A stretch of 40,856 nucleotides of DNA from Candidatus Berkelbacteria bacterium (GTDB taxonomy: Bacteria; Patescibacteriota; UBA1384; DTJR01), in the NCBI GenBank assembly GCA_026397175.1, contig JAPLVK010000020.1:1-40856 (forward strand). The letters are read 5' to 3'. The position numbers and the translations under genes were made by a program. Positions 1-40,856 of this stretch are shown here, one piece after another. The notes beneath the pieces were generated by a model. That model did no database searches, was not told where the DNA came from, and worked only from the letters and a program-made list of their open reading frames with translations. How positions within the stretch are numbered: the first letter of the stretch is position 1; each line of letters starts with the position of its first letter.

Positions 1-624
1 GGAATTGATAATCTTTCGGATTTGAGCGAGGGGATATTCGCCAGTTGAGTACATCTCAAAAGCCCGCTTGATATATTTTGCCTTTTCCTTGTCCACGGCG
101 ATACGACGGGCGTTTTTGTCGTTTATGTAGCCCAATGGCGCCCAAGCGGGCCATATTCCATTTCGTAATTTCTGGCGAATACCCCTCTTTATGTTTTCCG
201 AAAGATTATCCACATAATACTTTGATTGCCCAAAAGCTATAGACAACATAAATTTTCCTTGTGGTGTCGGATCAAACCAAAAAGTAGGAAATTTTAGCGT
301 GGTTATTTTGCCAGTATCTACCAGATAAATTATCCGTCCACCGTCTATGCTATTTCTCGCCAACCTATCAGGGTGCCACGCTAAAATTCCCTCGGCTTCA
401 TTTTTCTCTATGCTTGCCACCATATCGTTAAAAATATCTCGCCCCGGCTCTTTGGCGGTTTTGCTTTCCACAAATTCACGGACGATATTCAGGTTTTCTT
501 TTTTGGCATATTCTCGCAACTCAAACATTTGCGTCTCAATACTCAAAACCTGCCTTTCGGGTTCGTCCGTGGATTTGCGGGCATAGAGAAAAATCTTTTT
601 GGTTTGTAAATTTATGTTGTCCAT
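1..624 (-). CDS. Large serine recombinase, N-terminal 208 residues (cut by window edge)
   Basis: The reading frame opens at an ATG at 624 and runs without a stop to base 1, so the C-terminus lies outside. The N-terminal resolvase domain is clear: YARKS with the nucleophile Ser18, then the WHPDRLAR segment (Asp86, Arg87, Arg90) and the long-helix segment around residues 131-160 (GQSKYY, NIKRGIRQKL), followed by the start of the Recombinase domain (PLGY near 163-166). Enzymes of this family cut and rejoin DNA through a phosphoserine intermediate and integrate, excise or invert mobile DNA. It reads away from the restriction-modification cassette, and its start codon lies inside the first copy of a 61-bp tandem duplication. 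Family assignment is firm; its target site cannot be read from the sequence. Confidence 0.93.
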   Translation of the reverse strand, partial: MDNINLQTKKIFLYARKSTDEPERQVLSIETQMFELREYAKKENLNIVREFVESKTAKEPGRDIFNDMVASIEKNEAEGILAWHPDRLARNSIDGGRIIYLVDTGKITTLKFPTFWFDPTPQGKFMLSIAFGQSKYYVDNLSENIKRGIRQKLRNGIWPAWAPLGYINDKNARRIAVDKEKAKYIKRAFEMYSTGEYPLAQIRKIINS

Positions 625-741
625 ATTGTTTTTAGATTAGTTTTTGGGCAATCAAAGAAAAATACGCTCAACCTTTCGCCTCCATATTGTTTTGAAATTA
701 GTTTTTGGGCAATCAAAGAAAAATACGCTCAACCTTTCGCT
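620..741. repeat. 61-bp tandem direct duplication at the recombinase 5' end
   Basis: Copies at 620-680 and 681-741 differ at three positions (two in the body plus the last base). The unit includes the recombinase start codon and its upstream region, so the second copy is an orphan promoter/start segment. A 16-base stretch of the unit (642-657 and 703-718) is an exact inverted match to recombinase coding positions 220-235. Confidence 0.85.
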
Positions 742-914
742 GAAAGCGAAAGAAAAAAGATTGGTTTGCAAAATTTCATTTTGCCCGTGCTTTGCACGGC
801 GAACTTCCGCATTGCCGACCGCACTTTGGTTTTGGATTTCAAAAATGCCTTTAAAATTGCGGAAAAATACCATGCCGAGGCGCTTTGCGCCGAGGCGGCG
901 CTTTGCGCCGAGGC
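734..914. repeat. Cluster of short palindromes and a 17-bp tandem repeat, non-coding
   Basis: The stretch 742-1150 between the recombinase and the XRE gene holds no convincing gene. It carries hairpins with three-base loops: CTTTCGCT/AGCGAAAG at 734-752, CCGTGC-TTT-GCACGG at 785-799 and, further on, ATTTCGC-TTT-GCGAAAT at 1115-1131. A 17-bp unit GCGCTTTGCGCCGAGGC occurs twice, at 880-896 and 898-914. No function is apparent. Confidence 0.7.
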
Positions 915-944
915 AAATCCTTACGATTTCACAAAAAGTGAAAA

Positions 945-1114
945 TTGGCGGTGTTTTTTGAACGAAGTTCGAACTTTTTTTGACGAAAATCCGAATTCCG
1001 AATTTTAAAATCCAATCGCTCGGGCGGGCAAAAAGGAAGGGGGTTGGGGGGAAGGAATTTTTGCCCGCCCTCGCTTTCCGATTCCAATTTTTTTCCGCCG
1101 CCGCCGAATTTCGT
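945..1114 (+). repeat. Left arm of a 170-bp inverted repeat flanking the R-M cassette
   Basis: This segment is the reverse complement of 3804-3973 with 5 mismatches in 170 bases and no gap. Each arm contains its own hairpin with a 13-bp stem (GGGCGGGCAAAAA at about 1022-1034 against TTTTTGCCCGCCC at about 1059-1071; one base differs in the right arm). The repeat encloses the promoter and all three R-M genes. Confidence 0.92.
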
Positions 1115-1150
1115 ATTTCGCTTTGCGAAATGCGCCGCCAAGAAATTTGT

Positions 1151-1179
1151 TTGATTAAATTCATTATATTTGTTATCAT
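1151..1179 (+). promoter_or_regulatory. Sigma-70-type promoter of the R-M operon
   Basis: TTGATT at 1151-1156, 17-bp spacer, TATCAT at 1174-1179, about 50 bases before the XRE start codon. The small palindrome TACTAGTA at 1207-1214, between this promoter and the gene, is a possible controller-protein site. Confidence 0.45.
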
Positions 1180-1233
1180 ATTTATGAAGGGTTAAACAAG
1201 CACCCATACTAGTACTATCATACTTAGGAGACT

Positions 1234-1449
1234 ATGAAAAGTCAAAACAATAGCGAGACAATTGGGGATAAGATAAAACAGCTTAGAAATAAGCAAGGTA
1301 TAACGCAGGATGAATTGGCGAGAAAATCCGATCTTCCCTACACAACGCTGACTAAAATTGAAACAAATGTCATTACTAAGCCGTCAATTCAAACTGTTTC
1401 AAAAATTGCACAAGGCTTAGGAATTACAATTGATAGTTTAATGAAATAA
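1234..1449 (+). CDS. XRE-family HTH regulator, probable R-M controller protein
   Basis: A 71-residue protein made almost entirely of one Cro/C1-type helix-turn-helix: IKQLRNKQGITQDELARKS (helices 1-2) then TLTKIETN (recognition helix) and the TVSKIAQGLGI segment. Size and place match controller (C) proteins of type II R-M systems, which delay endonuclease expression until the host DNA is methylated. An AGGAG ribosome site (1226-1230) precedes the ATG. The methyltransferase gene begins five bases after the stop, implying co-transcription and coupled translation. The small palindrome at 1207-1214 would let it bind its own leader; this is inference. It could also be a general XRE repressor of the mobile element. 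Confidence 0.85.
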   Translation: MKSQNNSETIGDKIKQLRNKQGITQDELARKSDLPYTTLTKIETNVITKPSIQTVSKIAQGLGITIDSLMK

Positions 1450-1454
1450 AAATT

Positions 1455-2870
1455 ATGAATAGATCAGCGTTAAGCAAACAAATAAACAGAGAACAGATTG
1501 ATAGCTTGAAAAATGACACAAAAGCTCTTTTGTCATTTCTACAAGATCAAAACGATGGCACGATTGTTTATGTATTAGAGAAATTAGGACGATTAGAAAA
1601 TGGATATAGTAAGCAACCATTATTAAATCTATTAAACAATAATAACGAAACAATCAGATCGCTAGCTATAAAAAATCTTGCAAAAATAGGCGATGTTTCT
1701 TTACTAGATACTTTTGTAAATTTTGCTAAACAAGATGAAAGCACTGAGGTTAGACGCGAATCAGTTTCCGCTATTGGAAGATTAAGAAATGAAAAAACAA
1801 TCCCGACCTTAATTAAACTATTAGCAGATAGAGATCCAAAAGTTGTAATGCAAGCCATAAGAGGATTGCTTGTTTTTTCAAATAATAATCAAATTAAAAA
1901 AGAGTTGGCAAAGCTACTCGATCATCCTAATGAATTGATCAAAGAAGTTATTAGCAAAGAAATAAACGGGGTGAGTTATGGTTCAAAAGACAGTGGAAAA
2001 CACGATGAATTTCCGGCCTTTCTAAAAAATACTATTGTTCAAGGCGATGTTGTTGAAACATTAAAACATGTCCCCGATGAATCTATTCATCTAACCTTTA
2101 CTTCGCCACCTTATTATAATGCTAGAGATTATTCAATATATCAGAGTTATGATGAGTATTTGAAATTTTTAGAAGAAGTATTTAAGGAAGTTCATCGAAT
2201 CACAAAAGAGGGTAGATTTTTTGTACTTAATACCTCTCCAATTATTATTCCAAGAATAAGCAGGGCTCACTCCAGCAAACGCTATCCCATACCATACGAT
2301 ATACATCCGTTATTAGTAAAAATGGGTTGGGAATTTATTGATGACATAGTATGGGTTAAACCGGAAGCAAGCGTTAAAAATAGAAATGCAGGATTTTTAC
2401 AGCACAGGAAGCCTTTGGGTTATAAACCAAATGCTATTTCTGAAATGCTGATGGTGTACAGAAAGAAAACCGATAAACTAATTGATTGGAATATACAACA
2501 GTATGAGTGGGACAAGGTTAAAAAAAGTAAAGTTTTAGATAAATATGAAACGACAAATGTTTGGCGAATTGATCCTACATTTGATCGGATACATAGTGCA
2601 GTTTTCCCTATAGAATTATGCAACCGGGTTATTAAATATTATTCATTTGTTGACGATTTAATTTTCGACCCATTTGCAGGAAGCGGAACACTTGGTCGAG
2701 CAGCAGCTAATTTAGATCGGCATTTCTTTCTAACAGAAAAAGAGCCAAAATATGTAAGCCGCATGAAAGAAGATTTGATTAAAAAAGATAATCTATTTAA
2801 TGTAAAGAATTCGCAACCAAATTTTGTTGATATTAAAAATTTTATAACACTAATTAAAGGAACAATATGA
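1455..2870 (+). CDS. DNA methyltransferase (beta class, SPPY type) with N-terminal HEAT repeats
   Basis: Residues 35-175 form HEAT-type helical repeats (PLLNLLNNNNETIRSLAIKN; TIPTLIKLLADRDPKVVMQA). The catalytic domain follows: motif IV TSPPYYN with SPPY at 217-220, the VFPIEL segment at 383-388 (motif X region) and the SAM-binding motif I DPFAGSG at 405-411. Motif IV before motif I is the beta-class order; SPPY rather than DPPY favours N4-cytosine methylation, as in the CfrBI system. It should protect the recognition site of the adjacent endonuclease, whose start overlaps its stop (ATGA). A fused HEAT region of about 140 residues is not part of the usual compact enzyme and may serve in DNA binding or regulation (inference). 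Confidence 0.92.
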   Translation: MNRSALSKQINREQIDSLKNDTKALLSFLQDQNDGTIVYVLEKLGRLENGYSKQPLLNLLNNNNETIRSLAIKNLAKIGDVSLLDTFVNFAKQDESTEVRRESVSAIGRLRNEKTIPTLIKLLADRDPKVVMQAIRGLLVFSNNNQIKKELAKLLDHPNELIKEVISKEINGVSYGSKDSGKHDEFPAFLKNTIVQGDVVETLKHVPDESIHLTFTSPPYYNARDYSIYQSYDEYLKFLEEVFKEVHRITKEGRFFVLNTSPIIIPRISRAHSSKRYPIPYDIHPLLVKMGWEFIDDIVWVKPEASVKNRNAGFLQHRKPLGYKPNAISEMLMVYRKKTDKLIDWNIQQYEWDKVKKSKVLDKYETTNVWRIDPTFDRIHSAVFPIELCNRVIKYYSFVDDLIFDPFAGSGTLGRAAANLDRHFFLTEKEPKYVSRMKEDLIKKDNLFNVKNSQPNFVDIKNFITLIKGTI

Positions 2871-3781
2871 CAATAACTGAACAAGTAGCAAAAAATATAA
2901 TAAGAAAGTTACTAAAGGGCGAGGATTACAGAATTGAAGTTGTTACTCTTATTAATGCTGAATTTTTGCAGTTTGCGATTGGTTTTTTCAAACATATCGT
3001 TGATGCAAAATTGAAAAGTAAAGATATTACTGTTGATTGGTATAAAAAAGCATTTTTAGATCCGAATTTACCCGCAAATGAAATAGCAATCAACTCTGGT
3101 TTGAACACAAAAACAATTCATAACATGTTTAATTCTTCAACCAAAGAAATTGTAATTGACGCTTCAAATGAGCATTATGATCTTTTATACGAATCAATTA
3201 AAAACTTAGTTGATACCGAACACGATCTTGAGTTAACTTTAACGATTAAATTTAAAGGTGTTAGCGTTGATCTTAATGTTAGTGAAAGTTTAATTGTAAT
3301 AAATACATTGGCGGTAAAAAGATCTGCATTGAGAGGTGGCCTTTGGAGTACTGCCGGAAAAAGAGTCGAAAAGCCGTTAATGCAAACACTGTGCAAGTTG
3401 TATGGTGTGCCTGAACAAAATTATGCTTTAAAGATAAAGGGTAAAGAGATAGAAGAAGATGATTTTGAAAGAGAAATAGATTTCTATTTAATTGAAGGTA
3501 AAAATCAGCACAAGTGTGAAGTTAAATTAATGGGGCGGGGTAATCCTGAAAGTGCTGATGCAGTTATAGCTAGAGATAGTAGGGTTTTTGTGGCTGATAA
3601 ACTTTCAGATACGAACAAAAAACAACTAAATAGCCGGAAAGTTGAATGGGTTGAGCTAAGAAGTAATGGTGGATTTGAGAGATTTGATACAGTGTTAAAA
3701 AACTTGAAAATTCCACATACAAAATTACCAAGCAATATAGACAAAGAATTAGAAGTTGTATTTAAAGAAATTTTTAAATAA
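2867..3781 (+). CDS. Type II restriction endonuclease, CfrBI-like
   Basis: A 304-residue protein whose central block RGGLWSTAGKRVEKPLM (156-172) I recognise as typical of the CfrBI-type endonucleases. A PD-(D/E)XK active site fits EREID with Asp205 followed by CEVKLMGRGNP with Glu218 and Lys220. CfrBI cuts CCWWGG; whether this enzyme has the same site cannot be told. The start codon overlaps the methyltransferase stop in ATGA, and AAAGGA precedes it. The right inverted-repeat arm begins 22 bases after the stop, and its hairpin may serve as terminator. Full length with no frameshift, so probably active. Confidence 0.85.
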   Translation: MTITEQVAKNIIRKLLKGEDYRIEVVTLINAEFLQFAIGFFKHIVDAKLKSKDITVDWYKKAFLDPNLPANEIAINSGLNTKTIHNMFNSSTKEIVIDASNEHYDLLYESIKNLVDTEHDLELTLTIKFKGVSVDLNVSESLIVINTLAVKRSALRGGLWSTAGKRVEKPLMQTLCKLYGVPEQNYALKIKGKEIEEDDFEREIDFYLIEGKNQHKCEVKLMGRGNPESADAVIARDSRVFVADKLSDTNKKQLNSRKVEWVELRSNGGFERFDTVLKNLKIPHTKLPSNIDKELEVVFKEIFK

Positions 3782-3803
3782 GCGGCGCGCCAGTTTCACT
3801 GGC

Positions 3804-3973
3804 ACGAAATTCGGCGGCGGCGGAAAAAAATTGGAATCGGAAAGCGAGGGCAGGCAAAAATTCCTTCCCCCCAACCCCCTTCCTTTTTGCCCGCCCGAGC
3901 GATTGGATTTTAAAATTCGGAATTCGGATTTTCATCAAAAAAAGTTCGAACATCAATCAAAAAACACCGCCAA
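3804..3973 (-). repeat. Right arm of the 170-bp inverted repeat flanking the R-M cassette
   Basis: Reverse complement of 945-1114 with 5 mismatches. Beyond it, 3974-4060 holds nothing recognisable. The arms share their internal hairpin but not the sequences just outside them, so the repeat ends sharply at both sides. Confidence 0.92.
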
Positions 3974-4060
3974 GAATCTAAACTATGCCGTGACCGAATT
4001 TCACAGGTCTGCGAGTAAAATCCAACTCTAGATTATTTTATTTATAAAATTCTTCTCTTT

Positions 4061-4306
4061 TTAAACCGGACTGGCGGATGATTGCCACGATTGTGCCGGC
4101 TGGTTTAAAAGTTTATCGGAGAGATTCCCCCTACAGACCGTTTCTAAAAGTCCCCGTGCCGCTTCCTCCAAACTTTTTCTTAAAGCGACCGGATCTTTTC
4201 CTTCCTCGACAATATCCAAATCTAAACAAACGCCGGTATAATTTTTATCCCGCGCCCGTCTGTAAATAACAAATCTAAACTGTCCCTGTCTTTTGGTATT
4301 TTCCAT
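4061..4306 (-). CDS. HicB-like small protein (orphan antitoxin-type fold)
   Basis: An 81-residue protein with the pattern RFVIYRRARDKNYTGVCLDLDI, then EEGKDPVALRKSLEEAARGLLET. This matches the compact alpha/beta HicB-type fold in which a strand with GVCLDLD is followed by a helix. No HicA-like toxin is adjacent, and the usual C-terminal DNA-binding domain is absent, so it is better called HicB-like than an antitoxin. The start is supported by a promoter whose -10 box ends nine bases upstream, giving an almost leaderless mRNA. It is divergent from the gene at 4405 and shares the 98-bp spacer with it. Confidence 0.65.
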   Translation of the reverse strand: MENTKRQGQFRFVIYRRARDKNYTGVCLDLDIVEEGKDPVALRKSLEEAARGLLETVCRGNLSDKLLNQPAQSWQSSASPV

Positions 4307-4315
4307 TGTGATTTG

Positions 4316-4343
4316 ATTGTAGCAGGAAAATGTCTTGATTCAA
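4316..4343 (-). promoter_or_regulatory. Near-leaderless promoter of the HicB-like gene
   Basis: On the minus strand TTGAAT (4343-4338), 16-bp spacer, TACAAT (4321-4316). The ATG at 4306 follows after nine bases, so the transcript would have only about two or three bases before the start codon. Confidence 0.55.
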
Positions 4344-4370
4344 TCACATTGATAAAGTGCTAAAGGACTT

Positions 4371-4398
4371 TTGTTTTTCAAAAAATAAGTACTACAAT
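4371..4398 (+). promoter_or_regulatory. Leaderless promoter of the small membrane protein gene
   Basis: TTGTTT (4371-4376), 16-bp spacer, TACAAT (4393-4398); six bases later comes the ATG at 4405, so transcription should begin at or next to the start codon. No ribosome binding site is present. Confidence 0.6.
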
Positions 4399-4404
4399 AA
4401 AAAT

Positions 4405-4800
4405 ATGAATCGAAAACTAATTGTTGGAATTGTACTGGCAGTTGTAATTCTCGCAGGTATTATTTTGGTCTTGAGGGGAAATGAGGACGATTGGATTAAG
4501 GACTTAAACGGCGTTTGGGTAAAACATGGCAACCCCGCCAACACGCCGCAAGAAGTCCAAGATCAGCAGCAATTGATTGGGGAAGCACAACATTTATTTT
4601 ATGAAGCACAAGATAACAATCAGGATTTATCAAATGGCCCATGCCTCGGAGCAACTGGTGATTATGCCGTTGATATCGCCCACAATCCCCGCGAAGCGAT
4701 TGATGATCAAGCGCAAAACCAATGCGCGGATTATGCAAGCGGCAAACTTAAGCACTTCATCGAACTCGATTTGAACGGGACAGTGATTAGGACAATTTGA
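4405..4800 (+). CDS. Small protein with N-terminal membrane anchor
   Basis: The 131-residue product begins MNRKLIVGIVLAVVILAGI, one transmembrane or signal-anchor helix (about residues 4-23), followed by a soluble domain of about 105 residues with two cysteines in PCLGATGDY and NQCADYASG that may form a disulfide outside the membrane. An in-frame ATG at 4357 would add 16 polar residues, but that codon lies upstream of the promoter's -10 box, so 4405 is the better start. No family recognised. The gene ends 12 bases before a strong hairpin terminator. Confidence 0.7.
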   Translation: MNRKLIVGIVLAVVILAGIILVLRGNEDDWIKDLNGVWVKHGNPANTPQEVQDQQQLIGEAQHLFYEAQDNNQDLSNGPCLGATGDYAVDIAHNPREAIDDQAQNQCADYASGKLKHFIELDLNGTVIRTI

Positions 4801-4812
4801 AAAGTTAAGCAA

Positions 4813-4850
4813 ACGGGCCTTTCCCATCAGGGAAAGGCCCGTGTTTTGTT
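4813..4850. terminator. Bidirectional intrinsic terminator
   Basis: A perfect 13-bp stem (ACGGGCCTTTCCC at 4813-4825, four-base loop, GGGAAAGGCCCGT at 4830-4842) lies between the convergent genes ending at 4800 and 4861, followed on the plus strand by GTTTTGTT. It can end transcription from both sides, though the minus-strand tail is less T-rich. Confidence 0.85.
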
Positions 4851-4860
4851 GATTGGCTCG

Positions 4861-5922
4861 TTACGAGGCGAGACGATAGTGCAAAATCTCGCCTTGCATG
4901 AACGGCCTAACGACGATTGGGAAAGTTGGGACGCAAACCTCCCAATCCTCCTTGACCAGACGCACCGGTTTGCTTGGTATATTGGCAAGAGTGTGAAACT
5001 TGATGGCGTTACCCCGAACGAATCGTTCAAAGCGTTCGCGCCACTTCTTTCCCCCATACTCTTGGAAAAGCCAATATGTCAGCGGAATATCCACCTCATC
5101 CGGCGTAAAAATGCCGGACGGCGCTTCATCCCAACCCTTAAGCTTCGCTTCTTCCGGATGCGCCGCACAGTCGCGCCCCTTCATCGTCCCTGCCTCCGCT
5201 TCCATCATTGCCTCAAAAACCGCATCGCGGTTTTTCGATATCTGAAGGGGTGGCTGAACCTTGAGGAATGGATCTCTTTGACCATCCGAACCAAAGGTGT
5301 CGCAGATTGTCTTAAGTGCGCCATGCAGAGTTAGCGTCATTCCGACACTAAACCCCTGCTTCCGAAGCCGCTTGACCATCGCGATGCCGGCTTCGGTCGA
5401 AAAATGCTCCAGAACAAAGCGTTGATCCTTGGGATATCGAGTAATCAGCTTCTCGACAATTCCCAACATCGCCTCCTCCCCATCAAGCGGGTTGGGGGTT
5501 TTTCCCTGGCAGTGGATCAAAGTGGCTTTATCGCACTTACCGGCCATTTTGATGACTTTCAGGAAGTTTTGGTCGCTGAAATCCTCGATACCGTGCTTGC
5601 TGTTGGTCGTTACGCCGAGAGGAAGAATCTTGAGAGCCCAGAAATGGTCCCGGGCTAATCTGATTTCCTTTGAATCGGTGTCAGGCGTGACCTGAATGGT
5701 CATAAGATACCGAGGACCACTCTTACTTTTTGTTGCTACTAGTTGCTTCTCGTACAAAGACGCCATATCACGACTGGTGATTGGCTCTTTCAGATTCGGC
5801 ATTGGTACCGTATAGAGACAAAGTCCCATATGCGGCGCAACCGACTCGAACATCTCCCCCTCGCGCCAGTGGTCGTGCATTTGGCAAAAACGCGGGACCT
5901 CTATGTGACCTTTGTGAGGCAT
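4861..5922 (-). CDS. pyrC: Dihydroorotase (PyrC type)
   Basis: The 353-residue product carries all catalytic elements of class II dihydroorotase: HDHWREG (His16, His18 metal ligands, Arg20), MPN (Asn43, substrate), carboxylated-lysine position Lys98 in ALKILP, TTNSKHG (Thr105-Thr106 of the mobile loop in E. coli PyrC), His137, His173 in LEHFST, and Asp251 with His255 in RDCAAH. It should interconvert carbamoyl-aspartate and dihydroorotate in UMP synthesis. ATG 5922 is preferred over 5976 because GGAAAGGA stands just before it and it leaves a 22-base gap to the upstream dihydroorotate dehydrogenase-like gene. The pair makes successive pathway steps. Its base composition is richer in GC than the flanking genes. 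Confidence 0.9.
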   Translation of the reverse strand: MPHKGHIEVPRFCQMHDHWREGEMFESVAPHMGLCLYTVPMPNLKEPITSRDMASLYEKQLVATKSKSGPRYLMTIQVTPDTDSKEIRLARDHFWALKILPLGVTTNSKHGIEDFSDQNFLKVIKMAGKCDKATLIHCQGKTPNPLDGEEAMLGIVEKLITRYPKDQRFVLEHFSTEAGIAMVKRLRKQGFSVGMTLTLHGALKTICDTFGSDGQRDPFLKVQPPLQISKNRDAVFEAMMEAEAGTMKGRDCAAHPEEAKLKGWDEAPSGIFTPDEVDIPLTYWLFQEYGGKKWRERFERFVRGNAIKFHTLANIPSKPVRLVKEDWEVCVPTFPIVVRPFMQGEILHYRLAS

Positions 5923-5944
5923 ATCTGTCCTTTCCGGCAAGTCC

Positions 5945-6928
5945 TTAACGGACCTCCCACTCGATTTTGTCGGCACGAGAAATGACTTGGTTTAGCCACC
6001 ATCTAAACGGATAGAGAGTCGGCAAAATCCCGATTGAGACAAGGTCGGCTCCGGCGTTGCGAAACCGATCTATGTCCCATGGAGCCAGAATCCCGTTTCC
6101 GCCCATCAGGATGACTTTTTTGTCCGCCTCTCTGATCTGCCTGACTATGCGCAGCGCATATTTGCGGCAGCGGTTTCCGGACCAACCTCCTTCGGTAAAT
6201 CCTCGCTTTTTGAGGATTGATTCCTTGCTCCACCAATAGCTCAACCACACCTCGTCGTTTTCGGCCATAAAGGCGTGAGGGATGGCATTGCACGGCGCAA
6301 CTAGATCAAAGTATCCCGCAAGTGTCAGTACAAACTCAAGTTCGGTGACCGGAGAGCAGTTGAAGCCGATTGGACCGCCGATTCGGCGCAAAATTCGCGC
6401 CTCCTCGATGATCTCTTGGGTGAAAGTCGAGCGATGCTTCACATTCGGACAGCCACCATTCAACATCACCCCGGGCTTGATCCGAAGAGTCGGAAAGTAC
6501 TGCTGGCAAGCGCTAGCAAACTTCTCGGTCTGCGCGATTCTACCCTCGGGCGTGTCGGCGTTAGCCAAATACGAGATCCAGAAATTGTTCTCTTCGCCTC
6601 GCCAAATGCCGCCATCGAAATACTTCTCGTAAGACCAGCAAGACAGTCCGACTGCGTTTTGGGCGTGAGCCGTGATAGGATCAGCCACGATACAGCGCGG
6701 TAAAAACTCGATCGGCGTTACACCGTCTGCCCGAAGCGGCATGTTGCCTTTGCTGCCATCCGTGATCGTCTTCATCTGCTTCGTTACCCGATCGTCGTTG
6801 TACCAGCCGCGGACACCTCGCCACCACCAGTGTTTATGGTAGGGATAACCGCCACCGTCAATGTTGGCTGCTCCCGATGCGCAGAAAATCCTGCGATAGG
6901 GAACTCCACCGATCGCGATGTCTCCCAT
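5945..6928 (-). CDS. pyrD: Dihydroorotate dehydrogenase-like flavoprotein (divergent PyrD)
   Basis: A 327-residue TIM-barrel protein. Family marks are VTKQMKT (48-54), GNMPLR (61-66) and NAVGL (91-95), the substrate segment NGGCPN (Asn157, Cys160, Asn162), GGWSGNRCRKYALR (247-260) and the phosphate-binding ends MGGNGI (275-280) and SIGI (298-301). Cys160 sits where class 1 enzymes have their catalytic base. The family pattern VKLSP, whose Lys contacts FMN and orotate, reads FNCSP here (Asn190), a notable change. It would oxidise dihydroorotate to orotate, the step after the neighbouring dihydroorotase, but because of Asn190 a different dihydropyrimidine substrate is possible. A strong AAAGGAGGA site (about 6935-6943) fixes the start; its first bases can pair with TCCT just downstream. 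Confidence 0.8.
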   Translation of the reverse strand: MGDIAIGGVPYRRIFCASGAANIDGGGYPYHKHWWWRGVRGWYNDDRVTKQMKTITDGSKGNMPLRADGVTPIEFLPRCIVADPITAHAQNAVGLSCWSYEKYFDGGIWRGEENNFWISYLANADTPEGRIAQTEKFASACQQYFPTLRIKPGVMLNGGCPNVKHRSTFTQEIIEEARILRRIGGPIGFNCSPVTELEFVLTLAGYFDLVAPCNAIPHAFMAENDEVWLSYWWSKESILKKRGFTEGGWSGNRCRKYALRIVRQIREADKKVILMGGNGILAPWDIDRFRNAGADLVSIGILPTLYPFRWWLNQVISRADKIEWEVR

Positions 6929-6999
6929 CAGGAGTCCTCCTTTATATTCATCTTGTTGTCAACGATCTTTGCCACCTCCAAAGTAGCAGAAGTTTTAAA

Positions 7000-7035
7000 A
7001 AAGAAAAAGGGCCGGCTCGTTTGACGAGCCGGCCC
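7000..7035 (-). terminator. Intrinsic terminator after the plsY fusion/gpsA unit
   Basis: Perfect 12-bp GC-rich stem GGGCCGGCTCGT/ACGAGCCGGCCC (7009-7020 and 7024-7035, loop TTG). Read on the minus strand it is followed by TTTTTCTTT, a textbook terminator 23 bases beyond the stop of the gpsA-like gene. It separates the two minus-strand units of the GC-rich block. Confidence 0.9.
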
Positions 7036-7058
7036 ATATTAGGCAAATACAGTTTGAT

Positions 7059-8114
7059 TTACTGCTGATACCATGCATCGCGTCGGGCGCGAATTACGGT
7101 GATTTCTTCATGGACTGTGGTCTCACCGGCAATAACCCGCGCTGCCGAAGCAAAGAATGGGGGCAGTATCTCCTCCTTCCAACGCTTCGCCAGATCAATG
7201 ATACTCCCGACCCCCTCGACAACACCGTCGCAGATCTCTGGTTCACGCCTTTGGCCCTGCGCATACCCGTATCGCCAGTTCCGGCTTTTGCTCTCGCCAA
7301 TCATACCGGAACAAAGCAGCTGGTCTGCTCTTAGAACACGAGTGATTCTACTTCTCCCCGGGATAGAATCAGCTTCCCTTGGCGACAGAAACAGGTCATA
7401 ACAGCCCTTGTCAAGTACACATGCGACTACTTGGCATTCGTATTCGATGCTCGAGGCCGCAGCCGCCAGTTCGGTTGGGGAAAAGTCCCCGGCTGGAACC
7501 TGCTCTGCCTCCTTAACGCGCTTGGCATATCCAAGCAGCATGCCCATTTCAACCGAAGCGATTGTGCGCGCAACATTGACTGCACAAATCGCATCAGGTC
7601 TGTCACAGGGAGCTGTCCAGAACTTCAACGGCCGAACGGTCTGCATCACTGTTTCGCGAACTGACTCCGACTGTGAGGCAACGATCATCATCGCCTCTGC
7701 CCCGTTAAAAACATCAAGAGCGAACGCCGCGCCGGTAAACGAACCGGCGTTTAGACCTCTATCTTGAGCAAGAGAAACCGGCGATTTTCCGTTAATAAGC
7801 CCCTTCTGGACCAGTAAAACCGGTGCCGTTACCTCTTGCTTGGAGACCTGGTCCAGTACATCTTCTACTCCGCTGGAATCAGTCGTGACAAAAATCAGAC
7901 CAAACTCCTTCAGGTTGTCCGGAAAATCGCCAACCATACAGCGAAGACAAAGTGGGGTTGGACGAGCAGGAAAATCACGATTAGCCCCCATTGGATAAGC
8001 AAAAGTCATCGCACTTCGCCCCCAGATCATCGTTTCGATCTCGGCTCGCGCAAAGCGATAAGCCAGCGCATAGCCGAAATGACCCGCCCCCAGAAAAGCG
8101 ACTTTGAATTTCAT
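7059..8114 (-). CDS. gpsA: GpsA-like glycerol-3-phosphate dehydrogenase, divergent
   Basis: The N-terminus has the Rossmann signature FLGAGHFGYALA (GAGHFG 9-14), then QKGL with Lys104, the TGAAFALDV segment that parallels the family's GPxFAxEV, and the substrate/nucleotide segment SKSRNWRYGYAQGQ (275-288) corresponding to SPLSRNxRxG. Such enzymes make sn-glycerol 3-phosphate from dihydroxyacetone phosphate, the acceptor for PlsY, which fits the gene just upstream: its stop overlaps this start (ATGA). Oddity: the second catalytic Lys of the family (ALKN motif, Lys192 region in E. coli) seems absent; the matching segment reads AVNVARTIAS. It may therefore be slow, altered in substrate or non-catalytic. 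The call rests on fold signatures and context. Confidence 0.78.
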   Translation of the reverse strand: MKFKVAFLGAGHFGYALAYRFARAEIETMIWGRSAMTFAYPMGANRDFPARPTPLCLRCMVGDFPDNLKEFGLIFVTTDSSGVEDVLDQVSKQEVTAPVLLVQKGLINGKSPVSLAQDRGLNAGSFTGAAFALDVFNGAEAMMIVASQSESVRETVMQTVRPLKFWTAPCDRPDAICAVNVARTIASVEMGMLLGYAKRVKEAEQVPAGDFSPTELAAAASSIEYECQVVACVLDKGCYDLFLSPREADSIPGRSRITRVLRADQLLCSGMIGESKSRNWRYGYAQGQRREPEICDGVVEGVGSIIDLAKRWKEEILPPFFASAARVIAGETTVHEEITVIRARRDAWYQQ

Positions 8115-9862
8115 CTTACCTGTTTCCTTCCTTCTCTTATTCTGTCTGCAAATCTGCAGCGCCGGGCAGCTTCTTCCCAGCTCAACGGCTGTTCTTGGAG
8201 GCGCAATCCGGCGATCTCAAAGCCGTTTCGATCGAAGGCCTCAAGCGCCAGCTCAATTTCTTCAAGCTTGGGAGCTGTTACCCAATCAAAATCCCAGCCC
8301 TCGAGCAAGAAGAGTACTAGCTCGCTAAGACAGGGAAAGTGAATCCCTTCCGGCAAGCCCAGACCTTCTTTGCCTTCCGCATCGAAGTGGGCCGTCGCAC
8401 CATCATTTGGCAAAAGCCGCATGATATCTGCGAGCTCCTTGGAGATGTTGCGCGGTCTCGCCATATCGGTGATGACCGCCCCATCTATTAGCCATGATGG
8501 GTCAATCGTAAGTTCGCGATCCGAACTTGTGGCAGCGATAATGACATGTGATTGTCGGACCGCTTCCTCGAGCGAGACCTCTTGAACATGGAACCCATCT
8601 GGTGAATTTAGAGCATTGTAGCGGATGTTTAGGTCGGTAACCAGTTTCGTAAGCGAGTTAGGCCTCCTGCCCACAACAAACAGGTATTCGATGCCGTTTT
8701 TGAGCAAGATCTCGCAACAGGCGCGACCAACTGATCCGCCTGCACCAATTACGGTGGCAGTTATCTGATCGGGCTTTCCCCAGCCCATTTTCTCGGCGGC
8801 CACAAGCGAAGATATCGCGGCCAACCCGCCCGTCAACCGGTTTCCATTCGTCACCGGAATTGCGACGGACTCTGCGAGGGTTAAACCCTTGTCGTAAACG
8901 ATGGCCGTGAAGGCGCCGAGGCCGAGCGCTTGCGCCCCTCGCTTCTCCAGATACCGCGCCAACTTGACCAGATGCTTAATCGCCTTCTTCGGGTTCTCTT
9001 GCATCTGCTTGGGCGTCCACGGGAATCCCCAGATTATCACCCTCGCCTTCTTGCCATTTGCTCCCGTCACTACTTCCTCGCCCAACTTGAGCTTGGAAAG
9101 CGGCAGTAGATGAAACAGCGACGAGGTGAAAAACCCCAGCGGGATATGCTTGGCAAAGCCGTACTTGCGCGCAAGGTGTTCGCGGATCTTGACTGGATCG
9201 TTTGAAGCCGCATCGGTCATAAAACATCCCGTCGGGATGTTGTCAGTCGCAAGCGGCTCATACTTGATTCGGTGGATATTTGCGCGATGCGCAAAAATCA
9301 CATGGCAGGCAACCAGCACGAAGAAAATCTTGAAAACCGGGTCGTGCAGGAAGATGGCGCAAAGAACCGCCATCAAGATGGCCGTGCGAATTGAGGCGAT
9401 TGCTGTCGCTTCGGGCTTCTCCTTCTTGACCATCTTTCGCTTGGTTTTGAACCAGAACAAATAGCAGGCAACTGCGATCAGCGGAGAAACCGTTAAGATA
9501 ATCCCCACTGTCGTGGCCGCACTCTTACCGCCACGAAGGCCGATATAGGGCGAATAGCTATGCCCGAGCAAAATGCCCGCTCCAAATAACGCGATCGGCA
9601 CGGAATTGCTGTGGGGAAGATTCTGCAGGAGAAAAATCGGTAGCGCTCCTTTGAAAAGAGCATCCACCGCCTGCACGATGTACCCCCACTTTTTGCCGAG
9701 CACGCGTTCGACATTGGTGGCCCCGATTGAGCCGGAGCCAACCTCGAGCAAGTCAATGCCCGTTTTCGCCCGAACGATCATCAGGCCCCAGGGGAATCCT
9801 CCCCAGAAATACCCGAGCAACACCAACGAAATCAGCTGCCAGACATAATCCGAGTAAAACAT
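8111..9862 (-). CDS. PlsY-type acyltransferase fused to an acyl-ACP reductase (AAR)-like domain
   Basis: Residues 1-200 are PlsY-like: several membrane helices, GSGSIGATN (42-50; family GSGNIGATN) and GHSYSPYIGLRGGKSAAT (100-117; family GGKG, here GGKS). PlsY acylates glycerol 3-phosphate from acyl-phosphate. Residues about 235-555 resemble cyanobacterial long-chain acyl-ACP reductase: ALGLGAFTAIVYD (312-324) against ALGGFTSIIFE, the NADPH loop VIGAGGSVG (371-379), and PCLSELVLFLLEGW (510-523) against ACFAEAMLLEFEGW, placing Cys511 on the acyl-accepting Cys294 of the Synechococcus enzyme. The product of that family is a fatty aldehyde. At 583 residues it equals the two proteins joined. Upstream is GAAAGGGTGAG before the ATG; downstream overlaps gpsA. 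I know of no such fusion described; the joint role (for example ether-lipid or aldehyde formation from the same acyl pool) is inference. Confidence 0.88.
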   Translation of the reverse strand: MFYSDYVWQLISLVLLGYFWGGFPWGLMIVRAKTGIDLLEVGSGSIGATNVERVLGKKWGYIVQAVDALFKGALPIFLLQNLPHSNSVPIALFGAGILLGHSYSPYIGLRGGKSAATTVGIILTVSPLIAVACYLFWFKTKRKMVKKEKPEATAIASIRTAILMAVLCAIFLHDPVFKIFFVLVACHVIFAHRANIHRIKYEPLATDNIPTGCFMTDAASNDPVKIREHLARKYGFAKHIPLGFFTSSLFHLLPLSKLKLGEEVVTGANGKKARVIIWGFPWTPKQMQENPKKAIKHLVKLARYLEKRGAQALGLGAFTAIVYDKGLTLAESVAIPVTNGNRLTGGLAAISSLVAAEKMGWGKPDQITATVIGAGGSVGRACCEILLKNGIEYLFVVGRRPNSLTKLVTDLNIRYNALNSPDGFHVQEVSLEEAVRQSHVIIAATSSDRELTIDPSWLIDGAVITDMARPRNISKELADIMRLLPNDGATAHFDAEGKEGLGLPEGIHFPCLSELVLFLLEGWDFDWVTAPKLEEIELALEAFDRNGFEIAGLRLQEQPLSWEEAARRCRFADRIREGRKQVR

Positions 9863-9962
9863 TTTCTCACCCTTTCAAGGTGCTTCGATTTTTCGATTAG
9901 ACCGATCCTAACAGATTAACTTAAAATTTAAAAAAATCAAGAGGTTGACTCGAATTTTATTT

Positions 9963-9981
9963 GCGAGGGTTTAACCCTTGC
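9963..9981. repeat. Short palindrome GCGAGGGTT/AACCCTYGC, copy 1
   Basis: GCGAGGGTTTAACCCTTGC, nearly self-complementary, in the spacer between the divergent genes at 9862 and 10109. A second copy is at 12140-12158, so the pair brackets the 10109-12127 gene. Confidence 0.6.
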
Positions 9982-10073
9982 ACTAAGAAAAGGCCGGCGA
10001 TTTAATAAAAGTGAATACCAAAACCGGTGAATATGCGGAACGGGGGTGAAATAGCGCTCACCGCAACCAAGAC

Positions 10074-10102
10074 TTGAACCACAACCAAAACTGGCCTAGA
10101 AT
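10074..10102 (+). promoter_or_regulatory. Leaderless promoter of the coiled-coil protein gene
   Basis: TTGAAC (10074-10079), exact 17-bp spacer, TAGAAT (10097-10102), then six bases and the ATG at 10109. The predicted transcription start coincides with the start codon; no Shine-Dalgarno sequence is present. Confidence 0.72.
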
Positions 10103-10108
10103 AAATTC

Positions 10109-12127
10109 ATGCCAACAGAGAGCGAATTTGAGCCGCTTGTTGATGCCGATCAAGAGGTAAGACAATTTTCCAAAGAACAACACCAGAGCGAGCGAGATGA
10201 TACGGCCGCCAGTATTTTAAGTTTGCGCAAAAAGGCACAAGAAGACCGAATCGCTTTAATTTCCAGAATAGAAAACCTGCAAAATGTTAGAGAAAGCTAC
10301 GAAACTAGAGTCGCTAGCGAGCAAGAACGGCTGGATTATCTCCACAACGAAATTGAGCAGAGAAGAAATGTGCTGGTTGTTAGATTTAAAAATTGGATGG
10401 GGAAAGGCGACCAAATTGAAGAATCATACTTAGATTTAGCTAGTCGAAGCAGTGTGGAAATATCCAAATTTCAACAACATCTCGACGAGGTTCGAACAAC
10501 CTTAGCAGAGCTCGAAGAACAATTGACCGATGAGAGCACCATAATGCATTGCCGGCAAACCCTAGTGGATTTTTACGAGAGTCAGAAAACTTTGCGTGAC
10601 CAGTTCGTTCAGCAAAAAGAACAAGAGGAACTTCAAGCTCAACAAGAAACAGAATGTCTCGCCCAAGAAGCAATAGAAGATGAACCCAAACGACAGGTAG
10701 AAAATGTTATGAAAGAACACGGCATTTTGATCGTGCACTCTACCCGCCCGGACTTCAGCGCACGAAATACCCCAGTGGAAGACGGCCTTCTCTGGCAGGA
10801 TAAAGTCCGAATTGCTTACGCGTTGCAGCCGACACTTTGCGCCTCTTCGATCAAACCAGGATGGGGGCCGCAGCAAATGTTTGGAAGAATGGGCCTCTTG
10901 GTCAGCCAAGGTCGGATTGAGTCGGCGAACAACGAGGATGCTGCCTCAGGCGCCGCAGATTTAGACAGTCGAGCTTCACTGACCTCTATTATCAGACGAG
11001 GTGAAAGGATAAGCCGACAGATCCAACAAACAGTAAATTTCATGCCTATCAGCGGCAAGCAAAATGAAATAGCAATTCAACAACCATCCTTTGCCGGGAT
11101 TTACTACTGCACTGATCAATACACCCAATCAAGTGTCAACAGTGACCGTGCCAATCCCGAGGATGTTCAAAATTTGTCACTCGAACTGGGCTTACCAATT
11201 TACATAATAGAGCAAGGTCGGGCGTATGCTAGCATCTATGACCCAGAAGCAAAAACATTAGTTAAAGACGGTGAGCCACTTGTCCCAGATCAAATTACCA
11301 CCACAGAACCAGATGCAAATAAGAGAGAGACAATAATTTTAGATCTTTTGACTAGGGAATCTTTTAAGACAGAGTACTTTAAATCTCCCGAATTTGCTGC
11401 TATCGAAGGGTATGTCAATGGCAAGCAAGCTTTTCTGGACTTTATCCTGCCGCGAATGGCTATGACTTACCGGCTTGCCAGAAAAAGGGAAATTCGCAAC
11501 GGCTTAAGCCAAGAGGCCACACAGATTCTAGATAGAGTAGGAGAAGCCCAGCCCGAAGCATTAAAAATTGGCAATGACAGCGTAGACGGTAAACTAGTTG
11601 CAACCCTTAATAATGACGGAGAAATTCGCCAATATTTTATGACTGACTCTGGGGAAGTCGTAGTGCGGATCGAAAATTATAAAGTAGTTCGAGACGGTCG
11701 TGCTCAATTTACAGAAGCGACTCATTATCTTCCCATTAATCAATCTGATGCGGTCAGAATATTTAGTGGCAAATATGTCGGAATGCAGTCTCATCAAAAT
11801 CCCGAGCAATTTGCTAAATCAATTGTTGATTTTCTGCATCAGCTTGCCGCAGAGGCAAAGTTAAAATGTTTGGATAAAACTAACTTGACTGAGTCAGAAG
11901 CTAATATGCTTACTGTCGCGAATAAATTATTTTATGCTAATATAAGTTTCTTGCACGGACTAGCGGAACAAGCGCAAGAATTAGGCGAAACCCAAACTGC
12001 AACCAGAATTTTAGAATTAGTTAGTAAAGCAACCGTATCGGAACAGCTCGAGGGAATAAAAGCCAAAAGACTAACTGCCAATGGACGATGCCGCATTCTG
12101 CCCGAGGATCTGTCTACATTCAAATAA
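10109..12127 (+). CDS. Large soluble coiled-coil protein of unknown function
   Basis: The 672-residue protein has a long charged helical region rich in Glu, Gln and Lys (about residues 15-205, for example RIENLQNVRESYETRVASEQ and QQKEQEELQAQQETE) that should form a coiled coil, followed by a globular part of about 460 residues. No signal peptide or transmembrane helix is seen, so it is probably cytoplasmic. I recognise no domain and no catalytic motif; segments such as GILIVHSTRPDFSARNTP (about 205-222) and GLPIYIIEQGRAYASIYDP start the mixed alpha/beta region. It stands alone, with its own leaderless promoter and palindromes on both sides. Possibly a lineage-specific structural or scaffold protein; this is a guess from shape only. 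Confidence 0.72.
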   Translation: MPTESEFEPLVDADQEVRQFSKEQHQSERDDTAASILSLRKKAQEDRIALISRIENLQNVRESYETRVASEQERLDYLHNEIEQRRNVLVVRFKNWMGKGDQIEESYLDLASRSSVEISKFQQHLDEVRTTLAELEEQLTDESTIMHCRQTLVDFYESQKTLRDQFVQQKEQEELQAQQETECLAQEAIEDEPKRQVENVMKEHGILIVHSTRPDFSARNTPVEDGLLWQDKVRIAYALQPTLCASSIKPGWGPQQMFGRMGLLVSQGRIESANNEDAASGAADLDSRASLTSIIRRGERISRQIQQTVNFMPISGKQNEIAIQQPSFAGIYYCTDQYTQSSVNSDRANPEDVQNLSLELGLPIYIIEQGRAYASIYDPEAKTLVKDGEPLVPDQITTTEPDANKRETIILDLLTRESFKTEYFKSPEFAAIEGYVNGKQAFLDFILPRMAMTYRLARKREIRNGLSQEATQILDRVGEAQPEALKIGNDSVDGKLVATLNNDGEIRQYFMTDSGEVVVRIENYKVVRDGRAQFTEATHYLPINQSDAVRIFSGKYVGMQSHQNPEQFAKSIVDFLHQLAAEAKLKCLDKTNLTESEANMLTVANKLFYANISFLHGLAEQAQELGETQTATRILELVSKATVSEQLEGIKAKRLTANGRCRILPEDLSTFK

Positions 12128-12139
12128 ATTATTTGCCTT

Positions 12140-12158
12140 GCGAGGGTTAAACCCTCGC
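12140..12158. repeat. Short palindrome GCGAGGGTT/AACCCTCGC, copy 2
   Basis: GCGAGGGT-TAA-ACCCTCGC, 13 bases after the stop of the preceding gene and followed by a T-rich stretch. It may act as a weak terminator. Same family as 9963-9981. Confidence 0.6.
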
Positions 12159-12186
12159 AGTTCCATCTTTAAGAACTTTTTACTTT

Positions 12187-12228
12187 ACCTGCCCGCAATC
12201 GCTAAAGCGATAGCTTTTGCAGGCGGGT
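12187..12228. repeat. 42-bp palindromic element, copy 1
   Basis: Outer arms ACCTGCCCGCAA and TTGCAGGCGGGT pair with one mismatch and one wobble; the inner hairpin is TCGCT-AA-AGCGA. Related copies lie at 12907-12945 and 15775-15816, the latter sharing flanking bases GAACTTTA on both sides. Confidence 0.8.
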
Positions 12229-12251
12229 GAACTTTATAAACTTTTTTGTCC

Positions 12252-12279
12252 TTGATTATCTCCCGCTTTGTCGTACAAT
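12252..12279 (+). promoter_or_regulatory. Leaderless promoter of the VIT1/CCC1-like gene
   Basis: TTGATT (12252-12257), 16-bp spacer, TACAAT (12274-12279), then seven bases to the ATG at 12287. No ribosome binding site precedes the start. Confidence 0.65.
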
Positions 12280-12286
12280 TTAGACA

Positions 12287-12769
12287 ATGAAACTTGCAGT
12301 TAGAAAGGGCTTTGGGTTTGGGCTGACATCGGGGGTTATTGCCACGATGGGACTTATGGTTGGGCTTGATGCAGGGACCCATTCTTCTGATGTTGTTTTG
12401 GCGGGTATCATTGTAATTGCAATTGCCGACTCGATGAGCGATGCCGTTGCTATTCATATGTCGGAAGAAACCGATGAAAACGAGGCGGAATCCACGATTT
12501 GGCCGGAAACAATCGCCTCATTTTCTTCGAAATTTTTAGTTGCGCTGCTGTTCGTTTTGCCGGTAAAATTTCTCGATCTAAATATTGCAATTGTTTTTAA
12601 TGTGATACTCGGTCTTGTACTGATTACAATTTTGAGTTTTATAATTGCCAAAATCGAGAAAAGAAATGTTTTTAAAATGGTTGCGAGTCATATCCTCATA
12701 ACAGTTATTGTGATCATAGTTACCAAATTTGCCGGTCAATGGGCGGAAACACTAAAACATACAGCATAA
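12287..12769 (+). CDS. VIT1/CCC1-like integral membrane protein
   Basis: A 160-residue protein with about four or five hydrophobic helices. The start GFGFGLTSGVIATMGLMVGL and the AGIIVIAIADSMSDAVAIHMSEE segment follow the pattern of VIT1/CCC1 family iron/manganese transporters (GLTSGVITTLGLIVG, IADALSDGLGIHISEE). Canonical members are longer and have a cytoplasmic metal-binding helical hairpin between helices 2 and 3; here only a short acidic stretch SEETDENEAEST (59-70) occupies that place. Transport of Fe(II) or Mn(II) is therefore possible but unproven. The start is set by the leaderless promoter. Confidence 0.72.
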   Translation: MKLAVRKGFGFGLTSGVIATMGLMVGLDAGTHSSDVVLAGIIVIAIADSMSDAVAIHMSEETDENEAESTIWPETIASFSSKFLVALLFVLPVKFLDLNIAIVFNVILGLVLITILSFIIAKIEKRNVFKMVASHILITVIVIIVTKFAGQWAETLKHTA

Positions 12770-12771
12770 CA

Positions 12772-12906
12772 AATACTTATCAATACTCATCAAAGTCCAA
12801 TTTTTCCCTCGATCCGCCGTATGGCGGACTCGGGACCCCTTCGGGGCATTTAATTTTAAAATTATAAAAATTTAAAAACATTTAATGATAAGTATTGATA
12901 AATATT
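12772..12906. repeat. AT-rich inverted repeat around a GC-rich hairpin
   Basis: Arms AATACTTATCAATACTCATC (12772-12791) and its near reverse complement at 12887-12906 match at 18 of 20 positions. A third copy of the core (TTGATAAGTATT) lies at 12950-12961, so the palindromic element at 12907-12945 is flanked on both sides by near-identical ATTGATAARTATT sequences. Confidence 0.6.
12806..12847 (-). repeat. GC-rich hairpin element, family B copy 1
   Basis: Contains TCCGCC-GTAT-GGCGGA (12813-12828) and CCCC-TTC-GGGG (12836-12846). Read on the minus strand it shares TCCCGAG, then CGCC, then ATACGG with the element at 15649-15690, which lies in the opposite orientation. Confidence 0.55.
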
Positions 12907-12945
12907 GCCTGCCCGCAATGCTAAAGCATAGCTTTTGCAGGCGGG
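12907..12945. repeat. 42-bp palindromic element family, copy 2
   Basis: Same outer arms as copy 1, but the inner hairpin reads ATGCT-AA-AGCAT: both sides of the stem changed together. It lies 21 bases before the HIT gene. Confidence 0.8.
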
Positions 12946-12966
12946 AAAATTGATAAGTATTAAATT

Positions 12967-13371
12967 ATGACCACTTGTCTCTTTTGCAAAATAGTTAGCG
13001 GCGAAATTCCCACAAATAAAATCTTCGAAAACGATGATATTTTCGCTTTTTTAGATATAAATCCGGTAAATCCCGGACACACGCTGATTGTTCCAAAAAA
13101 ACACTTTGTGGACATGTCTGATACGCCGGAGGAAATTTTGTGCAAAATGATTTTAGCCGCTAAAATGATCGGGGGCAAAATTATGGATAAACTTGGTGCG
13201 GATGGATATAATTTGGAGCTTAACAACAAGCCGGCCGCCGGGCAAATTGTCGAGCATGTTCATCTGCACATTATGCCTCGATATTCGGACGATAACCTCA
13301 AGCTTTGGCCGGGAAAAAACGCCAGTAAAAAAGAACTGGACAAAATCGCAAAAAAGTTATTAAATAAATAG
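12967..13371 (+). CDS. HIT-family nucleotide hydrolase
   Basis: A 134-residue histidine triad protein. FCKIVSGEIP (6-15), FLDINPVNPGHTLIVPKKH (28-46) and the active-site triad HVHLHIMPR (His97, His99, His101) are all present; His99 is the expected nucleophile that forms the nucleotidyl intermediate. Hint-type members hydrolyse nucleoside phosphoramidates and aminoacyl- or acyl-adenylates. That suits the next gene, which starts one base after this stop and encodes an acyl-adenylate-forming enzyme; removal of stray adenylates would be a sensible link (inference). Length is normal for the family. Confidence 0.93.
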   Translation: MTTCLFCKIVSGEIPTNKIFENDDIFAFLDINPVNPGHTLIVPKKHFVDMSDTPEEILCKMILAAKMIGGKIMDKLGADGYNLELNNKPAAGQIVEHVHLHIMPRYSDDNLKLWPGKNASKKELDKIAKKLLNK

Positions 13372-13372
13372 C

Positions 13373-14989
13373 ATGAATAAAAAAACCATCAAATTTTGGG
13401 AAAAAGAGGCAGAAAAGCTCGAGTGGAAGAAAAAATGGACAAGGTCATTTTCCGGCACAATGACAAAACCCCACTGGTTTTTGGGCGGTAAAATTAACGC
13501 CTCTTATCTTTGTCTGGATAAAAATGATCCGGAAAAATTAGCGCTTATTTACGAAAATGAGCTCGGGAAAACAATCGAATTAACTTATGGCGAACTTCTA
13601 AGTCAAGTCAATTATTGGGCGGCAAAACTTACAAAATTAAATGTCAAAAAAGGTGATGTCGTAATTTTGTATTTGCCTTTGATTCCAGAGGCCGTCGCCA
13701 TAATGCTCGCGTGCGCTCGAATCGGGGCAATTCACGCCGTTATTTTTGCCGGGCTCGGATATGAATCAATTGCCGAGCGAATTCAAGAAACTGGTGCAAA
13801 ATTGGTTATCACGACCGAATACACTTTGCGCCGGGGCAAACAAATTCCGCTTGAATCAGTTGTCGAAAAGGCCGTAAAAACCTTAAACAATAAAGTTAAA
13901 GTTGTCTCGATTAAGAGAAACGAGAAAATTCCAAAAGCAAAAAATATTCCTCCGGTTTTTGTCGAGTCCAACCACCCGCTTTTTGTGCTTTACACTTCCG
14001 GCACGACCAAAAAACCCAAAGGTGTCGTGCACTCAACCGGCGGCTATTTAACACAGGTCTATTCGACTTTTGAGCGGACTTTTGCCGAAGCAGCTAAGCT
14101 CGGGACCTATTGGTGTACCGCGGACATCGGCTGGATCACCGGGCATTCGTATCTGGTTTATGGCCCATTGATGCACGGCTCAACGGTTTTAATTTACGAA
14201 GGCGCGCCGGACTATCCAGACGCGGGCCAACTCTGGCGATTGATCGAAAAACACAAAGTTAGCGCCTTTTATACCGCTCCAACCTTAATTAGAATGGTCA
14301 AATCACTGGGCGAGAAATTTATCAAGAAATATGACCTTTCATCTTTGAAAATTTTGGGATCAGTCGGCGAGGTATTAAACGAGCCGACCAGAAAATGGTA
14401 TTCAAGAGTGATTGGTCATAACAAATGCCCGATTATTGACACTTGGTGGCAGACAGAGACCGGTGGCTTTATGATCGCATCTGATAAAAAATCAAATGGC
14501 CGCAAAAAACCGATGGAGGGCATTTCGGCTAAAATTTCAAAAGATGGCGAGCTGGTAATAGTTGATCCGTGGCCCGGAAAATTTATCCGAATTTGGGGAA
14601 CGACTTTAAAGGCCGGCAGTATTTATCAAACCGGCGACGCGGCCAAAATTGATAAAAATGGTTTCGTTTATATTTTGGGACGAACGGACGACACGATCAG
14701 CTCGGCCGGCCACAGAATTTCGCCGATTGAACTTGAAAGCATTGTCTTGGAAAATGATCGTGTTATGGAAGCGGCGGCGGTTGGGCAAAAAGACGAAATT
14801 AAGGGCGAAAAAATCGTGCTGTTTGTCGTCATGAAAAAAGGCGCGAAAAAAGAAGGTCTCGCCGAAGAAATATCTCTCGGCCTCCGCCAGAAATTCGGCG
14901 CCATCGGAACCCCAGCCGCGGTCAATTTTGTTACCGAACTCCCAAAAACCAGGTCGGGGAAAATTATAAGAAGAGCACTGAAAAAATAA
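13373..14989 (+). CDS. Acetyl-CoA synthetase-like AMP-forming acyl-CoA ligase
   Basis: ANL-superfamily enzyme, 538 residues. Phosphate loop YTSGTTKKPKG (207-217), WWQTETGG (358-365), the A7 segment YQTGD (418-422), hinge GRTDD (436-440) and C-terminal RSGKIIRR with catalytic Lys530. The WWQTETGG motif and the early FSGTMTKPHWFLGGKINASY segment put it in the acetyl/propionyl-CoA synthetase group, although those enzymes usually have about 650 residues; the N-terminal part is shorter here. It activates a short acid with ATP and transfers it to CoA. The family's SGHR motif reads SAGHRIS, a mild change. Forms a tight operon with the HIT gene. Substrate is not certain. Confidence 0.9.
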   Translation: MNKKTIKFWEKEAEKLEWKKKWTRSFSGTMTKPHWFLGGKINASYLCLDKNDPEKLALIYENELGKTIELTYGELLSQVNYWAAKLTKLNVKKGDVVILYLPLIPEAVAIMLACARIGAIHAVIFAGLGYESIAERIQETGAKLVITTEYTLRRGKQIPLESVVEKAVKTLNNKVKVVSIKRNEKIPKAKNIPPVFVESNHPLFVLYTSGTTKKPKGVVHSTGGYLTQVYSTFERTFAEAAKLGTYWCTADIGWITGHSYLVYGPLMHGSTVLIYEGAPDYPDAGQLWRLIEKHKVSAFYTAPTLIRMVKSLGEKFIKKYDLSSLKILGSVGEVLNEPTRKWYSRVIGHNKCPIIDTWWQTETGGFMIASDKKSNGRKKPMEGISAKISKDGELVIVDPWPGKFIRIWGTTLKAGSIYQTGDAAKIDKNGFVYILGRTDDTISSAGHRISPIELESIVLENDRVMEAAAVGQKDEIKGEKIVLFVVMKKGAKKEGLAEEISLGLRQKFGAIGTPAAVNFVTELPKTRSGKIIRRALKK

Positions 14990-15005
14990 AAAGTTAATCC
15001 TCAAA

Positions 15006-15632
15006 ATGCTAGTATTTATTGATGATTCTGGTGATCCGGGGTTCAAAATTAAACAAGGTTCGAGTCGTGCTTTTGTGATTTGCTGTGTTATTTTTAATGA
15101 TGAGCTAGAGGCAGAAAAATGTGCTATTGCGATTAAAGAATTACGCAGAGAACTGAATAAGTCAGACACTTTTGAATTTAAGTTCAACAAATGCTCGAAA
15201 ATATATAGAACTAGTTTTTTGCAGGCAATAAAAAAATTCGATTTTAGGATTCGTGCAATTATAATGACGAAGGAAGCAATTTATAGTGAGGAACTTAGAA
15301 ATTCGAAAGTGTCGTTTTACAATTACACAATTAAAACCGTATTGAAACATAGCTCGGGTAAAATCAAAAACGCAAAGATTCGACTCGATGGTCACGGAGA
15401 CAAAATTTTTCGTCGAGAACTTGTTGGCTATCTTCGTAGAAGTTTGAACGACGCAGATAAAAGTATGATCAAAGATTTGCGATTCAGGGACTCTAGTAAA
15501 GATGTTCTGATCCAACTCGCCGATATGGTTGTTGGCTCGATTAATCGAACTACCCAAGAAGAAAAGACAGATAAAGATTTATATTGGAATTTGATAAAAG
15601 CCAGAAAGGAAGATGTTTGGAAATTTAAATAA
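15006..15632 (+). CDS. DUF3800-family protein
   Basis: A 208-residue protein with the DUF3800 marks: N-terminal FIDDSGDPGF (4-13), the middle LDGHGDKI segment and near the C-terminus FRDSSKDVLIQLADMVVGS, where acidic residues come together as in RNase H-like folds. Function of the family is unknown; members are common in mobile and defence-rich regions and are suspected nucleases. It follows the acyl-CoA ligase by 16 bases on the same strand but has no obvious functional link, and lies just before a complex palindrome. Complete, no frameshift. Confidence 0.88.
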   Translation: MLVFIDDSGDPGFKIKQGSSRAFVICCVIFNDELEAEKCAIAIKELRRELNKSDTFEFKFNKCSKIYRTSFLQAIKKFDFRIRAIIMTKEAIYSEELRNSKVSFYNYTIKTVLKHSSGKIKNAKIRLDGHGDKIFRRELVGYLRRSLNDADKSMIKDLRFRDSSKDVLIQLADMVVGSINRTTQEEKTDKDLYWNLIKARKEDVWKFK

Positions 15633-15635
15633 AAC

Positions 15636-15700
15636 GATCCACTTCCTAGCTCGGGTGTCCCGAGCACGCCACCATACGGTGACAATTCGGAAAGTGGATC
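15636..15700. repeat. Three-way-junction palindrome (family B copy 2), probable terminator
   Basis: Outer stem GATCCACTT (15636-15644)/AAGTGGATC (15692-15700), inside it GCTCGGG-TGT-CCCGAGC (15649-15665) and CACC-ATAC-GGTG (15670-15681). The tail TTTGTATTTT makes it a plausible terminator for the DUF3800 gene. The stretch 15633-15939 has no gene and holds this structure, a 42-bp palindrome, a promoter and operator-like palindromes. Confidence 0.65.
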
Positions 15701-15774
15701 TTTGTATTTTGAATATACATTAAGTTTGGTGTGCCGTCAATAGACATTTTGAGATCCCTCGCTTTATGAACTTT

Positions 15775-15816
15775 ACCTGCCCGCAATCGCTGAAGTGATA
15801 GCTTCTGCAGGCGGGT
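15775..15816. repeat. 42-bp palindromic element family, copy 3
   Basis: Same arms as copy 1 and the inner hairpin TCGCT-GA-AGTGA, which keeps pairing through a G-T wobble. The flanks GAACTTTA and TGAACTTTA match copy 1. Confidence 0.8.
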
Positions 15817-15842
15817 GAACTTTACAAACTCTTTTATGCTAC

Positions 15843-15928
15843 ACCCCCACACCAATTGGTCTATATCTTGAATTGCATGATTTTAAAAATGATCGTTTGC
15901 AATATTGCAACATTATTGGTGTGGGGGT
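15843..15928. promoter_or_regulatory. Distant 14-bp inverted repeat and 14-bp palindrome over the next promoter
   Basis: ACCCCCACACCAAT (15843-15856) and ATTGGTGTGGGGGT (15915-15928) are perfect inverted copies. The right one fills the spacer of the promoter at 15905-15933. A separate perfect palindrome TTGCAATATTGCAA (15897-15910) covers its -35 box. Both are placed as repressor sites would be. Confidence 0.5.
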
Positions 15929-15933
15929 AAAAT
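15905..15933 (+). promoter_or_regulatory. Leaderless promoter of the membrane protein gene at 15940
   Basis: TTGCAA (15905-15910), 17-bp spacer, TAAAAT (15928-15933), then six bases to the ATG at 15940. No Shine-Dalgarno sequence is present. Confidence 0.68.
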
Positions 15934-15939
15934 ATAAAT

Positions 15940-16536
15940 ATGGCGGAAAAAAAGAAAACAAAGAAACCAGCAATAAAACCCAAACAGGTTAAGAAACCGG
16001 TTGTAAAAAAGGTTGTCAAAACGCAAGCAAAACCGGCTCTAAAGCCGGTTGCGAAATTTGAAGCGCCAAAGCCCGCACCAAATCTAATTCGCTGGCATGC
16101 GCCGGATTATTATACTTTCGAAAAGAGCCCTTATTGGTCGCTCGGTGTCGGGGCTTTGGCTATTGTGCTCGCCGAGGTTTTAATTTTAACCGGAAATTAT
16201 TTTCCGGTTATTATCGTTATTTTGGCCGTGATTGTTACTTTTCAAGTTGCACACGAAAAACCCAAATCCCAGGAATTTGCGATTGATGAAGGCGGAATTT
16301 TATCCAGAAATGAATACTTGCCCTATATCGAACTAAAATCATTTTGGGTCGCCAAACACGGGCCAAAATCAATTTTATATATCGAGCCGGTCGGGCTTTT
16401 AAAAGCGCCGATCGCCATTCCTTTCGGCCAAGAAAGCCAATTTGAAATTCGAAATTTTCTTTTACGCTATTTGCCCGAAAAACACGAACGCGGCGAAATG
16501 TTTTCGGATAAATTGATTAGGATTTTCAAGCTTTAA
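15940..16536 (+). CDS. Two-helix membrane protein with Lys/Pro/Ala-rich N-terminal tail
   Basis: The 198-residue product begins with a basic tail rich in Lys, Pro, Ala and Val (residues 1-48), then IRWHAPDYYTFEKSPYW, two membrane helices (about 66-84 and 87-104) and a C-terminal cytoplasmic domain of about 95 residues with the pattern FAIDEGGILSRNEYLPY and FLLRYLPEK. This two-helix plus PH-like domain layout is common in uncharacterised proteins of candidate-phyla bacteria, but I cannot name a function. The basic tail could bind nucleic acid or acidic lipids (inference). The next gene follows after 30 bases with its own strong ribosome site and is probably co-transcribed. Confidence 0.75.
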   Translation: MAEKKKTKKPAIKPKQVKKPVVKKVVKTQAKPALKPVAKFEAPKPAPNLIRWHAPDYYTFEKSPYWSLGVGALAIVLAEVLILTGNYFPVIIVILAVIVTFQVAHEKPKSQEFAIDEGGILSRNEYLPYIELKSFWVAKHGPKSILYIEPVGLLKAPIAIPFGQESQFEIRNFLLRYLPEKHERGEMFSDKLIRIFKL

Positions 16537-16566
16537 GGAACGAACAATAGTTTTAAAGGAGGGGGC

Positions 16567-18600
16567 ATGATTTTCAATATGTTGGGTGGACTCATTGCAT
16601 GGGTTCTTATTTTTTTTGTAATTATAATAGTCCCTATCGGGATAGTGGTTTTGATTATTATCTCTCGGCGTAAAAGCAACCAAAGCAACGCGGCAGCAGT
16701 TCCCGTTCAGCCAGCTCAAGTTCAAGCGCCAAAACCGGAAGAAAAGCCGGAGGAACCAAAACCGGAAACAAAGCCGGTCGAAAAGGAGAAGGAGCCCGAA
16801 GAGCCACCAGCAAGTAAAGCGGAGCTTAAAGAAGCAAAGCCGACCGAGACAAAAACAATCACCCAAAAACCAAAGAAAGATGGCAAGAAAAAAACCGGTC
16901 TTATTATTGTTATTGTTGTTCTCCTGTTACTCATTCTGCTGGGAGTCGGCGGTTTTTACCTCTATCGAAAAATTGCCAATGTCTTCAAGGGCTCTATCAA
17001 TACCTCTCAAAGCAACGAGAGTGTCGAGGAAGGAGAGTATAAGGCCTCGCTCAAACCGATCAAAGCTCAAACCGATACCGACAAAGCCAGAAGTGTTACC
17101 AAAACCGTTTCGTCGGCCGGTGCGGTTTTACAAACCCAAGGCGCAGACGGGACGCTTTACACCTTGAATGTTCCGGTTGATGCGATTATTCTGCCTTCCG
17201 AAGTGACGATGACACCTCTGACTAATGTCCCCGTCAGCGGCTACAAAGACAAAGTCGTTGGAGGGGTCGTACTTACGGGTGGTTTTGATTTTATCCGCCC
17301 GACATATTTATCTATCCAGCCAAACAGAACGAAACCGGAAAAAAAGCCGGCGTTTAGCTATTGTGTTGTTGGCTCGAGAGGGTTTGATCCCGAGGTTTGC
17401 GCCGGAGCAGCCGGAATTCCCTTTACTTCCGGAGTTGCTCCGGGAAAGATCGTCGCCTTTGCTTCGCAAAGCGGCAAGGAAGATGCGCAGGCCTTCCTCG
17501 AACCGACAATTTACACTGGTATAAAAGACACTTATACCGCCCAGGTTTTGTATCCGGGGGCTTATTTTGCAGACAATGCCAACAAGGCCGATGTCGAAAA
17601 GTTTGCCCAGACGACTTTTGCTCTCGGTGCCGACTTTACCAATAAAACCGAAGTTCTAATGCATCTAGTAGCGCTTGGAGGAAAAATTGATCCATACAAA
17701 GCCGAGATTAAGCGCTTTGAAAGGCAAAAAACGGATTATCCCAGAGAGGTTCTTAAGTCAGCTATTCTGGCTCGGGCCATCGGCAACAAAGAAATCGCTA
17801 CGAAACGCATCGATGACTACTACAATACGATTTCCAAGAGAAGCAAAAATATCCGTTCATCCTTCGTCCCAGTGATTAGATATGCCGGAGTGATTCGCCA
17901 GGTAAATAGTTCGGCCGCCAAAAAACACCGGTTTGCTCAAAGTGGCAAATCGAATATTGCTTATGCAGCCGAACCAGTCAAGCTTGCTCTGGACGACTTT
18001 GTTCCAACCGGAAACGGCGGAGATGAAAATTACGACTCGCCTCTGCCAAATTTCGAAGGTGATAACGGGGTTGATTATGGCGACGGCCAGCCACCTCGAA
18101 CCTGGCAGGATATTTGGAACGAACTTGCTCCGCCAGGCACCACTCCGCCAGAACTCCAAGATTGGTTAGATGCCGTAGCCGACGCTGCCGCCCAAAAGAA
18201 AGCCGATGACGAGTTAGAAAAAAATTGCCGAGATGAAATCAACAGCAAAAACACCACTGCCTGCGAAAAAGCCCAAGCCATTCGCACGGTTGTCGCTCTT
18301 GGGCGAATGAAAGGAAGCGATTATAACAGTTTTAGTGGAATTATAAATTCTTGCGCCAAAGAGTGTGCAACGATGGAGGAATGCGAAAATATGGGTGATC
18401 TTGGTGATAAATGGGGCAATAGTACGATTAGCAACAATGCGGCTAACAGCATTCAGGAGTTTCTGCTGAAGAATAGTCAAGAGTGCGATTTGGCCCACAA
18501 AAAAGGTCTTGCCGATTTCGGAAACAACACCTGCGGGGATACCGATAACTCGGCAGCCGAAGAACCCGTCCCACTAGGAAAACCAAGTTTGGATCTATAG
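16567..18600 (+). CDS. Large membrane-anchored surface protein with a ZU5-like domain
   Basis: The 677-residue protein starts with a membrane helix (about 5-33), a Pro/Glu/Lys-rich segment (50-108), and a second strongly hydrophobic helix (111-133), leaving about 540 residues on the far side. Residues about 180-255 (GADGTLYTLNVPVDAIILPS, then VVLTGGFDFIRPTYLSIQP) have the strand pattern of ZU5-type domains. The C-terminal third contains several cysteines (NCRDE, NSCAKEC, ECDLAHK, NTCGD) likely paired in disulfides. AAAGGAGG stands before the ATG. Probably exposed at the cell surface next to a polysaccharide locus; no enzyme motif seen. The 158-base gap after it contains only the galE promoter. 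Confidence 0.75.
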   Translation: MIFNMLGGLIAWVLIFFVIIIVPIGIVVLIIISRRKSNQSNAAAVPVQPAQVQAPKPEEKPEEPKPETKPVEKEKEPEEPPASKAELKEAKPTETKTITQKPKKDGKKKTGLIIVIVVLLLLILLGVGGFYLYRKIANVFKGSINTSQSNESVEEGEYKASLKPIKAQTDTDKARSVTKTVSSAGAVLQTQGADGTLYTLNVPVDAIILPSEVTMTPLTNVPVSGYKDKVVGGVVLTGGFDFIRPTYLSIQPNRTKPEKKPAFSYCVVGSRGFDPEVCAGAAGIPFTSGVAPGKIVAFASQSGKEDAQAFLEPTIYTGIKDTYTAQVLYPGAYFADNANKADVEKFAQTTFALGADFTNKTEVLMHLVALGGKIDPYKAEIKRFERQKTDYPREVLKSAILARAIGNKEIATKRIDDYYNTISKRSKNIRSSFVPVIRYAGVIRQVNSSAAKKHRFAQSGKSNIAYAAEPVKLALDDFVPTGNGGDENYDSPLPNFEGDNGVDYGDGQPPRTWQDIWNELAPPGTTPPELQDWLDAVADAAAQKKADDELEKNCRDEINSKNTTACEKAQAIRTVVALGRMKGSDYNSFSGIINSCAKECATMEECENMGDLGDKWGNSTISNNAANSIQEFLLKNSQECDLAHKKGLADFGNNTCGDTDNSAAEEPVPLGKPSLDL

Positions 18601-18650
18601 GCCTAGGTCTCACTAAATTAGTCCATACAATTTCGCCGCGCGCGCCACTC

Positions 18651-18679
18651 TTGAAATATGGTAATTTTTCAGGTTAAAT
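18651..18679 (+). promoter_or_regulatory. Promoter of the galE-like gene
   Basis: TTGAAA (18651-18656), 17-bp spacer, TTAAAT (18674-18679). It leaves a leader of about 75 bases ending in AAAGGAG (18747-18753), unlike the leaderless units elsewhere in the window. Confidence 0.5.
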
Positions 18680-18759
18680 GTTCTAAAGGGTCTGCAGGCA
18701 GCCGATTGCCGGATGCCGTGACTACAAATGATAATTAACGGCTTAAAAAGGAGTATGCA

Positions 18760-19716
18760 ATGAATGATTCTAATCAGCCAACGGCGAACGGCCAACGGCG
18801 AAAAATTCTGGTCACTGGTGGTGCAGGTTTCATTGGTTCAAATTTGGTTGATGCTCTAATTGAGCAAAATCACGATGTTGTGGTTGTTGATAATCTCTCG
18901 ACGGGACTAAGGGCAAATGTCAACAAAAAAGCCAAATTTTACGAGGTTGATATTACTTCGAAATCCGCTCTCGAGGATGTTTTTGAAAAAGAAAAACCCG
19001 AGGCCGTATATCATCTTGCCGCGCAAGCCAGCGTGCGCAATTCAGCGGACAATCCGCAAAACGATGTCAAAGTAAATGTGATCGGAACAATTAACTTGCT
19101 CGAGTGCGCCGTCAAAAACGATGTCAAAAAGTTTATTTTTTCCTCAACCGGCGGCGCAATTTATGGCGATAATGTCGAGCGGCCCACGACCGAAGATGCC
19201 AACGAAGATCCGGTTTCGCCATATGGTTTAGATAAACTGGCAGGAGAAAAATTTATCCGCTATTTCGAGCGAAATTCCTCGATAAAAGCAACTTGTCTGC
19301 GCTACGCCAATGTTTACGGGCCGCGCCAAAATCCCAAAGGCGAGGCGGGCGTGGTGGCCATATTCGCTTCTCAAATGCTTAAGAACGAGCCGGTTCAAAT
19401 TAATGGAACCGGAGAGCAGACCCGCGACTTTGTCTTTGTTAAGGATGTCTGTGCGGCTAATTTGAACGCTTTAAATTCATCCGTTACCGGAACTTTCAAT
19501 ATCGGTATGGGTAAAGAAATTTCAATCAACGAACTTGCCCAAAAAATGCTCGATGTCTCCTCTTCCAAGAGTCCGGTTGAACATGTCGAGGCCAAACAGG
19601 GTGAGCAAATGTATAGCGCTCTAAGCGCCGAAAAAGCCCGCCTCGAGCTTGGTTTTGAACCGCAATATTCCCTTTCGGATGGGTTGCAAAAGACGATCGA
19701 GTGGTTTAGAAAGTAA
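18760..19716 (+). CDS. galE: NAD-dependent epimerase, UDP-glucose 4-epimerase type
   Basis: Extended short-chain dehydrogenase of 318 residues. The NAD loop GGAGFIGSNL follows a polar 15-residue tail; VVVDNLSTG, HLAAQASVRNS and the catalytic YGLDK (YxxxK) with the upstream Ser-Thr of FSSTGGAIYG are all in place, and RYANVYGPRQ and TRDFVFVKDV complete the UDP-sugar 4-epimerase pattern. It should convert UDP-glucose/UDP-galactose or their N-acetyl forms, supplying hexoses for the glycan locus that starts here. Start chosen from AAAGGAG seven bases upstream. Whether the substrate is the free or N-acetylated sugar cannot be told. Confidence 0.9.
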   Translation: MNDSNQPTANGQRRKILVTGGAGFIGSNLVDALIEQNHDVVVVDNLSTGLRANVNKKAKFYEVDITSKSALEDVFEKEKPEAVYHLAAQASVRNSADNPQNDVKVNVIGTINLLECAVKNDVKKFIFSSTGGAIYGDNVERPTTEDANEDPVSPYGLDKLAGEKFIRYFERNSSIKATCLRYANVYGPRQNPKGEAGVVAIFASQMLKNEPVQINGTGEQTRDFVFVKDVCAANLNALNSSVTGTFNIGMGKEISINELAQKMLDVSSSKSPVEHVEAKQGEQMYSALSAEKARLELGFEPQYSLSDGLQKTIEWFRK

Positions 19717-19775
19717 TTAGACAATTTCTCAATTTAGCAATTAATCAATGATATTAATTGTCAAATTGTCTAATT
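19715..19775. repeat. AT-rich nested inverted repeat between galE and the GT2 gene
   Basis: AATTAGACAATTT (19715-19727) and AAATTGTCTAATT (19763-19775) form a perfect 13-bp stem; within the loop CAATTAAT (19738-19745) pairs with ATTAATTG (19753-19760). It may slow transcription or hold a regulator. TTTAAT at 19785-19790, six bases before the next ATG, resembles the leaderless -10 boxes but lacks a well-placed -35. Confidence 0.6.
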
Positions 19776-19796
19776 GATTAATTGTTTAATTAATTT

Positions 19797-20501
19797 ATGC
19801 CTAAACATAAAATCCATCTTGCAATCGTCATTCCGGTCTATAATGAAGGGCCGGTTATTCGCAGTGTTATTAACTCACTGCCCAAACAAATCTCCGGTGT
19901 TGATAAAATCACCGTTTTAGCCGTTAACGACGGCTCAACCGACAATTCGGCCAAAGAAATCAAAAAAACTAAGGCGGTTTTAGTTTCTCATCCTATCAAT
20001 CTCGGCGCCGGCTCGGCAACGGTTACGGGGCTCAAAGGTGCTGAAAAAATAAAAGCCGATATTGCTGTAACGATTGACGGAGACGGCCAACACGATCCAA
20101 AAGATATTGCAAAAATCATCAAACCGATTTTGCAAAATAAAGCGGATATCGTCATTGGCACGCGCCTTAAAAAATCAAAGGGTATGCCAAATATCAAGAA
20201 AGTTGGCAATTGGGGTTTAAATATCATAACTTACGCACTTTCAAGAATGTGGACCAGTGACTCGCAGTCCGGCTTTCGCGCATTTTCAAAAAAAGCAATT
20301 TCTGCCCTCGACATCGAATCGCTTGGTTATGAATTTTGTTCCGAGGTCTTAGTTGAAGCAAAACGGCAAAAACTCAAAATCGCTGAAGTACCAGTTCGGG
20401 TTATTTACACCCACTATTCAAAGCAGAAAGGGCAGAGTATATTTAACGGAATGAATATCGTCATCAAATTAATTATCGGAAAGATCACTAAAATAATATG
20501 A
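19797..20501 (+). CDS. GT2 glycosyltransferase, polyprenyl-phosphate sugar synthase type
   Basis: A 234-residue GT-A enzyme: AIVIPVYNEG (9-18), NDGSTDNS, the DGDGQHDP metal-binding DxD segment, GTRLKKSKG and the acceptor-side SDSQSGFRAFSKKA. This layout is that of dolichyl/polyprenyl-phosphate mannose or glucose synthases, which load a sugar on a lipid carrier at the inner membrane face. It overlaps the following DUF2304 gene by four bases, a pairing typical of such enzymes, and both GT-C proteins of the locus could use the lipid-linked sugar. Sugar identity is unknown. Confidence 0.9.
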   Translation: MPKHKIHLAIVIPVYNEGPVIRSVINSLPKQISGVDKITVLAVNDGSTDNSAKEIKKTKAVLVSHPINLGAGSATVTGLKGAEKIKADIAVTIDGDGQHDPKDIAKIIKPILQNKADIVIGTRLKKSKGMPNIKKVGNWGLNIITYALSRMWTSDSQSGFRAFSKKAISALDIESLGYEFCSEVLVEAKRQKLKIAEVPVRVIYTHYSKQKGQSIFNGMNIVIKLIIGKITKII

Positions 20502-20875
20502 TTATTGTCGCAAGAATTTTGGCTACCATTTTTGCTCTGATCGTTGTATCACGATCCATGGCCGATTATAAAAACAAAAAAGAATCGCCCCAGATGACGA
20601 TTTTTTGGGTGATTGTATGGCTCGTAATTGCTGGGATTGCTTTTTTCCCATCTCTGGTTGAAACCGCCATCAGAGTGCTTGGCGGAAATAGATCGGGGCT
20701 TGGCACTGTTTTTGGCATGGGACTTGTTTTTATAATGTTTGTCAGCTATAGAATTTATATCAAAGCAAATAGAGTTGAAAAAAAATTAAACGAGATCTCA
20801 AGACAGTTTGCGCTTTTATCACTCGACAAGCCAAGAGCAAGGACTAAGAGAGTTTCTTCAAATCGTCCAAAATAA
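20498..20875 (+). CDS. DUF2304 membrane protein, partner of the GT2 enzyme
   Basis: A 125-residue protein with three membrane helices and a basic cytoplasmic tail (YIKANRVEKKLNEISRQ). The start overlaps the GT2 stop (ATGA). DUF2304 proteins regularly follow polyprenyl-phosphate glycosyltransferases and are thought to anchor or assist them. Its last 32 bases overlap the 3' end of the opposing glycosyltransferase gene, a tail-to-tail overlap with no room for a separate terminator. Confidence 0.85.
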   Translation: MIIVARILATIFALIVVSRSMADYKNKKESPQMTIFWVIVWLVIAGIAFFPSLVETAIRVLGGNRSGLGTVFGMGLVFIMFVSYRIYIKANRVEKKLNEISRQFALLSLDKPRARTKRVSSNRPK

Positions 20876-22019
20876 TCCCGGCAATGTCTTGAAGTGATGG
20901 TTCTAAATTTTTAATGTTTTTTGATTTTATTGACTTGATAAGGGCAAAAAATTCAGAAATATTCTTTTCGTTATAATAATAAATATTATTTTTACCATGA
21001 TTATCGGGGAAAATATCAATCAAGCCCGGGAGTTTGGTGGCAATCACCGGTTTTCGGCAGGCCAAATATTGATAAATTTTGCTTGGAAAAATTATGCTGG
21101 TAACCTTGTTGATGGCAAAAGGATTGATGCAAATATCCGCCAAATTCAAATAATCATTTAGCAATTTGTAATCAATAAAACCGGTCATAATGACATTTTC
21201 TTGCAATTGATTTTTTTTAATTATTTTTTTAAGCTCTTCTTCTTGCTGGCCATGGCCAATAATTAAAAATTTTGTGCGCGTGAAGCCAGATTTATGGCAA
21301 GCAAGATATTTTAAGATTAAATCAAGTCCGGAAAAATTGTAGAGTGTGCCGGCAAAAACGACAACTTGATCGGAACTTTTAATTTTAAATTTTTCCATCA
21401 GAGTTTTGCTTTTCTGTTTTGGAAAAAATAAATCGGCGTCATAGCCCGTTGGCAAATACGAGGTTGTTCCAGGATTTGCCCCAAGATCAATGGCATATTC
21501 GGTTAATTTCGGCGTGATGGCAGTTAGTTTATCCACCCTCCTGTACGCCAAACGCTCCATCAAATAAGCCGGCCAGATTAAAATTTTATATGGAACAAGT
21601 TGGTGCAAAACATCAAGTAGGCGAAAGTAAACAGGGATTTTGCAGACCTTCGCCGCCCGGATTGCTTGCAATCCATTAGTCGGCACGGAATATAAAAACA
21701 TGACATCAATTTTATATTTTCTAATTGCGTTTTTGATAACAAAATAATGATTAATTGCGGCTGATATGCGGCTCACGATCGGGATTTTAATAAAACCTGG
21801 GCGGATCAAGATTACACCATTTTTTTTGTTAGCCTTCTTGACATTTCTTATTATTTTGGTTTTGCTCAAAAAATCCAAAAGTCCTGATTTTTGCCAATCC
21901 GTCTCGAAGTCAACCATAAAAACCCTGTGCCCCCTTGATGCCCAAATCTCCGGGATAATCTGGTACTCAAAAATGACTTTTTCAATATATTCTGTCTCAT
22001 GAATAACTAATATATTCAT
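20844..22019 (-). CDS. GT4-type glycosyltransferase
   Basis: A GT-B enzyme of about 391 residues. N-terminal domain opens with NILVIHETEY; the C-terminal domain shows VVFAGTLYNFSGLD, LIIGHGQQEEEL, ADICINPFA and SKIYQYLACRKPVIA, the donor-binding pattern of GT4 enzymes in which the second Glu of the E-x7-E motif is replaced by Tyr. It transfers a sugar from a nucleotide donor to the growing glycan in the cytoplasm. ATG 22019 is preferred over 22049 because AAAGAG stands just before it. It lies downstream of the GtrA gene on the same strand. Confidence 0.87.
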   Translation of the reverse strand: MNILVIHETEYIEKVIFEYQIIPEIWASRGHRVFMVDFETDWQKSGLLDFLSKTKIIRNVKKANKKNGVILIRPGFIKIPIVSRISAAINHYFVIKNAIRKYKIDVMFLYSVPTNGLQAIRAAKVCKIPVYFRLLDVLHQLVPYKILIWPAYLMERLAYRRVDKLTAITPKLTEYAIDLGANPGTTSYLPTGYDADLFFPKQKSKTLMEKFKIKSSDQVVVFAGTLYNFSGLDLILKYLACHKSGFTRTKFLIIGHGQQEEELKKIIKKNQLQENVIMTGFIDYKLLNDYLNLADICINPFAINKVTSIIFPSKIYQYLACRKPVIATKLPGLIDIFPDNHGKNNIYYYNEKNISEFFALIKSIKSKNIKNLEPSLQDIAGIILDDLKKLS

Positions 22020-22104
22020 AGTTGACTCTTTAATACTTAAACCATACAAAGATTAACATTTTTTAACCGATAGCCAATTATAACATAAAGATTTACAGGT
22101 GAAA

Positions 22105-22494
22105 TCATGTTTCTTTATTGGGTTTAAACACCCACAAGCGCGAGAGGGTAAAATTAATAAGTGCGGTGATAACTGCTGCAAACAACCAAGCAATCAAATC
22201 CATAAATATTTTCAGAAAGGCCGACATGAGTAGTGCGTTTATCGCCAATGCAGTTAAGGCGACAGAATAATATTTAGCAACTTCTCGAAGATTGTAGCGG
22301 GACTGTCTACCAAAGGTCCACTTTTTATTAAAATTAAAGTTAAAAATCGATGACAAGAAAAAACTTATGGCTTTAGCTTCGATAAGACGAGAATGGAAAA
22401 AGAAAATTTTTCTCGTTAAAAACAAATAAACAACAAAATCTATCAAAATACTCATAATGCCGATTACGGCATATTTGACAAATTGTTTGTACAT
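22105..22494 (-). CDS. GtrA-family membrane protein
   Basis: A 129-residue protein with four membrane helices and the GtrA marks: QFVKYAVIGIMSILIDF at the start, NFNFNKKWTF in the middle and FTLSRLWVF near the end. GtrA proteins are thought to flip polyprenyl-phosphate-linked sugars across the membrane. This would supply the GT-C enzyme encoded divergently at 22612 with the product of the GT2 enzyme at 19797. The 117-bp divergent spacer shows no convincing promoter. Confidence 0.9.
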   Translation of the reverse strand: MYKQFVKYAVIGIMSILIDFVVYLFLTRKIFFFHSRLIEAKAISFFLSSIFNFNFNKKWTFGRQSRYNLREVAKYYSVALTALAINALLMSAFLKIFMDLIAWLFAAVITALINFTLSRLWVFKPNKET

Positions 22495-22611
22495 TGAAAT
22501 TTAAGTGTTTACTATTTTGCCCGTTTTGAGTAACATCATATCAAAAGCAGAATCAAAAAACATTCGGAAGGCGATATCAATCTAGATGAAATTACTAGAA
22601 CAAGATAGAAC

Positions 22612-24549
22612 ATGTATTTATTGAGTTTTATTTCGATATTGGGGTGGATATTTTTTCTATCCGTTAAATTTAAAAAGTATGCTTCCTTTTTCCCTTTTTT
22701 TGTTGTTACAGCAATAATTTTTATCTTATACTTAGCCGGGCTGACAGGAACATTGCTAGTCGCCAACAGATTATTATTTTATTTGGGATTATTGCTACCG
22801 ATCTACGCAATTTTTAAATTTAAATTGACTCTAAAGGAATTAAAAAATCTACCGATAAGTTTCTTTTTCTTGGCGATCTCCGGTGTGATTTGGTATTTTT
22901 TTACCAGACATGCCGTTATATTCGGCTGGGACGAGTTTTGTTGGGGACAGTTCACAAAAGTCATTTTTAGCACTAACCATATCTATACAGTAAACAGCGC
23001 GATTTTTGAAGGTAAAATGAATTACCCTCCCGGCATCTCGCTTTTTCAGTATTATTTTTTGCCTTTTAACCGCTATTCGGAAGCAGCACTCTATTTTTCT
23101 CAAGGCATAATCATCCTGTCTACTATTTCAATCATTTTTGACTTTGTTGGTCGAAGTAAAAAAAGATTATTTATTTTTGTGCTAATCGTCAGCTCGGCAC
23201 TTATCTACTTTAGTCGTGGAATCCTTTCGATGACGAATGACCATATTGTAGGAGCGATTTTTGGTAGCGCCATATTATCATCTTTATATATTTTGCGCTC
23301 GAATAAATCGAAGCTGCTTCTTATTCCGGCAATTTTTGCTCTGCCGTTGATAAAAACCACGGGCATTGTTTTGTCGTTGACAGTCGTGCTGGTAGCGTCA
23401 GTGGATTTGTTAATTTTAAACCTTAGTTTGGGGAAACAAAAAAAGCAGACAAAGATAAACATTTTAATCCCCGTATTATTAATATTCATTCTGGGATTTT
23501 CCGCTTTAGTATCCATAAAAAGTTGGGATTTTTACCTTAAAGGACAGGGTGTTGCAGCCACATCCACCCTGCCTAGCTTGCCTAAAGTCAGAAAATCATT
23601 TTCACCTCAAGCGTCTGATCGAGAAAAGTTAACACTTATGAACTTTAAGAAGGCAATTATTTCGCTTCCCTTAAATCAACAAGAAGGGGTGTTGGGATCT
23701 AATTATACGGCTGTTAGAATATATTTTAATCTAATCAACAAAATTAATCGTCCCGGATTATCTATAGTGACATGGTTTTCGATTTTCACAATTTTGTTCG
23801 GGTTTATTTTTTACCTTCAACAACCGAAAAAAAGGGTCGCTTGGGTGGCTCTTTATTTATCGCTAACCGTGGGGTTATTGACATATTTATTTTTTCATCT
23901 TCTGGCATATATGCTTTATTTCTCTGATTATGAGGGACCGAACTTAGCTTCGATGAGCAGATATATCAGTTCATATTTCTTGGGTTTAGCTATAATTACA
24001 ATTGGCTCTATCGCTATTTTTATAAAAGAAAAGCCGGATAAATCGAGACCATTAAAAACGGTTGCTGGTGTAATTTTCTTGTATCTGCTTATTTTTCACA
24101 CTCCTCCTTTAATCGAATTAATTGCACCTCCACAAATGATAGCGGCCCCTACAAATTTAACCCGCGAAAAAACAAAGAAATTTTCCGATTACATTAACGC
24201 CAACACCGAAGCAGGAAGTAAGGTTTGGCTAATCTATCAAAACACAAACGGTTGGGAGTGTATGATGGTCAGATATGACATTGTTCCAAGAAGAATGAAC
24301 GGTGGCAGCGGCAATTGGTCGCTGGGCGAAAAATATGGTCCGCAAGATGTTTGGACCAATGGGATGCCTAAAGAAACTTGGAGCACACAACTCCTAGACG
24401 AAAAATACGACTATGTCTTTTTGGCTAAAGTCGATGACAACTTTTGGACTCATTACGAGGGATTGTTTGAAGACCCAATCGGGGCAAAATCCAAACAGCT
24501 TTTCCGGGTACAGAAAAAAGATAACAGCGCGGTATTGGTTGCTAAATAA
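22612..24549 (+). CDS. GT-C (GT39-like) integral membrane glycosyltransferase
   Basis: The 645-residue protein has about eleven to thirteen membrane helices and a soluble C-terminal part (about 520-645). After the early helices comes IFGWDEFCWG, an acidic pair in the first large outer loop where GT39/ArnT-type enzymes carry their catalytic Asp, then NYPPGISLFQYYFLPF, a pattern seen in the same superfamily. Such enzymes use lipid-phosphate sugars on the outside of the membrane. GtrA and the GT2 synthase nearby would provide that donor. The acceptor is unknown. Ends at a palindrome cluster facing the convergent wecB-like gene. Confidence 0.75.
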   Translation: MYLLSFISILGWIFFLSVKFKKYASFFPFFVVTAIIFILYLAGLTGTLLVANRLLFYLGLLLPIYAIFKFKLTLKELKNLPISFFFLAISGVIWYFFTRHAVIFGWDEFCWGQFTKVIFSTNHIYTVNSAIFEGKMNYPPGISLFQYYFLPFNRYSEAALYFSQGIIILSTISIIFDFVGRSKKRLFIFVLIVSSALIYFSRGILSMTNDHIVGAIFGSAILSSLYILRSNKSKLLLIPAIFALPLIKTTGIVLSLTVVLVASVDLLILNLSLGKQKKQTKINILIPVLLIFILGFSALVSIKSWDFYLKGQGVAATSTLPSLPKVRKSFSPQASDREKLTLMNFKKAIISLPLNQQEGVLGSNYTAVRIYFNLINKINRPGLSIVTWFSIFTILFGFIFYLQQPKKRVAWVALYLSLTVGLLTYLFFHLLAYMLYFSDYEGPNLASMSRYISSYFLGLAIITIGSIAIFIKEKPDKSRPLKTVAGVIFLYLLIFHTPPLIELIAPPQMIAAPTNLTREKTKKFSDYINANTEAGSKVWLIYQNTNGWECMMVRYDIVPRRMNGGSGNWSLGEKYGPQDVWTNGMPKETWSTQLLDEKYDYVFLAKVDDNFWTHYEGLFEDPIGAKSKQLFRVQKKDNSAVLVAK

Positions 24550-24558
24550 TATGGAGCC

Positions 24559-24668
24559 CCGCGGCTAAAGCCGTGGTACCTAGCTAACGCCCTGTCGGGG
24601 CGAACATCCCGTACCAGAGAACCAATTCACCCACGGACACAAGTCCGTGGTTCTCTTGGTACTGGGAT
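24559..24668. terminator. Palindrome cluster, probable bidirectional terminator
   Basis: Between convergent genes ending at 24549 and 24683. CCGCGGCT-AA-AGCCGTGG lies at 24559-24576. A long nested stem follows: ATCCCGTACCAGAGAACCA (24606-24624) pairs with TGGTTCTCTTGGTAC and GGGAT (24648-24668), with CCACGGAC-ACAA-GTCCGTGG (24631-24650) at its tip. There is no clear T-run, so the role as terminator is inferred from position. Confidence 0.6.
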
Positions 24669-24682
24669 AGACAATATCAGGT

Positions 24683-25816
24683 TTAACTCTTTTTGTGCCA
24701 GATAGTGCGGTTGACATAGTCCGTATAACTTGCAATTATGCGGACGACTTTTTTTGATACATTATCAACATCATAATCGGCAACGATTTTGGTTAGGCGT
24801 TTTTTGGGAGAAAAATCAGTCGTTATAATTTCAATGGACTGCAGAACTCTATCCGGGTTTAACCCCGACATAATTAAAGTTCCTTCGTCCATTCCTTCGG
24901 GCCGTTCGTGCGCTTGTCTAATCATAATTGCCGGAAAATTTAAAATGGACGATTCTTCGGAAATCGTACCACTGTCTGAAATAACACAGTGTGCATTTTG
25001 CTGGAGTTTGACATAATCAAAAAAACCGAGTGGCTTCATAAATCTAATTTTTTTGTCCAGATCCTTTTTGCCCATCTGCTCCAGTTTTTGGCGAGTTCGA
25101 GGATGAGTCGAAACAACAACCGGCATTTTGTATTTTGTTGCAACCGCGTTTAGCGACTCTAGCAACCGGTTAAAATTTTCTTTATCGTCAATATTTTCCT
25201 CCCTGTGTGCGCTCACGACAAAATATTTTCCTTTGTTTAATTTTAAGCTTGTTAACACCTTACTCGCCTTAATTTTCGGTGCGTAATAGTTTAAAACCTC
25301 CTTCATCGCCGAGCCGGTTTTGATAACTGTTTCGGGCTTGATTCCTTCGGCCAGAAGATATCGTCTGGCGTGTTCGGTTAGAGGCATATTGATATCGCTT
25401 AAATGATCCACAATTTTTCGATTAATATCCTCTGGGACTCGCTGGTCAAACGCGCGGTTTCCCGCTTCCATGTGGAAAACGGGGATTTTTCTTCTTTTGG
25501 CCGAAATAATTGCCAAACAACTGTTTGTATCTCCATAAAGCAAAACCGCGTCCGGCTTAACTTTCGCAAATAATTTATCGGAAAGAGAAATGACATTCCC
25601 AATCGTTCCGGCAGGACTATCACAAGCTGCGTTTAAAAAATAATCGGGTTTCCTGATTTCGAGTTGCTTAAAAAATATTTCGTTAAGTTCGTAATCATAA
25701 TTTTGGCCGGTATGAACCAAGATATGTTCAAAATGACGGTCGAGCTCAAACATTACTCGGCTTAGTTTTATGATCTCCGGCCTTGTCCCAACGATTGTCA
25801 TAATCTTTAGCGGCAT
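24683..25816 (-). CDS. UDP-GlcNAc 2-epimerase family, WecB/FnlC type
   Basis: A 377-residue non-hydrolysing 2-epimerase: GTRPEIIK (10-17), HTGQNYDYEL, YGDTNS and the motif HMEAGNRAFDQRVPEDINRK, followed by VVSAHREEN and the C-terminal ISDSGTISEES. The wording NRAFDQRVPEDINRKIVDH is typical of the subgroup (FnlC/CapG/WbvD) that epimerises 6-deoxy amino sugars, rather than plain WecB. Together with the RmlD-type reductase 15 bases upstream it points to UDP-L-FucNAc or UDP-L-QuiNAc synthesis. GGAGAGG precedes the ATG. Last gene of the operon starting at 30431. Confidence 0.9.
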   Translation of the reverse strand: MPLKIMTIVGTRPEIIKLSRVMFELDRHFEHILVHTGQNYDYELNEIFFKQLEIRKPDYFLNAACDSPAGTIGNVISLSDKLFAKVKPDAVLLYGDTNSCLAIISAKRRKIPVFHMEAGNRAFDQRVPEDINRKIVDHLSDINMPLTEHARRYLLAEGIKPETVIKTGSAMKEVLNYYAPKIKASKVLTSLKLNKGKYFVVSAHREENIDDKENFNRLLESLNAVATKYKMPVVVSTHPRTRQKLEQMGKKDLDKKIRFMKPLGFFDYVKLQQNAHCVISDSGTISEESSILNFPAIMIRQAHERPEGMDEGTLIMSGLNPDRVLQSIEIITTDFSPKKRLTKIVADYDVDNVSKKVVRIIASYTDYVNRTIWHKKS

Positions 25817-25831
25817 ATTTTCCTCTCCGGT

Positions 25832-26734
25832 TTATTGATTGTATTTTTTGTAATTGCACTCAAGATAATCATCATACATTATTTCGATCATTTTTGGCCA
25901 AGACAAGGGTTTATAACCCGTTGCTTTGCGAAAACAAGTCGAATTTAAGGAGCGGTCAATTTTGACCGAGCTATCTGGAACTATCTTGATTTTTTTCAAA
26001 TAAGCGCTGGCCATCAATTTTAACAAATCATATTTTGAAATCGGCGAGGTCGAAATCTGATAAAGTCCACTCAATTTGGGATTTTTAAAAATATGTTCAG
26101 ACATGACTTTGGCGATTAAGACCGTCGGCATCCCCGAATAAATCGCTTTCTTGAATCCCTTGGTTTGAACCTTTTGCGATAAAAACCATTCTAAAAGTCC
26201 GTGCTTTGTCCCCAGTTCGTGTCCGATAAAAGAAGTTCTAATCGTCAAACAATGTGGATAATTTACCTCGCCCAAAAATTTAGTCCGACCATATAAATCA
26301 GTTGCGTCGGATAAATCTGACTCGCTGTAATTGCCTTTTAACCCACTAAAAACACAGTCGGTCGCCAGTTGAATCATCCTTGTTTTGGTTTTTCTACACT
26401 CTTTGGCCAAGCGATGGGGCAAGGCCGCGTTTATTTCGACTGCTTCAAGCGGGTCTTCCTCTTTTGATAATTGCTTGGTGATACCGATACAATTTATTAA
26501 AACGGTCGGTTTAAGTTTTTTAAGCAAGTGGGCAATTGAAATAAAATTATTTGCTTCGATCCCGTTGACCACTTTTTGCATCAATTTTGGACCAAAATAT
26601 TTTGCAATTTTTTGATCTGTTTTTTGTTCTCTGAATGTCGCCCAAACATCTAAATCGGCCTGCTTGGATAATTCCCCAAACAATTTATGGCCAACCATGC
26701 CATTTGCGCCTAAAATAAGAACTTTTTGTTTCAT
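25832..26734 (-). CDS. RmlD-type NAD(P)-dependent sugar reductase
   Basis: A 300-residue short-chain dehydrogenase: nucleotide loop LGANGMVGHKL (7-17), NCIGITKQ, QLATDCVFSG and the active site YGRTKFLGE (YxxxK). It is the length of RmlD and lacks the C-terminal cupin of CapF/FnlB. In UDP-L-RhaNAc/L-QuiNAc synthesis (WbvB-WbvR-WbvD), an RmlD-like reductase (WbvR) acts before a WecB-like epimerase, the same pair as here. The needed 4,6-dehydratase is not in this window. dTDP-rhamnose synthesis is the alternative but RmlA-C are absent here. Confidence 0.85.
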   Translation of the reverse strand: MKQKVLILGANGMVGHKLFGELSKQADLDVWATFREQKTDQKIAKYFGPKLMQKVVNGIEANNFISIAHLLKKLKPTVLINCIGITKQLSKEEDPLEAVEINAALPHRLAKECRKTKTRMIQLATDCVFSGLKGNYSESDLSDATDLYGRTKFLGEVNYPHCLTIRTSFIGHELGTKHGLLEWFLSQKVQTKGFKKAIYSGMPTVLIAKVMSEHIFKNPKLSGLYQISTSPISKYDLLKLMASAYLKKIKIVPDSSVKIDRSLNSTCFRKATGYKPLSWPKMIEIMYDDYLECNYKKYNQ

Positions 26735-26812
26735 GATTAGCTCTAAGGTAGCAAAAATTTATCTAAAGGTAAAGAATCAGAAGGACGATCTACGAGACAA
26801 TAACCGACGATG

Positions 26813-28303
26813 TCACCTACGAGCTTTTATTGTCTGATTGATTTCTTGGATTAGAGCTTCTGAAATATTGCGGATATTCTCCTTTTTACTCAACTTAGAA
26901 ACCCGTAAATAATTTGGATCGATTACAGCCGAGATAGACACTTCGCCCAAGGCCTTAAGATAGAGTTTAATACTCTTAAGAGATGGTGAGACACGATGGT
27001 TCAATATCTGATCCAGTGCTTGTTGACAATCAGAATTAGTTTTAATTTTATAGACACCGTCGGCAAACTGATAAATGTAGGAACCAAACATCAAAACCGG
27101 TATACCCCTAAATAATGCCTCCCACCCGGGGGTACCGGTGGAGGTAGCTACCGCCACACAATGTTTAATTAAATCAAAACTATCACTATCTTTGCGTACT
27201 AACACAACATTTTTTGTCTGGAGAATGTCTTTATAGAATTCGATACTTCGACAAAAAGAATTTTGGATGGGATGTTCTTTAACATATAAATACATATTAT
27301 CCGGTAAGTATTTAGAAAGCATTTGAACAATTAAGCGTTGGTCAACAAAGACATCAGCTAGCGGAGAGGTAGTCAACTCGGGTTGATAATGCAATGGCAC
27401 ATATATATATTTTTTATCAAGGTCGGGATACACTGAATGCCGCCTGTAATAAAAGTTATGATATATATTAGTGACATTTCTACCGATTGCCAACTGTTTC
27501 CAGTTATAACTAACCAAGCTGCCCCAGTTTATCTTTTTAAAATAGAATAAAAAGACCTTCGGACCTTTCAAATAGAGATTGTGTATAAACTTAATCTGAT
27601 CAGTAATAAATTTAAAACGGATGCGCCAATCGCTTTTCATATAAAAAGGCACCGCGTCCTCGCTATCTGATATTTGAGCATCAAAATGACGCTGCAGCTT
27701 ATCAGATAGATTAATTTCCGCTTCGCTTTTGTTTTTAAACTGTTTCTTTAGTTCAATAAAACGAGATTTTAACTTGAGACAGTTATCCCTCCAGTCATGC
27801 ATAATTATGCCCATATCCTCAATTTGGGACTGGTGAAAGAGAAAAATAGTCGGGATTTTTTTTAATTTACATAGCTCATAAATGACATAGTCGAAAATTT
27901 CGTGGGGCACATTACTAGAGACGAACAAATTAACTCGATGCGTTTCGATAATCGTGTTCCAATAACGAAGATAAAAGTAATACATTTTCTGACGCTCTCG
28001 ATAAGAATAGCGACGATCAACTTCCATCCGATCCATCATTTTAAGCACCATCCGTTCACAGTTCGCCATTTTTGTTATCAGTTCTTCATCTAAAGGAATT
28101 AAATCATTCGGATCGCCAAGCGACTTCTCTAATTGCAACAAAGAACGATATTCGACAAATTGAGCTTCTTTAACAGGCAGATTTTCAATTATCTTGTCGC
28201 AATAGACCACATCAATATAGTCAATCGAGATGTTGCGACAGACCTCTACAAGAACTTTGTCCATTATATCGCGGTAAAAACCATTAAAAATAATATTTAT
28301 CAT
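26813..28303 (-). CDS. Capsule-synthesis-type GT-B glycosyltransferase (paralogue A)
   Basis: A 496-residue protein. The C-terminal half has YVPLHYQPELTTSPLADVF, VKEHPIQNS and ATSTGTPGWEALFRGIPVLMFG, the pattern of the capsule polysaccharide synthesis family that includes the KpsC/KpsS Kdo transferases. The N-terminal half (PLDEEL, LKMMDRMEVDR, YSYRERQ, LRYWN, PHEIFDYVIYELCKLKKIPT) is shared closely with the gene at 36156-37595, so the two are paralogues. It follows the ABC exporter ATPase by 16 bases. Probably adds a specific sugar to the glycan; Kdo itself is not implied because no Kdo genes are seen. Confidence 0.8.
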   Translation of the reverse strand: MINIIFNGFYRDIMDKVLVEVCRNISIDYIDVVYCDKIIENLPVKEAQFVEYRSLLQLEKSLGDPNDLIPLDEELITKMANCERMVLKMMDRMEVDRRYSYRERQKMYYFYLRYWNTIIETHRVNLFVSSNVPHEIFDYVIYELCKLKKIPTIFLFHQSQIEDMGIIMHDWRDNCLKLKSRFIELKKQFKNKSEAEINLSDKLQRHFDAQISDSEDAVPFYMKSDWRIRFKFITDQIKFIHNLYLKGPKVFLFYFKKINWGSLVSYNWKQLAIGRNVTNIYHNFYYRRHSVYPDLDKKYIYVPLHYQPELTTSPLADVFVDQRLIVQMLSKYLPDNMYLYVKEHPIQNSFCRSIEFYKDILQTKNVVLVRKDSDSFDLIKHCVAVATSTGTPGWEALFRGIPVLMFGSYIYQFADGVYKIKTNSDCQQALDQILNHRVSPSLKSIKLYLKALGEVSISAVIDPNYLRVSKLSKKENIRNISEALIQEINQTIKARR

Positions 28304-28319
28304 GAGGGTTGTCTTACCG

Positions 28320-29591
28320 TTATTTGATAGTGCGGGAACGAATTTGAAACCGGCGGGGTTCCCCGTTTGGCAGCGACCATTGATAGGGTATAACTAGCTT
28401 GGTAGAATTGCCTAACATTTGATCGGCGTTCGCGCCAGCAAAACCCGCGTCTTTCATATCGCCGATGATATTAAACAGACCGATCTCTCGTGTGGGTACA
28501 ATGTCCTCGGAGATATCTTGGGCACGGACCCCCATTTGTAGGCCGTACAGACCTGGTAAGAGCGGCATTTTCGGGAAGGTACAGGTGATAATACCCTTGC
28601 CTTGCAAATGAGTTGGAGTAGACCCGTCGTAAAGCATGCTGGCCATAAACATCGGACCATAATGCGAGGTAACAGCGATCCAAAACGACGGGTATACCAC
28701 TTTTTCTCGAGCGTTGTAATGAATCTCGACTGTCAGGTCGTCTCCAGGCCGGTAGTCAGTCGTTTTATGACCGGCAGAATTTTTTAAGCAGACATCTTTA
28801 ATAACCAGCGGACCATTATCCCCTCCATGAGCATTTGGATTGTTGACTGTGTGTTCAATGTAATTGGCGACAAGCGTGCTCATATCACCGATTTCGACAA
28901 TTCGTCCTTTGTCCAACCACACCCCTTTTTTGCACAAGGCCTGAATTGAAGTCATATTATGGCTAACGAATATCACGGTCCGGCCTTGTTTGCCGATGTC
29001 TTCCATCTTACCCAATGACTTCTTTTGAAAAGCCGCGTCGCCCACCGCTAAGACCTCATCCACAATTAAAATCTCCGGCTCCAAATGGGCTGCCACGGCA
29101 AAGGCGAGGCGAACATACATACCGCTAGAATACCGCTTAACTGGTGTGTCGATAAATTGGCCCATCTCGGCAAAATCAACGATACTATCGAAATTGCGTT
29201 TAATTTCCTTGCGCCCCATACCCAAGATAGCCCCATTGAGAAAGATATTCTCTCGGCCGGTTAACTCCGGATGAAAACCGGTTCCAACCTCAAGCAAAGA
29301 AGCAACGCGACCCCTCATAGTGATAGTCCCCGTGGTCGGCGGAGTAATTTGCGATAGCACTTTTAGTAAAGTGCTTTTGCCTGCTCCGTTTCGCCCGATA
29401 ATACCAATTGCTTCGCCTTGTTTGATTGATAAGTTGATGTCTTTTAAGGCCCAGAAATCCTCGCGAGATTTTGTCGGCCTTTTAAATTTCAGAATCCGGG
29501 TAATTTCATCTCGCAAGGAATAGTATGGTTCTCTTTCGCCCAATTGATATTTTTTGCTTAAACCGTTAATTTCTATGATAGGTTTGTCCAT
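28320..29591 (-). CDS. wzt: Polysaccharide ABC exporter ATPase with C-terminal glycan-binding domain (Wzt type)
   Basis: A 423-residue protein. The nucleotide-binding domain has Walker A GRNGAGKS (66-73), signature YSSGM (154-158), Walker B LIVDEVLAVGD (175-185) and the switch His in VSHN (209-212). Residues about 260-405 form an extra beta-sandwich-like domain (DVCLKNSAG, DLTVEIHYNA, LLPGLYGLQMGV) as in Wzt-type ATPases, which recognise the glycan end before export. The permease gene ends six bases upstream. Export of lipid-linked polymer to the outer face of the membrane is the expected role. The terminal modifying enzymes of this locus (methyltransferase, acyltransferase) could create the export signal. 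Confidence 0.94.
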   Translation of the reverse strand: MDKPIIEINGLSKKYQLGEREPYYSLRDEITRILKFKRPTKSREDFWALKDINLSIKQGEAIGIIGRNGAGKSTLLKVLSQITPPTTGTITMRGRVASLLEVGTGFHPELTGRENIFLNGAILGMGRKEIKRNFDSIVDFAEMGQFIDTPVKRYSSGMYVRLAFAVAAHLEPEILIVDEVLAVGDAAFQKKSLGKMEDIGKQGRTVIFVSHNMTSIQALCKKGVWLDKGRIVEIGDMSTLVANYIEHTVNNPNAHGGDNGPLVIKDVCLKNSAGHKTTDYRPGDDLTVEIHYNAREKVVYPSFWIAVTSHYGPMFMASMLYDGSTPTHLQGKGIITCTFPKMPLLPGLYGLQMGVRAQDISEDIVPTREIGLFNIIGDMKDAGFAGANADQMLGNSTKLVIPYQWSLPNGEPRRFQIRSRTIK

Positions 29592-29597
29592 GGTTTT

Positions 29598-30431
29598 TTA
29601 GAGTATATCTGCGAAGAAGCGTTCTGTTTTTCTAAAATAGGTGACGCCAAGAATCAAAAGTCCAAATCCGACCGCCGTTGAGATCAAAAACTGCGTCCAG
29701 TCCATCGCTCCGGTATGGAGTAGAAGAGATCGAGCACAATTAATTACGCCGGTCATCGGATTTAAGAAAATTAGCCACTGATATTTGGGAGGGATAATGC
29801 TGACCGGATAGATCACCGGTGTAACATACATTAGTATTTGAATAGAAAACGGCAGAACATATCGCACATCTCTAAATTTAGCATTTACGGCAGCTAAGAA
29901 TAGACCCAATCCTGAAGATGCAACGAGCGAAATAAGGAGAAGAACGGGAATCATAACTACCCCGAGAAGTGATGGAGTAAAATGATAATAAATCATCATT
30001 CCGACTAAAATTAAAAAGGCAAAGGCAAAATCAATGAGCGGAGTAACAGCGGTGGAAACCGGAAGTAGTAACCGCGGAAAATAAACTTTTTTAACGATAC
30101 TTTCATTTGCGACCAAGCAATCGCTGGCGGCGGTTAGAGCGCCGGAAAAGTAGTTCCAAAACAATAGCCCCGAGTAGACAAAGATTGGGTAAGGGGCTCC
30201 CTCTGATGGAACTTTGGCCAACCGGCCAAAGATGACCGTAAAGATCACCATCGTAATAAATGGCTGAAAGATTGCCCAAGCTACTCCAACGAAGGTCTGC
30301 TTGTAACGAACTTTAATATCACGCCAGGCGAAAACATACAATAATTCCCGAAATCGCCAGATCTCCGGTAAATCAATATCTACCAGCCCTTTGGGCGGTC
30401 TGATTATGTGTTCGTTTGAATTATTTTTCAT
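29598..30431 (-). CDS. wzm: Polysaccharide ABC exporter permease (Wzm/TagG type)
   Basis: A 277-residue ABC-2 permease with six membrane helices. The cytoplasmic start ELLYVFAWRDIKVRYKQTFVGVAWAIFQPF is diagnostic of Wzm/TagG/RfbA permeases, and the coupling part SEGAPYPIFVYSGLLFWNYF and the C-terminal PVIYPVSIIPPKYQWLIFLNP fit as well. It heads the minus-strand operon running to 24683. A 227-base divergent spacer separates it from the glycosyltransferase at 30659. Confidence 0.94.
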   Translation of the reverse strand: MKNNSNEHIIRPPKGLVDIDLPEIWRFRELLYVFAWRDIKVRYKQTFVGVAWAIFQPFITMVIFTVIFGRLAKVPSEGAPYPIFVYSGLLFWNYFSGALTAASDCLVANESIVKKVYFPRLLLPVSTAVTPLIDFAFAFLILVGMMIYYHFTPSLLGVVMIPVLLLISLVASSGLGLFLAAVNAKFRDVRYVLPFSIQILMYVTPVIYPVSIIPPKYQWLIFLNPMTGVINCARSLLLHTGAMDWTQFLISTAVGFGLLILGVTYFRKTERFFADIL

Positions 30432-30554
30432 AAAAATAATATCACGCTTGGCATAGAATCCAGAATATCATTTAATAACCTCTTTGGCAAGCCAAGTCAT
30501 AACCTTGTGCAAAACAGAAATTTCCTCTCTTTTTATCAAGATAAGAAATTGCTT

Positions 30555-30582
30555 TTGTTTGGTTTATATTCTATCGTAATAA
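30555..30582 (+). promoter_or_regulatory. Possible promoter of the GT4/membrane protein operon
   Basis: TTGTTT (30555-30560), 16-bp spacer, TAATAA (30577-30582) in the divergent spacer, about 70 bases before the ATG at 30659. Weak evidence. Confidence 0.35.
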
Positions 30583-30658
30583 TGTAAAAATAAACCAAGT
30601 CAAAAACCATCTAAAATTTGCAAAAAACTGCATCTCAAGGTTAATTTTGAAAAATAAA

Positions 30659-31837
30659 ATGCCCTTCCCTAAAAAGAAAATATTATATGTCATCCCTTAT
30701 TTTGTACCCGCGTGGAGTTACGGCGGCCCTGTTAAGGTGGCATTTGATTTTGCCAAAGAACTAACCAAACTTGGCAATCGCGTTACTGTTGCCACAACTG
30801 ATGTCCTAGACGCTAGATCAAGAAACAAAAAACTTTTCGAAACAGTTGATGGCATTAAGGTCTGCAGGTTCAAAAATTTAAACAACATATTCGCAAGAAA
30901 TTTAAATTTTTACACTCCGGTCGGCTTTAGAAAATGGCTCAAAACAAATATCCAAAATTACGATATTGTTCATATTCACGAATTTTTTACCTATCAATCA
31001 TTTATTACAAGCAAAATCTGCCACAAAGCAAAAAAGCCGTACATCATTCAACCCCATGGATCTTTATCTCAATTTTGTAGAAAATCACGGTTTTATTTTA
31101 TTAAAAATTGTTTAGTCAAAAAATTTACACCCTTGGTGGTTTCGAGCAGCGCAATTATCGCTTTAAACGAAGAGGAGAAAAAAGATATCGCCCAAATTTA
31201 CCCACAAGCAAAAGCAAAAATTAAAATTGCGCCAAACGGACTCGATCTCACAGAATTTAAAAACATTAAAAAAAATGACTTACACAGGACTTACAATATT
31301 CCAAAGAGTAATAAAATTATTGCCTTTATCGGACGACTTCACTTCAAAAAAGGTCTGGATATATCTCTTAAAGCGCTGGCACGCATTAAAGACGAGCTAG
31401 ATTTTACATTTTTGATTATTGGTCCTGATGAGGGTGAAAAGGAAAATCTAGAAAATCTTGCAGAAAATCTTGGCATAAAAAACCGCATTGTTTTTGCGGG
31501 ATTAATGTCCGGTAACAAAAAACTCGAGACCCTAAAAAGCGCCGATCTTTCGCTTTTAAACTCAAGGTCTGAAGGACTACCAACAACGCTGCTTGAATCG
31601 GCCGCGCTGGCTCTTCCGATAATCTGCTCCTGCGGATCAAATTTCCCGGAAGTTGAACAATTTGAAGCGGGATTCGTGGTTGACAGCACGCAGCAAACCG
31701 CACAAAAAATAAAGCTTGTTTTGAAGGATGATCGGCTGCGAGAAAAATTGTCGCAAAATGCCTTAAAGTTAGCAGATAGCTTTAATCTTCAAAAATGCAC
31801 CCAAACATTGAATAAAATTTATGAATCCATATCATGA
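30659..31837 (+). CDS. GT4-type glycosyltransferase
   Basis: A GT-B enzyme of 392 residues. The N-terminus has VIPYFVPAWSYGGPVKVAFDFAKEL, the sugar-acceptor side of the family; the donor domain shows IAFIGRLHFKKGLDISLKA, FAGLMSGNKK and RSEGLPTTLLESAALALPI with the Glu-x7-Glu motif. It uses a nucleotide sugar in the cytoplasm. A frame extension to a TTG at 30647 adds four residues, but the ATG at 30659 is more likely. The next gene overlaps its stop by four bases. Confidence 0.88.
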   Translation: MPFPKKKILYVIPYFVPAWSYGGPVKVAFDFAKELTKLGNRVTVATTDVLDARSRNKKLFETVDGIKVCRFKNLNNIFARNLNFYTPVGFRKWLKTNIQNYDIVHIHEFFTYQSFITSKICHKAKKPYIIQPHGSLSQFCRKSRFYFIKNCLVKKFTPLVVSSSAIIALNEEEKKDIAQIYPQAKAKIKIAPNGLDLTEFKNIKKNDLHRTYNIPKSNKIIAFIGRLHFKKGLDISLKALARIKDELDFTFLIIGPDEGEKENLENLAENLGIKNRIVFAGLMSGNKKLETLKSADLSLLNSRSEGLPTTLLESAALALPIICSCGSNFPEVEQFEAGFVVDSTQQTAQKIKLVLKDDRLREKLSQNALKLADSFNLQKCTQTLNKIYESIS

Positions 31838-33687
31838 TTTTTAATATTCTGATTGCTATTTCAATTCTTTTGTTAGTCCTTTTGAGTTCATTCGCGCTGT
31901 ATCTCCCTCTTTGCGCACTAACAAAAGATAAATTAATCGGCTTAAGATACGCCATCCCCTTTTCAATCTCGGTTGAAATTATAATTGGATATATCTTTTA
32001 TTGCACAAGCGCTGTTAAATATTTTCCGATTTCTTATTTGATAATCGTCATCTTGGCTAATATTTGGGGTTATTATCGGTTAAGACCCATTGTCATAAGG
32101 AAACCAAAAATTGACCTTTTGAAAACATTATCCCTGATAGTGATTTTGGCTGCCATTTTATATACCCGTTACTTTGATTCATTTAAATTCGTCGGGCCTG
32201 GCGGAAATGACACATACAGCCACTTACTGTTTGTAAAAAATCTGCTTGAAACGGGGTATTTATCAAACGGCTATTATGCCCCCGGATTTCATTTGTTCTT
32301 GATGCCAATTGCCAAAATTATTCCTTCATATTATTTATATAGATTTACCGGACCTGCAATTGGCATTATTAGTGTTATTGCGATCGTTCTTCTGATTAAG
32401 GACTATCTAAAAAACAGGTCTTTACTTATTCTCCTGTTGGCTCTGTTGGCTTCGCCAATTTATAACCAGCTTACCCTACAGACAATCAGTTTCTTTTCCT
32501 CATCATTAACTTTTATATATTTTGCATCATTTATTTTCCTTTTATCGGACAAAAGCGGCGAGCAAAGGAAAATCCCCCAGTATTTGTTTTTTATTTTTTG
32601 CGGCATCGCGCTGGCCGTAACCGTGCCCTACCTTTTTGTTACGCTCATTCCGGCATTTTTGACTGTTTTTATTATTGTTTTAATTTTTAAGAGTAGTTTT
32701 GAAAAAAAATATTCCCGTTACCTTCTCCAGCTAATTTTGATTTTATTCATTGGATTCGCTTTCTCCTTCGGTCATCTTTTTATTCAGTCCAACATCCTAA
32801 AACACTATGCCGGTTTCCCGGGGATTCCCGTAGCAACTGAAGATAACGGGGAAACAACGCTGACATCAAATAATGAGGTGGCAAATCAATATCATCTGCC
32901 AAATTTTATATCCGCAAACAGTTTTTTAAAACCAATGTTCGGCACCGGGATTGACTTAATAAAAATAAAAAAATTGAGACCCATCAATAGTGTTTTGGGC
33001 CTTGGGGCGTATTTATGGATAGCATTTTCGATATATCTACTTGTTTATGCAATCCGCAAAAAAAACTCCGCGCTGGTTGTCGTGGCGACCTTTAGTATAA
33101 TTTTTGGAGTGCACACCCAAACCGGTTTGTTTGAGATGAGCTATTACAGAGGACGCAGCGGCTGGTATTTACTTTTGCTTTCCATTTTGGGAATTGTCCT
33201 ATTCTTAGATCAAGTATATTCAAGCAAGCTATCTCGATGGTTTCTGGCTGCGTGCGTCGCAATTTCAATAACTGGATTTTTTCTACCTCCGGTATTTTAC
33301 CGATCTTATTACGACGACGAGTTCAAAATCGCCAGTCAGATCGTCAAACAGTTTCCCGATACAGCAATTTTGCTGGTTGCTACAAATTCCCAACTCAAAA
33401 TCGTCGCCTCAAACATTAGTACCCTCGATTTAGATCCGGCAAATCTGGGTAATACCAACGCTTTTCTCATCATCGATAAAAAGATGCTTATCCCCAACCC
33501 CGTTTTGTCGCAAAGTGCTATTTCAACAGATAGTAATTTGGATGAGTTTAATGGCCGGTATGAGGATAAGGAAAAAAAGATAGAAAATATAAACGCCCAA
33601 ATCGAATCAAGTGAGGACTTTAAAAAATACAAAAAATATTACGAGAACGGGGATTTTATCGTTTTTGACAATATAAAAGACAACTAA
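31834..33687 (+). CDS. Polytopic GT-C-like membrane protein
   Basis: A 617-residue protein with about thirteen membrane helices and a soluble C-terminal region (about 500-617). The segment GPGGNDTYSHLLFVKNLLETG followed by NGYYAPGFHLFLMPI, in the first large outer loop, contains an acidic residue in the position of GT-C enzymes and is like that of uncharacterised membrane glycosyltransferases. Translation is coupled to the GT4 gene (ATGA overlap). A polymerase role (Wzy) cannot be excluded. It ends only two bases from the stop of the opposing methyltransferase gene. Confidence 0.68.
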   Translation: MIFNILIAISILLLVLLSSFALYLPLCALTKDKLIGLRYAIPFSISVEIIIGYIFYCTSAVKYFPISYLIIVILANIWGYYRLRPIVIRKPKIDLLKTLSLIVILAAILYTRYFDSFKFVGPGGNDTYSHLLFVKNLLETGYLSNGYYAPGFHLFLMPIAKIIPSYYLYRFTGPAIGIISVIAIVLLIKDYLKNRSLLILLLALLASPIYNQLTLQTISFFSSSLTFIYFASFIFLLSDKSGEQRKIPQYLFFIFCGIALAVTVPYLFVTLIPAFLTVFIIVLIFKSSFEKKYSRYLLQLILILFIGFAFSFGHLFIQSNILKHYAGFPGIPVATEDNGETTLTSNNEVANQYHLPNFISANSFLKPMFGTGIDLIKIKKLRPINSVLGLGAYLWIAFSIYLLVYAIRKKNSALVVVATFSIIFGVHTQTGLFEMSYYRGRSGWYLLLLSILGIVLFLDQVYSSKLSRWFLAACVAISITGFFLPPVFYRSYYDDEFKIASQIVKQFPDTAILLVATNSQLKIVASNISTLDLDPANLGNTNAFLIIDKKMLIPNPVLSQSAISTDSNLDEFNGRYEDKEKKIENINAQIESSEDFKKYKKYYENGDFIVFDNIKDN

Positions 33688-33689
33688 AG

Positions 33690-34757
33690 TTACTCTTTTT
33701 TAACCAGAGCCAGACACTCGCCAGCGGCAAACAAGTGCCAAATTTTTCCAAGCGATTTTTCGGTCGTTTTGTCTAGTAGAATGACCAGTTTGACAAAACC
33801 GACCGACCTTTCGTACAAAGATCCGGTTATTTTTATCAGAACTGTTTTGGTCGGCGTATGACCGTGGAATTCGCTAATAATTTTACCTTCTTTGCGAAGA
33901 TTTTTCATAAATCTATCCCTGTTTATTCTTTCCTCGTGTGCGCTTTGGTCTGGTTCGATTATCCTCTGAACAATTTTTTCGAGCGACTTCGGTAATTTAT
34001 AATCCCTCTCGTAGGGCTCGTTAATTAGCAGAAACCCGCCCGTTTTTAGTTTTTTGAATAGCTCGCCTACATGGACCTCTTTTTTGGGCATATGGTGAAT
34101 GACCCCGAGACAAATAATGTCGTCAAACATCTCGTCTTTAAATGGGATTGCATCACCCAAACATTGGATATAAATGATATTCTTTTTATTTTTCAGCTTC
34201 TTTTTTAAAAACTTGAGGCCTTGGTATGAATAATCCGTGGCAAAATAAATAAAATCGTTCGAATGTGCCAAAAGCGATTTTTGCACCGATATTGCCTCGC
34301 CGCAGCCCACTTCTAGAATATAGTGATTCTTAAATCCAAAATTCCTTAAGGGTCTAAACAAAATTTTATCTCTTAGATAGGCCCGTGAAACAAGGGCTTT
34401 TGTTTTTAGTTCAAGATATTCCTTCTCGTATTTTTCGTCCCAGAATAGAACATCATCGTCTTCCCACTTTTTTGTCTTCTTCGGTAAGCGATTTAAAAAT
34501 TTTGTAAATCGCGATTTCAAGGTTGCATTTTTATCAAAGAAGATTTTGAAGGAGACAAAAAAATCCAAATAGGCCTCTTTGTCTAGATATTTTTTAGGCA
34601 AGGCCGTGATTATACCTTCAGACAGCGTATAAATGTTGAAACATTTTTTGCAGACCAAAATTCCCGATGCCTCATCTATCCGGTGGAATTCGACATCTCG
34701 GCCGCACTCCAAACAAATCATTTCCTTGGCAATATCTTCAACTCTCAAATTTTTCAT
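33690..34757 (-). CDS. SAM-dependent methyltransferase with N-terminal zinc ribbon
   Basis: The 355-residue protein starts with a four-cysteine zinc ribbon (Cys15, Cys18, Cys36, Cys39; CLECG and CKKCF) as in Trm112-like leaders of bacterial methyltransferases, then a class I fold with motif I ILEVGCGE (147-154), the acidic residue in FATDYSYQG, and ICLGVIHHMPKKE, typical of the Methyltransf_11 group. It probably methylates a sugar of the glycan, perhaps to end the chain. An in-frame ATG at 34724 behind AAGGAA is an alternative start; 34757 overlaps the preceding gene by 20 bases. Confidence 0.85.
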   Translation of the reverse strand: MKNLRVEDIAKEMICLECGRDVEFHRIDEASGILVCKKCFNIYTLSEGIITALPKKYLDKEAYLDFFVSFKIFFDKNATLKSRFTKFLNRLPKKTKKWEDDDVLFWDEKYEKEYLELKTKALVSRAYLRDKILFRPLRNFGFKNHYILEVGCGEAISVQKSLLAHSNDFIYFATDYSYQGLKFLKKKLKNKKNIIYIQCLGDAIPFKDEMFDDIICLGVIHHMPKKEVHVGELFKKLKTGGFLLINEPYERDYKLPKSLEKIVQRIIEPDQSAHEERINRDRFMKNLRKEGKIISEFHGHTPTKTVLIKITGSLYERSVGFVKLVILLDKTTEKSLGKIWHLFAAGECLALVKKE

Positions 34758-36150
34758 GTTTTGTCGTTTTTAAATAATCAATAGAGGAAAGCAACTCTTT
34801 AGTGAAAATTTGGGCTTTGTTTTTACTATCTTCACCGGACAAAAATGTACCGGCATCAAGTGAAATATCGCTAGTTGAACGCAACATCTTATGGATATAT
34901 TTATAGGTATCCTCCTTTTCAACTTTTGTGTTTACAAGTTTCACCAGCTTTGCCCCAAGCTCGAATAAATTAGAGCAGTAGCCAACCGATTTATGCAACC
35001 CATAATAGACATTTGGCGCAAAAGACAGTACCGGTTTGCCATAAAGCAGCGCCTCGATTCCGGTTGTCGCACCATATGCTAAGACGCCTCGGCTATTTTT
35101 CAAGACCGTCGAAATTGGAATTTTGGGAGGAATTATTCTGACACAGGGTAGCTCTTTAATTTTTTTCAAATACGAAAATGGAAAATGTTTTCTCCAGTCA
35201 GGATGCTCTCTAACATACAAATAATATCCGATGGGCAGCACCCGGCTGATACTTTCTATCAAAGACAACTGCGTCATATATGGAAGGCCTCGCAAAGAAA
35301 TCGTGGACTCGGTTGGCAGGTGAAAGCCAAAAAATAGATACGGCTTGCTGGAATCGTATTTATCTTCGTATAATTTTTTGAAAACCTTTTCTTCAATAAA
35401 TAGAAAGGGGCTTATTAATGCTAATTTAACAAATTGCGGGTAGCGATAAAATCGCAATAACCGAGGTAAATAATAACTCTTAATGCCAACCGGCACGCGA
35501 GGCCTCCGTGCATACGACGACCGATTGTTTTTTACAAAGTCATCAACAAATTTCTTCGCTTGAGGCATTGTTACGCCTTTATTTAAAACCGGCAGGGCCA
35601 TTACTTCCTTACCAAACTCAAATTGTTGATAAAAAACTCCCTGACCTAAAAATAATTCGGCTTGGCGCAAAAACATTTTCTTCTTCTTTAAGCAGATCGA
35701 TCGACCAAATTCCATCTCTACTTCCGAGCTTTGATCGCAAAAAACAACATCTGCCGCTGATTTTTCAATAACTTTTTCAAGATAAAGAAACCGGGGAATG
35801 AGATGGCTCAAATTTCTGAATTCTTTTTCGGGAAGATGAATTTTCCGATAATCCTGATATTTCGAAACCTGAATCTGGTCAGGAAAATAGGCCTGTTTGA
35901 AAGTAAATTTATATAGATTTTCAAGTTTTGCCGCGATCTTGTCAGTATTTTTTATCTCAATTTTTTCTGGCTCATAAAAAAAGTTATTTTTTGTCATAGC
36001 GCTTTTTTTCATCGTGTCAGAAAAAAATATGAAGTGAATTTTATGCCCTAGTTTCTCCATTTCAACTTCGACCCCTTTCAGAAAATCAGGATAGTGAGGG
36101 CTTGAAACTGCGCCGTCGACCTGTTTACCGGTTATCCAAAGAACTTGCAT
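34738..36150 (-). CDS. Capsule-synthesis-type GT-B protein (third, divergent member)
   Basis: A 470-residue protein. YLFFGFHLPTESTIS, YLYVREHPDWRKHF and GVLAYGATTGIEALLYGKPVLSFAP are the donor-side motifs of the capsule synthesis family, matching those of the two paralogues in this locus at lower similarity. The N-terminal half, starting QVLWITGKQVDGAVSSPHYPDFL, differs entirely, so it likely has another acceptor. Second last gene of the minus-strand operon from 40856; the preceding gene ends five bases upstream. Confidence 0.78.
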   Translation of the reverse strand: MQVLWITGKQVDGAVSSPHYPDFLKGVEVEMEKLGHKIHFIFFSDTMKKSAMTKNNFFYEPEKIEIKNTDKIAAKLENLYKFTFKQAYFPDQIQVSKYQDYRKIHLPEKEFRNLSHLIPRFLYLEKVIEKSAADVVFCDQSSEVEMEFGRSICLKKKKMFLRQAELFLGQGVFYQQFEFGKEVMALPVLNKGVTMPQAKKFVDDFVKNNRSSYARRPRVPVGIKSYYLPRLLRFYRYPQFVKLALISPFLFIEEKVFKKLYEDKYDSSKPYLFFGFHLPTESTISLRGLPYMTQLSLIESISRVLPIGYYLYVREHPDWRKHFPFSYLKKIKELPCVRIIPPKIPISTVLKNSRGVLAYGATTGIEALLYGKPVLSFAPNVYYGLHKSVGYCSNLFELGAKLVKLVNTKVEKEDTYKYIHKMLRSTSDISLDAGTFLSGEDSKNKAQIFTKELLSSIDYLKTTKHEKFES

Positions 36151-36155
36151 ATTTT

Positions 36156-37595
36156 TTATTTTTTTATTTTGGCTAAAATTGCCTGCGCGACATTCGTTGC
36201 GCTTTCTGAATCGTCGAGCGTTGATGTTGATGCGTAATCGCTATCGGTCGTGCCATTGATACTAACATTTTCTATCGCTTTCAAAAATACTTTAAAATCT
36301 TTAGCCGAAAAGGTCGGACTCTTTAAAATTTGTTTAATGGCAAATTCTAGATCCGCTCTTGTTCTGATAGAAAAAACCCCGGGAGAATATTGAAAAAAAT
36401 CATGGCCAAACATTAAAAGCGGTTTTGTCTTAAACAATCCTTCAAAACCGGCCAACCCGACACAAGTCGCCACCGCCAAGCAATTATTGATTAAATCTTG
36501 CGAGTTAATTTTCCGACTGACTAATTTTACATTCGGCAAATCGAGCATTGATCTGTAATAGCTTTTTGTCCTCACCGATGACTTTTGGCTGGGATGCTCT
36601 TTGACAAAAATCTCTATGCCTTTTGGAGCGCAGGCAGAGATGAGTTGTACAACCAAAAGTTGTTCCACATATACATCCGCTCGAGGCGAGGTGGTCATTT
36701 CCGGCTGGAGATGTAAAGCGACAAAAATATATTTTTTTTTCGGATCAAACTTGCTGCAATTTTTTTCGTAATAGCTCATCGCGAAGCGAGTCCGTAAAAA
36801 ATTCGGGAGGCGGCGCCAGAGAGCCCTGGCAATTATTTTTCCCTCGCGGAAATAAACCATCGGATCATTTTTTAATTTTTTTGAAATCGAGAAAACCTTT
36901 TGGACCCCTTCTTTGGCCAACGATTTCTTATCCATATAAAAAGGGGCCGTATAACCCTCTGATACCGTTTGCATCTTGTAATAATCTTCAAACCTCTTGG
37001 CGAGTTTAATCTCGTCTATTTTTTTAGTCGAAAATTGCTCTTTGAGTTTTTTATATTCCTTGGGTAAGCCGTAATCCGAATTTTCCCAGTCGTCACAGAT
37101 AAAACAGGTGTCCGGAATGTGTGTCTGGAAAAGCATCAAAGTCGGGATTTTTTTTAGCTTGCAAAGCGAATAGCAAACAAAATCCGATGTTTCATGGGGT
37201 ATATTTTGCGAAATAAAAAGATCTATTTTTCTTCTTTCAATTAAATCATTCCAATACCGAAGATGCTTCAAATAAAGCTCTTTTCTTTCTCTGTAAGAAT
37301 AACTCTTTAGCGTTTCAAGCCGATCCATCATCTTCAAAAAAACCACTTCACATTTTCTCATCGAATCCACAATTTCTTCGTCAAGCGGTTTCAGTTTATT
37401 GAAATCAACGCCATAATCGCCGAAAAAGTTTATTTTTTGCCAGCCGATTAAAGTGGCCTTTGAATTGAACCGGCCAAAATCAGGTTTGAAAAGATGGTAT
37501 GTATAGACGAAACTTTTAACATTCAACTCCTTTATAATTTTCTGAATAACGGGAAGAGTCCTTTGGTCCATAAAACCATTAACGATGACATCCAT
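36156..37595 (-). CDS. Capsule-synthesis-type GT-B glycosyltransferase (paralogue B)
   Basis: A 479-residue paralogue of the protein at 26813-28303. Shared marks in order: IVNGFMDQR, KPLDEEIVDSM, LKMMDRLET, YSYRERKELYLKHLRYWN, NIPHETSDFVCYSLCKLKKIPT, FVALHLQPEMTTSPRADVY, VKEHPSQKS, ATCVGLAGFEGLFKTKPLLMFG, FSIRTRADLEFAIKQIL. The start overlaps the end of the FemAB-type gene by 17 bases. Both copies keep the family motifs, so both are probably active, with different linkages or sugars. Confidence 0.82.
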   Translation of the reverse strand: MDVIVNGFMDQRTLPVIQKIIKELNVKSFVYTYHLFKPDFGRFNSKATLIGWQKINFFGDYGVDFNKLKPLDEEIVDSMRKCEVVFLKMMDRLETLKSYSYRERKELYLKHLRYWNDLIERRKIDLFISQNIPHETSDFVCYSLCKLKKIPTLMLFQTHIPDTCFICDDWENSDYGLPKEYKKLKEQFSTKKIDEIKLAKRFEDYYKMQTVSEGYTAPFYMDKKSLAKEGVQKVFSISKKLKNDPMVYFREGKIIARALWRRLPNFLRTRFAMSYYEKNCSKFDPKKKYIFVALHLQPEMTTSPRADVYVEQLLVVQLISACAPKGIEIFVKEHPSQKSSVRTKSYYRSMLDLPNVKLVSRKINSQDLINNCLAVATCVGLAGFEGLFKTKPLLMFGHDFFQYSPGVFSIRTRADLEFAIKQILKSPTFSAKDFKVFLKAIENVSINGTTDSDYASTSTLDDSESATNVAQAILAKIKK

Positions 37596-38721
37596 ATGTA
37601 TTCCTCTTACTTATTGCGGCGAGCTGTTTAACAGCTTTTTTAGTATAAAGTTTTTGCCCTTCAAAGGGCACAAAATAATCGTTAGAAAATTGAGCTTTGT
37701 ATTGCCCGACAGAGTATTCTTTGCGACTAACCCCCTGAAAAGAATCGAAAAGACCAATCTCAAACCATTTATAGCCCTTTGACTTGGCCCATTTTATCGC
37801 AGACCATAAGAGAAAATTATTAGCCCGTAGCGAAAGTGCCTCCGGTAGGGAGCATCCCCCCCAATACAAAACACCATTTTTGTATGTATGGAGAAGAACG
37901 GCTGAAACTGCCTTTTTTTCTTTCTCGGCAAAAAAAAGTTTTATCGTTTTTTCTTCTCCGAGATATTTCCACATCTGGGTATAGTGTTCAAATGGCTGCG
38001 GTCGCACACCAGTTCTTTTCCAGCTCACAACATGAATGCGGTGAAATAATCTCAAATCTTTTTTGGTTACCCCTCGTTTTATTTTTAAATTATTTCTTTC
38101 TGCCTGTTTTATCTCTGCTCTGCAATCTTTGTCCATTTCCGATAACAGCACTGACTCTTCTTTTTGAAGATCTAAAATTACGCAGAGCCGTGGGGGGAAA
38201 AATAAATGTTCGGCGATACCCACTGACCATAAGGGGTTTCCCCCTTTTCTTAGTGGCGGCAGATTTGAGAGCGAAATATCGGTTAGCCGAATCTCCAGGG
38301 CTTCAACTCGGTTTTTTTGGGCAATTTTATCAATATGTTCAAAGATAAGCTTAAATATTTTTTTTCTACCTTTACTTCCTAGAGAAGGGCTGATGACCGG
38401 TCCGGAATACCCGTTATTAAGCACATTATATGTCCAGAGATTGCAAATATTAAGCCATGGTTGCAGATATTTTTTACACCCTGCTTGCAGATACCTAAGA
38501 AAAATAAATTTTGAATATGAAAATTGGTCGCCTAAATAAAGTGGGCAGAGACCTATCAGCTCATCATTATCGGAAAAAACTGCAAAAGAATGTGACTCAT
38601 TGCCACTTTTGCATTCATAGTTAATATATGAACTGGTTTGATAAAGCCAACCGTCCGGCGACTTTTCGACGAGTGCGTCCCAGTCATTCTTGTTTACTTT
38701 ATTGTATTCTACTATTTGCAT
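37579..38721 (-). CDS. FemAB/GNAT-type acyltransferase
   Basis: A protein of about 380 residues in the double-GNAT FemAB/Acetyltransf_6 group: NKNDWDALVEKSPDGWLYQTS near the start, MDKDCRAEIKQAERNNL in the middle, then AVSAVLLHTYKNGVLYWGG, NNFLLWSAIKWAKSKGYKWFEIG and the C-terminal SVGQYKAQFS. FemAB proteins use aminoacyl-tRNA; relatives in glycan loci attach acyl groups to amino sugars, which is likelier here. A TTG at 38730, three codons upstream, has a better placed GAGAAG and may be the true start; the ATG is given. Confidence 0.83.
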   Translation of the reverse strand: MQIVEYNKVNKNDWDALVEKSPDGWLYQTSSYINYECKSGNESHSFAVFSDNDELIGLCPLYLGDQFSYSKFIFLRYLQAGCKKYLQPWLNICNLWTYNVLNNGYSGPVISPSLGSKGRKKIFKLIFEHIDKIAQKNRVEALEIRLTDISLSNLPPLRKGGNPLWSVGIAEHLFFPPRLCVILDLQKEESVLLSEMDKDCRAEIKQAERNNLKIKRGVTKKDLRLFHRIHVVSWKRTGVRPQPFEHYTQMWKYLGEEKTIKLFFAEKEKKAVSAVLLHTYKNGVLYWGGCSLPEALSLRANNFLLWSAIKWAKSKGYKWFEIGLFDSFQGVSRKEYSVGQYKAQFSNDYFVPFEGQKLYTKKAVKQLAAISKRNTYGCHR

Positions 38722-38795
38722 ATTGCCCAAAATTTACTTCTCTTTAATTTAAAAACCACACTCTTTACACTCCATGGCTTTCTAGCACAATTAGT

Positions 38796-39851
38796 TCACC
38801 CCGAAAACTCCCAATCTATCAATTTCCAGCTAAGCGGTGTTCCTTTGCTAAGAAATGTTTTGGCTTTTTTGCCCAATATTTGATCTAAAAATTTTGGAGC
38901 TAGACCAAACCCCGGTCTTATGGATCGAATGTTCTCTGCGGTAAACTTTTCGCCTTGTTTAACATCCTCAACTACAAAAAGCGACCTTGAAAGCTCTCGA
39001 CTTTTTTGTGAATTTTTCGATAATTCATAAGTTACTTTTCCCAGTGCTTTTTCGGTATCTCGGATGGAAAGGACCATTGACTTAAATTCTTCGGGCTCCA
39101 TCGAGAAACTGCTGTCGGGTCCGCCCATTTTGCGATCCAAGATAAAGTGTTTTTCGATAATTTTTGCGCCAAGCGCGACCGCCGCAATTGCAGCCGTTTG
39201 GCCAATTGAATGATCGGAAAGCCCGACCACAACTTTAAATTTCTTTGCCATATCGGGAATTGTCTTTAAGTTCATCTCGTCGCTTGCCGCCGGATAAGCG
39301 CTGGTGCATTTTAAAAGCGCAACCTGCTCGTTGCCCGCCGCCTTACATACCCTCAAGGCGTCTGAAATGTCCGCTCGTGTCGCTACTCCGGTTGAAATGA
39401 TCATTGGCTTCTTTTTTTTCGCGGCGTAGCCAATGAGGCCGTGATCGGTTATTTCAAACGACGCGATTTTGTAGGCGGGAACCTTCATCTTTTGCAAAAA
39501 ATCAACGGCTGATTTATCAAACGGTGAGGAAAAAAATATCATCCCCAATTCCTCGGCCACTTTTTTTAATTTCGGTTGCCACTCCCATGGGGTATAGGCC
39601 TGCTGGTAAAGTTTATGAAGTGTCGCACCGTCCCAGATTGTGCCTTGCTTGATTTTAAAATATTCTTGATCGCTATCAATAGTTAAAGTGTCAGCTGTAT
39701 ATGTCTGGATTTTAACCGCGTCCGCCCCCGACTTTTTCATCGCGCGGATTGTTTTAACTGCCAAATTAAAGTTCTGATTATGGTTAGCCGAGAGTTCTGC
39801 TATCACAAAAACAGGAGCGTCGTTTCCAATTTTTTTGTTTAAAATTTTCAT
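38796..39851 (-). CDS. pseI: Pseudaminic acid synthase (NeuB family)
   Basis: A 351-residue enzyme: FVIAELSANHN (15-25), ADAVKIQTYTADT, and QAYTPWEWQPKL (84-95) with FFSSPFD (106-112), which are marks of PseI rather than sialic acid synthase; then KIASFEITD, ISTGVA, LLKCTSAYPA, GLSDHSIG and EKHFILDR, and a C-terminal SAF (antifreeze-like) domain from about 285. It condenses phosphoenolpyruvate with a 6-deoxy-di-acetamido-altrose to give pseudaminic acid. The other Pse genes are not in the window, so a related nonulosonate is possible. Confidence 0.9.
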   Translation of the reverse strand: MKILNKKIGNDAPVFVIAELSANHNQNFNLAVKTIRAMKKSGADAVKIQTYTADTLTIDSDQEYFKIKQGTIWDGATLHKLYQQAYTPWEWQPKLKKVAEELGMIFFSSPFDKSAVDFLQKMKVPAYKIASFEITDHGLIGYAAKKKKPMIISTGVATRADISDALRVCKAAGNEQVALLKCTSAYPAASDEMNLKTIPDMAKKFKVVVGLSDHSIGQTAAIAAVALGAKIIEKHFILDRKMGGPDSSFSMEPEEFKSMVLSIRDTEKALGKVTYELSKNSQKSRELSRSLFVVEDVKQGEKFTAENIRSIRPGFGLAPKFLDQILGKKAKTFLSKGTPLSWKLIDWEFSG

Positions 39852-39916
39852 AGATTGTTAAATTATCATGGCAATTGCTGCTTGTAACTAAAATATCGTT
39901 TATTTCAACAAGATAT

Positions 39917-40856
39917 TCAATGGCTGGCACACCGATTCCTTTTATCGCTTTTTTCAACTCTTTTCAATAACCCCTTGTCAATTAGGGCGTCTGATGCAAT
40001 TTTAATATCTTTAAAACTGATCTTTGAATTAATGGCAATATCTAACAAAGAATTTGACCCGTCCGATTGGTTTAATACCCAGATGATCGCCGACTCGATA
40101 ACGCCCTGATTTTTTTGACTTCCGATTGCGCTATAGAGTCCTCGCTTGCCGAGTTGTGGCTCGCACTTAGGATTCTGATTTTTAAAGGTTCCGTCGTTTT
40201 CCAAGATGAAAACGACATCCAAGTATTTATTCAACGAATCGGCAAATGATTTTTCGTCTATCAAGTCAAGGTTATCGGCGGAAGTGTGATACTCCGGAAA
40301 TTGACCATACATTGTTCTCATCAGAGATCCCATTTGCAAATTGAAACCAGGCGACGAGAACTGCCTCTCGTCAGAACCGGTCGGGGCATAGTCGAAGGCC
40401 TCAAATTTCTTGTTGGCGTCCATCAAAACTTTTTCCACCGCCCGGTCAATCAAGGCGTTGCCATCTCGGCTCCTCTGATACATCATCTTACCTCGATCGC
40501 CAACACAGGTTACAACCAAGCCACCCTTAATTTTTGGGAGAGCTTTTTCATTTTTTTCAAGCCAGGTAATGGCTCCGATTGTTTCAGGCACAAAAAGAAA
40601 ACGATATGAGTATTTTAGCTTCATTTTTTGAAGCTCTTGCGCTAGGTAAACTAACAGAACCGGCCCGCTCAAATTGTCGTTTGCAAGCGAAGGATGACAG
40701 ATGTATGAACTGAATAAAATTTCTTGCTCACTTTCGCCTTTGATTAAAAGTTCTCCGTAAGTTAACTTGCCGTCTCCTAAGGTTGAGTCAATTAAAATAT
40801 CGTATGTATCGGCTTTTAAACAGTTAAATTGTTTTTGAGAAAGACAAAATCCCCAA
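39917..40856 (-). CDS. M28-like/DUF4910 aminopeptidase-type protein (N-terminus outside window)
   Basis: The frame is open to the window edge, giving at least 313 residues. The codon at 40672 is an internal TTG, not a start: upstream in frame the protein reads WGFCLSQKQF, LIDSTLGDGKLTYGELL and YICHPSLANDNLSG. That last block with its His and Asp, plus FVPETIG, PTGSDERQF and YHTSADN, supplies the metal ligands of an M28-type zinc peptidase, as in DUF4910 proteins encoded in many surface-glycan loci. The C-terminal 75 residues look like a small winged helix. Substrate unknown; a deacylase acting on sugar precursors is possible. Confidence 0.85.
   Translation of the reverse strand, partial: WGFCLSQKQFNCLKADTYDILIDSTLGDGKLTYGELLIKGESEQEILFSSYICHPSLANDNLSGPVLLVYLAQELQKMKLKYSYRFLFVPETIGAITWLEKNEKALPKIKGGLVVTCVGDRGKMMYQRSRDGNALIDRAVEKVLMDANKKFEAFDYAPTGSDERQFSSPGFNLQMGSLMRTMYGQFPEYHTSADNLDLIDEKSFADSLNKYLDVVFILENDGTFKNQNPKCEPQLGKRGLYSAIGSQKNQGVIESAIIWVLNQSDGSNSLLDIAINSKISFKDIKIASDALIDKGLLKRVEKSDKRNRCASH

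Follow-up and report, generated by a model that had tools for sequence, protein, structure and literature searches.

A HEAT-repeat domain marks a widespread clade of CfrBI-related restriction methyltransferases and may serve as an accessory DNA clamp

A Type II DNA methyltransferase encoded by Candidatus Berkelbacteria carries an N-terminal HEAT-repeat domain which, as judged from sequence comparison, marks a separate clade and is not a general feature of CfrBI-type enzymes. This HEAT clade is widespread and represents a branch, apparently not described before, of an otherwise known type of restriction system. The role we favour for the domain, with a probability of about one half, is that of an accessory DNA clamp that helps the methylase to protect host DNA from its partner nuclease. 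The window, that is, the whole stretch of DNA analysed here, is a contig of 40,856 nucleotides (JAPLVK010000020.1, assembly GCA_026397175.1). An earlier note, made from its letters, had described the first ~175 residues of the protein as HEAT-type repeats preceding a beta-class methyltransferase with an SPPY motif that is standard in all other respects, and had suggested a role of this extension in target search, in endonuclease binding, or as a DNA clamp.

The methyltransferase (M) gene lies at 1455..2870 on the plus strand and encodes 471 aa from an ATG start. Its HEAT domain (1518..1970), made up of five A/B helix pairs that span about residues 22-172, is followed by a poorly conserved linker (1971..2021, residues 173-189) and by the catalytic MTase domain (2022..2789, residues 190-445), as defined by the Pfam N6_N4_Mtase match and by invariant columns; all three lie on the plus strand. 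Pfam HEAT_2 matched residues 85-163 (2.4e-18, 66.7 bits against a curated cut-off of 27.7), Pfam HEAT matched the same ORF at 2.7e-10, and N6_N4_Mtase matched residues 211-438 at 1.6e-39. In an AlphaFold2 model based on a 76-row alignment (mean pLDDT 83.1, pTM 0.79), helices run across residues 3-171 and are followed by a methyltransferase fold; the helices are predicted to form anti-parallel pairs, giving five HEAT repeats of which the first begins at about residue 22. Structure comparison with VIA-align superposed residues 15-173 on designed alphaRep HEAT proteins (Z 17.3, rmsd 2.6, 152 aligned) and residues 191-469 on the beta-class methylase TTHA0409 (2zif; Z 26.5, rmsd 3.0, 237 aligned). 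CcrM (6pbd, Z 23.4) and PvuII (1boo, Z 20.9) share the MTase fold as well, but the alignments with these three enzymes start at residue 189-191 of the methylase and include no HEAT part. The Pfam scores, the model and the structure comparison rule out a chance or compositional match, and their agreement bears out both the proposed extension and its boundary.

The remainder of the protein is indeed an otherwise standard SPPY enzyme, according to the N6_N4_Mtase match, the TTHA0409 alignment and the order of its motifs, with motif IV (SPPY, 2103-2114, plus strand) preceding motif I (DPFAGSG, of the DPFxGSG type), as in beta-class amino-methyltransferases. From the SPPY motif we presume an N4-cytosine product. 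The presumed target-recognition loop (2364..2432, plus strand, residues 304-326, ...VKNRNAGFLQHRKPLGYKPN) is mostly invariant across the HEAT clade and differs in CfrBI-type enzymes; the part of the model with lowest certainty, residues 306-325, falls within it. Conservation scores were 1.81 for the linker, 2.56 for the HEAT domain and 3.50 for the MTase domain.

Upstream of M, an Xre/Cro-type HTH regulator, the probable controller (C) gene, is encoded at 1234..1449 (plus strand, 71 aa; Pfam HTH_3 2.6e-16, PADLOC Control_protein 7.6e-11), a position typical of C-protein-controlled restriction-modification systems. Downstream, a CfrBI-family restriction endonuclease (R) gene occupies 2867..3781 on the plus strand (PF09516, 3.6e-25) and adjoins the methylase as in CfrBI-type systems; M and R are co-directional, and the start of R overlaps the stop of M (ATGA). 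The locus is therefore a C-M-R Type II cassette. In PADLOC, the model PDLC03496 (REase_II) matches the endonuclease over almost its full length (8.5e-111) and PDLC03276 (MTase_II) aligns with methylase residues 71-436, thus extending into the HEAT part; both models come without a name, a target or a HEAT annotation, and the clade is already represented there in this anonymous form. A comparison of the endonuclease model with the PDB gave no match at E 0.001 or better, with MspJI and FokI appearing as weak rows only.

The cassette is enclosed by inverted repeats of 170 nt, with the left arm at 945..1114 (minus strand) 97% complementary to the right arm at 3804..3973 (plus strand), and a serine recombinase frame lies beside it at 1-624 (minus strand; Resolvase PF00239, 2.5e-20), where the window boundary truncates it. 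A 97.7% identical copy of the cassette was found in another contig (L010), in which homology stops exactly at the end of the right arm, window position 3973. Relatives of the repeat adjoin the cassettes of L011, L018 (on both sides) and L021, and protein identity to a Taylorbacteria genome reaches 97%. The inverted repeats, the L010 copy, the repeat relatives at other cassettes and the Taylorbacteria identity together indicate that the unit was transferred recently. The source genome (1.0 Mb, 27 contigs) contains one M match and one PF09516 match, and among 379 sampled genomes of the phylum it was the only one with PF09516. Nothing matching the window R was found in the plasmid collection, nor the cassette in E. 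coli genomes, and 80% of the M query was covered by none of 160 matching plasmid records and none of 199 matching phage records. In L018 the repeats flank the C-M-R genes plus an SDH-type protease gene. A second inverted pair in the source genome (contig C15, 14645-14754 and 17531-17640; L116), 82% similar, encloses other small ORFs, among them one that weakly matches a zinc ribbon. As judged by eye, each of the two pairs has a truncated recombinase-like frame nearby. Candidate phyla bacteria thus seem to harbour a family of cargo cassettes bounded by inverted repeats.

The classical CfrBI systems, represented by enterobacterial plasmids (L007, L008), recognize CCWWGG. Their MTase domain is 51-51.5% identical to that of the window over residues 190-447, and their endonuclease belongs to the same Pfam family, PF09516. 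However, this endonuclease is merely 23% identical to that of the window, the recognition loop is unlike the window's, and the N-terminal domain, of ~110 aa, has no HEAT match and no counterpart in the window methylase. The CfrBI M and R genes are also divergently oriented (PMC12707154), whereas divergent genes with overlapping promoters are absent from the window cassette.

The classical N-domain of L007 and L008 is shared by L108 and L111 and partly by L109. In a 92-row tree, 85 HEAT rows separated from seven non-HEAT rows with a split support of 100/99; in a second tree, an open fork placed the divergent viral HEAT rows L176 and L187 beside the classical clade. The earlier note had stated that its reading would fail if every CfrBI-type methyltransferase regularly had the extension, a view that the different N-domain of L007, L008, L108, L109 and L111 and the 92-row tree rule out. 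The extension is regular in one whole clade and no peculiarity of one genome. A search of published papers, for the most part from outside the subscription journals, revealed no account of a restriction system with a methylase fused to HEAT repeats, and neither a structure nor biochemical work nor a target site was found for the HEAT clade. Papers listed for solo methyltransferases and the evasion of restriction contained nothing of use.

A scan of genome contigs yielded 517 relatives. Those analysed are the best 80 by full-protein score, so that HEAT-less cellular kin could hide among the rest. The alignment comprises the window and 75 of these 80, after removal of L010, which is identical to the window, and of four cut loci, namely L033, L060 and L077 (3' end) and L085 (5' end). 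All 76 aligned sequences match both HEAT_2 and N6_N4_Mtase, hence the search for the same domain order proposed in the earlier note found it recurring throughout, and a fusion private to the source genome is ruled out. By record title, the aligned sequences belong to candidate phyla bacteria, DPANN and Altiarchaeal archaea, Bacteroidota, Ignavibacteria, Chloroflexi, Spirochaetes, Microcystis, Jettenia, Pseudomonadota and others. The clade R gene was matched in 72 of the 80 loci; five of the other eight (L033, L048, L060, L077, L078) end at or near a contig edge, and the remaining three (L041, L054, L062) have no adjacent R match. For L041 a match occurs elsewhere in the genome, further along the same contig; a PF09516 profile search of the L054 and L062 genomes found none, with controls that also gave no match for part of the search. 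A C-like HTH gene precedes M in 9 of the 80. In L054 a 222-aa ORF without Pfam or PADLOC match lies about where the endonuclease would be (5798-6466), possibly encoding a different nuclease, and in L025/L097 the endonuclease downstream of an intact HEAT methylase is broken into three frames.

Since this first list was ranked by full-protein score, a second sampling was carried out through the endonuclease family PF09516 instead of M. PF09516 was present in 8 of 395 Bacteroidota genomes, 7 of 251 Chloroflexota genomes and 1 of 398 Pseudomonadota genomes, the last being the centre of its sample. Apart from the centre, all six Bacteroidota loci with a readable methylase carry HEAT, L105 ending before M. 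Among Chloroflexota, again apart from the centre, HEAT is present in L106, in L107 and, in a different frame from the MTase, in L110, while L108, L109 and L111 carry the classical N-domain in its place. A query with the MTase part only, run against 178 Bacteroidota genomes at E 1e-40, gave three matches, one of them the centre, all in frames of HEAT length (468-474 aa). The HEAT-MTase linker of L110, a minus-strand gene, contains 15 consecutive G on the coding strand (~3063-3077), a possible phase-variable switch or assembly error. Another fusion was seen in the candidate-phylum genome of L002, where a LexA protein (DNA-binding domain and S24 peptidase) is joined to an N6_N4 methylase (868-2280, plus strand) beside a BsaWI-type endonuclease (2311-3126, minus strand); the pair is a possible SOS-responsive restriction system, and nothing obvious on LexA-methylase fusions stood among the papers listed by a literature search.

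Two alignment-based scans of IMG/VR returned 8 and 79 viral relatives; an earlier scan with the single window protein had given one short match only. The resulting 85 viral rows (L117-L201) include partial genes and duplicate contigs (L125 = L120, L126 = L117, L127 = L121). The HRKP loop motif occurs in 66 of the 85. Only four of these 66 have HEAT (L117 with its duplicate L126, L118 and L119), and none of the other 62 showed a clade R match within the locus stretches examined. Most HEAT-less viral rows are placed outside the HEAT clade in the second tree, in which L085 and L098 are labelled as lacking HEAT only because their loci end within the gene. Two rows, L120 and L121, fall inside the clade and, because they occupy two positions with starred branches between them, represent two independent losses of HEAT in viral solo methyltransferases. 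Both are 62% identical to the window MTase and start at the MTase boundary, right where the preceding open frame ends; Pfam HEAT was found neither in the two proteins nor elsewhere in their loci. They keep the loop as ...QHRKPL[AG]YKPN. PF09516 gave no match in their own contigs, which may be fragments, in a search whose controls also gave no match.

If these viral enzymes are active, the core responsible for catalysis and recognition probably does not need the HEAT domain, since L120 and L121 dropped it and retained the same presumed recognition loop. For the same reason a part of HEAT in target specificity is weakened, and with it the target-search role in that sense. As related virus enzymes have dropped the domain at least twice, it is suggested that HEAT helps in living with a cutting enzyme rather than in marking itself. 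HEAT is nevertheless kept without R in viral L119 and in cellular L054 and L062 (Microcystis), and L118 keeps it with an R remnant of only 28 model positions. In the L118 viral contig, a single 569-aa ORF (3671-5377) combines HTH, HEAT and MTase.

Conservation and charge of the helices were computed over 62 sequences under 90% identity. In repeats 2-4 the B helices are more conserved than the A helices (2.86/3.28/3.48 against 2.04/1.60/2.18) and more positive, with net charges per sequence of +2.69/+1.68/+1.76 against -0.23/+0.34/+0.47. R68, K73, K77, R101, E102, S105, R109, Q133 and R136 are invariant in the 76 aligned rows from the best 80 of 517. By sequence spacing, K73/K77, R101/S105/R109 and R136 are four residues apart or at matching positions of successive B helices. 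The conserved surface would be a basic and polar stripe on the B helices (K73, K77, R101, E102, S105, R109, Q133, R136), which we infer to be oriented towards the active site. L176 and L187, in which Pfam HEAT is no longer detected, lost R68, D127 and P128 and kept K73, R101, E102, S105, R109, Q133, R136, N159 and E160; the persistence of this signature speaks for a face with a function and against a spacer.

Distance partial correlations were calculated over 59 taxa. The HEAT domain evolves fastest, with a median pairwise identity of 0.45, compared with 0.74 for the MTase domain and 0.65 for R. The partial correlation between HEAT and MTase given R was 0.62, that between MTase and R given HEAT 0.45, and that between HEAT and R given MTase 0.18, with a permutation value of 0.006. 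With 0.62 as against 0.18, HEAT belongs mainly with its own methylase, next to a possible minor link with R.

According to the reading as an accessory clamp, the MTase domain, of about 280 aa, would recognize and methylate its site by itself, and the HEAT solenoid would be a largely sequence-independent clamp whose basic stripe on the B helices holds the duplex backbone beside the active site. Such a grip on flanking duplex might raise affinity or residence time and make marking faster and more complete, allowing the methylase to win the race against the co-expressed endonuclease; a virus marking only its own DNA could do without it. This reading is supported by the presence of HEAT in all 76 aligned sequences and in the six Bacteroidota loci reached through R, by the conserved and positive B helices, by the signature retained in L176 and L187, by the losses in L120 and L121, which kept the loop and show no CfrBI-family match in their contigs, and by the coupling of HEAT to its own MTase far above that to R. 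Among the roles proposed in the earlier note, the clamp is thus the one that the putative basic stripe favours. It is weakened by residues (K77/R109, R100/R101) that partly coincide with common HEAT-repeat letters of an alphaRep-like consensus, and by the acidic or polar nature of E102, S105, Q133, N159 and E160, as in a protein-binding face. AlkC and AlkD provide a functional comparison, being DNA glycosylases with a HEAT-like solenoid and a basic surface, although they are repair enzymes and not methylase modules. According to PMC4433238, AlkD uses a concave surface with positive charge to bind DNA, whereas HEAT-repeat proteins of the ordinary kind lack DNA affinity; the analogy therefore supports but does not prove a clamp, and the second statement counts against it. 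AlkD was absent among the structure-comparison matches listed, which does not exclude kinship.

HEAT solenoids usually bind proteins, and the domain might instead be a docking surface for, or a brake on, the partner endonuclease, so that M and R form a complex in which cutting is restrained or the two activities are coupled. Wherever a clade R gene lies next to a readable methylase, HEAT is there too, both among the best 80 of 517 and in the loci sampled through R in Bacteroidota and Chloroflexota, and both losses occurred in contigs without a CfrBI-family match. The residual HEAT-R co-variation, small but above permutation, lends a little support to endonuclease binding, as raised in the earlier note, and detracts to that extent from a clamp. 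Yet it lies far below the values for MTase-R and HEAT-MTase, and the domain and its signature are retained in the R-less Microcystis L062 and viral L119; docking is hence considered unlikely, although the same R-less loci, with L054, also weaken the clamp, as HEAT does not simply follow R. A regulatory module, with M binding its own operon or the C protein, is quite improbable. It would suit the three-part ORF of L118 and the HTH gene ending just before M in the window, and M.SsoII, another Type II methylase with an extra N-terminal region, uses it to regulate transcription, although it is a C5 enzyme (PMC3978073). A C-like gene nevertheless precedes M in only 9 of the best 80 of 517, in a scanned set where HEAT is universal. 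To our knowledge, HEAT is not a promoter-reading fold. Least probable is a domain without ligand that merely stabilizes the methylase fold or dimer, as might be expected from its faster evolution and its dispensability in L120 and L121; a spacer would not need the invariant surface-type signature that outlives the decay of the HEAT consensus in L176 and L187.

A broader proposal, which we hold tentatively and consider doubtful, regards HEAT as a dedicated coexistence module of self-mobile restriction cassettes. It would tie methylation to whether the partner nuclease is present, either through a DNA clamp on sites that are fresh or unmethylated or through restraint of R. Viruses would then repeatedly capture the methylase, discard HEAT and keep the bare enzyme of the same specificity as an anti-restriction gene.

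These results define a broad Type II clade that spans candidate phyla bacteria, DPANN archaea, Bacteroidota, Chloroflexota and others, and whose methylase carries a conserved non-catalytic module without an assigned role. The viral losses of HEAT constitute a natural experiment, by which the role of an accessory domain in a restriction methylase becomes testable with matched full-length and bare enzymes.

Follow-up and report, generated by a model that had tools for sequence, protein, structure and literature searches.

PlsY (YgiH) is the acyl-phosphate:glycerol-3-phosphate acyltransferase: its acyl donor is acyl-phosphate, and six residues of the Aquifex enzyme (PDB 5xj5-5xj9) are defined as holding glycerol-3-phosphate, namely Ser35, Arg45, Lys104 and Asn180 together with Ser142 and His177 (PMC5700162). 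Fusions of PlsY to DegV (FakB) are known in Bellilinea and Thermanaerothrix and have been read as a means of channelling acyl-phosphate, which is unstable (PMC5700162). Cyanobacterial acyl-ACP reductase (AAR, PDB 6jzq), PigE (PDB 4ppm) and TamH are thioester reductases (PMC7089970, PMC8341465, PMC9594044). AAR forms an acyl-Cys thioester at Cys294 from acyl-CoA as well as from acyl-ACP (PMC7089970), the cofactor of TamH is NADH (PMC9594044), and the known members act with ADO or with an aminotransferase, including as AAR-aminotransferase fusions (PMC8341465, PMC9594044). In CPR genomes, PlsY without PlsX leaves the source of acyl-phosphate open, and lysolipids are enriched in these organisms (Probst et al., 2020; PMC7242380).

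Here, we analysed a stretch of 40,856 bases (the window), which is a whole contig of a 1.0-Mb Patescibacteria assembly (93% completeness, 0.7% contamination). It carries the only copy in this assembly of a gene in which about 12 residues separate a complete PlsY from an AAR/PigE-type domain behind it. The gene lies on the minus strand, which an earlier sequence-only reading had not given, and runs from an ATG at 9862 to a TGA at 8111-8113 in the single uninterrupted frame of 583 codons which that reading described. A GpsA-like gene adjoins it on the same strand. The features are as follows:

8111..9862, minus strand: PlsY-AAR fusion protein, 583 aa; recurs at loci L021, L022 and L023, and partly at L032
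9263..9862, minus strand: PlsY domain, residues 1-200 (acyl-phosphate:glycerol-3-phosphate acyltransferase), from PF02660, PDB 5xj5 and AF2/Foldseek
8147..9226, minus strand: AAR/PigE-type putative thioester reductase domain, about residues 213-572, from phmmer, profile and NCBIfam
8726..8746, minus strand: dinucleotide-binding loop GAGGSVG, residues 373-379, aligned with AAR GATGDIG 162-168
8330..8332, minus strand: codon of Cys511, aligned with the acyl-accepting AAR Cys294 and PigE Cys296
7059..8114, minus strand: GpsA-like dehydrogenase, 351 aa, from PF01210 and a profile match to GpsA 3k96 (1.5e-22)
7563..7568, minus strand: codons R183-T184 of the GpsA-like protein, aligned with the GpsA catalytic Lys-Asn

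PlsY-AAR is a new domain architecture. No report of it was found in the searchable literature, which omits most subscription journals; to that extent the initial remark that no such fusion is known holds, next to the related PlsY-DegV and AAR-aminotransferase proteins. Like the PlsY-DegV fusions, it places a soluble acyl-handling domain on the C terminus of PlsY, but DegV binds fatty acid or acyl-phosphate whereas AAR belongs to the oxidoreductases and has a catalytic Cys.

By family, clamp residues and predicted fold, the first ~200 residues are a PlsY domain, as the sequence-only reading had assigned them, with putative use of acyl-phosphate. Residues 16-199 match PF02660 (2.1e-33, 116.2 bits against a cut-off of 24.1) and residues 11-199 match the PlsY structure 5xj5 at 2.3e-23, while the TIGR00023 equivalog gives the domain 119.9 bits, just under its cut-off of 137.2. 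All six glycerol-3-phosphate contacts are kept (S43, R53, K113, S157, H192 and N195). In an AlphaFold2 model made with 38 PlsY relatives, pLDDT is mostly above 90 over residues 1-200, and Foldseek matches this predicted part to 5xj8 (E 4.6e-11, TMt 0.84) and to PlsY crystal structures generally at TMt 0.84-0.87. The whole PlsY domain, its six contacts and its predicted fold are shared with YgiH; what the window protein adds is a C-terminal AAR domain of ~360 residues. Extended PlsY proteins of another kind were seen elsewhere in Patescibacteria (L034:8231-9475, L036:5246-6436, L014, L016 and L155), with a second membrane half of ~200 residues that has no Pfam name and that by eye is like dolichol/phytol kinase-type membrane proteins.

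The C-terminal half is an AAR/PigE-type domain by sequence, with a catalytic Cys and a putative thioester reductase activity. In phmmer searches, residues 263-555 match AAR 6jzq (45-341) at 1.4e-12 and residues 265-522 match PigE 4ppm at 1.9e-12; a 12-member profile of the domain reaches 4ppm at 3.4e-52 and 6jzq at 1.7e-41, and the NCBIfam PigE model gives 95.6 bits. The identity of the domain had thus been recognised correctly by the sequence-only reading, but homology begins at about residue 213 rather than 235, and the dinucleotide loop that it reported at 371-379 is present as GAGGSVG at 373-379. Its alignment of Cys511 with AAR Cys294 is borne out, and the Cys is invariant at this position in 12 of 12 homologues (AAR chain numbering was verified against the published GATGDIG 162-168 and Y247). 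Sequence similarity across the whole domain, with its N-terminal, Rossmann and C-terminal parts, as well as the dinucleotide loop and the catalytic Cys, is shared with AAR, PigE and TamH. Unlike these, the window domain is fused to PlsY, and compared with AAR it partly lacks the arginines that bind the NADPH phosphate: for R189, R193 and R314, one is kept (R399), S403 stands at another and the place of R314 has no Arg. As two of the three are not kept, NADH may be the cofactor. The score is also far under the cut-off of TIGR04058, the equivalog of long-chain acyl-ACP reductase (38 bits, and 39.8 bits for the domain, against 449.7).

A shikimate dehydrogenase or generic Rossmann protein with a misplaced Cys, which the sequence-only reading had named as the finding that would overturn its assignment, is rejected on the sequence evidence: the corresponding Pfam match (30.8 bits) spans the Rossmann core only, while AAR/PigE profiles score far better and cover the domain. 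A single-sequence AF2 model of the AAR half, made without relatives, has a pLDDT of 34; in the full-length model AAR 6jzq ranks high among the Foldseek matches to proteins other than PlsY (E 2e-3), in a low-confidence region. Altogether, the anatomy of the fusion, that is its domain identities and catalytic residues, is well supported at the level of sequence. AAR-like sequences also turned up in other settings. Free-standing homologues with the catalytic Cys occur in relatives (L024, L025, L026, L028, L029, L030 and L031), several of them in genomes without PlsY. Nine plasmid records (H1-H9; Thioclava, Haematobacter, Leisingera) hold class III aminotransferases with an unannotated AAR-like half, like PigE/TamH, and an AAR-like stretch with 28% identity over residues 280-522 lies in the phage record MT835709.1 (14553-15257), a faecal 'Bacteriophage sp.' that is possibly host DNA.

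The same domain order, sought elsewhere as the sequence-only reading had advised, is found in 5 of 55 genomes of the class, complete in G000, G003, G018 and G040 and partly visible in G048, where it lies at a contig start with masked bases. These genomes span four families and five genera; 380 genomes sampled from the whole phylum yielded no further fusion. An assembly join, which the sequence-only reading had allowed for, is unlikely in view of this recurrence (three other Patescibacteria genomes complete and one partial) and of the uniform G+C of the two halves (0.53 and 0.55). Identity between the window copy and the other fused proteins is 24-29%, so that they are old or fast evolving. The fusion may or may not have a single origin: trees of the PlsY and of the AAR domain have long branches and give an AU p of 0.04 against a clade for each domain, while the GpsA-like partners group as one clade. 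Scans of genome contigs returned PlsY relatives only, and a scan of viral contigs gave no match. Across the class, free-standing AAR homologues are common and PlsY also occurs alone.

The block at 4861-9862 has a G+C of 0.52-0.55 compared with 0.41 for the window, and the fusion gene in L021-L023 is likewise richer in G+C than its surroundings, which suggests that the module was acquired by transfer. Behind the module, 4861-6928 (minus strand) holds a dihydroorotase-like gene (TIGR00856, 139.7 bits, cut-off 292.95) and a weak dihydroorotate-dehydrogenase-like gene; since this part shares the high G+C (0.52-0.54 against 0.41), the entire block of 5 kb may have come in as one piece. A link to pyrimidines through these PyrC/PyrD-like neighbours was considered and dropped, as the genes are not conserved at the other fusion loci.

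The paired GpsA-like gene, which the sequence-only reading had not reported, adjoins the fusion and points the same way in all five genomes; in the window its ATG shares bases with the fusion's TGA (ATGA). Among the 55 class genomes, a profile of this protein finds strong matches (E below 1e-116) in the five fusion genomes only and in none of the remaining 50, and other matches are at ~1e-4; under independence of the genomes, an assumption that does not hold, such a split would have a chance of ~3e-7. The protein shares with GpsA, the NAD(P)-dependent glycerol-3-phosphate dehydrogenase, the NAD loop, the KG lysine, the Asp, the Ser-Arg-Asn phosphate site and its place after plsY. It differs in that Arg-Thr replaces the catalytic Lys-Asn (K204-N205 of human GPD1) in all five module copies, where 31 of 31 ordinary GpsA proteins have Lys-Asn, in the deletion of an active-site Thr, and in forming a separate clade (support 100/100). 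The partner is a new GpsA subfamily. Because ordinary plsY-gpsA neighbourhoods are common, the module resembles such a neighbourhood with an added AAR domain. Variants of the plsY-gpsA theme were also seen: a natural PlsY-GpsA fusion of 540 aa in a MAG labelled Akkermansia (L080:5968-7587), and tandem plsY pairs followed by an ordinary gpsA in the Patescibacteria genomes G109 and G083 (L154/L159, L151/L158).

The genomic setting of the window protein also sets it apart from that of PlsY. Six families were searched genome-wide, each on its own, with control genomes positive as expected: PlsX, PlsC, GpsA, ACP, CDP-alcohol phosphotransferase and DegV. In the window's genome, no GpsA match other than the paired gene exceeds the family cut-off, and PlsX, PlsC, ACP, FakB/DegV and CDP-alcohol phosphotransferase gave no match in this 93%-complete assembly. 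The absence of PlsX, too, goes beyond the sequence-only reading. That PlsX was lost specifically with the fusion is unsupported, because PlsX is rare class-wide (8 of 55): it is present in one of the five fusion genomes (G018, which alone among them has PlsX and PlsC) and in 7 of the 50 others.

Our preferred reading, to which we give a probability of roughly 40%, is that the two genes form a module for making lysophosphatidate without ACP and usually without PlsX, PlsY being fed by the AAR domain from an acyl group loaded on Cys511. The AAR domain would take an acyl chain onto Cys511 from a CoA thioester or possibly, with the reaction running backwards, from a fatty aldehyde, and would pass it at close range to PlsY, perhaps by phosphorolysis to acyl-phosphate, thereby replacing or helping PlsX. 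The membrane PlsY domain would then acylate a glycerol phosphate to lysophosphatidate, and the GpsA-like protein would handle the phosphorylated C3 partner. We infer the use of acyl-CoA, the hand-over to PlsY, the formation of acyl-phosphate, the direction of the chemistry and the substrate of the GpsA-like protein. Acyl-CoA is proposed as the substrate because no ACP was found, which for the same reason makes the acyl-ACP of the sequence-only reading unlikely, and with PlsX, ACP and FakB all without a match the fused AAR domain would be the nearest candidate source of acyl-phosphate. This module is favoured by the ability of AAR to form acyl-Cys from acyl-CoA too (PMC7089970), by the channelling already proposed for PlsY-DegV fusions (PMC5700162), and by the pairing of fusion and GpsA-like gene in five of five genomes with no strong match in the other 50. 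Against it, a pure transacylase would have no need of the dinucleotide loop, which is kept; G018 carries PlsX and PlsC alongside the fusion; PlsX is lacking in 47 of 55 class genomes, so that its absence does not go with the fusion in particular; and free-standing AAR homologues occur in relatives that have no PlsY. The supply of glycerol-3-phosphate is uncertain as well, since the GpsA-like protein has lost the catalytic Lys of GpsA. To our knowledge, no AAR-family member makes acyl-phosphate, and the characterised ones make aldehydes.

The main rival, which was the view of the sequence-only reading and which we consider a serious possibility, takes this last point at face value: the AAR domain would use NAD(P)H to reduce acyl-CoA to fatty aldehyde, and the fusion would split one acyl pool between ester lipids, through PlsY, and aldehyde-derived lipids. 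Such a split would be compatible with the data. The kept Cys and dinucleotide loop agree with it, as does aldehyde being the known product of the thioester reductases AAR, PigE and TamH (PMC7089970, PMC8341465, PMC9594044). The known AAR fusions, which pair AAR with the enzyme that uses the aldehyde, also speak for it. On the other side, PlsY is not known to use aldehydes. The neighbours of the fusion at the five loci include no identified enzyme that forms ethers or uses aldehydes, so that the role in ether or plasmalogen lipids suggested by the sequence-only reading finds no support at the locus, no ether-forming enzyme having been identified in the window; and the loss of two of the three NADPH-phosphate arginines points to NADH as a possible cofactor.

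The domain could also run in reverse, with a scavenged fatty aldehyde oxidised to acyl-Cys by NAD(P)+ and released as acyl-phosphate, as in GAPDH, while the GpsA-like reductase recycles the cofactor; aldehyde and dihydroxyacetone phosphate would then give lysophosphatidate in a redox-neutral way. Such a scheme accounts jointly for the oxidoreductase domain, the acyl-phosphate user and the paired dehydrogenase, and is consistent with no PlsX, FakB or ACP being found, but we know of no precedent for phosphorolysis in the AAR family, the GpsA-like active site is altered and the fatty aldehyde it needs has no assigned source, and we consider it improbable. Quite improbable, in our view, is a mere tether between domains with separate substrates, the GpsA-like protein being a regulator or the maker of an unusual glycerol phosphate: AAR homologues and PlsY do each occur alone in the class and G018 also carries PlsX and PlsC, but fusion and neighbour are kept together in five divergent genomes.

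Returning to the lysophosphatidate-forming module, a bolder proposal is that the AAR domain is a Cys-based substitute for PlsX, making acyl-phosphate out of either acyl-CoA or a fatty aldehyde and channelling this to PlsY beside a re-tasked GpsA, which would let some ACP-less Patescibacteria make lysophosphatidate from scavenged acyl chains; we regard this as rather doubtful. A link between the lysophosphatidate product, the absence of any PlsC match and the enrichment of lysolipids in CPR (PMC7242380) is suggestive but weak.

The fusion bears on the origin of membrane lipids in Patescibacteria, as it joins an acyl-phosphate user to a domain whose relatives make an acyl-enzyme from acyl-CoA, in genomes where ACP, and in most of them PlsX, was not found. 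It adds PlsY to ADO and the aminotransferases as a partner of the AAR domain, in a set of two genes that is open to direct expression and assay, and it may help to explain how lipid precursors are made without the usual activating enzyme in very small and probably host-dependent bacteria.
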